From positions 1 to 41,972 of the IMG/VR virus record IMGVR_UViG_3300050821_003022: DNA of 41,972 nt. The stretch is one strand, 5' to 3'. How positions within the stretch are numbered: position 1 is the stretch's first letter; each line of letters begins with the position of its first letter. This DNA comes from a virus. The position numbers and the translations under genes were made by a program. The notes beneath the pieces are model-generated. The model saw only the letters and a list, made by a program, of their open reading frames with translations, was not told where the DNA came from and ran no database searches. Shown one piece after another: positions 1-41,972 of the stretch.

Positions 1-43
1 TCAACAAGCCCGCCGAGGTGCCACACCACACTTCGTGTGGGCG

Positions 44-319
44 CTACCATTTCTTGTATAACTCTTCTGCAGTTATTGGATCGAAGTGTAGCTCTGAATA
101 AGCCTGATCCCACCACACTTTGATGCCAGGCCATAGAGCTTTGGAATAGTTACCTTGGTGTATGAGTAGTCGTGCTTCTCCAGGACCATCACCTATGATG
201 AAGTCCTCGCCTGGAAGCAGAATAGGCTTGATGCGCATGAGTGTTGAGGCGCGGACGACTGCAGGTGCAGCTGCACACACGAGCATCTGTTGGAGGAAGC
301 TTCTACGAGAGGGGTTCAC
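44..319 (-). CDS. Small Tat-signal protein with capsid-like C-terminus
   Basis: A 91-residue protein. The GTG start is chosen because GGGAG lies 8 nt upstream. Residues 4-10 (SRRSFLQ) fit the twin-arginine consensus, and a short hydrophobic stretch (about 12-22) is followed by a possible cleavage site near VRAS. Residues 60-76 match residues 14-30 of the major capsid protein in this window at 11 of 17 positions (KALWPG, W, Q, YSE). It is the last complete gene of the leftward cluster and follows its upstream neighbour by 3 nt. The role is unknown. Export through Tat would be unusual for a phage protein, so the motif could also act only as a hydrophobic anchor. Confidence 0.7.
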   Translation of the reverse strand: MNPSRRSFLQQMLVCAAAPAVVRASTLMRIKPILLPGEDFIIGDGPGEARLLIHQGNYSKALWPGIKVWWDQAYSELHFDPITAEELYKKW

Positions 320-322
320 TGT

Positions 323-760
323 TCAATCTCCCGCATCGTGGGTGTAGTCATAGCCCTCATTGAAGATACTTTCAATCTCCTTAGAGATGTAGCCACCAGT
401 GGTAGGCCTCGTCTCGGCAGAGTTACTGTGAACTGGACTACCCAACGGCTCGGCATTCTGCCGTAGTGGGTACTCGATATGAGTGTACTTTCCTGCTTTC
501 TCATCGCGCTCAGTTTGGCTGCCTGGAATGGGCTCTGCAGAGTGCCGTAGCATTGCCTTCTGTGCTGCGCGCACACGCTTGTCCTGTTGCTCTTGAGGTG
601 ATACCGTAGGGGTGTTCCAATTTGGCACAGCAGGTGTTTCGAGCAACCGCTGGCGCAATGCACATAGCGCTGGACACGCTCGCTCGAACGCGCTGTGGCT
701 GTCCATGTAGTAAACACGCTTGATTTTGTTCAGCTCTTTGATTAGCTCTGTTGGGCTCAT
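323..760 (-). CDS. Hypothetical phage protein
   Basis: A 145-residue protein that I do not recognise. Its ATG overlaps the TGA of the preceding gene (ATGA), and GGAG lies 8 nt upstream, so the two are translationally coupled. The N-terminal 20 residues are helical and charged (ELIKELNKIKRV); the remainder is hydrophilic with no membrane segment or clear catalytic motif. One copy of the dispersed 17-bp palindrome (613-629) lies inside this gene and encodes PNWN. Other frames over the same bases are open, but this one has the coupled start. Confidence 0.6.
   Translation of the reverse strand: MSPTELIKELNKIKRVYYMDSHSAFERACPALCALRQRLLETPAVPNWNTPTVSPQEQQDKRVRAAQKAMLRHSAEPIPGSQTERDEKAGKYTHIEYPLRQNAEPLGSPVHSNSAETRPTTGGYISKEIESIFNEGYDYTHDAGD
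613..629. repeat. Dispersed 17-bp palindrome, copy A
   Basis: TGTTCCAATTTGGCACA, one of six copies of the consensus TGTWCCAAWTTGGWACA. This one has a single departure (C for A/T in the right half) and is the only copy inside a convincing gene. The left flank GGGG-TG is shared with the copy at 32182-32198 read on the other strand. Probable protein-binding site; the protein is unknown. Confidence 0.6.
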
Positions 761-1212
761 GGCTGAGGCTCCTCAAACTCTTTGGCTAGCGGAACATACT
801 CCTCGGTATCGTCCATGCACCAGTTCTCTTTGTTATTTTCGTACTTGAACTTTAGCTCATCATAGCGGAGTTTGCGCCGTTCTTGAGCTACCTTTGCCTC
901 TGAGGTCTGTGGTACAAGTGGCCTAACTCTATAAAGCTCTCCTGTCATTCTGATTGTACTAGCTATAGCAAGCTTTCTTGCATCGCGTTTCTTAATCTTG
1001 AACGGAGCCATTACCTGTTCATACTCAAATCCGGATCGGTCTGGCAGGATGGCATTCACGCGGAAGCTCTCCATGGCTGAGCTGAGTGCGATACTGACCG
1101 CTGAACTGAAGGACATGCCAGGCATGTAAGCATTCAGCTTCTGTACCAAGTCTGCAACTGACATGCAGTCTCGTGGATTGACTCTGAGGGAGATTACGAT
1201 GCCTGGGGTCAT
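757..1212 (-). CDS. Hypothetical phage protein
   Basis: A 151-residue protein of unknown function. The start has a strong ribosome site, GGGAGAGG, 5 nt upstream. The first 55 residues are mixed helix and strand; the C-terminal 60 are highly charged and end in an acidic tail (KEFEEPQP). No transmembrane segment or enzyme motif is visible. It sits between two other small leftward genes and is coupled to the downstream one by an ATGA overlap. Confidence 0.65.
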   Translation of the reverse strand: MTPGIVISLRVNPRDCMSVADLVQKLNAYMPGMSFSSAVSIALSSAMESFRVNAILPDRSGFEYEQVMAPFKIKKRDARKLAIASTIRMTGELYRVRPLVPQTSEAKVAQERRKLRYDELKFKYENNKENWCMDDTEEYVPLAKEFEEPQP

Positions 1213-1226
1213 GTTAGCCTCTCCCT

Positions 1227-1484
1227 TTATTGCCTAAACCAATCTACATTCATCTCGATGCTAGGAAGCCACTCTGCATGTATGAGAGTGAATATGTCAT
1301 CTGAGATAATGTTTCCAGCCTTCTCGAGCCTCTTGTACACAGGTGTCTCTTGTACAACTGGATGAACATTAGCCATCTCATGCAGAGCTTTGTTTAAGTT
1401 CCTTCTTGCCTCTGCCAGTGATTCTAGGATTATCTTCTTACGCTCTGACTCGACTATTGGCTTCACTGCTGTTACATTGCTCAT
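1227..1484 (-). CDS. Small helical phage protein, first gene of the leftward cluster
   Basis: An 85-residue protein starting MSNVTAV. This ATG is preferred over one 21 nt upstream because AGGAG lies 7 nt before it. The sequence is mostly charged helix (residues 15-45) with a C-terminal aromatic end (DWFRQ). Function is unknown. It is the first gene downstream of the consensus leftward promoter at 1539-1567, with a leader of about 45 nt that carries an inverted repeat. Confidence 0.65.
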   Translation of the reverse strand: MSNVTAVKPIVESERKKIILESLAEARRNLNKALHEMANVHPVVQETPVYKRLEKAGNIISDDIFTLIHAEWLPSIEMNVDWFRQ

Positions 1485-1503
1485 GTGGATGCTCCTAGTG
1501 TAC

Positions 1504-1532
1504 ACAAGCTAATGGCGGGATGCCGAGCTTGT
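1504..1532 (-). other. Leader inverted repeat just after the leftward start point
   Basis: ACAAGCT (1504-1510) and AGCTTGT (1526-1532) form a 7-bp stem with a 15-nt loop. The repeat begins at about the first transcribed base predicted for the promoter at 1539-1567, so it could be a 5' stem-loop that protects the message or an operator. There is no T-tract, so it is not a terminator. Confidence 0.4.
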
Positions 1533-1538
1533 GAATCC

Positions 1539-1567
1539 ATTATACACTAGTATGTGGTGTATGTCAA
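1539..1567 (-). promoter_or_regulatory. Consensus sigma-70 type promoter, leftward
   Basis: Read on the minus strand: TTGACA (1567-1562), a spacer of exactly 17 nt, then TATAAT (1544-1539). Both hexamers match the bacterial housekeeping consensus at every position. Transcription would start near 1532 and read into the small genes at 1484-44. Such a perfect site suggests strong, immediate-early transcription by host RNA polymerase. Confidence 0.85.
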
Positions 1568-1752
1568 ATGGGTTATGTATGTTTCAATGTATTAATGTAG
1601 GTATGGTATATGGGCGTCCTTTTTTTATTCTTTTTTTTTTTTTAGATGTATGTATACCATTCATACTTCATAACATAATAACATTACCAACAATCTCTCT
1701 GAAGCTCTAAGCTCTGCGAAGGGTCAAGCTGTGCAGCTAGGCACAAAAGGAC
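1568..1752. other. AT-rich gap with T-tract and inverted repeat
   Basis: No gene seen. A run of T with few interruptions spans 1619-1643. ATGGTATA (1603-1610) and TATACCAT (1653-1660) flank it as an inverted repeat. The stretch lies upstream of the leftward promoter and may be bent DNA or hold repressor half-sites. It is too far from the -35 box to be a classical UP element. Confidence 0.4.
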
Positions 1753-1789
1753 AAAGAAAAAGCCCTCAACCGAACTGGCCTGAGGGCTT
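1753..1789 (-). terminator. Rho-independent terminator, leftward
   Basis: On the minus strand a 9-bp perfect stem (AAGCCCTCA with TGAGGGCTT, 1789-1781 and 1768-1760, loop 12 nt) runs into TTTTTCTTTG. It lies just beyond the stop of the gene at 1796-2104 and should end that transcript before it meets the promoter at 1539-1567. Confidence 0.85.
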
Positions 1790-1795
1790 GGTTTG

Positions 1796-2104
1796 TTACT
1801 CGACTTCGTTCATGAGCTTCTCGAGTAGCTTCTTCTTGTCTTCGGCACTGAGCGCACCGATTGCCGCTTCGATGTTGACTGGCCCTGCCATGCGACTCCC
1901 AGCGCCGTACTCCGCCACCTTGGCCGTGAACGCTGCCGGGATGCTGCCCGACTTGCGCCATGCGCCCTGTAGCCTGACTACCAGATGCTGCGTGGCCAGG
2001 TGCTGCAAGACCTCAACGGGGCAGCCCTCGAAGTCCACTGTGAGCGTCGTGCGCTGTGCTTCGCTATCCTTGTCCAACTTGGTTGCTACGAAGAACTGTT
2101 TCAT
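1796..2104 (-). CDS. Hypothetical phage protein, isolated leftward gene
   Basis: A 102-residue protein starting MKQFFVA. AGGAG lies 8 nt upstream, which decides against an ATG 24 nt earlier. The middle has a beta-rich segment, then AWRKSGSIPA, and the C-terminus is a charged helix (EDKKKLLEKLMNEVE). I do not recognise the family. The gene stands alone, followed at once by a strong terminator, with the repeat-rich control region upstream. That placing would suit a replication initiator or early regulator, but no helix-turn-helix is obvious. Confidence 0.65.
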   Translation of the reverse strand: MKQFFVATKLDKDSEAQRTTLTVDFEGCPVEVLQHLATQHLVVRLQGAWRKSGSIPAAFTAKVAEYGAGSRMAGPVNIEAAIGALSAEDKKKLLEKLMNEVE

Positions 2105-2507
2105 GCTTGTAACTCCTTTGTGTAGCACATCCCCAGTTCATGACCCTATGCCATGTATGGAGATGCGCCGTATTGTTAAGGAACCAACCTGCCACCCGTG
2201 TCCACTGGGCGCACCATAACCAATGCAGGTGCCATGCCAACCCAGCCGCATCGCATGTAACCCTTTGATTCTAAACAGATGTATTTGCAATCGGTTGTTT
2301 TGAACCAGCCATATACACATGGCACAGATATTGCCCAGCGCGTAGAATGTCACAATGTGCTGACAATTTGCGGCACAGGGTCACTACGCACTATCCTGGT
2401 GCATGCCCAGAACTCTGCACCTATTTGGTGCATGGCTACTTAGTGCATCGCACCACGGGATAGCCGCACTCGGGATAGGGCTATTCACAACGCTGGAGGC
2501 CAAGTGT

Positions 2508-2607
2508 GCAGGTGCCTACCTACCGCATGGCACGGTGTGAACACCTACCTACACCTCGGCGAGGTAGGCACACACCTACCCCATGCGTTGAAAAGGTAGG
2601 CACCTGC
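2508..2607. repeat. Iteron-like CCTACC/GGTAGG cluster with 14-bp inverted arms
   Basis: CCTACC occurs at 2515, 2519, 2544 and 2575, and GGTAGG at 2563 and 2595: six copies in 86 bp. The outer arms GCAGGTGCCTACCT (2508-2521) and AGGTAGGCACCTGC (2594-2607) are a perfect 14-bp inverted repeat. The centre has a smaller palindrome, ACCTCGGCGAGGT. This arrangement suits an initiator or repressor binding array. Confidence 0.65.
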
Positions 2608-2760
2608 CTCTGTGATGATGCCACCGGGGGAGCAAACAACTTCCGCTAGGCGGGCGGGCGAATCACTTCTCCCATAATCGGCCAAGTTCAAACCTTCATC
2701 CTATCATTGACTCGCCAAGCGGTGCTATGCAAAATAAATGCGTTAGAAGCTTGACACCAT

Positions 2761-2789
2761 TTGACAGCTTCGCGCATGTGTGATACCAT
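2761..2789 (+). promoter_or_regulatory. Probable rightward promoter of the late block
   Basis: TTGACA (2761-2766), 17-nt spacer, TACCAT (2784-2789) preceded by TG at the extended -10 position (2781-2782). The -35 is perfect and the -10 matches at four of six. A second TTGACA lies 10 nt earlier (2751-2756), which may mark an alternative promoter or a repeated half-site. It is the only strong candidate upstream of the rightward genes. Confidence 0.55.
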
Positions 2790-2795
2790 CGTGGA

Positions 2796-2975
2796 ATGGA
2801 CCTCCCGCAGCTTCTCACCTCGGCACAGTTGGAGCAACTCAGCAGAGTTCGGGAAGCGCTACGCTCGCAAGAGCGTAAGGACCGTTCCAATTTGGAACAC
2901 CAGCACGCGCAGCTGGCACTACGTGCCACACAACTAACCGAGGAGCCCTCCAATGGAGCTCTTTCACCTGTTTAG
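2796..2975 (+). CDS. Possible short charged helical protein
   Basis: A 59-codon open frame from ATG at 2796 to TAG at 2973-2975. Residues about 9-50 are strongly charged and helix-forming (AQLEQLSRVREALRSQERK), as in a coiled coil. The start lies only a few bases downstream of the predicted promoter, so it would be translated from an almost leaderless message, and the Shine-Dalgarno is weak (GTGGA). It contains one dispersed palindrome (2883-2899). Either a real first gene or a chance frame. Confidence 0.35.
   Translation: MDLPQLLTSAQLEQLSRVREALRSQERKDRSNLEHQHAQLALRATQLTEEPSNGALSPV
2883..2899. repeat. Dispersed 17-bp palindrome, copy B
   Basis: CGTTCCAATTTGGAACA, matching the six-copy consensus except for the first base; the inner 15 bp GTTCCAATTTGGAAC are symmetric apart from the centre. 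It lies about 100 bp downstream of the predicted late promoter, where a bound protein could control entry into the rightward operon. Confidence 0.7.
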
Positions 2976-3012
2976 CAAACTCGAACATCTTGTAACCAAA
3001 GGAGACCAGATC

Positions 3013-3228
3013 ATGAGTGCAGTTACAGACTTCACCACGAAGATGGAAGCACACTTCGCTAAGCTGAACACAGACCTAGACGCCCTAGCGGCCACAGTTG
3101 CTTCCCTACGTGCTCAGGTTGCGGCAGGTTCTGGGGCGCTCGCTACTACAGACCAAGCAGCACTTGATGCAACAGAGACTACCGCCACTGCAACGGTTGC
3201 CAAAGCTGATACCACCGCGGCAGCCTAA
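3013..3228 (+). CDS. Small alanine-rich coiled-coil phage protein
   Basis: A 71-residue protein starting MSAVTDF. AGGAG lies 8 nt upstream. An ATG at 2953 in the same frame also has AGGAG and would add 20 residues, so the start is not certain. Residues 9-40 form heptads of hydrophobic residues (MEAHFAKLNTDLDALAATV), followed by an Ala/Thr-rich tail. Similar short helical proteins are common just upstream of phage packaging genes, but the role is unknown. Confidence 0.6.
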   Translation: MSAVTDFTTKMEAHFAKLNTDLDALAATVASLRAQVAAGSGALATTDQAALDATETTATATVAKADTTAAA

Positions 3229-3242
3229 GCTGGAGCTTCTGG

Positions 3243-3725
3243 GTGGACCAGTCTTCGCTTCCCACTGCGATAGCTGAAGCTACCTCTGAGTGGCAACTCA
3301 AGGAGCTTAGCCCTCGCCACAAGAATGCTATGTCCCTGCTCGCGCAGGGCTTGGACCGTCAGCGCATTGGTGAAGCCATAGGTTACTCAGCAGAGTACAT
3401 AACCTGGCTCGCCAGGCAGCCACTTTGCAAAGCCTACCTCAAGGAAATGTCTGAGTATGCCGACGCCCGCCTCATTGCACTCACTGACTCCTCGGTGGAC
3501 GCCATCGCTGAAACACTGCGCCTTGGAAGTGGCGACGAGAGGCTTAAAGCTGCCAGGTTGCAAATGGAAGCTATCGGTCGCATCGGCCGAGGTCGTCCAG
3601 AGGAAAGCAGAACACCTGAAGGTGGTCTCGAAGCACTTGCAGGACGTCTAATTGGTCTACTCGCTAAAGCTCGTAACCCTGAAGGAGTTGAAGATGCGCA
3701 AGTCATCGAAGAAGTCTCACGCTAA
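3243..3725 (+). CDS. Putative terminase small subunit
   Basis: A 160-residue protein with a GTG start; TGGAG lies 7 nt upstream. Residues about 25-60 form a helix-turn-helix (RHKNAMSLLAQGLDRQRIGE then AIGYSAEYITWLARQP), the DNA-recognition fold of small terminase subunits. The C-terminal half is helical and charged, suiting oligomerisation. Small terminases recognise the packaging site and hand DNA to the large subunit, whose gene lies 1 kb downstream. The call rests on the fold, the length and this position. The reading frame stays open for 67 codons after the stop (see 3726-3926). Confidence 0.65.
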   Translation: MDQSSLPTAIAEATSEWQLKELSPRHKNAMSLLAQGLDRQRIGEAIGYSAEYITWLARQPLCKAYLKEMSEYADARLIALTDSSVDAIAETLRLGSGDERLKAARLQMEAIGRIGRGRPEESRTPEGGLEALAGRLIGLLAKARNPEGVEDAQVIEEVSR

Positions 3726-3861
3726 CTTTCCACAGCGTGCGGGAGAGATTCCCATGATAGAACACCAGAGCCCTCCTACAGATGCTTTACCTGTGAGTCA
3801 GCGAAACCAACAGGGCGGTGTTCGGAGCTTGCCAACTGCCAAGAGTCCCTTTCCCAAATGA
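3694..3861 (+). CDS. Doubtful short basic protein overlapping the small terminase end
   Basis: A 55-codon frame with ATG at 3694 and a good Shine-Dalgarno (AAGGAG, 6 nt spacing). The product is basic and Pro/Ser-rich with no recognisable feature, and it runs antiphase to the more protein-like cysteine-rich frame at 3726-3926. It might be only the entry point for that frame through a -1 shift, but no good slippery heptamer was seen. Confidence 0.25.
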   Translation: MRKSSKKSHANFPQRAGEIPMIEHQSPPTDALPVSQRNQQGGVRSLPTAKSPFPK

Positions 3862-3926
3862 CTCGCTATTGCTCAATCTGTGGTAAGGACAATGCCTGCC
3901 CAGGAAACTGCTGGTGTGAAGACTAA
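3726..3926 (+). other. Open cysteine-rich zinc-ribbon-like frame with no clear start
   Basis: Immediately after the TAA of the small terminase, the same frame stays open for 66 codons to TAA at 3924-3926. It encodes ten cysteines in pairs: RCFTC, then C-x5-C, then RYCSIC, then C-x3-C-x-C near the end. That spacing is what zinc-binding ribbons look like and is unlikely in a random frame. The only in-frame ATG is at 3858, giving a 22-residue peptide. It may be a read-through tail of the terminase, the second half of a frameshifted gene, or a gene whose start is lost. Confidence 0.4.
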
Positions 3927-3938
3927 TAGGAGATAGCT

Positions 3939-4292
3939 ATGCTTCAGGATGTGATTGATTCCATTCCAGTGTTCGGCAAGGTCTACTTGAAAGAGGAGTT
4001 CATCGGCGAGTGTGGCATGTCGATCACTCGGGTAGTCCCTGTGAAGCAGATCATCGGAGATCGCGCTATCCTCGAGGAAGGTGCAGCAGTGATCTTCAAC
4101 TCCCAAGTCATGCTTCAGACTAACAAAGGACCAATGGCAGTTACCTTCGCCATCCCTGCTCAAACTCTTGAGGGTGCAGTGCAGAACTGGCAGGCTGCTG
4201 CTAAGCTCGCAGTAGCAGAGATTACTGAGCAACAACGCGAAGCGCAGAGACGAATTGTAGTACCCGACCTTATTGCCTCGAAGATGAACTAA
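3939..4292 (+). CDS. Hypothetical structural-region protein
   Basis: A 117-residue protein with a clean ribosome site (AGGAG, 7 nt). The first 80 residues are beta-rich and hydrophobic, resembling a small barrel; residues 80-117 form a charged helix. No family recognised. It lies between the small terminase and the adaptor-like gene, 1 nt before the latter, so the two are probably cotranslated. Confidence 0.65.
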   Translation: MLQDVIDSIPVFGKVYLKEEFIGECGMSITRVVPVKQIIGDRAILEEGAAVIFNSQVMLQTNKGPMAVTFAIPAQTLEGAVQNWQAAAKLAVAEITEQQREAQRRIVVPDLIASKMN

Positions 4293-4293
4293 C

Positions 4294-4608
4294 ATGGGAG
4301 GGCGTGTTGTTCTAGACTCCAAGAAAGTCGAGGAGACCTCGGTGGTCACCTTTGACTTCACTAGTCGTCTGAATGTAGGCGCTACAATCTCCACACAGGT
4401 TGTCACAAGTGAAGTTTACAGTGGTGTAGATGCTAGCCCAAGCGCTATGATTAGTGGTAGCGCAAGTGCCTCTGGTACAGTAGTCACTCAGCTCATCACC
4501 GGCGGAGTGCTTGGTGTGCTTTACCTACTCGAGTGCGTAATCACAACTAGTGATGGACAAACACTCTCGCTAAACGGATTCCTTGCTGTGGCGCCAGATA
4601 TAACATGA
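4294..4608 (+). CDS. Beta-sandwich protein resembling phage fiber-tail adaptors
   Basis: A 104-residue protein. After a short N-terminus it alternates strands and turns with an Ig-like pattern: VVTFDFTSRL, then ISTQVVTSEVYSGVD, a Gly/Ser/Ala-rich turn, and a final strand pair around TSDGQTLSLNGFLAV. This order resembles small phage proteins annotated as fiber-tail adaptors. It overlaps the next gene by ATGA. A structural role at the neck or tail is likely; the exact role is inferred from memory of the family. Confidence 0.5.
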   Translation: MGGRVVLDSKKVEETSVVTFDFTSRLNVGATISTQVVTSEVYSGVDASPSAMISGSASASGTVVTQLITGGVLGVLYLLECVITTSDGQTLSLNGFLAVAPDIT

Positions 4609-4781
4609 GCGGACTCCAGTGGAACGCTGACGCACCCAAAGTCATCCAGGGGAACTACACAGCGGATAACTTGGTGTGTGCTAAGTGTAAGCATTCGCTT
4701 ACGGAGATAGCCTTGAAGGGACTCCGTTGTACTACGGGAAGTCACTTCATTGGAACTCTAGGAGCCGTGCGTGGCTGTTAA
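4605..4781 (+). CDS. Small putative zinc-binding protein before the large terminase
   Basis: A 58-residue protein whose ATG overlaps the previous stop (ATGA). It carries a CAKC knuckle at 25-28, a further RC at 41-42 and a terminal Cys, so a small metal site is plausible. It overlaps the GTG start of the large terminase by 11 nt, and the terminase ribosome site (GGAG) lies inside it, which implies coupled translation. Confidence 0.65.
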   Translation: MSGLQWNADAPKVIQGNYTADNLVCAKCKHSLTEIALKGLRCTTGSHFIGTLGAVRGC

Positions 4782-6234
4782 GCTCACCGCAGACCTCATA
4801 GAGGCTTTCGCAGGTATGTTCCTGAGCCCTCGCTATGACTCGCCACAGCCCACTCCTCCATTCCACCGCGAGATGTGGGCCTTATATTGTAGTGACTCTC
4901 CTGCCGTAGCGGTGGCTGCCCCAAGGAACCATGCTAAGAGCACTGGTGGAACGCACGACTTTATTCTAGCAACCGCACTCTTTCGTGCTGAGCCCTATAT
5001 CATCCTCGTGGGTAGTTCCGAGGATATGGCTATCGAGCACCTCAGCGACATTGCCAACGAGCTCTTGGAGAATGAGGAACTTCGTTCCGAGTTTGGTATC
5101 AGCACTTTTGAAACCCAGCAGAAAACTGACATTGTGGTAAGATGTCAGGATGGCTACCTCTTTCGCATCATCGCCAGAGGTGCCGAGCAGAAGATTCGTG
5201 GCCGCAAGTGGATGGGTCGCCGGCCTGGCCTCATTGTGTTCGACGATATTGAGGATGATGAGCAGGTTGAAAGTAGGGACCGCAGGCTGAAGTTTCGGCG
5301 CTGGTTCTTCCGTGCGTGCAAGCAAGCATTGAGGGATGGTGGGAAGATACGCGGTCATGGCACTATCCTTCACGAGGATTCCTTGCTTGCGCGTCTCATG
5401 AAGGATAAAACGTGGCAGACGAAGTGCTGGCGCGCTCACGCAGCGTTTGACGACTTCACAGAGATTCTCTGGCCAGAGAAGTTCCCTGAGAAGCGCCTAC
5501 GTGGCATTAGGCAGGAGTTTATCGAGCAGGGCGACGCAGCGGGTTACTCCCAGGAGTATCTAAACGATCCCTTCGATAACGAAGACCAATACCTCCGTCG
5601 AGATGACTTCGTTAAGATGGAAGACGAGGACCATGACTCGACGAAGGTTATATGTGCCGCTGCAGACCTTGCCACATCTATGGCTCAGAGCGCAGATCGT
5701 ACCTCTATCACCGTGGGCGGCAAGGATCTTGGTAACTTCCTTCATGTGGTGGATCAGAGGAAGGGCAAGTGGCCCTCGGACGTGATTGTGGAGCAGATGT
5801 TCGCTGTGCAGCAGATGTGGACGCCAGATGTCTTCTTCGTGGAGGGCGGTGCTATCTGGAACACACTGGCTCCGATGATCTACAAAGAGATGCAGGAGCG
5901 TGACATCTGGATTAACTTCCAGCCTGTGATGCCTACGAAGGATAAGGCCTCTCGAGGCCGTCCATTCCAGCGGCGCCATCGCGCTAAGTCAATGAAGTTC
6001 GACAAGGAGGCACCTTGGTATGAAGAGTATGAAGCCGAGTTACTTCGATTTACCGGAGTGGGTCAAGCGGTTAGAGATGATCAATTCGATAGCACAGCTC
6101 TCCTTGTACTTGGATTTGAAACTATCTCGAACGTTGAGAAAGATGATCTAATGTCAGAGGATGAGCAGGAGTTCCAGCAGCTCTCACGGGAGTTCCGTGG
6201 CGGTGGTGGCAGGAATACGGTGACTGGATACTAA
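4771..6234 (+). CDS. terL: Terminase large subunit
   Basis: A 487-residue packaging motor ATPase and nuclease. It starts at GTG with GGAG 6 nt upstream. A Walker A-like loop is at 50-58 (APRNHAKST, a deviant form usual for phages), Walker B at 154-163 (LIVFDDIEDD) and a coupling motif at 195-198 (GHGT). The nuclease half shows acidic residues D299 (AAADLATS), E358 (FFVEGG) and an Asp near 444 (QFDSTA), the RNase H-like arrangement of headful and site-specific nucleases. Length and order are normal. It ends directly against the portal gene, as is standard in tailed phages. Confidence 0.93.
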   Translation: MAVKLTADLIEAFAGMFLSPRYDSPQPTPPFHREMWALYCSDSPAVAVAAPRNHAKSTGGTHDFILATALFRAEPYIILVGSSEDMAIEHLSDIANELLENEELRSEFGISTFETQQKTDIVVRCQDGYLFRIIARGAEQKIRGRKWMGRRPGLIVFDDIEDDEQVESRDRRLKFRRWFFRACKQALRDGGKIRGHGTILHEDSLLARLMKDKTWQTKCWRAHAAFDDFTEILWPEKFPEKRLRGIRQEFIEQGDAAGYSQEYLNDPFDNEDQYLRRDDFVKMEDEDHDSTKVICAAADLATSMAQSADRTSITVGGKDLGNFLHVVDQRKGKWPSDVIVEQMFAVQQMWTPDVFFVEGGAIWNTLAPMIYKEMQERDIWINFQPVMPTKDKASRGRPFQRRHRAKSMKFDKEAPWYEEYEAELLRFTGVGQAVRDDQFDSTALLVLGFETISNVEKDDLMSEDEQEFQQLSREFRGGGGRNTVTGY

Positions 6235-8331
6235 ATGTTAGTACTTGACACCAAGCTAAAGATCGACGACGATGCGATTCGCAGCGCGAATCTATGTGAT
6301 CGCTTTAGCGAACGTGACCTCGAGAGAATTGGTGCTTACTGTTGGGAAGGCTACAAGCAGGATAAAGACTCCCGCGCAGCGTGGGAAAGGCGAGTTCAGG
6401 CAGCACTTGACCTTGCGTTGCAAATTCAAAAGGATAAAACCTTCCCCTGGCAGGGAGCCTCTAACGTTGCCTTTCCACTAATCACAATAGCGGCATTACA
6501 ATTCCATGCTCGTGCTTACCCGATGATCGTGCAGAGTCAGGAAGTAGTGAAGTGCCGAGTTCTCGGCGATGACCCTGATGGGCACTTCGCTGACCGCGCG
6601 AGGCGCGTGGGTATGCACATGAGCTACCAGTGCCTCGAAGAGGATGAGAGCTGGGAGGAGCAGCACGACAAGGCACTGATTGCACTACCGATCATGGGCT
6701 GCCTCTTTAAGAAAAGTTACTACTCTGCAGGCGTCCGTCACAACGTGAGTGAGCTTGTTCTGCCCACTGATCTTGTGGTAGACTACTTTGCCAAGTCTGT
6801 CGAGGGTGCAACACGCAAGACGCACATAACGCCACTATTCCGCAACGATATTTACGAGCGCATCTTGCGTGGAACGTTCCGGGATGTGCGAGATCAGAGC
6901 TGGTATAAGAGTGAGTCTACCTGGCCTCAGGACGACACGACAGATGCTCCCACAGATGACCGTCGAGGTCAGATGCCTCCAGAGGGAAGTGCGGAGACTC
7001 CATTCAAGGGACTAGAGCAGCACTGTGACTTGGACCTCGACCAAGATGGCTATGCTGAACCCTACATCATAACCTTCGAGCAAGAGTCCAAATGCGTTCT
7101 TCGTCTCATCACTCGCTTCGATAAGCCTGAGGACGTGGAGCGCACTGAGAGTGGAGAAATAATCTCTATTCGCTCACGTGAGTACTTCACGAAGTACAGT
7201 TTCATTCCTTCCCCTGATGGGAGTATCTATGACATCGGCTTTGGAATTCTACTCGGACCTCTCAACGAAAGTGTTAACTCACTTATCAACCAGCTTATTG
7301 ATGCTGGAACAATGTCTAACACAGCGGGGGGATTCCTTGGCCGTGGTGCAAAGATTCGCGGCGGAGTCTACCAATTCAGCCCCTTCTCCTGGAATCGAGT
7401 TGACTCAACAGGTGATGATCTCAGGAAGAATATATTTCCTCTCCCTGTACGTGACCCCAGTGCGGTACTCTTCAACTTGCTTGCCCTCCTCATCGACTAT
7501 AGCAACCGAGTGAGTGGAAGCACTGATGCAGTGATTGGTGAGAACCCTGGGCAGAATACCCCAGCGGAAACGAATCGCTCGATGGTCGAGCAGGGAACGA
7601 AAATCTACACCGCGGTATTCAAGCGCGTGTGGAGAAGCATGAAACAGGAGTTCAAGAAGCTCTATCTGCTAAACGCAACGTTCCTTCCCTCGAAGAAGCC
7701 ATTCGGCGCTGGGAACTGGATCATGAGAGAAGATTACCTTGGTGATCCAGATATGGTAGTTCCAGTCGCAGACCCCAACGTGGTCTCGGAAACGATAAGG
7801 ATGCAACAGGCTACCGCGGTGAAGCAGAGCGCGATGGTCACTCCAGGGTATAGCATCCCTGATGTGGAGAGAAACTACTTGAAGGCTATGCACATTGAGG
7901 ATATGGCTCGTCTCTATCCTGGACCTGACAAGGTGCCACCGCTGCCTAATCCCAAGGTGAATGTGGAGCAGATGAAACTCCAAGGGAAGCAGATGGAACT
8001 CAAACAGCAGCAGCAAGAGTTCATCGCCAACCTAATGGAGACGAAGCGCCTCAACACAGCCAAGATTCTTGAACTTGAGGCAAGGGCTATGAAGGAAGCC
8101 TCTGAGGCCTCGGCTGAGAGCGCTGGCATCAAGATCAAACAGTTCGATGCTCAGATCAACGCATTGAAAGCTTACAACGAAATGATCTCAGGCAGCTTGG
8201 AACAAATGAAGGAGGGAATGAAAGATGCTGACGCAGGAGCAATGGCAGGAATGGCTGGTGCATCCGGCAACAGTGGCCCTGCGGGAATGGGCCAAGGCCA
8301 GGCAGGACAGCCTCAAGGAGCAATGGGCTGA
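6235..8331 (+). CDS. Portal protein
   Basis: A 698-residue protein beginning on the base after the terminase stop. Its signature near residue 68-78 (FPWQGASNVAF) and the following helical region are typical of the large portal proteins of short-tailed phages; the portal forms the dodecameric ring through which DNA enters and leaves. The C-terminal 125 residues are a Gln/Lys/Glu-rich coiled coil (about 575-660) ending in a Gly/Ala/Gln-rich tail, matching the barrel of P22-like portals. The last 107 nt also encode the start of the next gene in another frame. Confidence 0.88.
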   Translation: MLVLDTKLKIDDDAIRSANLCDRFSERDLERIGAYCWEGYKQDKDSRAAWERRVQAALDLALQIQKDKTFPWQGASNVAFPLITIAALQFHARAYPMIVQSQEVVKCRVLGDDPDGHFADRARRVGMHMSYQCLEEDESWEEQHDKALIALPIMGCLFKKSYYSAGVRHNVSELVLPTDLVVDYFAKSVEGATRKTHITPLFRNDIYERILRGTFRDVRDQSWYKSESTWPQDDTTDAPTDDRRGQMPPEGSAETPFKGLEQHCDLDLDQDGYAEPYIITFEQESKCVLRLITRFDKPEDVERTESGEIISIRSREYFTKYSFIPSPDGSIYDIGFGILLGPLNESVNSLINQLIDAGTMSNTAGGFLGRGAKIRGGVYQFSPFSWNRVDSTGDDLRKNIFPLPVRDPSAVLFNLLALLIDYSNRVSGSTDAVIGENPGQNTPAETNRSMVEQGTKIYTAVFKRVWRSMKQEFKKLYLLNATFLPSKKPFGAGNWIMREDYLGDPDMVVPVADPNVVSETIRMQQATAVKQSAMVTPGYSIPDVERNYLKAMHIEDMARLYPGPDKVPPLPNPKVNVEQMKLQGKQMELKQQQQEFIANLMETKRLNTAKILELEARAMKEASEASAESAGIKIKQFDAQINALKAYNEMISGSLEQMKEGMKDADAGAMAGMAGASGNSGPAGMGQGQAGQPQGAMG

Positions 8332-8533
8332 TGGAAACTTTACAGACGTTTTTCAAAGCAGTACAGCAATACTTAACGCAGGGGCGACAGGCGCTTGTAG
8401 CGTCTATCGCGAGGTTGAGGAATTGGATTACTCACAAATAGTCGAGGGACAGGCAGATGACGAACAGCAGCGGGTTGGAGGCGTTGGGACACGCAGTTTT
8501 GATAAGGCCCTACGAGCCGAAAGTACAAAGTAG
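8225..8533 (+). CDS. Conserved-type small protein overlapping the portal end
   Basis: A 102-residue protein whose ATG lies inside the portal gene, with GGAGG 8 nt upstream. It starts with a helical segment (QEQWQEWLVHPATVALREWA) that I associate with small proteins found next to phage portals, then has an Ala-rich middle and an acidic end. Both ends overlap other genes (107 nt with the portal, 77 nt with the GroES-like gene). Function unknown. Confidence 0.65.
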   Translation: MLTQEQWQEWLVHPATVALREWAKARQDSLKEQWADGNFTDVFQSSTAILNAGATGACSVYREVEELDYSQIVEGQADDEQQRVGGVGTRSFDKALRAESTK

Positions 8534-8801
8534 TATCATTGCTATACCTGATAGTGCTCAGGGAAGAATGGTGATGGCAGAGCAACGTGCTACTATAGTA
8601 CAAGTTGGCCGGGATGCCTGGAAGGAAGAACGTTGGTTCTTTGGGCTAATTCGTAGACCGAGGGCAAAGCCAGGAGATAAGGTACTGGTAACGAAGTATG
8701 CAGGATACCAAACGGTTGGCACGCTAGATGGAATATCCTATCGGCTAGTCAACGACCGCGACGTGTTCTGCAAAATCACTGAGGAGAAGGCAGATGGCTG
8801 A
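8457..8801 (+). CDS. GroES-like co-chaperonin
   Basis: A 114-residue protein with the GroES barrel pattern: an N-terminal strand (GHAVLIRPYEP), a loop with a hydrophobic tripeptide (SSIIAIPDS, equivalent to the mobile loop that contacts GroEL), then RATIVQVG and a PGDKVLVTKYAG segment near 72-83, and a final NDRDVFCKI strand. Phage co-chaperonins of this type help host GroEL fold the major capsid protein. No GroEL partner is encoded here. It overlaps both neighbours and precedes scaffold and capsid genes, which fits that job. Confidence 0.85.
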   Translation: MTNSSGLEALGHAVLIRPYEPKVQSSIIAIPDSAQGRMVMAEQRATIVQVGRDAWKEERWFFGLIRRPRAKPGDKVLVTKYAGYQTVGTLDGISYRLVNDRDVFCKITEEKADG

Positions 8802-9648
8802 AGCTGGAGAAGGCGCAACTAGCGTTGCTGCACCGGAAGTTCAGGAGAAGGCAAAAGGGATGGGATGGATTCCTCCCGAGCAGTTCAAGGGTGCTCCGGA
8901 GAAGTTTATCGATGCTGATGTGTTTGTCGAACGGGCAGAGCAGTACATGCCTATCATGCGCAGGAACAATGAGATTCTGCGTGGTGAGCTTGGACAGACC
9001 AAGAAGCAGATGGCTGAGATGAAAGCGCAGCTTGATGCGGCAGCGGAGAGTTTGGCTACGGTGAAAGAGTTCAATGCTGAGAATGCTAAGCGCATCAAGG
9101 AGCAGGCGAGGGAAGATGCAAGGAAAGAACTTGCTGAAGCCCGAAGCGAAGGTGATGTTGACCGGGAAGCAGCTGCCATAGAGACAATCTCGAATCTTGG
9201 TCGTGAGCCTGAGAAGCAACAGCAGCAACGAACTGAGCAGCCCGTAGGGCAGAAAGATTTCACCAAGGAACCTGACTTCATCGCTTGGAATGAGAAGAAT
9301 CCTTGGCTCGGTGTGGACAGTGTGAAGTCTGGAACCGCACTTGGCATCATGGGCGACCTAAGGAACAAAGGTGACACTTCGGTGGGGCGAGAGTTTTTCG
9401 AAAAGGTGGATGCTGCCCTTGAGAAGATCTATGGGAGCGGGGCTCCCGGCGCAAGCCGTGTTGAGGGGGCTCGACACTCTGGCGGTGGGGGAGGCGGGGC
9501 GCAGTCCAGAAGCTACGCTGACCTCCCCGCGGAAGCGAGAGCTGCGTGTGATAGAACTGAGACCAAGGTGGTGGGCCCTGGACGAGCCTACAAGAACCAA
9601 GCTGAGTGGCGCAAGTACTATGTCCAAACCTATTTTAGCGAGGAGTAA
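8794..9648 (+). CDS. Scaffolding-type protein
   Basis: A 284-residue, highly charged protein. Residues about 45-120 form a long coiled coil (RRNNEILRGELGQTKKQMAE and onward), a Gln-rich linker follows, and a Gly-rich stretch lies near 228-237. Low complexity, high charge, and a position between the portal and capsid genes are the usual features of phage scaffolds, which template the procapsid and are then removed. GGAG precedes the ATG by about 7 nt. No protease gene was seen nearby, so the scaffold may leave intact. Confidence 0.75.
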   Translation: MAEAGEGATSVAAPEVQEKAKGMGWIPPEQFKGAPEKFIDADVFVERAEQYMPIMRRNNEILRGELGQTKKQMAEMKAQLDAAAESLATVKEFNAENAKRIKEQAREDARKELAEARSEGDVDREAAAIETISNLGREPEKQQQQRTEQPVGQKDFTKEPDFIAWNEKNPWLGVDSVKSGTALGIMGDLRNKGDTSVGREFFEKVDAALEKIYGSGAPGASRVEGARHSGGGGGGAQSRSYADLPAEARAACDRTETKVVGPGRAYKNQAEWRKYYVQTYFSEE

Positions 9649-9653
9649 CGAGC

Positions 9654-10130
9654 ATGCCAAAGGAAGTTAGTCCAGCAAACAGCACTGTGCCGGTGGCACA
9701 TGAGCGCCAGCGAATCCCTATGTCACTTCCTCGTCTCAAGCTTGAGGTACCAGACATTCCTGGCTATCACTTGCATTGGTTCGCTGATCGCCCGGGGCGC
9801 ATCGCACAAGCACTTCAGGCATTCTACGAGTTCGTCGATGTGAGCGAAACCTCTGTGACGAATACCATGCTTGCAGACGAGGTGAGTGCTACCGGAAACA
9901 CTGACCTTGGCACTCGCGTAAGCATCGTCGGTGGAGCGGGAGAGGGCGGCACAGTGGAGCGCTTGTATCTAATGAAAATCAAGGAAGAATTCTGGCAAGA
10001 GGATCAAAAGGCACTGGAGGCAAAAAGCAAGTCGGTCGTAGACCAAATCTTCCGCGGTGTTGCGCAGCCTGGCACACCTGGAGATGGTTCCAACCGCTAT
10101 GTAGAGGTTGGTCAGCGCCGAGGAATCTAA
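9654..10130 (+). CDS. Head-region structural protein
   Basis: A 158-residue protein with AGGAG 8 nt before the ATG. The segment at about 26-45 (LPRLKLEVPDIPGYHLHWF) resembles proteins encoded between scaffold and capsid in many short-tailed phages. The middle has a Gly-rich loop (VGGAGEGGTVERLYLM) and the end is helical. It is probably a minor head component; no biochemical role is evident. Confidence 0.6.
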   Translation: MPKEVSPANSTVPVAHERQRIPMSLPRLKLEVPDIPGYHLHWFADRPGRIAQALQAFYEFVDVSETSVTNTMLADEVSATGNTDLGTRVSIVGGAGEGGTVERLYLMKIKEEFWQEDQKALEAKSKSVVDQIFRGVAQPGTPGDGSNRYVEVGQRRGI

Positions 10131-10157
10131 CGACATGTTTGAAACTTTGGAGAACTA

Positions 10158-10766
10158 ATGGCGAACATCAACTCGCCTTCGGGACTTGCACCTGTCCAGT
10201 ACCATAACGGAAACCCTTGGAATGGTGCTGGCAGAATGTATATCATCCCGCAGGCTGACACCAACGCTATTGCAGTTGGTGACCCTGTTGCAACCTCAAG
10301 TGGTAATGCCGACACTGTGTTGGGCATCCCCGCCGTGACGTTGGCAACTGCAGGAAGTGGCAACGCCATTCGAGGCGTTGTCCTAGCAATCGGAACTAAT
10401 GCTGACGGAGGCCCCTTTATTGACCCGAGGAACCTCACACTCACAGTAGCTCCTGCAACAAAGACAGTTCCGTACTATGCCCTAATCTGCGATGATCCAG
10501 ACGTGATCTTCGAGGTGCAGGACATTGGCACAAGCACCGCTCTGGCTTCGACAGATATCTCGAAGAACATCAACCTAAAGAGTGGCGTGAATAATGGCTT
10601 CGTCTCAGGTTGGGGAATTGATAACGGTTCAAAAGGAACAGGCGCAACGCTACAATGCCACCTCTTTGGCTTGGTGCGTCGTATAGATAACGCATTTGGC
10701 GCTAACGCTAAGTATCTCGTGCTCATCAATAACCATGAGCTTGGTGCTGGCGTTGCGGGAGTATAA
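10158..10766 (+). CDS. Putative capsid decoration or cement protein
   Basis: A 202-residue beta-rich protein with GGAG 5 nt before the start. It opens with SPSGLAPVQYHNGNPWNGAG, an N-terminus I associate with head decoration proteins coded next to the capsid gene, and continues with repeated Gly/Ala/Thr strands. It ends 3 nt before the major capsid gene, so the two would be made in similar amounts. Confidence 0.65.
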   Translation: MANINSPSGLAPVQYHNGNPWNGAGRMYIIPQADTNAIAVGDPVATSSGNADTVLGIPAVTLATAGSGNAIRGVVLAIGTNADGGPFIDPRNLTLTVAPATKTVPYYALICDDPDVIFEVQDIGTSTALASTDISKNINLKSGVNNGFVSGWGIDNGSKGTGATLQCHLFGLVRRIDNAFGANAKYLVLINNHELGAGVAGV

Positions 10767-10769
10767 CGA

Positions 10770-11687
10770 ATGGCAACTGGTGGCGTAATCACAACTGGTA
10801 GTCACCCTAAAGCACTCTGGCCTGGAGTGCACGCATTTTGGGGGCAAGTCTACTCAGAGCACCAAGAAGAATACACGGAGCTATACGACGTAGACTCGTC
10901 TACGATGTCCTACGAGGAAGACGTTCAGATCACTGGCTTTGGACTTGCGCCGGTCAAAGCGGAAGGCGTAAGCGGAAGCTATGACTCGGAAACGCAAGGC
11001 CCGGTAACTCGCTACACGCACCTGGCCTACTTCCTTGGCTACATCGTGACGCATGAAGAGCTTTCGGATAACTTGTACGAGCAGGTTTCGATGCGTCGTG
11101 CAAGAGCGAATGCTTTCTCGATCTGCCAAACAGTCGAGCAGGTTTCGGTGGTTCCCTACAACACCGGCTTCACAACCTACAAAACTGCTGATGCAGTTAC
11201 GTTGTTTAGCACTGCCCACGTTCAAACGCCGGGCGGTACGTACAGCAACGTTCTGAACCCCGGTGCTGACCTCGCGGAAGCCTCCCTTGAGGACATCTGC
11301 GTTCAGATCATGGGTGCGCAGACTGACCGTGGCCTCTTCATCAACATCATGCCTGATTCGCTTCATGTACCTCGCCAAGAGTGGTACAACGCTCAGCGCA
11401 TTACGAAGTCAGTACTTCAGCCAGGTACAGCAAACAACGACCTGAATGCACTGCGTGCTACCAACGCGTTCCCGAAGGGAGTGATGCTCAACCATTACTT
11501 CACCGCCGCGCATGCTTGGTTCGTGAGAACCAACTGTCCCAACGGGGCGAACTTCTTCTGGCGTGAGAAACCCAACTTCGCCAAAGACAATGACTTCGAC
11601 ACCAAGAATGCAAAGGCAGCAACTTACATGCGGTTTGTCTGCGGCGTGACTGACCCTCGGGCCATCTTTGCTAGCAACGGACCCTAA
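10770..11687 (+). CDS. Major capsid protein
   Basis: A 305-residue protein at the expected place after scaffold and decoration genes. It starts with KALWPGV (14-20), followed by an E-rich loop, a spine-helix-like region (ARANAFSICQTVEQ) and a closing beta domain (TYMRFVCGVTDPRA), consistent with the HK97 fold. No N-terminal prohead domain is evident, so it is probably not processed. A hairpin with a GAAA loop and a dispersed palindrome follow in the gap to the next gene. Confidence 0.85.
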   Translation: MATGGVITTGSHPKALWPGVHAFWGQVYSEHQEEYTELYDVDSSTMSYEEDVQITGFGLAPVKAEGVSGSYDSETQGPVTRYTHLAYFLGYIVTHEELSDNLYEQVSMRRARANAFSICQTVEQVSVVPYNTGFTTYKTADAVTLFSTAHVQTPGGTYSNVLNPGADLAEASLEDICVQIMGAQTDRGLFINIMPDSLHVPRQEWYNAQRITKSVLQPGTANNDLNALRATNAFPKGVMLNHYFTAAHAWFVRTNCPNGANFFWREKPNFAKDNDFDTKNAKAATYMRFVCGVTDPRAIFASNGP

Positions 11688-11705
11688 GTAACATGAACAT
11701 AGGCG

Positions 11706-11722
11706 TGTACCAATTTGGTACA
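11706..11722. repeat. Dispersed 17-bp palindrome, copy C
   Basis: TGTACCAATTTGGTACA, perfectly symmetric around its central base. It lies in the gap after the capsid gene, just ahead of a GNRA-loop hairpin. It is the most symmetric of the six copies and the best guide to the consensus. Confidence 0.75.
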
Positions 11723-11724
11723 GT

Positions 11725-11746
11725 AGGGGGCACGAAAGTGCCCTCT
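11725..11746 (+). terminator. GAAA-loop hairpin after the capsid gene
   Basis: AGGGGGCAC, loop GAAA, GTGCCCTCT: a 9-bp stem with one G-T wobble. The following bases are CTCTCTGA, not a T-run, so this is at best a weak terminator. It may instead stabilise the 3' end of the capsid message and lower expression of the genes beyond, a common need after the most abundant protein. Confidence 0.5.
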
Positions 11747-11765
11747 CTCTGAAAGGAGCGTTTAG

Positions 11766-12944
11766 ATGGGCGCACCACAAGTATCGAACTTTCCTCAGGG
11801 CTTTGTGAACGGTGTGATCCTCAAGGGTCAGCCGATTCTACAAGCCCAGCCAGGGAAAGTGTTTTGGCTCTCGAATGGAAGCTCACTCGAGGCCGGTGAA
11901 GTGCAGGGAGCGGATACTAACCGAGGAACGTTCTTCCGGCCGTTCGCTACTCTGGCGGGAGCACTAACAATGTGCACACCGGGGAACGGAGATATCATCT
12001 TCGTTAAACCTGGACACTCGGAGACAATCAGCTCGGCTACCGCGCTGACAGTGAATATGTCAGATGTGTCCGTGGTGGGCTTGGGCACTGGTCTTCAAAG
12101 GCCACTATTCACTCTGGGTACTGCGGCAACGGCAACTATCAATATCTCTGCCGCAGATGTGACGTTCCAGAACATTCAGTTCGTTGCGAACTTCGCTAAC
12201 ATAACTGCACTGTTCACGCATGTTCAGGCAAGCGTAACCGCAGCGATTGCAGGGAATTTACTTACTGTGAGTGCAGTGGGAAGTGGGACGCTGGGTATTG
12301 GGAACACGCTGAGTGGTACTGGAGTGTCTGTAGGAACTCACATTATCGCGCAGCTCACTGGCACAACGGGTGGAGTGGGAACCTACACAGTCGATATCTC
12401 ACAGACTGTAGCTTCTGGAACAATTACCACGCTAACCACCGGCTTCACGCTGGACAACTGTGAGGTTAGGGACACTAGTGCAATTCTGAACTTCTTGAAT
12501 GTAGTTACGCTCAGCACGGTCTCGAATGCCTCGGATGGACTAACGATTACAAATAACTTGGTAAACTCTCTGGCGACCAGTGGTGCTGTGACATTACTGA
12601 GTTTGCTGGGGACTACAGATAGAATCCTCATTCAAGGTAACTACTACCAGTCTCTAACGACTAATGCGGGGGCAGTTATGCCCTTCGCAACAGGCAAAAT
12701 TGCAACGGCGTTCCGCCTGCTAGGTAATAGGTTCAACTTGCAGAACGCGGCAGGTACAGCAACAGGTTACCTCATAACAACCAACGGTACAACGAACACC
12801 GGGTTTATTGACGGGAACTTTGACTTTGCCTTGCCAACAACGCCACTACCAATCACGCTAAGCTCCGGATTTGCGTATGGATTGCACTACCATACGGATG
12901 CTGCTGATAAAGCAGGTTATCTGGTTCCGGTAGCTGATACCTAA
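11766..12944 (+). CDS. Beta-helical virion surface protein with inserted module
   Basis: A 392-residue protein with AGGAG 8 nt upstream. Most of it is short repeating strands typical of a right-handed parallel beta helix (for example [13 protein letters not shown], then [13 protein letters not shown] and [12 protein letters not shown]). Residues about 157-220 break the rhythm with a Gly/Thr-rich module ([20 protein letters not shown] and [13 protein letters not shown]) of a type found in many phage fibers. It follows the capsid gene, so it may be a head fiber or a surface-exposed structural protein. Confidence 0.6.
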
Positions 12945-12962
12945 CCTTGAAAGGACTTTGAA

Positions 12963-13664
12963 ATGTCTACTGGAGTTGCAAACCCGAGCATTCCGATTAC
13001 ACCCTCGAGCAAAATTGTCGCTATTTTTCCTGGCGACTATGGTGCTGCGGATGAGGGAAGTTTCTTCGTTTCGACACTAGCTGCAACAGCATCGACTGCT
13101 GTAGCTAACACGACGCAAGCACTGGCTGATACCAACCCTGCGCTAGCCATCAACAATGGTCAGCCTACGACAGGTGGTGGCTTCAACATCTATCTGCGCT
13201 ACATCAAAGTGAAAGTCACTGTAGTGGGTGGCTCGAACACCAGCAAGAACTACAGTGCTCTGGTGGATAACACGGTGGCCAAGCTGACTACCTCTGGAAC
13301 CGCACTGGGCGCACCGCAGAACGTTAACACTGGCTCGAACACTGTGAGCAAGATGACTGGCAACGGTGGCGTGAATATCGCTGCGGCACAGTCAGTGAAT
13401 GGCCGGCGAGTTGGTGACGGTCAAGTGGTTGGCTCCGTGGAAGTCGCGTTTGATGAGTGGATCTTCGACTTTGGCCCTCCGGTGTACGGGAAGAACCTCA
13501 TTGGTACCACTACCATCGTGAGTGCACGCACTGTTCCGATGCCCCCAGTTATTCTGGCCCCGGGCTGGTGGTTCACGCTGGGCTTCTGGGGTGCTTCACA
13601 GGCAGCGTCAGCGGATACCTACGGCTGGGAAATCGGCTATATCGAACGTCCGAGTGGCCAGTGA
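12963..13664 (+). CDS. Putative virion structural protein
   Basis: A 233-residue beta-rich protein with AGGA upstream of the ATG. Thr/Ala/Asn-rich strands (residues 30-130) are followed by a compact C-terminal domain with aromatic residues (EWIFDFGPPV, GWWFTLGFWG). No enzyme motif. It lies among surface proteins and is probably part of the particle. Family not recognised. Confidence 0.55.
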   Translation: MSTGVANPSIPITPSSKIVAIFPGDYGAADEGSFFVSTLAATASTAVANTTQALADTNPALAINNGQPTTGGGFNIYLRYIKVKVTVVGGSNTSKNYSALVDNTVAKLTTSGTALGAPQNVNTGSNTVSKMTGNGGVNIAAAQSVNGRRVGDGQVVGSVEVAFDEWIFDFGPPVYGKNLIGTTTIVSARTVPMPPVILAPGWWFTLGFWGASQAASADTYGWEIGYIERPSGQ

Positions 13665-13676
13665 TCGGAGGTTAGT

Positions 13677-14234
13677 ATGGCACTTCCAAATGGAGTGAAC
13701 TGTGCCGGTTCTGCCCCCGCTGTTGCAGGGGGGCAGTTCATCGTCAGTAATGTTCCTATTGGGCCGGTGGCTCTAGCCACGCTTGGAACGAACACTACCG
13801 ATGTGATACAGTTGTGGATGTCAGAGATATTCATTCCCTGCAATAGGTTTGTCACTAAAGTGGGGTTCCTGCAGGGTGGCACGGCTACCACAGATAATGC
13901 GCTGGCCGCGATCTACGATAGCCAAGGTGTCCTGATTGCAAGCACTCCACTGGCAGGAACGACGCTGAGTGGTGCCAACACGTTCTTGGAACTAACTATT
14001 ACGCTGAATGGTTCCGGTGTGGCAGTGCCTGGTATCCAGCTTTATGGTCCTGGCCAATACTTCATTGGCATTCAGGGAAATGGTACAACTGCTGGTGCAC
14101 TTCAGACAGTTCCAGGACCATATCTGCTCTGTGCTAATAGCGTGGCTGCAGGCGTGTTTGGAACACTTCCCGCAACTATCACTGTACCAACAACGTTCAC
14201 GGCAGCTAAGGGTCCGAGCGTCTACGTGAAATAG
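13677..14234 (+). CDS. Beta-sandwich virion protein sharing a domain with the tailspike
   Basis: A 185-residue protein with AGG before the ATG. Residues about 47-185 resemble the C-terminal 130 residues of the tailspike at 26661-28448: a shared start (EIFIPC here, EVWVPC there), LA-IYDSQG beside LARADG, and the ending GTLPATITVPTTFTAAKGP beside GTFTTITPPTTFTANLGP. The shared domain is probably a trimeric or carbohydrate-binding beta sandwich. The protein is likely on the virion surface. Confidence 0.6.
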   Translation: MALPNGVNCAGSAPAVAGGQFIVSNVPIGPVALATLGTNTTDVIQLWMSEIFIPCNRFVTKVGFLQGGTATTDNALAAIYDSQGVLIASTPLAGTTLSGANTFLELTITLNGSGVAVPGIQLYGPGQYFIGIQGNGTTAGALQTVPGPYLLCANSVAAGVFGTLPATITVPTTFTAAKGPSVYVK

Positions 14235-14244
14235 GAGAACTGAG

Positions 14245-14421
14245 ATGACAATGGATGAGTGGTTCGCAAAGTACTTCGCTGACGAGTACGTGAATGTGCA
14301 GGACAAGGAAGCGTGGAGGACGATGGCAAAAGCAGAAATGCAAGCGATTACGTCGCCAAATACTAAGGTGCCGACTCCTGCTCCTGCTCCTGCACCAGAT
14401 GTTAGCGCTACACACGTTTAG
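14245..14421 (+). CDS. Short protein with proline-alanine tail
   Basis: A 58-residue protein with AGGAG 7 nt before the ATG. The first 36 residues are an acidic amphipathic helix (DEWFAKYFADEYV onward) and the rest is Pro/Ala-rich (PTPAPAPAPD). It fits exactly between two structural genes, with the next gene's ribosome site overlapping its stop. Function unknown. Confidence 0.6.
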   Translation: MTMDEWFAKYFADEYVNVQDKEAWRTMAKAEMQAITSPNTKVPTPAPAPAPDVSATHV

Positions 14422-14429
14422 GAGATTCC

Positions 14430-14846
14430 GTGGCCAACGATGTTCAAAAGCAGATTATCGAAGAGGGGCCACGGAACGCTATTGTAAAGGTAACAGGAGT
14501 GATAGATACCAACGACATAAACTTGATCTCGTTTATCACTCCTGCCAACTTTAGCAATAACGATCCTAGGCTTCGCTTAACTGGCTTCCGTGTGGATGAA
14601 GTAATCTATTCGATAGGCCAAACTCTGGACATGGTAATCTCCTGGAATGGAGCACTACCACAACAGATTCTACCCTTGGCCAAGTCAGGGAAGTTTGACC
14701 TCTGGCAGGATGGCGGAGCCATTCCGGATGCAACCAGAGATGGCTATGACGGAAGTATCAACATTCGTTCGACAGGGTTTGTAGCAGGCACAGTGCAAGA
14801 GTTCAGCCTACAGCTACGACTCGTTAAGTTATATAGCGTGACATGA
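14430..14846 (+). CDS. Putative head or neck structural protein
   Basis: A 138-residue protein with a GTG start; GGAG lies 5 nt before it. The opening (QKQIIEEGPRNAIVKVTGVI) and the closing strand resemble small structural proteins encoded just before the gp4-like adaptor in related phages. It is beta-rich with no enzymatic motif, and it overlaps the next gene by ATGA. Confidence 0.6.
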   Translation: MANDVQKQIIEEGPRNAIVKVTGVIDTNDINLISFITPANFSNNDPRLRLTGFRVDEVIYSIGQTLDMVISWNGALPQQILPLAKSGKFDLWQDGGAIPDATRDGYDGSINIRSTGFVAGTVQEFSLQLRLVKLYSVT

Positions 14847-15559
14847 CTATCGCAGCTACGTTCAACCAGCCCGCCCGCATCATCCAGTATGCTATGGAAG
14901 ATGCGGGATTGCTGCAAACAGGGGATGAGCCGAAGTCAGAGCACTATGCCAAGTACACTAACAGGCTCAACGACATAATCAACTTCTTGGGAACGCAGGG
15001 TATTAAGCTCTGGACTCAGACAGATACCTCGGTGACATTGGTAGCAGGGCAGACGGCCTATAATTTCACTCCAGGTGGTGATGTGAACATGACTAAGCCC
15101 CTGCGAGTGCTACAGGGATACTACAATGACTCGACAGGGAACAGGAGCCCGTTGGTTGTGCTCAGCCGAGATGAGTACACGCGCCTCTCGCAGGTCACTA
15201 ACCAAGGTGCAGTCAACTCGTACTTTGTGGACAAACAAGCTTCGCTAATTGCTGTGAGTTTCTGGATGACTCCAGATGCGCAGGCGGCAACTGGTACTGC
15301 TCACGTAATACTCCAGGGTCAGATAGCGAATTTCACTGGCATAACTGACACAATGAACTTCCCGCAAGAGTGGTTCATTGCACTGAGATGGCTTTTGGCT
15401 GATGACATTTGCACTGGTCAGCCACAAGCTATCATGGACCGTTGTATGGCAAAGGCAACTGCGTATCGGCAAATGCTAGAGGACTGGGACGTAGAGGACG
15501 CGCCAACCAGTTTTGCCCCAGATCAGCGCTCGTTGTATTATAGTGGGAAGTTCCGATAA
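14843..15559 (+). CDS. Head-to-tail adaptor, P22 gp4-like
   Basis: A 238-residue protein. The N-terminal helices (PARIIQYAMEDAGLLQTGDE), the internal FLGTQGIKLWTQ segment and a C-terminal helical region (WFIALRWLLADDI) follow the pattern of the gp4-type tail accessory factors of short-tailed phages, which bind beneath the portal and close the head. Its position directly before a gp10-like gene supports this. A dispersed palindrome lies between the two genes. Confidence 0.65.
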   Translation: MTIAATFNQPARIIQYAMEDAGLLQTGDEPKSEHYAKYTNRLNDIINFLGTQGIKLWTQTDTSVTLVAGQTAYNFTPGGDVNMTKPLRVLQGYYNDSTGNRSPLVVLSRDEYTRLSQVTNQGAVNSYFVDKQASLIAVSFWMTPDAQAATGTAHVILQGQIANFTGITDTMNFPQEWFIALRWLLADDICTGQPQAIMDRCMAKATAYRQMLEDWDVEDAPTSFAPDQRSLYYSGKFR

Positions 15560-15563
15560 CTGG

Positions 15564-15580
15564 TGTACCAAATTGGAACA
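15564..15580. repeat. Dispersed 17-bp palindrome, copy D
   Basis: TGTACCAAATTGGAACA, in the 27-nt gap between the gp4-like and gp10-like genes. It fills most of the gap, and the downstream gene has no clear Shine-Dalgarno. The sequence after it (TAAGTA-ATG) resembles that after the copy at 25006-25022. Confidence 0.75.
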
Positions 15581-15586
15581 TAAGTA

Positions 15587-16972
15587 ATGGCCCAAGCATC
15601 TACAGTTGACCAACCTCTCCGGCTCCCGCTGGTGTTTAACCCAGCGAACCGTGATACGACCACGGCGAAGGATGCTAGGTTAGTGAACTGCTTTGTCGAG
15701 CATACAGAGATGGATGAGTACTGGGTGTACAAGAGGCCAGGGCTCACAGCTAGTGTTACCAAGACTGGAAACGGGATAGGAAGCTATAACTGGCAAGGAC
15801 ACATCTATACCATCTTCGGAACTACGATCTACAAGGATGGTACAGGCATTGGAACGGTAGATGCTACGAATGGAGTGTATCGATTCAGTTCGACACTGGG
15901 AGGGACGCCCAGGCTAACGCTAGGCAATGGAGTGAAGGCCTACGCCTACGATAACACTACATTCGCACAGATCACTGACGCTGCGTTCCCCTCAACGTTC
16001 TACAAAGGCTGGTCTTACCTCGATGGTACGATGTATGCGATGACTTCGCCTGCCGCAATCCAGGGCTCACTCACCTTGAATAATCCCACTACGTGGGACC
16101 CACTCAACTTGATCAATGCTCAGATTGAGCCTGACAACGGAGTGGCACTTAGCAAACAACTCGTGTACACGATTGCACTGAAGCAATGGACCACAGAGGT
16201 ATTCTACGATGCTGGAAACCCAACGGGAAGCCCTCTTGGCCCAGTTCAGGGTGCTCGTATCCCCTACGGCTGTGCCAGTGCAGACTCTGTACGTGAGATC
16301 GACGATATGCTCATTTGGGCCTCGATGACTCGGCAAGGTGAGCCCAATGTCGTAGTGCTTGATAAGCTAGTGGCAAAGGAGGTTGCTACACCTGCTGTGT
16401 CGAAGCTCTTGAAGAATGCTGACTTTACCACTGTGTACTCGTGGACACTCAAGATGAGCGGCCACAAGTTCTATGTGCTAACGATCAAGAATACTAACAT
16501 AACGATAGCATATGATCTGACAGATAAGATGTGGAGTCAGTGGACTGACCCAAGTGGGAACTACCTTCCCATCGTGGATGCCACGGTGAATGCCTCTAAC
16601 CAGCATTTAGTCCAACATGAGACGAATGGCATCCTCTATCGCATGGATATGAGCTTCACCAATGACGGTGGAACTGTGTTCCCGGTAGATCTCTACACGC
16701 CTAACTTCGATGGTGGTTCGAGGAAGCGCAAGCATATGAAGATGATGTACTTCATTGCAGATCAAACGCCGGGAAGCATCTTGAAGGTACGCTCGAGTGA
16801 CGATGACTACAAGAGCTGGAGTAACTTCCGATCTGTGGACCTTGGCACCGCACGTCCCTTCTTGGATGACTGTGGGACGTTCCATAGGCGAGCACACCAC
16901 TTCCACCACAACTCGAATACCACGCTACGGCTACAAGCCGTAGACCTCCAAATGGACCTCGGTACACTCTGA
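15587..16972 (+). CDS. Packaged-DNA stabilisation protein, P22 gp10-like
   Basis: A 461-residue protein with the features of gp10-type tail hubs: an early segment on strand and Asn-rich turns (RLVNCFVEHTEMDEYW), a VYKRPGL motif near 48, then blade-like repeats around residues 60-330 (for example YNWQGHIYTIFG and LDGTMYAMTS). In P22 this protein plugs the tail and holds DNA inside until ejection. The ATG is 6 nt after a dispersed palindrome and has no convincing Shine-Dalgarno. It overlaps the next gene by one base. Confidence 0.7.
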   Translation: MAQASTVDQPLRLPLVFNPANRDTTTAKDARLVNCFVEHTEMDEYWVYKRPGLTASVTKTGNGIGSYNWQGHIYTIFGTTIYKDGTGIGTVDATNGVYRFSSTLGGTPRLTLGNGVKAYAYDNTTFAQITDAAFPSTFYKGWSYLDGTMYAMTSPAAIQGSLTLNNPTTWDPLNLINAQIEPDNGVALSKQLVYTIALKQWTTEVFYDAGNPTGSPLGPVQGARIPYGCASADSVREIDDMLIWASMTRQGEPNVVVLDKLVAKEVATPAVSKLLKNADFTTVYSWTLKMSGHKFYVLTIKNTNITIAYDLTDKMWSQWTDPSGNYLPIVDATVNASNQHLVQHETNGILYRMDMSFTNDGGTVFPVDLYTPNFDGGSRKRKHMKMMYFIADQTPGSILKVRSSDDDYKSWSNFRSVDLGTARPFLDDCGTFHRRAHHFHHNSNTTLRLQAVDLQMDLGTL

Positions 16973-17334
16973 TGCCAGTTCTCCAGCCACCACCTACCTA
17001 CGAGCTGCCGATTCAGGTAGATGAGAAAACTGGCAAGGCAGCCTTTAGCCCAATCTGGCTAAATTGGTTCCTTCAGTTCTCAGCTATCTTTAGTGCTTCA
17101 GGTGGAGGTACTCCAGCACCGATAGGTGGAGATGCAGTGAACATTGCTCTCGCTGTGAAGGAGTTCAGTGTACCAAGATCAGTGCCAGGTGTGAGCCCTC
17201 TCACGATGCCACTTGCACCAGACGACGCAAGCTTAGTTCTTGCTACGCGCGAGTTTAGTCCAGTTCGGCAGTCCTCTGGCTTGTTCCAAGCTGATTCACA
17301 GATGATTCTCGCAAATCAGATATTCGGAGGTTAA
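16972..17334 (+). CDS. Small virion-associated protein with internal duplication
   Basis: A 120-residue protein. The first 45 residues (PPPTYELPIQVDEKTGKA, then WLNWFLQFS) resemble N-terminal segments that attach to the virion in short-tailed phages. The C-terminal part is repetitive: IALAVKEFSVPRS near 58-70 and LVLATREFSPVRQ near 89-101 are two copies of one element. It starts with the stop-start overlap TGATG. Confidence 0.55.
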   Translation: MPVLQPPPTYELPIQVDEKTGKAAFSPIWLNWFLQFSAIFSASGGGTPAPIGGDAVNIALAVKEFSVPRSVPGVSPLTMPLAPDDASLVLATREFSPVRQSSGLFQADSQMILANQIFGG

Positions 17335-17691
17335 GTGGCAAACTACTCTCGACTAGTTCTCTCTGGCTCAACGAATGGGAAACCGATTATAGTTGTGAAT
17401 ACAGCTACTCCCGGTAACTTGATTCACACAGCAGTAGCCGGCACCGCAGCCTTCGATGAACTCTACTTGTGGGTTTCAAACGTAACGAATGCGCCTGCAA
17501 CACTAACTATCGAGTGGGGAGGTGTCACAGACCCTGGGAATCATATAGTGAAAGCTGTGAGCATACCAGCGAACTCTGCTCCCACTCCAATAGTCACTGG
17601 ACAAGTACTAAACAATGGACTTGTGATCGGGGCATTCAGTGGTACAGCAAGTGCACTAAACATAACGGGCTTTGTGAATAGAATACAATGA
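17335..17691 (+). CDS. Small beta-sandwich virion protein
   Basis: A 118-residue protein with a GTG start and GGAGG 4 nt upstream. It is almost wholly strands, with conserved-looking turns (YLWVSNVTNAPATLTIEWGG). No catalytic residues. It is coupled by ATGA to the next gene and is likely a minor tail or fiber component. Confidence 0.6.
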   Translation: MANYSRLVLSGSTNGKPIIVVNTATPGNLIHTAVAGTAAFDELYLWVSNVTNAPATLTIEWGGVTDPGNHIVKAVSIPANSAPTPIVTGQVLNNGLVIGAFSGTASALNITGFVNRIQ

Positions 17692-17969
17692 GACACGTTC
17701 TTCCACTCGCGAATACTTTGCCAACAGTTAATGGCCTTCCAACTCCACAGATGCGAGTGGGAACAGTTTCAGTTATTGTGACTGATCTAACGAAGGCTAT
17801 AACTTTTAGCTCACCGATGCCAAACACTAGTTACCAAGTGTTCATTCAAACTCAGAGTAATGTGAGCGTTGTGGCCTACCCAAGTTTGCAAACTGTGAGT
17901 GGATTTACCTTGAATCTTTCCATAGGAGTGAACGACACATTCTCCTATCTTGCAGTGGGAAACTCATGA
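17688..17969 (+). CDS. Small fiber-type beta protein
   Basis: A 93-residue protein. After a short linker it shows an alternating strand pattern (GTVSVIVTDLTKAITFSSPM and NTSYQVFIQT) like the receptor-binding or H-type lectin modules at the ends of phage fibers. It overlaps both neighbours by ATGA, so the three genes around it are one translational unit. Confidence 0.55.
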   Translation: MRHVLPLANTLPTVNGLPTPQMRVGTVSVIVTDLTKAITFSSPMPNTSYQVFIQTQSNVSVVAYPSLQTVSGFTLNLSIGVNDTFSYLAVGNS

Positions 17970-18400
17970 TACGTAGAGCTACATTTGAGGACATTCCAGA
18001 GCTCTTACTAATGGGACAGCACATGCACGCTGAATCGCCAAGGTTCTCTAAGCTTGCGTTCAGTGTGAAGAAAGTCGCGAAGCTTGCTAAGTTTCTAATT
18101 GATAGTCCAAGAGGTATTCTCTTGATTAGCGAGCATGGAATGTTCTGGGGGAGTGTTGCTCCAGCGTTTTTCTCCGAGGAACTCTGTGCAGAGGACTACG
18201 TACTCTACGTGGAGCCGGAGTACCGCGGTAACATGGAAGCAGTGCGCTTGCTCAAAGGTTATATTGCAGAAGCTCGAAAGCTGGGCGCTAAGGACATAGG
18301 CATAAGTAATTCGACTCTTGTGGACAAGGACCGCGTGGCAGAATTCTTTCGCAGGATAGGATTTCAGGAAGTTGGAACAAGTTTCACTATGGAAGGTTGA
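17966..18400 (+). CDS. GNAT family N-acetyltransferase
   Basis: A 144-residue protein with the GNAT layout: an opening strand (MIRRATFEDIPELLLM), a central acidic strand with the motif A region (DYVLYVEPEYRGNMEAVRLL, about 75-94) and a final strand-helix pair (RIGFQEVGTSF). The usual R/Q-x-x-G-x-G/A loop is replaced by EYRGNMEA, so acetyl-CoA binding is plausible but reduced in consensus. Such enzymes are often encoded among phage structural genes; the substrate is unknown. Confidence 0.75.
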   Translation: MIRRATFEDIPELLLMGQHMHAESPRFSKLAFSVKKVAKLAKFLIDSPRGILLISEHGMFWGSVAPAFFSEELCAEDYVLYVEPEYRGNMEAVRLLKGYIAEARKLGAKDIGISNSTLVDKDRVAEFFRRIGFQEVGTSFTMEG

Positions 18401-18401
18401 A

Positions 18402-19268
18402 ATGTGCCATACGAGAGATTTAGTAAGTGACATCGGTGGTCTTGCTGGAGGTATCGGCGGATTCCTACTTGCTGGCCCTTGGGGAGCGGCAGCAGGCGCT
18501 GGTATCGGAGATAAGCTTGCAGGTGGAAGTAATTCTCAAGCACTAGCTGCGGCTGCCATTGGCGGAGCTGCTGGTATTGGTGCAGGTTTTATTGGCACTG
18601 GAACTCAGGCCGCTGCACCTATTACGGAAGCTAGTATGAACCCTGCCTCGGTGAGTGGTGAGGGTGGAGGCGTAGCCTCTGCAACCACACCTGGAACTGG
18701 AGGTGCTACCGCAGGTGGAGCAGCTGGAGGTACCTCAGCAACTGCAACCGCTGCCCAGCCCTGGTACAAGAACTTCTCTAATTTGCTTGCCATTGGCTCT
18801 GGCATCAACGGTATCATGACCGCACAGCAGATCAAGAAGATGGCTGCGCAGGCTGCGGCGCAACAAGATCCCTTTGCAAGCCAGCGAGCGGGGTACAGTG
18901 CTCAGCTCACAGCCCTTGATGCTGATCCAAGTAAAGTCACACAGCTACCTGGATACAAGTTTGCTCAACAGCAAGGTGAGCAGGCTATCTTGCGCCAGAG
19001 TGCTGCGACAGGCTTTAATGGCTCAGGGAACCAAGCGATTGCCTTGCAACAGTATGATCAAGCTCTTGCAGGACAGTATCTAAGTTCTGAGCAAGCAAGG
19101 CTTGCATCACTTGCTGGGGCTGGCTTCTCTCCAACAGGTGGAAATACAATGCTACAGGGGAATGAGTATGCCTCGAGCATTGAGAGCCAAGCTCTAGCTA
19201 GTATTGGCTATGGCTTTGGCGGGAAACAACCTGGCACGACAATCAATATAGGAGGTGCTCGTGCCTGA
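18402..19268 (+). CDS. Putative internal virion (DNA ejection) protein
   Basis: A 288-residue protein; GGAAGG lies 5 nt before the chosen ATG. The first 85 residues are Gly/Ala-rich and hydrophobic (GGIGGFLLAGPWGAAAGAG, AAAAIGGAAGIGAGFIG), enough to insert in membranes. The remainder is Gln-rich helix. Small Gly/Ala-rich proteins followed by two larger helical ones are the usual ejection cassette of short-tailed phages, where they form a channel for DNA entry. It overlaps the next gene. Confidence 0.6.
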   Translation: MCHTRDLVSDIGGLAGGIGGFLLAGPWGAAAGAGIGDKLAGGSNSQALAAAAIGGAAGIGAGFIGTGTQAAAPITEASMNPASVSGEGGGVASATTPGTGGATAGGAAGGTSATATAAQPWYKNFSNLLAIGSGINGIMTAQQIKKMAAQAAAQQDPFASQRAGYSAQLTALDADPSKVTQLPGYKFAQQQGEQAILRQSAATGFNGSGNQAIALQQYDQALAGQYLSSEQARLASLAGAGFSPTGGNTMLQGNEYASSIESQALASIGYGFGGKQPGTTINIGGARA

Positions 19269-20418
19269 GATGTGGGGAACTCCAGCTGGGACAAGCGCTC
19301 GTCAAGCTGACGACTACGCGGCTGCAATCAATGACCTGAACATCAAGCAGTCGCTTGGTCAGATTGCTATGCAGCCGAGTATCGCACGGCAGAATGCTGC
19401 ACAAGCTGAGAGCATGGAACTCAACTTGAAGCAGCAGAAAGACCGAGCGGAGATGCTCAAACAGTTTGTTGCTAAACGCGCAGCAGGGCAAACTGCTGGA
19501 CCACCGGGGAACCCTGCAGACCCACTAGACTCCCTTACATCAGATTTGGAGAGCTATGCTGAGCTTGGCTTCGCCTCCGGGAATCCAGATGAAGGCATGA
19601 AGATGGCTGAGGGTGCTGCGAGGGTACAACAGCAGCGGGCAGCCGCTAGGCTTTCGCAAACTAATGACAAGATTAAAACTTTCGAGTTCGCTAAAACACT
19701 CTCTGATGAGGGAATGAAGCTGCTTGCCAATGCTCATGACCAGCAGTCCTGGGATCAGGCGAAAGCAGGGTTCAAACAGATGCTTGGACCTAATGCTCGA
19801 GAGACAGGTTTCGAGAATGTCCCTTATAGTCCTGAGGCAGTTGAGGCTGCACGCAATCAGCTCATGACAATAAGGGAACAGGCGCAAACTAAGATCGAAC
19901 AAGCTCGTTTGAAGAATGATGAAGAGAATAAGAAATCTGAAGAGAAGCGCCGTGACATTCAGAATAAGCTTACACAAGCGGAGACACGAGTTGCGAACGC
20001 TCGTGCAGAGAAGCTTGCTCGTGAGGGAGGTGGGAACTCCAAAGTCCCGGCGAGGCTTGTTAAGGATGCGACTGACTACATAAAGAAGGACTACAGTGGC
20101 GTCTCTGACGAGCAGGTGCGCATCAGCGCACTACCGATAGCTGAACGAGCCCAGGAACTTATGGCAAAGAACTCTGCCATGCGTGAAAGCGAAGCAGTGG
20201 CACAAGCATACAAGGAAGCTAAGAGTGGTGGAACGTTCAAGGACATGCACCGCAAGGGAGCGCCTACAGCGGAGCAGGTTAAGGCCCAGCAGGACTTGGT
20301 GCAGAAGTATAACAAGATGCCACAGTACTCACACCTGGCATATGATCCAAAGCTGGAGTACAAAGAGGTAGAGGAGAATGGCGTGATGGTGCTGAAAGCA
20401 AAGAAGAGGCCTGACTAA
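19261..20418 (+). CDS. Putative internal virion protein, coiled coil
   Basis: A 385-residue protein. The GTG at 19261 is chosen because AGGAGG lies 5 nt upstream; a GTG at 19255 overlaps that site. It is charged and helical throughout with long coiled coils (about 45-75 and 200-265, including QTKIEQARLKNDEENKKSEE). The previous gene's last codons overlap its start, and its stop overlaps the next start by one base, so the three ejection genes are coupled. Confidence 0.6.
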   Translation: MPEMWGTPAGTSARQADDYAAAINDLNIKQSLGQIAMQPSIARQNAAQAESMELNLKQQKDRAEMLKQFVAKRAAGQTAGPPGNPADPLDSLTSDLESYAELGFASGNPDEGMKMAEGAARVQQQRAAARLSQTNDKIKTFEFAKTLSDEGMKLLANAHDQQSWDQAKAGFKQMLGPNARETGFENVPYSPEAVEAARNQLMTIREQAQTKIEQARLKNDEENKKSEEKRRDIQNKLTQAETRVANARAEKLAREGGGNSKVPARLVKDATDYIKKDYSGVSDEQVRISALPIAERAQELMAKNSAMRESEAVAQAYKEAKSGGTFKDMHRKGAPTAEQVKAQQDLVQKYNKMPQYSHLAYDPKLEYKEVEENGVMVLKAKKRPD

Positions 20419-23400
20419 TGCCTGACTCAGGTGAGTGGCAGACAGTAGCACAGATGCCCTTGGCGGGAGCCAAACCTGCTGGAGGACAGTTTAACACTCA
20501 GCTTTCTCCTATGGAGGAGCAGAACTTTACTCAATGGAAAGCACAGTATGCTCCGAATGACTCAGGTGAGGACTATGACTTGCGGGGTGCATTCAAAGCA
20601 AATCTGAGACCTGATCCAAAGACAGGGCATTGGCCAGATACTTACAAGAAGCCAAATCATCCCACGTTCTCGAATGAGTCGCAGTATGCTAAGTTTGGCA
20701 AGCCTGGTCATTGGGAGGGAGATAGGTTTATTCCTGCGAAGCAGGGTAGTGACGATTGGGAAACTATCGCCATAGCTCAGCCCGGGCCTGGTCAGCGCTT
20801 TAGGGAAGCTAGTGGAGAGAAGGTTGCGGACCTAGCTGAGGCGGTCGGTGATAAGCCACTTGAGGCGATCCCTGGAGCTGCGGAAGGCCTTGCTGCTGGT
20901 GCAGTTGGTGTGGCGAGTGCAGCTGTTGGTGGTATAGGTGGACTTGCAGGCATGGCAACTGGACAGGGCTTTGCAGCAGGCAGTCAGAAGGCCAAAGATG
21001 TAACTGGCATGACGCAGCTTGAGAAGGATATAGCGCCCACGACTGAGGCAGGGAAGAAGTTCCTCGACGTTCTGGGTCTGATCCCTGACGCGATTCATGC
21101 TGGTGGAGAAAAGGTATTTGAAGCTCTCGGCGGAGATACAGGAAGGCAAACTGAGTTTGAACAGGCTGCTTCTTCCTTTGTCGCTGCTGGAACTGAGGGC
21201 ATAGCGAGTGCACTGGCGGTTAAGCCTACCGCGGTGAAGGACGTTGGGAAGCTAGCTGGGTGGGCCTTTGGGAAAGGCAGTGAGGGTAAAGGTGGACCTG
21301 GTGGAGGTCCTGACACAAAGGGCTCAGCTGCGTTCAGGGAAGCATTCGATGACTTAGCTCGAGAGCATCCTAACCAAGCGCGCGACATAGTCGCAGAGAT
21401 TCCTGGCCATGAAGCACGCATGAGGGCTGAGGACCGCATTGACGAAGTCACGGTGGAGCGCTCGGAGAAAGCTGAACGAGCTCGGGAGAGAGCGAAGAAG
21501 CGTGGGAAGGAAGAGCCTACTGATGTAGAGTTTGAGGACCTTGCCAGGAAGCCTAAAGTGGCTACACCGCCGTCACCTAAAGTTCTTGAGGATAGTTCTA
21601 AGGCCGTTCAGCGTGCTCAGGCTAAGCGAGATGATATTGCACTCTGGGAAGACACCTATCGTAAGTATAGAGATGCTATAGGTAATAGAGATAGCATGTC
21701 GCTAGAAGCTATAGAAGACTTACACGCAAAGGCTATTGCGGCGGAGGAACATGCTTGGAGAAAAGAGAATACTGAAGAGCCGAAGGTTCAGACAGAGCCT
21801 GGCTTGAAGGATGAGAGGAAGGAACCTACGCTCAAGCAGGCAGAATCTCAACCAGATGTTGAGAAGCAAATGCAAGCTACTCAACTTGGAAAGCAAGTAA
21901 CAAAGAAACTTCTCAATGAGGAGCTTACTGCAGGCCGAGTGACTCCTGAACATTCCTTCCGAGGGACAACTACAAAAGAACTCGAGAAGGTTGCCAAGAC
22001 TGGTGAACTAGTTATAGGGCAGGATGCTGAGGGAAGGCCAGGAATCAGTGCTTCAACTATTGGTGATGGGCAGTTTCCAGTCTATGGTGATGGAACAGGG
22101 ATTATTATTCCTCCAGAAGTAGCCACACCATCAGGACGACAGGGAGAAACTCTTGTAGAGGAAAAGACTGATCCCAAGAAACTAAAGTATGTTGTTGAAG
22201 GGAAAGTTATATCCTTCGATGAAATGAAAGCAAAGCTTTCTCCAGAGAAGAAACCTGAGACAATTGACTACGGCAAAGTAATAAACAAGCTCGAAGCGCA
22301 CCTTGCAGGTGCCTCACGAGGAACACAGCGCTTTACGCCTGAGCAAGCTAGTGCAAACGTACGCACTGCGGTGCAGAATGCTGGAGAGCGTCTTGACCAC
22401 ACAGGCGCATTTGGTGAAGTACTCCGGCCAAGGCCATTAGGGCAGATGGCCGCTGCAATGAACCAAGCGCAGGGAGCGTCACAGATTGTCTACATGTACG
22501 CTGGTATTCCAGTTACCAAAGCGGATCTTGTGCGAGCCTTCGCGCTTGCGCGTAGCATATTGCAGAAATCAGATACCTACCGCGCTGTCGAACGAAACCT
22601 CATTGACAGCTACGACTGGCTCATTCGCAGTGTTGCACCTGAGTCAATGAGCAACCTCTCACGCAATGCTGCAGCAGTGCTGGCCAAGAACATTGCTGAG
22701 CAGATGCGTAGCGAAACTGTGATGAAGCACAGGGGTGAACCTCGTAGGGAGTTCTGGAATAGGCTTGGTCCCAAAGCTGGCCTCGAGTTCATGCACAACT
22801 ATGAGAAGGGTGGTCCCTTCCCAGATGAGGTAACGAAGGCTGCTGCACGAGGCTATAGTGCAGCTTACGCAGACTTAGCAAGGCAGGATAAAGAGCTTGG
22901 CCTCGAGTATGATGAGATTACTCACTACCTCCCTCACATGTTCGAGGATCAGGCTGGCGTAGCTAGATGGCTCCAGCAGAGATATGGACCAAAGTGGGGT
23001 GATCCTAACTTCATCAAGGACCGTTCCTTCGACATGTATGAGCAGGCGCAAGCCGCGGGCTTCAGACCAAAGTTCACTAACCCAGAGGACTTGTTCCAAG
23101 CTCGACACCACGCCTCAGCAGTCGCAAAGATGCAGATTCAAGCTCTACGTGAACTCGAGAGGCATGGCATGGCTCGCCGCGTGGTGAAGGGAATTGAGCG
23201 AAGCAAGGACCCTGACCATTACGAGTTGGAATGGAGGGCTCCTAATGGTGAGCGCTACTTGGTGCCCAACGACATTCACCAGCTGATGACTAACGCGTTT
23301 AACTCTCCATCGCTGTGGAGTGCGAGGAATCCTGCAGGTGCAGTGTTCCGTGGTGCTATGGACCTGAAGAACAAACTGGTTCCAATTAAGCTTGCACTGA

Positions 23401-25001
23401 GCCTATTCCACCCCTTGCACATAGCCACGATTGACAATGCTACCACGATGGTCCGCGCTACGAAGGGATTGCTGAGCGGTGCTATAACACCGGGGCGCTT
23501 CGTGCGTGAGATGGCACAGGGCTTGTTCTACAAGGAACTGGTTGGTGAAACGGTTGGAGCTTTGAACAAACAGGGCATGGGCTACCGCCTGCTCAATGCC
23601 TACCGGGGTAAGATCAAGGACAACGACCTCACGGACGCCGACAGGCTTGCTTTACAGTACATGGGTGAAGGTGGCTTCACACCTGAGATGCCCAAGGAAT
23701 ACAAGAACAATGCTATCGCAAAGTTCAAAGATGCGCTCCAGCAACACTCAGTGAAAGCAGTGTTCAAAGCTCCCTGGGCTATGGTTGAGGCGTTGCAGAA
23801 GCCTATCTTTGAAGAGTGGATTCCGATGCTCAAGACTGCAAGCTACATTCGAGATGCCAAGCGAGCGTTGGAAGCTGACCCCAGCTTGCTTGATAACCCA
23901 CTAAAGCGTATGGCTGCATTCAGGCAACTCCAGAAGTCTGTTGATAATCGCTATGGTGAGATGGCCTACAACACGTTGTTCTGGAATCGCTATCTCAGAG
24001 ATATTGGAGTTGGCTCAACTCTGTCTATGGGCTGGAACCTAGGCTTCATTCGCGAGTATGGTGGTGGAGTAGCTCAGGTTGCCAAAGCTGGCATTGATAT
24101 GACTAATCTGAAGGAAGGTGATAGCGTTGCTCGACACATCAAAGAGGCTGCTGCAACTGGAGAGCTGGACAAAGCCATGTTCGTTGGCTACTACGTTATG
24201 AGTGCAATGGCACTTGGTGGTCTGATGACCTGGTATATGAGTGGTCAAGCACCGCAGGAAGCGAATGATTACATCTATCCCAAGACTGGTGAGACAGGCC
24301 CTGATGGAAAGCCTGAACGAGTGAACACTATGTTCTACACGCGTGAGTTCGCTGCCATTCAGAAGCACGTTCAGCATGAGGGGTTGGTCTCTGGTATTGG
24401 AAAGATAGTTTCGAACAAGGTCGTGCCACTGGTGGATGAAGCCAAGACGCTGTGGACTAACGTAGACTACTTCGGTCGTGAGATTTCCGACCCAGATAGC
24501 AATGCGTTCAAGCAGCTTGCTCAGAAGCTCGAGTGGTTCATGGCAGATCAGATTCCTATCTCGATGCAGGGTGCGAAGCAAGGGCGTAGCAGTGCTAAGC
24601 AGGTAGGCCTTGCAGTGGCAGGTTTCTCCCCTGCACCCAAGTATGCTACCGAATCAGATGCCGAGGCGAAGATCGTTGGCATCTACCAAAGCTATCACAA
24701 GAGCACAACTCCCTATGACCAAGCACAACGTGGTAGCGAGGCGATTAAGCTTCGCAAGATGGCACAGAGTGGCGATGAGGGGTATGAGCAGGCCTTCGAG
24801 CAGTTCTCTGCCAAGCATGAACTCAGTAGTGCTGACCAAAAGAGAATGCGTGGTGATGTAGGACTTGACAGCTATAAGAGAATGTTCAAAGCCCTTCGCT
24901 CGAGCGAACAGATTAAAGTGATTAAAGAGATGACTCCTGAGGAACGTGAGGCGTTCACTCCGTTCATGCACAAAAAGACTAAAGAGGCTATCGACCAATG
25001 A
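20418..25001 (+). CDS. Giant internal virion protein, 1527 residues
   Basis: The largest gene. The N-terminal 120 residues (SPMEEQNFTQWKAQYAPNDS, then a GHWPDTYKKPNHPTF segment) match a module widespread in phage virion proteins. Residues about 150-195 are Gly/Ala-rich and membrane-like. Residues about 360-610 are charged, more AT-rich at the DNA level, and contain a possible ADP-ribosyltransferase-like segment beginning FRGTT at 514-518. The C-terminal 900 residues are helical with hydrophobic stretches near 990 and 1258-1276. It probably travels in the capsid and enters the host with the DNA. No lysozyme motif was found. Confidence 0.65.
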   Translation: MPDSGEWQTVAQMPLAGAKPAGGQFNTQLSPMEEQNFTQWKAQYAPNDSGEDYDLRGAFKANLRPDPKTGHWPDTYKKPNHPTFSNESQYAKFGKPGHWEGDRFIPAKQGSDDWETIAIAQPGPGQRFREASGEKVADLAEAVGDKPLEAIPGAAEGLAAGAVGVASAAVGGIGGLAGMATGQGFAAGSQKAKDVTGMTQLEKDIAPTTEAGKKFLDVLGLIPDAIHAGGEKVFEALGGDTGRQTEFEQAASSFVAAGTEGIASALAVKPTAVKDVGKLAGWAFGKGSEGKGGPGGGPDTKGSAAFREAFDDLAREHPNQARDIVAEIPGHEARMRAEDRIDEVTVERSEKAERARERAKKRGKEEPTDVEFEDLARKPKVATPPSPKVLEDSSKAVQRAQAKRDDIALWEDTYRKYRDAIGNRDSMSLEAIEDLHAKAIAAEEHAWRKENTEEPKVQTEPGLKDERKEPTLKQAESQPDVEKQMQATQLGKQVTKKLLNEELTAGRVTPEHSFRGTTTKELEKVAKTGELVIGQDAEGRPGISASTIGDGQFPVYGDGTGIIIPPEVATPSGRQGETLVEEKTDPKKLKYVVEGKVISFDEMKAKLSPEKKPETIDYGKVINKLEAHLAGASRGTQRFTPEQASANVRTAVQNAGERLDHTGAFGEVLRPRPLGQMAAAMNQAQGASQIVYMYAGIPVTKADLVRAFALARSILQKSDTYRAVERNLIDSYDWLIRSVAPESMSNLSRNAAAVLAKNIAEQMRSETVMKHRGEPRREFWNRLGPKAGLEFMHNYEKGGPFPDEVTKAAARGYSAAYADLARQDKELGLEYDEITHYLPHMFEDQAGVARWLQQRYGPKWGDPNFIKDRSFDMYEQAQAAGFRPKFTNPEDLFQARHHASAVAKMQIQALRELERHGMARRVVKGIERSKDPDHYELEWRAPNGERYLVPNDIHQLMTNAFNSPSLWSARNPAGAVFRGAMDLKNKLVPIKLALSLFHPLHIATIDNATTMVRATKGLLSGAITPGRFVREMAQGLFYKELVGETVGALNKQGMGYRLLNAYRGKIKDNDLTDADRLALQYMGEGGFTPEMPKEYKNNAIAKFKDALQQHSVKAVFKAPWAMVEALQKPIFEEWIPMLKTASYIRDAKRALEADPSLLDNPLKRMAAFRQLQKSVDNRYGEMAYNTLFWNRYLRDIGVGSTLSMGWNLGFIREYGGGVAQVAKAGIDMTNLKEGDSVARHIKEAAATGELDKAMFVGYYVMSAMALGGLMTWYMSGQAPQEANDYIYPKTGETGPDGKPERVNTMFYTREFAAIQKHVQHEGLVSGIGKIVSNKVVPLVDEAKTLWTNVDYFGREISDPDSNAFKQLAQKLEWFMADQIPISMQGAKQGRSSAKQVGLAVAGFSPAPKYATESDAEAKIVGIYQSYHKSTTPYDQAQRGSEAIKLRKMAQSGDEGYEQAFEQFSAKHELSSADQKRMRGDVGLDSYKRMFKALRSSEQIKVIKEMTPEEREAFTPFMHKKTKEAIDQ

Positions 25002-25005
25002 GGAG

Positions 25006-25022
25006 TGTACCAATTTGGAACA
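25006..25022. repeat. Dispersed 17-bp palindrome, copy E
   Basis: TGTACCAATTTGGAACA, in the 31-nt gap between the giant virion protein and the PurD-like gene. As with copy D, the downstream ATG has only a weak Shine-Dalgarno. Confidence 0.75.
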
Positions 25023-25032
25023 CAAGTAAGTG

Positions 25033-26349
25033 ATGAAGATACTTATCATTGACCCTCAGGTTTCGTTCCTTGACCTTGCCATGCGAGCGCAGGACAGTGG
25101 CCATACGGTACGCTTGTATCTACCTCCGATGATGACAGGGAAGAAGAACCCTTCTGGAGATGGTATCGTAGATAAGGTAAGCGCTTGGATGCCTCACATG
25201 AAGTGGGCAGACCTTATCATCTTGGGAGACAATGTTAAGTACGCAGCGGAGCTTGAACAGTTCTTCAAGAAGGGCTATCCCCTGTTCGGGTGTAACCAGC
25301 AAGCGGCCGAACTGGAACTGGATCGGAAGCTTGGAATGGAGGTATTGGAGAAGTTCAAGATTCCTGTCCTTCCATACAAAGTATTTCGCGACTACGACGA
25401 AGCCATTGCCTTTGTTAGCAAAACCAAAAAGGCTTATGCCTCAAAACCCTGGGGTGGTAGTAGTGACAAAGCCCTGTCGTACGTAGCTGACTCTGCAAAG
25501 GATCTTGTGTTCAAGCTAACACAGTGGAAGAAGGAAGGCAAACTGAAGGGTGCCTTCATGCTTCAGGAAAAATGCAAGGGCATCGAGATGGCTGTGGGAG
25601 GCTGGTTTGGTCCTAGTGGTTGGGGAAAGAATCTTTGCGAGAACTTTGAATTCAAGAAACTGCTGAACGATGACCTTGGGCAAAACACAGGTGAGCAGGG
25701 AACAGTGCTTCGCTACGTTCAGAAGTCTAAGCTATTTGACGAAGTGCTCGAGCCAGTCACAGACTACCTTCACGGTCTGAAGTACACTGGCTACGTTGAC
25801 ATGAATGCTATGGTCGAGGAAGGTAAGCCAAAGCCGCTGGAGTTCACTATGCGCTTCGGTGTGCCAACGCAGATCATCCAGAGTGCACTTCATCGAGGCG
25901 ACCCTGTTGAGTGGATGGCTGATCTACTTGAGGGCCGCGACACTCTGCGAGCGAGTGATGACATAGCGCTGGGTGTAGCTATCTATCATGGTGACTTCCC
26001 TCATAGCCATATGACTGGCAAAGAGCTCACAGGAATCCCTATCTATGGTATCACTGCAGGGAACATGGATAACCTACACTTCTTCGAAGTGATGCACGGT
26101 CAGGTTCCACAGGAGACTGCCGGAGGTATCACCTGGGTCAAGGACTATGTGACCGCAGGCGATGAGATCATGATTGTAGTAGGTACTGGGAAGACTGTCG
26201 AAGAGGCCTATGACCGTGCTTACAAAGCTGCTTGGCAGCTGAAGATTCCCTCCAACAAAGGGATGCGTACTGACATAGGCTGTCGCCTCGAGGACGAGTT
26301 GCCTGAACTCCAGAAGCATGGCTATGCAAAGGGGATGCGCTATGGGTAG
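25033..26349 (+). CDS. PurD-like ATP-grasp ligase
   Basis: A 438-residue protein resembling phosphoribosylamine-glycine ligase. The N-terminal Rossmann-like part starts MKILIIDPQVSF; the ATP-grasp core includes YASKPWGGSSDKA and LQEKCKGIEMAV. The signature LEFTMRFGVPTQ (near 277) parallels LEFNVRFGDPE of PurD, and the C-terminal GKTVEEAYDRAYKAAWQLKI then MRTDIG matches PurD's last domain. The Asp of RFGDPE is replaced by Val, and the Gly/Glu substrate site may have changed. It may make a purine precursor or ligate an amino acid in another pathway. ATG preferred over a GTG three bases earlier. Confidence 0.75.
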   Translation: MKILIIDPQVSFLDLAMRAQDSGHTVRLYLPPMMTGKKNPSGDGIVDKVSAWMPHMKWADLIILGDNVKYAAELEQFFKKGYPLFGCNQQAAELELDRKLGMEVLEKFKIPVLPYKVFRDYDEAIAFVSKTKKAYASKPWGGSSDKALSYVADSAKDLVFKLTQWKKEGKLKGAFMLQEKCKGIEMAVGGWFGPSGWGKNLCENFEFKKLLNDDLGQNTGEQGTVLRYVQKSKLFDEVLEPVTDYLHGLKYTGYVDMNAMVEEGKPKPLEFTMRFGVPTQIIQSALHRGDPVEWMADLLEGRDTLRASDDIALGVAIYHGDFPHSHMTGKELTGIPIYGITAGNMDNLHFFEVMHGQVPQETAGGITWVKDYVTAGDEIMIVVGTGKTVEEAYDRAYKAAWQLKIPSNKGMRTDIGCRLEDELPELQKHGYAKGMRYG

Positions 26350-26659
26350 GCCAGCTAGAGGGCCTTATGATTACTGGGCACCGGGGGACTGGAATGCTCT
26401 TTGTTGGCGTTGTGGCTTCAAGTTCAAAGCAAGTATGCTCCTGAAGCACTGGCAGGGATTCTTCGTTTGCCGTAACTGCTGGGAACCTCGCCAACCTCAG
26501 GACTTCGTCCAAGGGACATATGATGTGCAGATACCTCCCTGGACTCAACCACCACCGGGGGAGATTTTTGTGGGTGCAGCTAATCTAACGACAGAAAATG
26601 ATCTCGACCTTCTGGTCGATCCCGATAACGGAGTTTTTACCGAGGCGATAACGAACTAA
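26342..26659 (+). CDS. Zinc-ribbon phage protein upstream of the tailspike
   Basis: A 105-residue protein; GGGG lies about 8 nt before the chosen ATG, which overlaps the previous stop. Two cysteine pairs (LCWRCGFKFKA and FVCRNCWEPRQPQDFV) about 20 residues apart make a zinc ribbon. Similar small proteins sit next to tail fiber genes in many phages. The C-terminal half is acidic and extended. Role unknown, possibly in virion assembly. Confidence 0.7.
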   Translation: MGRPARGPYDYWAPGDWNALCWRCGFKFKASMLLKHWQGFFVCRNCWEPRQPQDFVQGTYDVQIPPWTQPPPGEIFVGAANLTTENDLDLLVDPDNGVFTEAITN

Positions 26660-26660
26660 C

Positions 26661-28448
26661 ATGGGCGTAAGAATCTCTCAACTTCCAGTTGCAACCACTC
26701 CAACCGGTACAGAAGTTATTCCGATAGTTCAGGGTGGTGTCACAAAGCAGTTTACTATAGCGGGTCCCTCCGGCTCGTCGCTGGTGGGGTTTATACAGAG
26801 TGGGGCGGGGGCGGTTGCGAGGACGGGGCAGAGTAAGAACAGAGACGTTATCAGCGCATTTGATTTCCTATCCGGCGCTGAAATAGCCGATGTGCAGGCA
26901 CGCACGCTTAGTCTGGACTGCTCCGTTGACTTCCAGAAATTTCTGACCGCGTTAATAGCGACCAACGGTGCCGAAGGATTCATGCCTCATGGTCTATACG
27001 GCATCGGCTCAAGGCTGAAACTTCAGAACACCTATACATCTAGCGCCTTTGTTAAGTTGCGCGGCGAAGGAAATGGAAATCCAGCGGTCGCCGCCACATC
27101 GACTGGCGGCTCGATTCTCGTCGGATCAACGGGCGGCATTTTGCTCGACTGCGCTGGCGGCAGCAATATCACGCTGGAAGATTTTGGCATCATTTCCGGG
27201 ACCAGTACGCCGTCCACTATTGGCATTCTCGGGCAACGCGTCGCCGGCAATCAGTATTTTCAGAAGGTGAACTTGACTCGCGTCAGCATCGGGATCACGC
27301 CTAATGCGGCCGCCAACGGTGGATTAGGCACCTTCGCCATTGTCAACAAACGTGGGGAGCATCACAAGTATCAGGACTGCTGGTTCTACGCTGACCGACC
27401 TTACCTTGCAGACGGTAGTTCAGTGTATGCGACGCTAATTTCCCCGGACTATGCTGAATCCGTGCCCGCTGGCGGAACGCTTTCGGTGAATTACTTCGAC
27501 AACTGCGGATTCCTTGCTGCTACTGGAGATTGCGCGGAATTCCGCTCCACGTTTGAGATGGAGATTCGCGGTGGCTACATGCTGCTTTCGGACACATTCT
27601 CCGGCCTTCTGCTCGGGACATCAAACAGAAATATCAAACTCACTGGTCTCAATGCGGAACTCGGATCAGGAACGCCGAAGTGCCTTGTCAGAGCCATTTC
27701 TAATGTAAGTGGACTGACCGTCAAAGCGACGACGAATATTGCAACCTTGACCGCTATTAGAACGGTGAATGGTACTTCCATCCAGGGTGCCGACATAGAG
27801 CTTGGTTCTGGGTTTACTGCTGTGTTCGACAAGACTACCGAGTCCGGCTCGACCATGCAGGCTGCAACCATCAAATACAACTCTGGGCTAGGTCATACAG
27901 TCCCGGATGTCAGCTCGATTTATGCTTCGGTTCTCCTAGACGGCGCCGGAAGTTACGGTGCGGCTGAGTGGAGGCCCGTTCGTGCTCCAATCAATCTCGT
28001 CACGGGCTACATGCAGCCGCCCACAGCAACCACCGGAACGGACACCACCCCGGTCAATACCGAGACCTACATCTGCGAGGTGTGGGTGCCGTGCTCGATG
28101 ACGCTCACCGGGGCGGTTTTCCTTAGTGGTTCCGTAGGGTCCGGAAATGCCAAATTAGCCTTGGCAAGAGCAGACGGAACAGTTGTTGCTCAGACCGCGT
28201 CCTTTGGTATGGGCGGCGTCTCGGCTCAGTACTCAGGCAATAACTTTACTTCTTCCTATGCGGCGAAGGGGCCGGAACGATATTACGTCCTTCTACAGAT
28301 CGACAACTCAACGGGTAGGTACAGATCACACACGATAGGCAATTTCGGTGCGTCAAAAAAGACTGGTGAGACTTACGGGACATTCACAACGATTACGCCG
28401 CCCACGACTTTCACCGCCAATCTTGGGCCGATAGCGAGTCTCTACTGA
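26661..28448 (+). CDS. Tailspike, right-handed beta helix
   Basis: A 595-residue protein. The N-terminal 60 residues (ISQLPVATTPTGTEVIPIVQ) look like a virion-attachment domain, followed by the linker VGFIQSGAGAVARTGQSKNR typical of phage tailspikes. Residues about 70-440 have the strand-turn repetition of a pectate-lyase-like beta helix that would bind or cut surface polysaccharide. The last 125 residues repeat a domain found in the protein at 13677-14234. From about 26770 the base composition becomes visibly richer in GC than the surrounding genes, which suggests the distal part came from another phage. Confidence 0.75.
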   Translation: MGVRISQLPVATTPTGTEVIPIVQGGVTKQFTIAGPSGSSLVGFIQSGAGAVARTGQSKNRDVISAFDFLSGAEIADVQARTLSLDCSVDFQKFLTALIATNGAEGFMPHGLYGIGSRLKLQNTYTSSAFVKLRGEGNGNPAVAATSTGGSILVGSTGGILLDCAGGSNITLEDFGIISGTSTPSTIGILGQRVAGNQYFQKVNLTRVSIGITPNAAANGGLGTFAIVNKRGEHHKYQDCWFYADRPYLADGSSVYATLISPDYAESVPAGGTLSVNYFDNCGFLAATGDCAEFRSTFEMEIRGGYMLLSDTFSGLLLGTSNRNIKLTGLNAELGSGTPKCLVRAISNVSGLTVKATTNIATLTAIRTVNGTSIQGADIELGSGFTAVFDKTTESGSTMQAATIKYNSGLGHTVPDVSSIYASVLLDGAGSYGAAEWRPVRAPINLVTGYMQPPTATTGTDTTPVNTETYICEVWVPCSMTLTGAVFLSGSVGSGNAKLALARADGTVVAQTASFGMGGVSAQYSGNNFTSSYAAKGPERYYVLLQIDNSTGRYRSHTIGNFGASKKTGETYGTFTTITPPTTFTANLGPIASLY

Positions 28449-28460
28449 TGAACGACTCCC

Positions 28461-28552
28461 ATGATTGAACAGCGCAAGTGGAACGTCAAATGAACGACAC
28501 CGAACTCGCCCTCCTGAAGAACGATGTGGAGACAAAATGGAACTCCAACTAG
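28461..28552 (+). pseudogene. Gene-start remnants left at a tailspike recombination end
   Basis: Two tiny frames follow the tailspike stop: 28461-28493 (10 codons, IEQRKWNVK) and, joined by ATGA, 28490-28552 (20 codons, starting MNDTELALLKNDVE). The second matches the usual opening of small phage membrane-associated proteins but is cut after 15 residues. It looks like the first codons of a donor gene carried along with the imported tailspike. Confidence 0.4.
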
Positions 28553-28836
28553 ACCGCAGTCCAAGTGTGCTAGCTCTTGTAGGGCTTCTCTTTGCCCTAA
28601 CTGCCAGTGCTGCCTCTTCAGATCGTCTAATGTTGGAGAAGAAATGCCATAACACTGCTGTGTGGGCACTTGACATCTTCAATCAGGTGAAGCAAGCACC
28701 TAACGTTGGCCTTGATGGAATGCTAGAGGGAGATGAAACTGAGTTCACGTTCGTTCGTAAGTGGATCAAGGATGGTAAGAGTCGTGACGAGCTCTACAAA
28801 CATACCTTCGATAACTGCATGGGAACTCCGATATGA
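28537..28836 (+). CDS. Small exported or membrane-anchored protein
   Basis: A 99-residue protein; GGAG lies 6 nt upstream of the ATG, which overlaps the remnant frame. Residues 11-27 (VLALVGLLFALTASAAS) form a signal peptide or anchor. The rest is soluble and helical with two cysteines (C36, C94 region), suited to a disulfide in the periplasm. Position at the head of the lysis block suggests a role at the envelope, but the family is not recognised. Confidence 0.6.
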   Translation: MELQLDRSPSVLALVGLLFALTASAASSDRLMLEKKCHNTAVWALDIFNQVKQAPNVGLDGMLEGDETEFTFVRKWIKDGKSRDELYKHTFDNCMGTPI

Positions 28837-29285
28837 GCCTTGATCTCACAAACTGGCTACTGAGCACAACAGACTACCGAGCCGATGGAGTGTTCTCAGA
28901 GCTCCACTGTGATGATGAGCTATTCTCTGTAACACTAGAACATGCCTTTGCTCAGTCAGATAGCTCATTCGCACCAAAGTTACCCCGTGGAGCAACTTAC
29001 ACATGCAAGGTTGGTACTGGTCCTGCGAACGGAATGCACGTGCTAGAGCACTACAATCAGGGGAGGCCATTTGCAGCCTATGAGGTCATGGGAGTACCTG
29101 GGCACAGTGGTATCCTATTCCATGTAGGTAATACTAACAAAGATTCAGATGGATGCCTTCTCATGGGAGAGAAGATACTCACGCTTAGAGATAGCACCTG
29201 GATGATCTTTAAGTCCCAGGACACCTTTGTTAAGTTCATGCAGACGATGGATGGAATCGAGGAATTCACGCTGAGGGTAGAATGA
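28833..29285 (+). CDS. DUF5675-like protein in the lysis block
   Basis: A 150-residue protein with the DUF5675 pattern: FSVTLEHAFAQ near 31-41, KLPRGATYTCKV near 49-60, VPGHSGILFHVGN near 88-100, then DSDGCLLMG. The conserved His, Asp and Cys could form a catalytic site like those of peptidases acting on peptidoglycan, but the enzyme activity of the family is not known to me. Coupled by ATGA at both ends to its neighbours. Confidence 0.75.
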   Translation: MSLDLTNWLLSTTDYRADGVFSELHCDDELFSVTLEHAFAQSDSSFAPKLPRGATYTCKVGTGPANGMHVLEHYNQGRPFAAYEVMGVPGHSGILFHVGNTNKDSDGCLLMGEKILTLRDSTWMIFKSQDTFVKFMQTMDGIEEFTLRVE

Positions 29286-29524
29286 GTGATCCAGTTATCA
29301 TCGCACTAATCGTTGCAGTTGGTCCGACGCTGATAGGCTTGTTTAATGTCTACATGACGCACAGAAACTCTGGGGATATTAAGCAGGTGAAAGAAGCTAC
29401 TGATGGGATGAAAGATGCGCTAGTAGCAGTCACAAGGTCAGATGCTTTACAAGAGGGGCACGCTATCGGTGTGCAGGAACAGAAGGACAAACAGGGAACT
29501 GCCAGGAGAGAAGGAGACAGATAG
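29282..29524 (+). CDS. Small membrane protein, holin or spanin candidate
   Basis: An 80-residue protein with one N-terminal membrane segment (about 4-24, VIIALIVAVGPTLIGLF) and a charged, helical cytoplasmic or periplasmic tail. This topology fits a class of small lysis proteins, including inner membrane spanins and single-pass holins. It overlaps its upstream neighbour by ATGA. Confidence 0.6.
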   Translation: MSDPVIIALIVAVGPTLIGLFNVYMTHRNSGDIKQVKEATDGMKDALVAVTRSDALQEGHAIGVQEQKDKQGTARREGDR

Positions 29525-29526
29525 CT

Positions 29527-29853
29527 ATGACACCACAGGGCTATGAGCTAATAATCGCAGGAACAATCGGCGCCCTTGCTGCGGCACTCCCAGCTGTTGC
29601 AACGTTTATCTTACAGCTACGAAATAGGAAAAGCATGCAGGAGAACTCAAGCAAGCTCGACGTACTTCATGACACTGCGCAGAATGTCGAAGCGAAGGTA
29701 GATGTTGTGAAGACGCAGACTAATGGAGCACACACAGATATGCTAGAAGCTGCCAAGAAGGTATCATTCCAGGAAGGTGTAGAATGGCAGAAAGCACAGC
29801 AAGCTGCTCTAGAAGAGCAGACCCGTAGATCAACTGATCATAAGGAATCATAA
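29527..29853 (+). CDS. Small membrane protein with coiled-coil tail
   Basis: A 108-residue protein; GGAG lies about 11 nt upstream. One membrane segment (about 8-29, LIIAGTIGALAAALPAVATF) precedes a long charged helix with heptads (residues 38-75). The arrangement repeats that of the gene before it, so the pair may act together in lysis. Not recognised as a specific holin family. Confidence 0.6.
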   Translation: MTPQGYELIIAGTIGALAAALPAVATFILQLRNRKSMQENSSKLDVLHDTAQNVEAKVDVVKTQTNGAHTDMLEAAKKVSFQEGVEWQKAQQAALEEQTRRSTDHKES

Positions 29854-30047
29854 TGGACCTTTTCGTACTATTATTTGTTATAGCCATCATAGGTTTTGTT
29901 GCCTATGCACTTATCACTTGGGTAAAGATGCCCCCACCATTTCCAACTATCATTATAGCAGTAGCAGTTATTGCTGTTCTGATTCTTTTGTGGAACGTAT
30001 TTGGAGGGTACTTTCCTCATGTTCCAGTTGGAAGACACCCGCAATGA
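29853..30047 (+). CDS. Two-span membrane protein resembling Thivi_2564 family
   Basis: A 64-residue protein with two hydrophobic helices (about 3-22 and 31-51) separated by a short Pro-rich loop (KMPPPFPT) and ending in a glycine-aromatic segment after NVFGG. The pattern is that of the Thivi_2564 family of tiny membrane proteins found in bacteria and phages. Two spans, small size and place in the lysis block make it a plausible class II holin. Confidence 0.6.
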   Translation: MDLFVLLFVIAIIGFVAYALITWVKMPPPFPTIIIAVAVIAVLILLWNVFGGYFPHVPVGRHPQ

Positions 30048-30844
30048 ACTTAATTACAATTCCAGACCGTCGCTTCGGAGTAGCAAACCGTCGAGCTCTT
30101 CCTGTAATTCCCAGTGATGTTCTATGGGACTGTGACTTCACTCAGCCTCTAGGAAACTATGGTTGGGCAGAGCAGAGCAAAGTTCCAGGGCGTGCTACAC
30201 TAGTCACTGCTAACGGACGTACCTGCGTTCGTCTACACACTGAACCTGGAGATAACGGTGTCAATAATAGTCTGACCTGGGAGCGCAATGACCTCGAGGG
30301 TACAGTCCCTGCACTAATCTTCAACGAAGGACAGGAGATGTGGTTCGCACATAGCGTGCTATTTCCTAATGACTACGTCGATCCACCGGAGAGCCAGCTG
30401 AATGGAGTGTGGAATGCAGGTGTTGTATTTGACTTCCACAATAGCCTTCCCGGTGGTGGTCAAGCGAATTTCATGATGCTAGGCATGCCAGTCACTGCAA
30501 TTACTCCAGATAGATCAACTGGTATAAGCTATCAAATGAGCTGGGGAACGCAGGCTGCATCGCAAGCACAGAATTATCCCATTGGCCCTGTGCAACGCAA
30601 CGTGTGGTATGACTCAGTATATCACGCGCTCTGGACAGCAGGAGCAGGAGGTTACTTCGATGCGTGGACTAACGGGGTGCACAAGATGCACTACATAGGT
30701 CCAACGCTTTACTTTGGCCAAGGAGTTTATACCAAGCTGGCGAATTACCACACAGCGTTTGGCTTGCCAACATCAGTGTTGCATAGCAGAATAGTTGTGG
30801 GCAAGACTGCTGCCTCGGTAGCGCTTACACCACTGGGAGCTTGA
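30044..30844 (+). CDS. Polysaccharide lyase-like protein
   Basis: A 266-residue protein starting at an ATGA overlap. It has a jelly-roll-like pattern of the Polysacc_lyase family: VLWDCDFTQPLGNYGW near 23-38, RTCVRLHTEPGDNG, then EMWFAHSVLFPNDYV and a C-terminal GGYFDAWTNGVHKMHYIG segment. Such enzymes cleave acidic polysaccharides. No signal peptide is seen, so it would act after lysis or as a virion component. Placement inside the lysis block suggests breakdown of capsule or slime at release. Confidence 0.65.
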   Translation: MNLITIPDRRFGVANRRALPVIPSDVLWDCDFTQPLGNYGWAEQSKVPGRATLVTANGRTCVRLHTEPGDNGVNNSLTWERNDLEGTVPALIFNEGQEMWFAHSVLFPNDYVDPPESQLNGVWNAGVVFDFHNSLPGGGQANFMMLGMPVTAITPDRSTGISYQMSWGTQAASQAQNYPIGPVQRNVWYDSVYHALWTAGAGGYFDAWTNGVHKMHYIGPTLYFGQGVYTKLANYHTAFGLPTSVLHSRIVVGKTAASVALTPLGA

Positions 30845-30846
30845 GC

Positions 30847-31506
30847 ATGTTCACAGATCAGATGCTTGCCCAGCTTTGTTCAGACAGTTATGATTCCGAA
30901 GTAATCTGGGATCATGTCTGGACAGCAAAGGACGTACACGTCACTCACAGACTAATCAATGGTGTAGATGTTATTGTGTGTCGAGGTTCCGTTTGGACAG
31001 CTGAGGATGGTTCCTTTAATCCTATAGACTGGATACGAGACCTCGACGCTCTACCAGTGAAGCATCCATTACTAGGCTGGGTTCATGCGGGATTTGTTGA
31101 CTATATGGACCTTGTATTTGAGAATGTCATGGATGTAGTTGGTCGAGATGTTATCATTACTGGGCATAGCCTTGGTGCAGCGCGTGCGTCTGATCTGACA
31201 GGACTATTCTTAGCGCACGGTTGTAGGGTGATGGCTCGTGTTACCTTTGGCGAGCCGCGTCCAGGATTCAAACGCCTTGCTCAGATTATCTCTGATTCAG
31301 GCTGTGTGTCACGTAGTTACCGTAATGGACTAGATCCAGTCCCAGAAGTACCTGTACCATTCTGGCCTTTGCTTCCTTACATACATGTAACAGAACCAAT
31401 CTCATTCAACCTACCACCCCCTAACCCTATTCCAACAGAGTACCACCACGCTCCACTGTACGCAGCTGGAGTCCCTGCAACACCAATCCTAGGAGCTCCC
31501 TTATGA
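30847..31506 (+). CDS. Lipase-like alpha/beta hydrolase
   Basis: A 219-residue protein of the class 3 lipase type; the ATG at 30847 has GGAG 7 nt upstream and is preferred to a TTG six bases earlier. It shows the nucleophile elbow GHSLG at 106-110 (Ser108), an Asp at about 163 (NGLDPVPEV) and His200 or His201 (EYHHAPLY): a full catalytic triad. A conserved FGEPRPG segment follows the elbow. It may attack membrane lipids or host lipid surface layers at lysis. Confidence 0.85.
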   Translation: MFTDQMLAQLCSDSYDSEVIWDHVWTAKDVHVTHRLINGVDVIVCRGSVWTAEDGSFNPIDWIRDLDALPVKHPLLGWVHAGFVDYMDLVFENVMDVVGRDVIITGHSLGAARASDLTGLFLAHGCRVMARVTFGEPRPGFKRLAQIISDSGCVSRSYRNGLDPVPEVPVPFWPLLPYIHVTEPISFNLPPPNPIPTEYHHAPLYAAGVPATPILGAPL

Positions 31507-32000
31507 AGAGACTTACTTTGTTTGCCACACTGTTCACATGTGTAGCTTGCACTACGCCAATATCCAAAAGTGGGCCTATTCCACTGCCACCAGGAGTCGC
31601 ACGAGACCTCGTGGCGACAGGATTCAACCTTGACAATGCCGTTACAGTGGGAGCAATTCTGCCTACCGATCCAGCTGTAGGCTGCATTCACGGAGTGTTG
31701 GCTGAGGCAGGCCTGGACGCCCCTGCGTGCACGCCACCGGTGGCACCGGCTACAACTCCTGTGTGCCCTCCGCCTCCTCCCAGTTTCATTCCTGAGAATA
31801 GAGGTGCCGTGAGTGCTGGCTCGATCATCTACATTCACGCACAGCAACTCAAAGGACTACAGGGAGTCACAGTGCCAATGGAGTGCGATGCGATGGTAGG
31901 ACAGTTCGTGCGCCTTGGACTGACGAGTAGCAAACCTAGCAGTGCCCTGACGCCAGCGGTAGCTCCAGTTGTGGCACCGATTACTTCTCCACCGCAGTAA
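31503..32000 (+). CDS. Exported proline-rich protein, possible lipoprotein
   Basis: A 165-residue protein joined to the lipase by ATGA. The N-terminus (MKRLTLFATLFTCVACTTP) is a signal peptide with cysteines at 13 and 16, either of which might be lipidated, though neither matches the lipobox fully. The rest is Pro/Ala-rich with a CPPPPPS run. It could be an outer membrane spanin-type or scaffold protein. Its last 20 bases overlap a gene on the opposite strand. Confidence 0.6.
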   Translation: MKRLTLFATLFTCVACTTPISKSGPIPLPPGVARDLVATGFNLDNAVTVGAILPTDPAVGCIHGVLAEAGLDAPACTPPVAPATTPVCPPPPPSFIPENRGAVSAGSIIYIHAQQLKGLQGVTVPMECDAMVGQFVRLGLTSSKPSSALTPAVAPVVAPITSPPQ

Positions 32001-32169
32001 GCTTCGCAGGCGAGCGTGGAATTCTATCCATCCACCAACCTACTTTAGAACAATGCCGGAGGTAGAGTACCGCAGTGCGGCGCTTTGCCTCTAGCTCTTT
32101 GTTCTTGTAGGGCTGGCCGAAACGTTGGCGAGCAGCAAGCTCCTGGTCGATGTGATGTAGTCCGATCAT
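31981..32169 (-). CDS. Short leftward protein at the convergent junction
   Basis: A 62-residue protein. The start is well marked: AGGAGG, 4 nt, ATG. A shorter-frame extension upstream to 32226 has no such site. The protein is basic with a helical middle (KNKELEAKRRTAVLYLRHCSK); function unknown. It is the last gene of the leftward block and runs head-on into the late operon. A dispersed palindrome lies 13 nt before its start. Confidence 0.65.
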   Translation of the reverse strand: MIGLHHIDQELAARQRFGQPYKNKELEAKRRTAVLYLRHCSKVGWWMDRIPRSPAKLTAVEK

Positions 32170-32181
32170 GTTTCCTCCTGT

Positions 32182-32198
32182 TGTTCCAAATTGGTACA
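32182..32198. repeat. Dispersed 17-bp palindrome, copy F
   Basis: TGTTCCAAATTGGTACA, in the gap between the ATPase gene and the last leftward gene. Read on the minus strand it is TGTACCAATTTGGAACA, identical to the copy at 25006-25022, so the repeat faces the direction of transcription in both blocks. Confidence 0.75.
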
Positions 32199-32201
32199 CC
32201 C

Positions 32202-33413
32202 CTAATGTTTGGTAGGACCGATCCAAGTATAGCTCTTGTCCCCTTTTGTGGGTAGCAGCTCTACCTTGATGAGGCCCATCTGGTAGAGTGTATCTTCCAC
32301 CACACGGAGTGTTTGACTATCTATGTCACGGTAGAATCTCGCAAGCACCAAACTTCGCGTTGTGATCTGCATGGTCTCGATGTAGTTCTTGATCTGCTCC
32401 GTGGCGTCGCCGGTTAGGGACTTGCCCAACCCACCGAAGGTGAGACCCATCTTCTGCTCAGTTAGTACCAGGATGCCTTTAGCTCGTTCCAAGTCCTGTA
32501 GTTCGATCTTCATAGCATCACTTCGGCTTGCCGAACAGAGCATCATAACCTTTCGTAGATGCGTCTGCCGCCTTTCGCAGTATGCCCTGAATCTCGGATC
32601 ATCCACAGGGTACTTGCCCTGTGCCAAGAGCTTGTCCTGCTGAGTGTACCATACGCTGTAAGCCGCACGCGCTTCAGGTGAGAGAGTAAAGGCACCGCTG
32701 AGCTGATTGATCCTCTCGAGGTCCTGTACCAGCATCTCACCCAGAGCTGCTTCTTCGTTGGTAATAGAGTGATCTGGGACGGTCTTACCTTTGCGTTCTT
32801 CAACCACGAAGATGACGCGTGAAGTGAAACCACCTCCGATGGCTTCATGTGGAAGCATGCTTTGAATCCACTCCGGAGCAGTGGCACCCATAAGGTTGAA
32901 ACATAGTCCCTGTATGCTGTCGATTCCACGACCGATAGTTTCATATTCCCAGTTGTCCTTTGAGTCGTACCAATCAGTCATGTTGGCCAGCAGTTTGATG
33001 TCACCTTGGCCGAGAAATACACTCAGCTCCTCACTGAATGCTGTGAGGCTGCAGTGGAATTTTATCTTCCCATCGGTAGGGTCTTGGTAGTTGGCATTGA
33101 CACGCTTCATGGCACCTACAATTGCTTCGCGGCCAGAGGTTGATTCGGGAGCAACTGCCACCCCAGGTACGCACTGAAGCATAGATTTTGCGATACCAAG
33201 GGCCACACCCTTACGCGCACCACCCGAAGGTCCAATGAGGATAACAAACAAGTTCGGATAGAGAACTTCAAAGCCCATCTCAAGTCGAACCTTACGTTGG
33301 AGAGCCCCAGCGATAACACTAAGTGCACACCAGAGATGATAACTTCGAGGTGGCTCGGTATTCTCGACATAGGTTAGGTACCCCTCTATCCAATCAGGCA
33401 GGTTTCGGCTCAC
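32202..33413 (-). CDS. DUF3987-like replication ATPase
   Basis: A 403-residue protein. The N-terminus (YHLWCALSVIAGALQRKVRL) and a P-loop variant GPSGGARKG (61-69, with KG in place of the usual GK) are typical of DUF3987 primase/helicase-like proteins. An ETTRSL-like helical C-terminus (about 340-395) may be a winged helix for DNA binding. It lies directly after the polymerase and overlaps it by 20 bases, so it is probably the helicase-like partner of the replisome. Confidence 0.75.
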   Translation of the reverse strand: MSRNLPDWIEGYLTYVENTEPPRSYHLWCALSVIAGALQRKVRLEMGFEVLYPNLFVILIGPSGGARKGVALGIAKSMLQCVPGVAVAPESTSGREAIVGAMKRVNANYQDPTDGKIKFHCSLTAFSEELSVFLGQGDIKLLANMTDWYDSKDNWEYETIGRGIDSIQGLCFNLMGATAPEWIQSMLPHEAIGGGFTSRVIFVVEERKGKTVPDHSITNEEAALGEMLVQDLERINQLSGAFTLSPEARAAYSVWYTQQDKLLAQGKYPVDDPRFRAYCERRQTHLRKVMMLCSASRSDAMKIELQDLERAKGILVLTEQKMGLTFGGLGKSLTGDATEQIKNYIETMQITTRSLVLARFYRDIDSQTLRVVEDTLYQMGLIKVELLPTKGDKSYTWIGPTKH

Positions 33414-34914
33414 TGACCAGCTCCACTAGTTGACGCGCTTCGCTCAAGTCCTTAATGTCGCGCATACCAAGTGGATTGCGTTCTTTGTGGTAGCCTCCCC
33501 AGTTGAAGCCCATCTTCATGTCAGTTGCGATTTTGAAGCTACGACCATTGTAGTGTAGTTCAGGTGAGAGCCTGGCATACACACCTTCTTGTACGAGTTC
33601 AAAGTTGGCACTCATAACTACTGATATCGGTATCTGCATCAAGATAGAATCATGCACCTGTGCAAGAATATCTATATTGTAGCCTCCAACAGCACATAGG
33701 AGTGGATCGTTGTAGATTTGGACCATTCCTTGATTCAAAGAATCCACGACTGTGCTTTGTGGTAGCATGCTATAAGCCGACTTCCACATCTCCGCGCCCC
33801 AAGCATCCATAAATCTCACCCTACGTCCAAAGCAATTGGTCAGTGCACGATCCTTCTGCAACTGCCGCTTGATCCATTCGTAGTAGTTACGGATGCCGGG
33901 ATAGATGCTGTGGTACATCTCCACTATTCGCTTGGCTTCTGCAGGCTCAATCTCATTGATAAGCGCAAACTGATTTGGTCCTTCATCGTAGTTGAGGCCG
34001 TGATTTGACTTCTTCCCACACTGTCTTCCGGACATAGTTCTCGGTAGTGCTGATCCAAACCGTGCAAGAATCTCATCCCCAAAGCGAAGATCATGAATGA
34101 GATCAGGATCACTATTACTTCCCACAAGCTTACTTTCATACTCGATTACCTCCGGTTCCACGCCGAACATCAGTGAAGCAGTGTGAATGTGAGTGTCTTT
34201 GCCAGCCTCCACGACGCTTATCATGTTAGCGTCTTGTGTTAGGTATGCCATGACTACCCACTCTGCTTGTCTCTTGTCAACTTCCCAGAAGATGTAACCA
34301 GGGTCTGCTTGGAGGAACTTCTTGAATTCTTGGGGGAGATTCTGATTGTTAGTCCCTGTCCCAAAAACAGTTTTTGAAGAACTGAGTCTTCCGAATTTGG
34401 TGCCTCGAGGGTTATAACTGCACCGGAGTCGACTATCGGAGTCAAATGCAATGTCAAGGTATGTTCCGTGTAGCTTATTGAGCCCTCGTATGTCTTGGAC
34501 GAGTTTCGCTGCGCGGAGTCCCGGACGCTTGGCTGTTCCGCGACTAATACGCTGAAGAGAGATGTCATCTATAGTTACCTTTCCATCTTTGTAGTAAGGT
34601 TGTATACCAAGCTCACCATAAAAATAAGCTTGGCATTGCTGAGATGAATTTACGTTTAGTTCTCTCCCAACGATCTTGTTTAACTCCTCTTGTCTTTCAG
34701 AAGCAGTTCTAAGAATATCGAGCTTGGTTTCTTCTAGTGCCTTAAGATCAACTCGTATTCCTCGCGCTTGAAGGAACATAAGGGGCTCGATTATATCCTC
34801 AGTCATATCATAAGCGGAATCAAAGCCGCTCTTTAGCTCATCCCAAAACTCGTTATGAGCCTGTAAGGTACACGCTGAATCCAAAGCGTTGTAGCGAAGG
34901 AAGTTATTATCCAT
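33394..34914 (-). CDS. DNA polymerase family A, palm-fingers-thumb part
   Basis: A 506-residue protein with the polymerase half of a family A enzyme. Motif A has D213 (WEVDKRQAEWV), the O-helix motif B reads R297-x3-K301-x3-H305-x3-Y309, and motif C has H421-D422 (AQVHDSI). The residue that selects dideoxy-nucleotides in T7 (Tyr526) and Taq (Phe667) is His305 here. Its first residues carry YNALD (8-12), which is the third proofreading exonuclease motif, whereas the other exonuclease motifs are in the separate gene at 35326-36378. The ATG overlaps the HNH gene by 8 bases. It may act only after assembling with that partner. Confidence 0.85.
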   Translation of the reverse strand: MDNNFLRYNALDSACTLQAHNEFWDELKSGFDSAYDMTEDIIEPLMFLQARGIRVDLKALEETKLDILRTASERQEELNKIVGRELNVNSSQQCQAYFYGELGIQPYYKDGKVTIDDISLQRISRGTAKRPGLRAAKLVQDIRGLNKLHGTYLDIAFDSDSRLRCSYNPRGTKFGRLSSSKTVFGTGTNNQNLPQEFKKFLQADPGYIFWEVDKRQAEWVVMAYLTQDANMISVVEAGKDTHIHTASLMFGVEPEVIEYESKLVGSNSDPDLIHDLRFGDEILARFGSALPRTMSGRQCGKKSNHGLNYDEGPNQFALINEIEPAEAKRIVEMYHSIYPGIRNYYEWIKRQLQKDRALTNCFGRRVRFMDAWGAEMWKSAYSMLPQSTVVDSLNQGMVQIYNDPLLCAVGGYNIDILAQVHDSILMQIPISVVMSANFELVQEGVYARLSPELHYNGRSFKIATDMKMGFNWGGYHKERNPLGMRDIKDLSEARQLVELVSEPKPA

Positions 34915-35329
34915 GAGAAACTTTCAAGAGCTTTACACAAGCCCTACACATTCTTCTACCATCAGTTCTTATGTAGGTATTATCTTCATTAAACTCATGG
35001 CCTCGCTTACAAACAGTTCTAGTAGCATTAAAGCTTTGCTTTCTCTCTGTTGTATCCCTTGAATTGTCCAGATGTGTTCCAAGATATAAGTGATCTGGGT
35101 TTATGCATTTCTTATTATCACACTTATGAAGGACAGATAAACCTACTGGAATGAGCCCATTATGAGCCTCCCAGGACAATCTATGAACCGAACTTGCTAT
35201 TCCGTCGGCTCGCATAATTCCATAGTTATTGCCGGATATAGCGCCCTGCCATAGCCAGCAATTAGTGTCCTCATCTACTATTATTTTAGATAGTAGTTTC
35301 GACTTTACTTGCTCTCGGTAGGTTATCAT
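34907..35329 (-). CDS. HNH homing endonuclease splitting the polymerase
   Basis: A 140-residue HNH nuclease of the AP2/HNH_3 type: CWLWQGA (24-30), HRLSWE (49-54), LHKCDNKKCINPDHL (67-81) and LGTHLDNSRD, then a zinc element CKRGHE plus CRAC (107-131). It sits exactly between the exonuclease and polymerase parts, overlapping the upstream stop by ATGA and the downstream start by ATGGATAA. Homing endonucleases insert in essential genes and spread by cutting empty sites. Confidence 0.88.
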   Translation of the reverse strand: MITYREQVKSKLLSKIIVDEDTNCWLWQGAISGNNYGIMRADGIASSVHRLSWEAHNGLIPVGLSVLHKCDNKKCINPDHLYLGTHLDNSRDTTERKQSFNATRTVCKRGHEFNEDNTYIRTDGRRMCRACVKLLKVSHG

Positions 35330-36378
35330 GCCTCTTCCTTAATGTTAGTGAATTTGAAATCCTTCCAAAAAGCTTGACTTCCACAATACAAGCTACCCAA
35401 GAAGGCTAAACTCTTTGGAAGGTCTGGATAGATTATGGAATGTGCTACCATTGTATCATGAATAGGACCAGCTATCCTTATTCCACACTTAGTGAGAAGA
35501 AAGTGTCGGTCGAAAATACTATTCTGCAGCACCTTAATGGAGTTTGGATTCCCAAGCGTCCTCTGCATCCCACGATAGAGTTCGAGCTCCTCTTGCTCCA
35601 GCCAACCATCAGCCAGTGGTAGGCTCATAGCCACCTTGGGATCAGAGCAGAAAGAGATGCATGCGATCTCGTGGTTGGTTACTTCAATGTCCACGGAGAG
35701 GATTGGCTGCGACTCGTAGTAGGCTAACCACTCCAACGCTTCGGTCACGGTGCCGAACTCGTAGACAAGCTGGCGCTCAGGTCGTCGCAGTTCAGGGAAT
35801 AAACTCTCAACTTTGGCTTTGCCAAGGTCCATTGAGATCACATGACGGTAGAGGTAGGGCTTGAATTCCTTGGTGGTTAGGCTACCTTTGTCACCGCCCT
35901 TCCGATCGTAGAGACTCGCTGCAGGATGTATCGCGGGAATCACCTTAAATATACGGCTCATACCTATAGAGGGCATCACATAGCCCCGTAACTGGGTTAT
36001 ATAGGTGTTTCCTGTAAGGGCTGCCATTGCGGTCTTGCCGCAGGCTACCACGACGTTAGGATTCAGCTCTTCGAGTTCTGCTTGGAGCTGGAGTACCCAC
36101 TCGTGTCCTGCGGCGCTGAAGGTCTTTCCGTCGAAGTAGGGACTGATGTTATTTCCAGGTGGTTGCAGCTTAACGACGTTGGTAAGATAAACTTCACTTC
36201 TTGTGAGATCAGCTGCGTGCAAGCACTGTTCGAGTACCCCACCAGCTGGGCCAACAAAAGGTTTAAGCTGTATGTTCTCATGTGCACCTCCTGCTTCACC
36301 AACGATAGCGATCTTAGCGTTGTGAGGGCCAACGCCTGGGATAATGCGAGTTGCTTTGGTAGGAAAGAATGAAGTCAT
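35326..36378 (-). CDS. Uracil-DNA glycosylase domain fused to 3'-5' exonuclease part
   Basis: A 350-residue protein. Residues 1-170 are a UDG superfamily domain: IVGEAGGAHE (25-34), PFVGPAGGVLE (40-50), LTNVVKLQPPG (65-75) and the His-containing loop AIHPAASLY (149-157). Residues 220-350 are a family A proofreading exonuclease part with SVDIEV (228-233) and QNSIFDRHFL (285-294) and HDTMVAH (307-313). A UDG-polymerase fusion is known from other phages such as SPO1. Here the chain ends at KEEA, before the third exonuclease motif, which is in the polymerase gene downstream. Confidence 0.85.
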   Translation of the reverse strand: MTSFFPTKATRIIPGVGPHNAKIAIVGEAGGAHENIQLKPFVGPAGGVLEQCLHAADLTRSEVYLTNVVKLQPPGNNISPYFDGKTFSAAGHEWVLQLQAELEELNPNVVVACGKTAMAALTGNTYITQLRGYVMPSIGMSRIFKVIPAIHPAASLYDRKGGDKGSLTTKEFKPYLYRHVISMDLGKAKVESLFPELRRPERQLVYEFGTVTEALEWLAYYESQPILSVDIEVTNHEIACISFCSDPKVAMSLPLADGWLEQEELELYRGMQRTLGNPNSIKVLQNSIFDRHFLLTKCGIRIAGPIHDTMVAHSIIYPDLPKSLAFLGSLYCGSQAFWKDFKFTNIKEEA

Positions 36379-36503
36379 TTGGGTTCCTTCAGAAACTGTA
36401 GATGAAATTTCCAGAGCATTATCTCTAATCCAACACCCTGAAGATATCTAATTCCCAGTTCTTTAGTTATCCATTGACTAGTATTAAGTTTATTAACTCT
36501 CAT
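36375..36503 (-). CDS. Short basic helical protein ahead of the UDG gene
   Basis: A 42-residue protein. The ATG has GGTGG 4 nt upstream and overlaps the previous stop by ATGA; the stop overlaps the UDG start by ATGA. The product is a mostly helical, lysine-rich peptide with a Trp-Leu-Phe core (MLWKFHLQFLKEPK). Function unknown. The tight coupling on both sides is the main reason for calling it. Confidence 0.5.
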   Translation of the reverse strand: MRVNKLNTSQWITKELGIRYLQGVGLEIMLWKFHLQFLKEPK

Positions 36504-36673
36504 GTTTCCACCTTTCGTATCTTGTAACCGATCTTTGTGTAGTGTAACTTAACGCTAGCCCAGCTCAAGCCAACTGCCCACTTGGCACCATTAGTGCTGA
36601 ACACCACCTGTCCACTTTCTACATCGAAAGTGTGAGACCAGGTAGGACCGACAACTTGGTAGCGTTCAAGCAT
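36500..36673 (-). CDS. Small phage protein in the replication operon
   Basis: A 57-residue protein, beginning at TAATG with the preceding gene's stop. It is beta-rich with many Trp/Tyr (GPTWSHTFDVESGQVVF, then KWAVGLSWASVKLHY) and a basic C-terminus (KIRKVET), which would suit nucleic acid contact. Not recognised. It lies between two genes with clear starts and no gap. Confidence 0.5.
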   Translation of the reverse strand: MLERYQVVGPTWSHTFDVESGQVVFSTNGAKWAVGLSWASVKLHYTKIGYKIRKVET

Positions 36674-36888
36674 TAGAGATTTACTACTTTATCTCCGGTA
36701 ATGCTTGAGCCTGTGACAGTAGTACCATTTACAGATAGGCTTCCAGAAACAGTTTTCAAAGCTGCCCTGATTGTTCTCTGATCCATATGCGTCTGATAAC
36801 CTACACGAAAGATTGCTTCAATAATCTTACGAAGATTTTCAGCGGACTCCTTTGAAATTTCAGCTCCGATATGTATTCCAGTTTCCAT
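36673..36888 (-). CDS. Hypothetical protein after the ParB-methyltransferase gene
   Basis: A 71-residue protein starting METGIHIG; AAGGAG lies 6 nt upstream, favoured over an earlier ATG inside the previous gene. The N-terminal 45 residues are helical and charged (KESAENLRKIIEAIFR), and the C-terminal 20 are a beta-rich Gly/Ser/Thr repeat (SLSVNGTTVTGSSITGD). Function unknown. Confidence 0.6.
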   Translation of the reverse strand: METGIHIGAEISKESAENLRKIIEAIFRVGYQTHMDQRTIRAALKTVSGSLSVNGTTVTGSSITGDKVVNL

Positions 36889-36889
36889 A

Positions 36890-38278
36890 TTAAGCTCCTT
36901 GGGTTTGTTGCTCTTCGTAGGCCTCAAGCGCTGCGAGCATGTCAGCATCGCTTAGCTCCTCGACTTCCTCCTCAGCAGAGCTTTCCTCTCCGTTAAGGTG
37001 CATGGCATCCTGCTCCACGGCTAGCATGAATTTGTCCTTGTACTCGGGGTTGAGGTCCCAGCCGAACACTTTGTTTCCCCTGTTATAGCACGCACGAATC
37101 GTTGCACCGGAGCCGAGGAATGGAACGAGGACTATTCCTGTGGGGTAACAAAACAGGTCCAAGAGTTCTTCGATCAGCAGAACGGGGCGTTCTGTCGGAT
37201 GTATCTTCCTGGCTCCTGCCACGCCGGGAAAGTTGAAAACGTTCAACCTACCACGTTTCAGCATAACGGGGTTTCCTTTGCGGCAGACGAAGAAAGGTTC
37301 ATAGCCTCGAGCGAGATAGATTTCAGGCTGCATCGTTTGTCCGATTTCCTTTGCCCAGATAGCAGGAATCTCGTCAACCTGCCAGCCGGCGAGGCGAAGG
37401 CAGTTTAGTGCATCTTGATGCCAGCTTGGGCCAAACCAGAACACCAGCCACGAGTTGGGAGCTGCCACACGAAAGAGCTCAGTGCTCAGTTTGAGAAGGA
37501 ACTCAGGGTAGGCATCTTCGGAGACTTCCTCGTAGCTCTGTACACTCGAGGTTACTTCTTCGTTGCCACGTTTCTGCTTGTTCAAGTTGATTCCGTAAGG
37601 AGGGTCGCACTCGATGAAGGAGATGTTTCCGTCAGTGGGAAGCTCAGCTAGACCAGCGAACGTATCGCCTATACGATAGTTGGCCTCGGCAACCTTTAGC
37701 ATCTCATGAATCCCTTTAGCAAGGGCATGACCTCCGCTAGCTTGGCGCTCGCGTAGCACTTTGATGATTTGTTCTTCCTCGAGTTTCTTGACTACCTTCT
37801 CCGCATCGTTCGCGGTGTTCAGTTCAGCTAACTCAGGCATAGCCTCGACAGCCTTAGCCATCTTGATAGCGCGGGCTACGTCAGTCACACTGCGACTCAG
37901 TAGCTCGGCAGTTTTCCTGCCAGACCAGTCCAGGTTCTTTTCTTTGTAGAGTCTGTCAATCTCAAGGATGAGCGCATTCTTCTCGCTCCAGGTGAAGTCA
38001 GCACGGAAAGTGTTCTCGATTAGCTCGATCTCGCGGGAGTCGACTTCCTCGCCAGCCTCTCGTATGAGGCAAGGGATTTTCTCCAGCCCAGCCAGAATCG
38101 CTGCACGGACTCTACGTTCACCTGCAAGCAAGTGCATGTTCGAGTCAAGCGTGATAGGTTGGAGCACTCCTTTCTGCCTAATGGACTCAGCAAGGTCCTC
38201 GAGGCCAGTGAATTCCTTACGATAGCGTTCTCCGACGATGATCTTGTCAAGCTGAACAAACTTGAGTTTATTCTCCAC
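36890..38278 (-). CDS. ParB-N domain fused to DNA methyltransferase
   Basis: A 462-residue two-domain protein. Residues 1-95 are a ParB-like nuclease/CTP-binding domain (LAESIRQKGVLQPITL, LAGERRVRAAILAG at 51-64). Residues about 200-425 are an amino-methyltransferase with the catalytic DPPYGI (225-230), a KIHPTERPV segment (358-366) and the AdoMet-binding FLGSGATI (387-394). Motif IV before motif I makes it the beta class (N6-adenine or N4-cytosine). The C-terminus is acidic. Such fusions modify phage DNA, probably protecting it from host restriction. Confidence 0.88.
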   Translation of the reverse strand: MENKLKFVQLDKIIVGERYRKEFTGLEDLAESIRQKGVLQPITLDSNMHLLAGERRVRAAILAGLEKIPCLIREAGEEVDSREIELIENTFRADFTWSEKNALILEIDRLYKEKNLDWSGRKTAELLSRSVTDVARAIKMAKAVEAMPELAELNTANDAEKVVKKLEEEQIIKVLRERQASGGHALAKGIHEMLKVAEANYRIGDTFAGLAELPTDGNISFIECDPPYGINLNKQKRGNEEVTSSVQSYEEVSEDAYPEFLLKLSTELFRVAAPNSWLVFWFGPSWHQDALNCLRLAGWQVDEIPAIWAKEIGQTMQPEIYLARGYEPFFVCRKGNPVMLKRGRLNVFNFPGVAGARKIHPTERPVLLIEELLDLFCYPTGIVLVPFLGSGATIRACYNRGNKVFGWDLNPEYKDKFMLAVEQDAMHLNGEESSAEEEVEELSDADMLAALEAYEEQQTQGA

Positions 38279-38282
38279 CTTT

Positions 38283-38498
38283 TTACTCCTTGTTGGCTAC
38301 ATTAGTCTTTTGAGCTTCCAACTCGGCGATCTTCTGCTTAAGGTCCCAGACTACATCTATCTCAGCACCACCGTGACTCTTCCTCAGACCTAAGGCAGCA
38401 GCAAATACTTCAATCACACCTGTTTGTGCCATCAGTAGCTCATTCTGTCGACGAAGAAAGGTGATTTCCTGCATCGCATGCGCTAGTAAGTCTCTCAT
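38283..38498 (-). CDS. Small conserved-type phage protein
   Basis: A 71-residue protein whose ATG overlaps the previous stop (ATGA). It is helical throughout, with EITFLRRQNELLMAQ near 12-26 and a coiled C-terminus (DLKQKIAELEAQKT). The motif MAQTGVIEVFAAALGLR recalls small proteins of unknown function in other phages. It directly precedes the ParB-methyltransferase gene. Confidence 0.65.
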   Translation of the reverse strand: MRDLLAHAMQEITFLRRQNELLMAQTGVIEVFAAALGLRKSHGGAEIDVVWDLKQKIAELEAQKTNVANKE

Positions 38499-38731
38499 TC
38501 CTGTTCTCCTAATTGTGCTATCAGAGCATCCCGCTCTGCTTGGGTTAGCTTTGCTATCAGCTTGTCAACGGAGCTGACCTTGGCCCTGGAAGCTTTCGCT
38601 TCCACTTTCTCAACTCGCTGACGTGAGGCAGGCCTAACTACCGTTCGGTTATGCCTGATTTCCCTAAGGCGAATGAGCAGCTCCTCATCAGTCATTTCAT
38701 CTACAGTTTTCACTAGGTTCTCCAGGCGCAC
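38495..38731 (-). CDS. Small phage protein with basic core
   Basis: A 78-residue protein with a GTG start and AAGGAG 6 nt upstream. The core LLIRLREIRHNRTVVRP (near 19-35) and helical C-terminus (KLIAKLTQAERDALIAQL) look like a family common in phage replication operons. The basic centre suggests nucleic acid binding; there is no enzymatic motif. First gene after the terminator-like structure at 38781-38850. Confidence 0.65.
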   Translation of the reverse strand: MRLENLVKTVDEMTDEELLIRLREIRHNRTVVRPASRQRVEKVEAKASRAKVSSVDKLIAKLTQAERDALIAQLGEQE

Positions 38732-38780
38732 GTTAGTCTCCTTGTGGGGCTTGTTTCAGCGCGCTCAAAGAACGCGATGG

Positions 38781-38850
38781 AAAAAGCCCTTCGGCCAAAA
38801 CACAGTTCACTGAAGGGAGAAAACAGTGAAAGACTACCTGACCGAAGGGG
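38781..38850 (-). terminator. Terminator with alternative stems, possible attenuator
   Basis: On the minus strand, after the stop at 38857, CCCTTCGG (38849-38842) can pair with CCGAAGGG (38794-38787), and the same final GAAGGG can instead pair with CCCTTC at 38817-38812. A T5 run (38785-38781) follows, so the second pairing makes a normal terminator. Because the stems exclude each other, passage into the genes beyond may be adjustable. Confidence 0.6.
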
Positions 38851-38856
38851 AGTTCG

Positions 38857-39303
38857 TTAGCTCACTACGCTCTTGGGAACGGGAGGTGCTTTGCGCAGTC
38901 CTGGCTCGCCACTTGCGAGGCGAGGCACGGTCAGGCGATTATAGATATTCCCGCTGTCATCCGGTTCGCTTAGGGTGAGCTCCGCGGTGGCCGTCTGGCC
39001 AGGGAAGTCATCCAAGTCGAAACCAGAGCTGTCGTTCGGAATCTTGAACAGTGCAAGGAACCGTGCTACTAGAAGCTGCTTGAACTTCGCTTTGTCCGGG
39101 TCATCGCCAGGCGCCGGGAGTCCAATGTAGTGAGTCACATTTGGTGCTTCGTCGTGACCATCTATCCCGATCGAGACTTTGATCTGAGGCTTCTTGGTTT
39201 CACGAGTTTCGACCTGTTCAGCAGATGCTATCATGAGGCCATAGCGGCCGCCAGCTACCGGCTTGCTTTCTTGTACACCACCTACGTCGAGAGGAATTTT
39301 CAT
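38857..39303 (-). CDS. Single-strand-DNA-binding-like protein
   Basis: A 148-residue protein with AAGGAA 6 nt upstream. It is beta-rich with an OB-like alternation (YGLMIASAEQVETRETKKPQ, then KVSIGIDGHD), a helical insert (FKQLLVARFLALFKI) and a proline-rich acidic/basic C-terminus. It resembles phage recombination SSB-like (DUF669-type) proteins. Its neighbours, a Sak4-like ATPase and a Cas4-like nuclease, make a recombination role likely. Confidence 0.55.
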   Translation of the reverse strand: MKIPLDVGGVQESKPVAGGRYGLMIASAEQVETRETKKPQIKVSIGIDGHDEAPNVTHYIGLPAPGDDPDKAKFKQLLVARFLALFKIPNDSSGFDLDDFPGQTATAELTLSEPDDSGNIYNRLTVPRLASGEPGLRKAPPVPKSVVS

Positions 39304-39328
39304 TTCAGTTTCCTTAGGTTTAGTTGAG

Positions 39329-39778
39329 TTAAACTTCGGCAGGCCTTTCGATAGCCTCCCAGTAGTGCTTGAACTCGCGTACGAAGTATTCCTTACGCAA
39401 CTTCAAATCCGCAATCTCACCTTCTTTCTTAGCAATCTCGCGGTCGAATTTGGAGAGCACATCAGCTTTGTTTACCTCAAGCTGGTCCTCGTCGATAGAC
39501 TTGACGATCTCAACGTCTTTGCTCTTGGAGTTGAAGTACTCGAACTTGATTTCAGCTTTGTCATAGCTGACTTCAAGGTAAGCGATGATGATTGTTGGAA
39601 GCTGGGTAAAGGGCTCGAAGCCAACAATAGTACCAGCATGGATAGCGAACTCGTCGCTGTACTTCTTCTTGAGTACTTTCACTCGATCGCCCACTTTTAG
39701 CTCATCGATTCGCCTGGCTGAGCGAAGATCAACTTCCAGCTTCACCCCGTTAACTTCAATGATAGTTTTATTTTGCAT
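39329..39778 (-). CDS. Hypothetical protein between SSB-like and Sak4-like genes
   Basis: A 149-residue protein; AAAGGAA lies 6 nt before its ATG. The N-terminal half is a small beta domain (KTIIEVNGVKLEVDL, then KVGDRVKVLKKKY) of KOW or SH3 type that could bind nucleic acid or another protein. Residues 100-140 form a charged coiled coil (SKFDREIAKKEGEIADLKLR). Not recognised. It belongs to the recombination cluster by position. Confidence 0.6.
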   Translation of the reverse strand: MQNKTIIEVNGVKLEVDLRSARRIDELKVGDRVKVLKKKYSDEFAIHAGTIVGFEPFTQLPTIIIAYLEVSYDKAEIKFEYFNSKSKDVEIVKSIDEDQLEVNKADVLSKFDREIAKKEGEIADLKLRKEYFVREFKHYWEAIERPAEV

Positions 39779-39797
39779 GTAGATTCCTTTAGTTTAG

Positions 39798-40628
39798 TTA
39801 AGAGACCGCTTTCGCGGCAGGTGCGGCAGCGCTTTGTTTGCGCTCCCAGGCCAAGATTCCTCCCAGGCCTTGACCAACAGGGTCTTTGGAGAAATCTATG
39901 GTTACAGGTTCCACTGGTTCGAGACCTTTGATGCTAGTACGGATCACAGTGAACTCTTTGTCTCGAACTGTGTGGAGTTGATAGATTTTGTTTCCCTTCT
40001 CATCTGTATCAGAGTCACAACCGAAGATTTCGGAGAATAGCAGGGGAATTTTCTGCACAAGTTGCCCTGTCATCATCGGAACACGCGAGGTAATGCCAGT
40101 TTTGCGATTCTTCCTGTCATACATATGCCCAGTGATGTAGATGTTCTTCCCGAGGCCGGTGATAGTGCGGCACATGTTAGTGAACGCGATCATCTGCGGA
40201 CCCCAGTCATCTTCGTATGGCCACTGGCCGAGACGACCATTTATGCTGAGCACTCGGTCCATCATGAGGTCGAGCAGTGTGGTAGCACTGTCAAAGCCAA
40301 TCCACTCATAGGGATCGAAGAACCCTGTCTCGACGCGCTCGTTGAACTGAGTTTCGAACTGCATGTAGACCTCAGAGGTGTTCTTCTCTTTCAGGTCAGC
40401 AGGTTTTTCCTTGTTCAGGCTCTTAGCTGCTGCGCGGACGATAGTTGGGAGGAACTCATCGTAGTCCACATCGAAGCCACGTAGGGAAAGTAGCGCGTTG
40501 GGGTCGAAGAGATAAGCGTACTTCTTCCCAGGGAGTGTGAGGAACTGCGTGGTCTTGCCACTGCCAGTGTCTCCGAGCATTAGGATTTTCTTCGGAGTGT
40601 CGAGACGAGCGTCCTTTGCGTTAGGCAT
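39798..40628 (-). CDS. Sak4-like RecA-fold ATPase
   Basis: A 276-residue protein. The start is the ATG that overlaps the previous gene's end (MPNAKDARL), with a purine-rich GAAAGAGA upstream. Walker A is GDTGSGKTT at 19-27, Walker B is WIGFDS near 108-113, and there is a sensor-like ITGHMYDRK segment near 164-172. Size and pattern match the Sak4 family of phage single-strand annealing ATPases. Its role would be recombination-dependent replication with the nuclease and SSB-like protein nearby. Confidence 0.78.
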   Translation of the reverse strand: MPNAKDARLDTPKKILMLGDTGSGKTTQFLTLPGKKYAYLFDPNALLSLRGFDVDYDEFLPTIVRAAAKSLNKEKPADLKEKNTSEVYMQFETQFNERVETGFFDPYEWIGFDSATTLLDLMMDRVLSINGRLGQWPYEDDWGPQMIAFTNMCRTITGLGKNIYITGHMYDRKNRKTGITSRVPMMTGQLVQKIPLLFSEIFGCDSDTDEKGNKIYQLHTVRDKEFTVIRTSIKGLEPVEPVTIDFSKDPVGQGLGGILAWERKQSAAAPAAKAVS

Positions 40629-40833
40629 AAGTTGTCTCTTTCTTTGTAAGTCCCACACGGACAATTCCCTTATAGAAGTAGGAAACATCCTCGGCAGGAA
40701 GATTACCAGTGAATTCCCGCTTGTACTCTCTTAGGGCTCCAAGTGTGTTTGAGATAGCTTCTGAAATACTACTTCCTGAGGGAAGTTCAAACTGAACTGC
40801 AAGAGTTACGATTGTAGTAGCTTTTCTGCTCAT
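40621..40833 (-). CDS. Small hypothetical protein
   Basis: A 70-residue protein with a good site (AGGAG, 8 nt). It is a mixed alpha/beta fold starting with a strand (TTIVTLAVQFELPSG) then a helix (EAISNTLGALREYKR) and a basic end. It overlaps the start of the Sak4-like gene by 8 bases, which supports a real, coupled gene. Function unknown. Confidence 0.6.
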   Translation of the reverse strand: MSRKATTIVTLAVQFELPSGSSISEAISNTLGALREYKREFTGNLPAEDVSYFYKGIVRVGLTKKETTYA

Positions 40834-40848
40834 GCTTGTGGCTCCTTG

Positions 40849-40911
40849 TCATTTGAAAAGTAGAATCAGAATCAATAGAATTATGATCCAGACTCCTTGA
40901 TAGTATGTCAC
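40849..40911 (-). CDS. Possible 20-residue single-membrane-span peptide
   Basis: A GTG start overlaps the TGA of the nuclease gene (GTGA). The frame encodes 20 residues: a short polar start, then an unbroken run of Ile/Leu with Trp and Val (positions 7-19), ending Lys. Such a peptide would span a membrane once. Its stop lies 15 nt before the next gene's start. It fills the only gap in a tightly packed operon. No Shine-Dalgarno apart from coupling. Confidence 0.3.
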   Translation of the reverse strand: MTYYQGVWIIILLILILLFK

Positions 40912-41882
40912 TTGTTCACCAACTTGTCTAATCCGAGAACTGAGAATGGCTCCCACTTCTCGACCATGTAGCCCGCGGGAGGCTCACTCAGTTGGTCTGG
41001 CCTGCTGTTAGTGCGACAGACACTCAGGTATGGGCAAGGACCATACTTACCCACACATGAGTTTTCGTTCTTAGGGAAAGCTCCGCTTTCACTCAATTCC
41101 TTGGTATCGTTGTACTTCTGTACATCTGCTTCAAGTCGTGCTACCCACTGTCGAGTGTCACTGAGCCACTCACGCAACAGCGCATCTTGGTGAGCGATAG
41201 GAATGAAGCGAAAAGCATTGTGCACCTGCTTGTGAACCAGTGCCGCATCTACCCATACCTGCTTGAGACCAGGAAAGAACAGGCCTGCACCGAACTGGTA
41301 GCCTTTGGTCTGTGAGTCACTGAACCAGCTCTCGACGTAGGTCGAGCGGAAGCCACCATCTTTCTTGTAGTCTGTGGTAGTCTTGTGCTCCAGCACCACG
41401 GTCTCGCCATTCCAGGTTACCACTTTGTCCAACCGGCCTATGTACCATACGCCTTCAGCGTCCGGGAGTGGCACGGCGAAGGGCTGCTCGATGGCAACTA
41501 CCTCAGCTTCTTGTAGCATCTTCCATCGAGTTTCAATATAGTTGTGATACATCTCCGCTGCGATGCCAGGTGTTCTGGGTTCGTACTCAGCGATCTGCTC
41601 TACCTCCAGGTGAGCTGGGAGACCCTGCTCTTCCCAGGTTTCACAGAACTTTGCAAGAGCAAGTTGGGAGAGCTCTCGCTGGGTAGCTTTCTGCGCGAAC
41701 TGCCAGACAGCATCCATGCCGCTGTGCCAGCTGAGACCGAAGACCAGAGGCAGTGCGGTGCCAGTGCCACGCCAGTGCATTTGGTGACGGAGGAAGTACT
41801 TGCGTGGGCAGTCCTTGTAGGAGGACAGAATAGTGTTATCGTAATAGCGCGCATCAGCGGTTCCCAGAGATGAGCTTGGCAT
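40908..41882 (-). CDS. PD-(D/E)XK nuclease with iron-sulfur cysteines (Cas4/RecB-like)
   Basis: A 324-residue exonuclease. Catalytic pieces are H53 (SWHSGMD), D152 (GRLDKVV) and E165-x-K167 (VVLEHKTTT). Four cysteines, C25 (CPRKYF) and C276, C283, C289 (CVGKYGPC, LSVC), have the spacing of the 4Fe-4S cluster in Cas4 and AddB-type nucleases. Phage Cas4-like enzymes resect DNA ends to make single strands for annealing, in agreement with the Sak4-like and SSB-like genes downstream. The start overlaps the end of a gene that runs off the window. Confidence 0.88.
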   Translation of the reverse strand: MPSSSLGTADARYYDNTILSSYKDCPRKYFLRHQMHWRGTGTALPLVFGLSWHSGMDAVWQFAQKATQRELSQLALAKFCETWEEQGLPAHLEVEQIAEYEPRTPGIAAEMYHNYIETRWKMLQEAEVVAIEQPFAVPLPDAEGVWYIGRLDKVVTWNGETVVLEHKTTTDYKKDGGFRSTYVESWFSDSQTKGYQFGAGLFFPGLKQVWVDAALVHKQVHNAFRFIPIAHQDALLREWLSDTRQWVARLEADVQKYNDTKELSESGAFPKNENSCVGKYGPCPYLSVCRTNSRPDQLSEPPAGYMVEKWEPFSVLGLDKLVNK

Positions 41883-41972
41883 CTTGTGTTTTCCTTTTCA
41901 CGTTGTTGAAGAACAAACTGCGAGAGATGTAGCCATCACCTTTGAAGAGCAGCAAGTTGAGCTGCTGGTGCT
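41854..41972 (-). CDS. Partial gene at the right edge, C-terminal end
   Basis: An open frame enters from beyond the window and ends at TGA (41856-41854), overlapping the nuclease start by 29 bases. The visible 38 residues start HQQLNLLLFKGDGYI and end in a basic region (FNNVKRKTQDAKLISGNR). Too little remains to identify it. Confidence 0.45.
   Translation of the reverse strand, partial: HQQLNLLLFKGDGYISRSLFFNNVKRKTQDAKLISGNR

Follow-up and report, generated by a model that had tools for sequence, protein, structure and literature searches.

The window analyzed here is the whole stretch of 41,972 nucleotides of the IMG/VR virus record IMGVR_UViG_3300050821_003022. Close to its first position, on the minus strand, lies a gene for a protein of 91 amino acids (MNPSRRSFLQQMLVCAAAPAVVRASTLM...KALWPGIKVWWDQAYSELHFDPITAEELYKKW), in which sequence and alignment reveal a Tat-type leader followed by a mimic of the N-terminal arm (N-arm) of the capsid protein. 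The gene occupies positions 44 to 319, as given in the earlier note, with a GTG start codon at 319 and the stop at 44. A Shine-Dalgarno-like GGGAG (332-328, minus strand) was read 8 nt before the GTG, which itself begins 3 bases past the stop codon of the upstream gene of the same run (323-760, minus strand); this gene encodes 145 amino acids and gave no family match in our scans. A hairpin without a T run, CCACAC-GAA-GTGTGG (26-40, minus strand), immediately follows the stop codon of the 91-residue protein, and contig L183 also terminates near it. No terminal repeats were found in the record, and its circularity is therefore without support. With the whole protein as query only a near-identical copy in the IMG/VR contig 3300021479_000079 and capsid genes were found, and with this query none of the capsid-related records showed a homologue of the leader. 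The protein had no PHROG match at E < 1 and no whole-length match above the curated cut-off in PHROG, Pfam or NCBIfam.

The leader comprises residues 1-28 (SRRSFLQQMLVCAAAPAVVRA STLM; positions 236-319, minus strand) and is conserved in 99 leader proteins. It carries SRRSFLQ at residues 4-10, then a hydrophobic stretch and VVRA, with a possible signal cleavage site after A24 (AxA-like VRA). SRRSFL fits the published Tat consensus, so that the twin-arginine motif is present. The Tat signal model PF10518 scored the protein at 13.6 bits, below its curated cut-off of 22.7; the same model matched 21 of 93 members of the leader family at E < 0.1 (best E 1.1e-4), most members lying under the cut-off. 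The Tat-type leader proposed in the earlier note is thus borne out by the motif and by the relatives, and from the motif we infer that the 91-residue protein would be located at the membrane or reach the periplasm. A lipoprotein reading was dropped by eye, since MLVC has no small residue ahead of the cysteine. The leaders share with Tat signal peptides (PF10518, TIGR01409) the SRRxFL motif, the short hydrophobic stretch and the AxA-like end after a basic residue. In contrast to these, they have a constant spacing and, past the presumed cleavage site, a conserved SLM[PKR][VIL], and we know of no such feature in the Tat signals of hosts.

The remainder of the protein, its tail, was compared with the major capsid protein encoded on the plus strand at positions 10770-11687. 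This capsid protein matched phrog_371 (8.6e-6), and its predicted fold is that of HK97: an AlphaFold2 model built from 34 relatives (mean pLDDT 83.8) matched HK97 (1ohg_A) with an E of 3.8e-10 and resembles HK97-fold capsids and encapsulins. Residues 52-88 of the small protein (positions 56-166, minus strand) align with capsid residues 6-39 (HMM E 1.4e-6; own-record search E = 4e-6), and residues 60-76 are identical to capsid residues 14-30 at 11 of 17 positions. The mimicked part is the N-arm helix, residues 13-30 (10806-10859, plus strand), modelled with high confidence from about residue 21. The homology is limited to this arm, and the small protein has no complete A, P and E-loop core; the same part of its tail matched the capsid N-terminus in 43 of 46 capsid-related records. 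The match of 11 in 17 residues pointed out in the earlier note is real and longer than described. The local score of 84 was reached by none of 5000 shuffled tails (maximum 48), and the next-best ORF of the window scored 41 against the tail. The matched stretch is short, which would favor a chance likeness between a Tat-signal protein and a capsid. Nevertheless, the shuffles together with the independent recurrence of such matches in at least four capsid families refute this explanation, and we regard its probability as practically negligible. The DNA of the two segments is identical at 34 of the 51 matched bases (67%), with the same codon at 6 of the 11 identical residues. Consequently the copy is old, in agreement with the earlier note, which had described it as not recent.

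In order to define a class independently of the tail, IMG/VR was searched for the leader only (APA[IV]VR[AV]xxLM), using no tail information. The pattern occurs in at least 119 stretches. Among the matches listed, nearly all are small ORFs which combine one leader (RRxFL..AAPAIVRASSLMPVK) with very different tails, and the leader consensus is RRxFLxGLxxLxAAPAIVRAxSLM[PKR][VIL]. Neither the spacing between the arginine and LM nor the residue after LM had been asked for by the search pattern. Among the same matches the distance from the first arginine to the end of LM is exactly 24 residues in 96 of 99 distinct proteins, 96 of 99 members have RR or R-x at a constant position, and all 99 have V, I or L as the second residue past LM. 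The codons of the leader vary freely, and thus the conserved thing is the leader protein and not a DNA cassette. When 84,980 bacterial and archaeal genomes were searched with a stricter related pattern, it was present in only nine stretches; eight are leader genes of the class and the ninth is a chance match. The leader is therefore essentially phage-specific. A tblastn search of cultivated phages and plasmids with the leader only returned nothing, a weak absence for which low-complexity masking is a possible cause; whole leader proteins searched against cultivated phages matched coat-protein genes at the tail, or nothing, and no leader gene. In the collections searched, proteins with a leader and a capsid segment are described in no open-access paper, no family model and no cultivated phage. 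The joining of a strongly conserved export-type leader to part of the phage's head protein recurs in many uncultivated phages, that of the window included, and is apparently undescribed. Two further features of the class were seen. One contig (L269, genome G054) carries overlapping leader genes in tandem (5701-5970 and 5964-6290), one tail matching residues 291-338 and the other residues 51-97 of a single capsid protein, and seven related leader proteins (L103, L122, L135, L150, L156, L181 and L201) have in common a conserved tail of about 115-130 amino acids without known relative.

The origin of the tails was investigated in 53 leader genes from 51 contigs (50 fetched leader-bearing contigs and the window). 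Tails were taken without the leader and compared with the ORFs of their own genome at E ≤ 0.01 with a fixed search space; the contigs are metagenomic, many are incomplete, and the alignments are short. A match was obtained for 13 of the 53 tails; 12 of the 13 targets are at least 250 amino acids long, and 11 matches lie within the first 80 residues. Small control genes from the same contigs matched in 11 of 957 cases, only two of them in ORFs of at least 250 amino acids, and one of these two is a leader gene missed by the regular expression. Since the class was defined by its leader alone, the enrichment of capsid proteins was not selected for. When ten target or related ORFs were scanned against PHROGs, one of them (G091) being the target of a leaderless ORF and not of a leader tail, nine proved to be major head proteins (phrog_283, 9953, 212, 1357 and 267) and one a portal (phrog_156). 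Profiles of all ORF clusters were matched by 24 of 108 tails at E ≤ 1e-3 and by 31 of 108 at 1e-2, compared with none of the 108 reversed tails and 12 of 956 controls, several of which are cut at locus ends. Homologues which unite the leader with a capsid segment, as the earlier note had described for a single protein, thus exist. The matched profiles are capsid families, portals (c2, c26) and a head-tail adaptor (c15, phrog_332), nearly all of them head proteins. An independent scan of 93 whole proteins against PHROGs agrees: among the 25 matches listed, all function-annotated families at E < 1e-3 are head or tail families. Pfam models of a tail collar domain (1.5e-13) and of a head-tail connector also matched leader proteins. 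For three quarters of the tails no source was recognized, and a few are similar to modules of tail collars or fibres. In about one quarter of the class, then, the tail can be recognized as an in-frame piece of a head protein from the phage's own kind; usually this is the major capsid protein, and usually its N-arm. Compared with HK97-fold capsids (the five families named above and that of the window), these tails are homologous to a segment of 30-60 residues, usually the N-arm, but lack the capsid core and would be unable to form a shell alone.

The reading frame of the tails was informative. In the five other frames of the tail DNA no match was found in 540 trials, in contrast to 24-36 in frame, and tail pairs of at least about 60% identity gave dN/dS values of 0.16-0.49, indicating purifying selection. 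Both observations point to selection on the protein. Phage genomes recombine readily and the sources of the tails are common structural genes; the class might accordingly be a functionless by-product of mosaicism, with fragments of abundant genes caught behind a mobile leader. Such neutral capture predicts about five out-of-frame or antisense matches for each in-frame match and is strongly disfavored by their absence. Purifying selection likewise speaks against a mosaic by-product, as does the neighborhood of the leader genes: many adjoin terminase and portal genes, terminase being the commoner neighbor, so that the capsid bias is not due to the neighborhood. We therefore consider a mere by-product of recombination very improbable.

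Other leader genes have a different setting. Those of G085 and G087 are surrounded by replication genes, with a RecB-like exonuclease and a Sak4-like gene close by, and the same holds for the gene of the window, assuming that the ends of the record join. Several other ORFs of these genomes were noted. A leaderless ORF of 89 amino acids in G085 (L349:4074-4343, minus strand), located between the exonuclease gene and the leader gene, matches an internal segment of phrog_283 (positions 255-319). In G091 a leaderless ORF (L366:3115-3441, minus strand) matches residues 46-84 of the phage's own capsid (phrog_267, E 2.8e-6). The window itself contains a small HNH-endonuclease-like ORF (34907-35329, minus strand) that separates two portions of the DNA polymerase region and, by eye, an ORF resembling an ATP-grasp enzyme or a purine ligase (25030-26349, plus strand), which is located among virion genes. 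Also by eye, the product of 36890-38278 (minus strand) combines a ParB-like N-terminus with a DNA methyltransferase-like domain; it has homologues in G069, G085 and G092.

The tails were then compared with the capsid of their own phage. Wherever the own family is known, the tail belongs to it (17 of 17; permutation mean 6.5, p < 5e-5), although these cases are less independent than the permutation assumes because phages are related, and independent events are fewer. The own capsid ranked first for 7 of 18 tails, with a mean normalized rank of 0.18, and the tail of the 91-residue protein ranked its own capsid 11th among 34. Tails follow their own capsid above chance, yet often another capsid is closer. 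The term capsid-derived, used in the earlier note, is consequently supported at the level of the family; the ranking does not support descent from the present capsid gene of the same phage. Within the capsid family of the window the segments 3-28, 8-40, 50-72, 55-73 and 76-111 are used, some of these matches being weak (E near 0.01); the use of different segments within one family argues for several events. Across the class the capsid segments include the N-arm, 76-126, 237-319 and 292-338, and portal and adaptor segments also occur. The N-arm tails of capsid family c4 all end at capsid position 40-47, and most of those of family c5 at 56-62.

Conservation is much stronger in the leader, including the residues past the presumed cleavage site, than in the tail, with a lower dN for the leader in most alignable pairs, and the tails come from many sources. 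Both facts would suit a leader which is itself the active part, for instance by occupying or jamming the Tat translocon or by yielding a conserved exported peptide (SLMPVK), with the tail as a passenger of suitable size. A free passenger, however, needs neither purifying selection nor exclusively in-frame matches to head proteins of the same family as those of its phage, and we judge an activity of the leader alone to be unlikely.

The main rival to our preferred reading, ahead of the leader-alone activity, is a membrane docking or assembly factor. Here the leader would be an anchor and the capsid segment would co-assemble with the head lattice or the portal, thereby starting, timing or limiting assembly. 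Its targets would be the head proteins observed (capsid, portal, head-tail adaptor), the common end points of N-arm tails within a capsid family are in keeping with it, and several leader genes stand beside terminase or portal genes. In T4, proheads are initiated at the inner membrane with the portal gp20 and the chaperone gp40 (PMC9958956). The gp40-type chaperones resemble the class in mode of working only, each being a small, presumed membrane protein tied to head proteins; no homology was found, as the 91-residue protein has no match in PHROG at the threshold given above. To our knowledge, gp40 is without a capsid segment. Against an assembly factor, the segments vary between phages and some are internal, the tails are not closest to their own capsid, unlike an interacting pair, the genes of the window, G085 and G087 lie among replication genes, and tails of the collar or fibre type are hard to reconcile with it. 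On balance we regard an assembly factor as a rather unlikely explanation.

The reading that we favor, tentatively and at somewhat less than an even chance, is that the proteins of the class are competitive mimics of a head protein targeted to the membrane or the periplasm. The leader would direct its protein to the cytoplasmic membrane, which the protein might also cross by way of the Tat translocon. The tail, as a competitive mimic, could then bind whatever recognizes that stretch of the capsid, for example an immune sensor of the host, a partner in assembly or a competing element, and the bound recognizer would be kept at the membrane or drawn off the capsid protein. The varied segments and the drift from the own capsid fit a decoy for varied recognizers better than a fixed assembly contact, and the place among early genes in some phages also fits a decoy. 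More narrowly, the class might consist of decoys which lure capsid-sensing defences or competing elements away from genuine capsid protein, the Tat-type leader presenting fragments of the phage's own capsid or portal on the membrane or in the periplasm; this we hold to be possible but doubtful. A capsid protein is known to trigger bacterial immunity through Thoeris (PMC12578639). Capsid-sensing systems (Thoeris ThsB1/ThsB2, CapRel, Lit-Gol) read parts of capsid proteins, so that a mimic could act on them; they differ from the class in being host systems, and a capsid-type decoy against such immunity was not found in the open-access papers searched. Several observations speak against a decoy. 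A cytoplasmic decoy would need no Tat leader, and the ORFs with capsid segments in G085 and G091 are leaderless. The tails without recognized source and the few resembling collar or fibre modules count against it as well. Terminase is also a known immune trigger, yet no terminase-derived tail was seen among the tails examined.

Head proteins are recognized by several bacterial immune systems and are targets of hijacking by satellites. Small proteins which recurrently repeat segments of their phage's own head behind an export leader would represent a new use of structural genes. Such a class would make the existence of phage self-decoys a directly testable question, and it accounts in one step for many small phage genes that had no annotation.

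Follow-up and report, generated by a model that had tools for sequence, protein, structure and literature searches.

A phage family A DNA polymerase gene in two pieces, with an old break between Exo II and Exo III and a late HNH gene in the gap

Introduction

Group I introns with HNH genes are a well-known feature of phage polA, as in SPO1 and Bastille, where the intron-borne genes are I-HmuI and I-BasI. The locus described here likewise has an HNH endonuclease within a phage family A polymerase gene. Unlike SPO1 and Bastille, it shows no intron RNA in the window searched; the first half ends in a stop codon of its own and the second opens with its own start.

An essential phage gene may also be divided into two ORFs that flank a free-standing HNH gene. 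The excerpted text of PMC2988022 describes nrdA of Aeromonas phage Aeh1, which is split by the HNH gene mobE and retains function, and T4 gene 60/39, which is split with mobA. The present locus has the same layout. It differs from the Aeh1 and T4 cases, as described in those excerpts, in that the split predates the HNH gene and is common to dozens of phages, most of them lacking that gene in the gap, and in that the break runs through the proofreading site of a family A enzyme. The same source describes gene 43 of Aeromonas phages 25 and 44RR as split into 43A and 43B, and raises the possibility that the seg gene entered after the split. There, as here, a replicative polymerase is split and the content of the gap varies. 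The 43A/43B polymerase belongs to family B and, in the portion of the source covered, to few phages, whereas a 36-row all-split tree answers a similar question here for family A.

The DNA polymerase of the OM43 phages MEP401 and MEP402 is also split, around an unknown ORF, and the authors left the possibility of an intron open (PMC10580990, excerpts). These are also family A phage polymerases in two ORFs with a small unknown gene between, but their break, as far as the excerpts describe it, lies inside the polymerase domain, while the present one falls between Exo II and Exo III. The PaBG-type DNA polymerase I (PMC7412058, excerpts) shares the domain order of UDG, 3′-5′ exonuclease and polymerase, but carries all three in one chain. 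A split between Exo II and Exo III did not appear in the passages and listings covered, which included few subscription journals, and one may well have been published elsewhere.

A proofreading site divided between two chains

The window is the whole 41,972-nt stretch of IMGVR_UViG_3300050821_003022. Three consecutive genes proposed in a first-pass annotation were confirmed by Pfam and phrog_17 matches, all on the minus strand. The UDG-exonuclease chain (35326..36378; 350 aa; Pfam UDG 1.4e-22, DNA_pol_A_exo1 1.7e-07) comprises a family 4-like UDG at residues 14-164, then a 3′-5′ exonuclease domain up to Exo II, and ends in WKDFKFTNIKEEA before the stop. In the exo-chain alignment, many split members show an apparently eroded UDG motif. 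The HNH endonuclease gene (34907..35329; 140 aa; Pfam HNH_3 9.7e-15) occupies the slot between the halves; its start overlaps the exonuclease stop in ATGA (35326-35329) and its end overlaps the polymerase start by 8 nt (34907-34914). The polymerase chain (33394..34914; 506 aa; Pfam DNA_pol_A 2.8e-40) starts just before the predicted Exo III helix, as placed from the model of homologue L057, and continues into the family A polymerase domain. Next downstream lies a DUF3987/primase-like gene (32202..33413, minus strand) with a 20-nt overlap.

The phrog_17 DNA polymerase profile covers the halves back to back, at 478-802 and then 806-1240. Intact one-chain UDG-exonuclease-polymerase homologues occur in L038, L051, L083 and many other loci outside the split clade, bearing out the view that one ancestral gene is now in two pieces. 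When the halves are aligned to them, the junction residues match end to end and none is lost.

Alignment of the L057 homologue to Klenow places window residues at the Exo I, Exo II and Exo III motifs. The Exo I carboxylates D230 and E232 (VDIEV; 35683..35691, minus strand) and the Exo II residues N286 and D290 (QNSIFD; 35509..35523, minus strand) are on the first chain, while the Exo III residues Y8 and D12 (YNALD, a Y-x3-D motif; 34879..34893, minus strand) are on the second, as the annotation had proposed. All the residues of a family A DNA polymerase with a proofreading exonuclease are thus present, along with the polymerase domain.

These residues are conserved on both sides of the break. 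Exo I and Exo II are invariant in 28 of 28 aligned split exonuclease chains, and the Exo I D/E and Exo II N/D are retained in 34 of 34 split rows. The Exo III Y-x3-D is found in all 47 listed split loci and is invariant in 19 of 19 aligned polymerase chains. In two close pairs, dN/dS is 0.04-0.06 across both halves (~0.04 in the exonuclease half), dS being saturated or nearly so in more distant comparisons; these values point to strong purifying selection on both halves. With catalytic residues conserved on each chain and selection apparently strong, a proofreading site built from two chains is the best reading of the sequences. That proofreading was instead lost in the split chains, with only the polymerase mattering, is quite unlikely: the break does cross the active site and the UDG motif has an eroded look in many members, but neither chain has lost any of its exonuclease carboxylates, the tyrosine of Exo III is retained as well, and the exonuclease half is as constrained as noted in the two close pairs. 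Even with these residues conserved, activity of the split exonuclease might be impaired.

The L057 polymerase, read through its in-frame stop, is predicted to adopt a Klenow-like fold (mean pLDDT 93.9) that best matches Pol I 8oo6 (TM-score by target 0.82); this model is of one read-through chain, from which association of two chains does not follow. Of the ten-residue blocks of the model, the one with the lowest confidence (331-340, pLDDT 57) contains the break. Modelled alone, the first chain of the window has a disordered tail, with pLDDT <50 for residues 342-350. This tail, NIKEEA (35329..35346, minus strand), lies directly before the stop at 35328-35326, and its NIKDEA/S type is conserved in the split clade. 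The tail region binds anti-SD more strongly than background windows do (-6.4 versus -3.6 kcal/mol), but across 32 loci its synonymous shuffles bind equally well (mean z -0.38, mean p 0.48). Selection for an SD sequence, which would make the tail a built-in ribosome site, is therefore unsupported.

Age of the split and contents of the slot

Relatives were recovered with alignment queries; a single UDG-exonuclease protein used as query found none, and none appeared in bacterial genomes in one search of genome contigs. The last scan listed 80 of 273 relatives, and all proportions given here refer to listed loci. At least 47 distinct phage loci, the window included, are broken at the same place. 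The slot is empty in 7 of the 47 listed, holds other cargo in 36 and an HNH gene in 4 (the window, L049, L065 and L121), which sit on separate branches.

The window is nested in a clade in which all 36 rows are split (support 0.94), and in a reduced set 24 of 24 rows of its clade are split (SH-aLRT 99). The nearest relatives, L056, L039 and L002, have a Cys-rich gene of 75-84 aa in the slot; L003 has another small gene there instead of an HNH gene; L057 is split by a single in-frame stop with 0 nt between the halves. The split is old and stable across the clade, and the window HNH gene is a late arrival in an already split locus. The cause of an essential-gene split can in this way be separated from the mobile gene that now lies in its gap.

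Grouping all split rows as one clade is rejected (AU p 7.4e-5), and the break at this place had at least two origins. There may have been two origins or three, or else losses, since a single clade of the main group with L074, L135 and L142 is not rejected (p 0.37). Support for deeper nodes is moderate (86 in one tree), and L136 and L053 float in the reduced tree.

The gap tolerates small genes and may be empty or filled with varied cargo. It spans 0 nt upward, and among listed split loci only 7 of 47 have a slot of ≤30 nt, versus 37 of 42 for the polymerase-primase control gap. Cargo is exchanged between close relatives: L060 and L061 share ~95% (exonuclease) and ~88% (polymerase) nucleotide identity, yet their slot genes are unrelated. 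Genes for endonucleases and nucleotide enzymes, as well as small unknown genes, come and go in the slot. No convincing match to a lost copy of the relatives' cargo genes was found elsewhere in the window. The halves of the window do share a reading frame, as annotated, but this is uninformative, because 14 of 47 listed split loci, about the one third expected by chance, are in frame.

The HNH_3 assignment rests on the profile match and on H49, H68, H80, C24, C70 and C75, invariant in 20 aligned proteins. Relatives of the window HNH protein are 29-50% identical to it, and a sequence search of PDB gave no match at E≤1. Where slot HNH proteins match each other, their identity is 30-37%, and their branches are scattered. 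The window gene is most likely a free-standing homing endonuclease, still putative. Inside split loci, 4 of 6 HNH matches (3 of 5 without the window) fall in the slot, which makes up 4.6% of the DNA searched; these loci were fetched around the polymerase and are not a random sample. L065 shows in a working example how an HNH gene can land at the exonuclease tail: its arrival brought a new tail and left the old one fused to the HNH end.

Origin of the break

We consider it very probable that this is a family A polymerase in pieces, with an old split, a proofreading site completed in trans, a swappable slot and a late HNH gene. Early in the history of a large phage clade, a stop/start arising a single time in the flexible loop that follows Exo II and precedes the Exo III helix would have broken an ancestral UDG-exonuclease-polymerase gene. 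Both chains would come from one operon, their translation coupled at the stop/start, and would assemble to complete the site. The gap would then have served as a port, empty or holding small genes swapped between close relatives, and the window HNH, with its presumed homing activity, would have joined late.

The first-pass annotation had instead attributed the split to the HNH element, as in Aeh1 nrdA/mobE. The HNH gene does sit precisely at the break, its ends overlapping the neighbouring stop and start, T4-like phages offer a precedent (PMC2988022, excerpts), L065 has an HNH gene inserted at the exonuclease tail, and one ORF in homologues corresponds to two here. However, insertion and split do not coincide: the close homologues L057, L003, L002, L039 and L056 are split without a slot HNH, L057 with nothing between its halves. 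They refute the window's own HNH as the splitter, and insertion into an intact gene in this lineage is very unlikely. The proposed duplication of a short target at the junctions fails as well, because relatives that lack the insert have both motifs. The first of them, GCATGA, is the overlap of the exonuclease stop with the next start, and GCATGA or TCATGA stands at that stop in L002, L039, L056 and L060, all with other cargo; the second is the polymerase's own ATG-GAT/GAC start, present in cargo-free L057. A different matter is whether an ancient mobile endonuclease broke the gene at the clade root and was later lost or replaced, leaving its place as the slot. This concerns the first cause, is compatible with the preferred two-chain explanation, and is plausible, at somewhat less than an even chance. 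The recurrence of HNH genes in the slot, the tail replacement in L065 and independent breaks at one spot, which fit a conserved cutting target, speak for it; against it, the root shows no intermediate, empty-slot members are explained equally well by simple stop/start mutation or by fission, and the HNH enrichment comes from polymerase-centred loci.

Fractured genes are reportedly joined by split inteins (Dassa et al.). A split-intein polB of this type has been reported (PMC6892783), phage polymerases are known intein hosts, and L064 and L068 have an intein-like insert in the polymerase at a different site. Rejoining of the present halves in this manner is nonetheless a negligible prospect, as intact homologues align directly with both chain ends, leaving no room for intein halves, and no intein motifs were found at these ends in that alignment. 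Given the history of phage polA, the gap might also be an intron or a bypassed segment, with one full-length polymerase being made. This is extremely unlikely: no Rfam intron RNA matched at gathering score in the window, and hits near the junction at E≤5 were at chance level; stop/start overlaps mark both window junctions and those of close relatives, whose gaps hold unrelated sequences; and gap length starts at 0 nt and keeps frame in just the 14 loci counted above.

Within the preferred explanation, the break may have been kept because it is useful, which we regard as rather doubtful. Assembly of a two-subunit proofreading site might be tuned through the ratio of the subunits or by small proteins encoded in the slot. 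The slot itself might be an expression port maintained within an essential gene and occupied successively by selfish HNH genes, genes of nucleotide metabolism and genes for small Cys-rich proteins that may act on the polymerase.

The split loci offer putative natural two-chain proofreading polymerases for direct tests of exonuclease-site assembly in trans. The cultured Caulobacter phage Kuura has a split polymerase, encoded by Kuura_029 and Kuura_026.

Proofreading residues on two chains

In the window, a virus record of 41,972 bases, four genes follow one another in transcription order on the minus strand: the UDG-exonuclease (36378-35326), an HNH gene (35329-34907), a family A polymerase, or Pol (34914-33394), and a DUF3987/primase-like gene (33413-32202). 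The exonuclease stop and the HNH start have an ATGA in common, the HNH gene runs 8 nt into Pol, and Pol runs 20 nt into the primase-like gene. Both halves are matched back to back by phrog_17 DNA polymerase. In a Klenow alignment of a relative, DIE, QNxxFD and YNxxD fall at the motifs Exo I, II and III, in that order. Because this places Exo I/II on the first chain and Exo III on the second, the proofreading residues are split over two chains, and alignment and gene layout together bear out the first-pass annotation on this point.

The arrangement is present in at least 47 different split loci (counting the window), gathered from wider scans (the last taking the best 80 of 273 relatives) and phage records after removal of repeat and near-identical records. 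In Caulobacter phage Kuura, a protein annotated as hypothetical (Kuura_029, L094:2207-3316) matches the UDG-exonuclease half, and two uncharacterised genes separate it from the Pol half, Kuura_026. The Exo I D/E and Exo II N/D residues are kept in 34 of 34 split exonuclease rows and 15 of 15 others (49 rows, leaving out the short row L092), and the Exo III Y-x3-D in all 47 split loci listed; the 14 loci added later enter the Exo III count alone. Both halves have dN/dS of 0.04-0.06 in the two pairs on which the estimate rests (L060/L061 and L063/L073), the remaining comparisons being saturated or nearly so. We infer that the exonuclease site is assembled in trans. The UDG GEAPG-like and HP motifs look eroded in many split loci (L041, L042, L043, L050, L059 and others), which suggests that UDG activity may have been lost in that part of the clade; the window reads GEAGGAHE.

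Position and age of the break

In the intact locus L051, 17 residues separate YYKD from YNGKD. In L057, a near relative of the window with nothing between its two genes, the chains are parted by a TAG alone, and on read-through the two chain ends plus the stop occupy that same stretch, with no residues missing. Nothing similar to intein halves has been added at the break in L057 versus L051, and a split-intein reading, tested on chain ends against intact homologues, gained no support, nor did an intron reading tested at the junction. Read through, L057 is modelled with a mean pLDDT of 93.9 and resembles the large fragments of Pol I (8oo6, TM-score by target 0.82). Its stop codon is residue 340, within a block (331-340) of pLDDT 57, and the helix bearing Exo III (343-369; Y348, D352) begins two residues past the new Met. 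Modelled alone, the first chain of the window is confident save for its first three residues, one loop and its last nine residues. The modelling shows that the two chains are compatible with a normal exonuclease site; it bears on compatibility, not on association.

Three trees concur on the position of the window. With IQ-TREE (48 rows), it joins L056 (91), then L039 and L002 (94), then L003 and L057 (99), all split, inside a split clade with support 86. FastTree (88 rows, 43 split and 45 intact; 14 short, partial or near-copy rows named for omission) recovers 36 rows as a clade made up purely of split loci (0.94). Under a mixture model, a tree of 49 rows from the FastTree set has a clade with 24 of 24 split (SH-aLRT 99) and three changes of split/intact state. 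The AU test rejects a single clade of all split rows (p 7.4e-5), since Kuura, L077, L079 and L087 form a second split clade that falls with intact L097, L099 and L101; joining L074, L135 and L142 to the main clade is not rejected (AU p 0.37). So the break at this place has two or more origins, unless fusion has restored single-chain genes. The proofreading residues are indeed separated, in an old arrangement that recurs and is conserved.

No published report of a break between Exo II and Exo III was found in the literature searched, most subscription journals lying outside its reach. In OM43 phages, a published split family A polymerase has its break within the polymerase domain (PMC10580990). 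Likewise, L053 (4603-4771) and L101 (5713-6314; Vibrio phage VS-ABTNL-3) have the polymerase domain in two pieces, at a similar profile position (about 193-206), and the exonuclease unsplit. In L064 (5471-7957) and L068 (5642-8116), Pol carries an in-frame, intein-like insert of ~305 aa between GKK and SNHGLNYDEG; that of L064 matches the TIGR01445 N-terminal splicing region slightly below cut-off, and intein models gave no match to that of L068.

The slot and the HNH gene

The first-pass annotation held that insertion of the HNH gene had split a single gene. The window locus does work like the split nrdA of Aeh1 and the split gene 43 of T4-like phages (PMC2988022). By definition it does not belong with genes broken by the endonuclease that now occupies their gap. 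In the first two relatives compared (Pol 64 and 67% identical), the first chain ends where that of the window does (..NIKDEA*), the second begins at the same position, and the genes in the slot between them are small and unrelated. Among the split loci listed, an HNH gene fills 4 of 47 slots (window, L049, L065, L121), 7 are empty (≤20 nt to the first Pol profile column) and 40 exceed 100 nt. These observations refute the window's HNH gene as the cause. The halves do share a reading frame, which carries no weight as evidence, being found at chance level (14 of 47 split loci). The similar junction letters, once read as a duplication made by the insertion, both predate the insert.

Slot cargo includes a Cys-rich family (L002, L039, L056), a Dda-like helicase with a pyrophosphatase-like gene (L045), a dCMP deaminase (L074), a nucleotide-kinase-like gene (L077), a nucleoside deoxyribosyltransferase-like gene (L079) and, in other split loci, unassigned genes. 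Slot proteins of ~45-75 aa with a CPTCED-like C-terminal motif, often with a W..GPF stretch, recur in L041, L042, L050, L054, L059, L061, L063, L065, L069, L070, L073, L105, L117, L118 and L119. The slot is variable and the next junction steady, Pol and primase lying ≤30 nt apart in 37 of 42 split loci and >100 nt in 4. L060 and L061 (DNA identity 95% in exonuclease, 88% in Pol) have slots that open with unrelated genes and have only the Pol-adjacent stretch in common, and L063 carries one gene more than L073.

Six HNH genes of the family seen here occur in the 47 split loci listed. Four are in the slot, a region making up 4.6% of the DNA searched; three of five is the fairer count, since loci were sampled around Pol and the presence of an HNH gene is why the window was selected. 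In L061 an HNH gene (6943-7407) directly follows Pol, where its close relative L060 has the usual 20-nt Pol-primase overlap. In L065 the HNH ORF (2089-2559) ends in GKDSVKFNDIKENS, an orphaned second copy of the exonuclease tail (WKSLVNFHDIKENS) to which it is fused. Of 14 other loci, 13 have tails nearer to this second copy than to the current L065 tail, with one tie. The simplest reading of these sequences is insertion of the HNH gene upstream of the native tail, with a new tail carried in to replace it; the orphan tail would be a trace of that insertion route. The window also encodes a ParB N-terminal domain fused to an N6/N4 DNA methyltransferase (36890-38278, minus strand), homologues of which lie near the UDG-exonuclease in most relatives measured.
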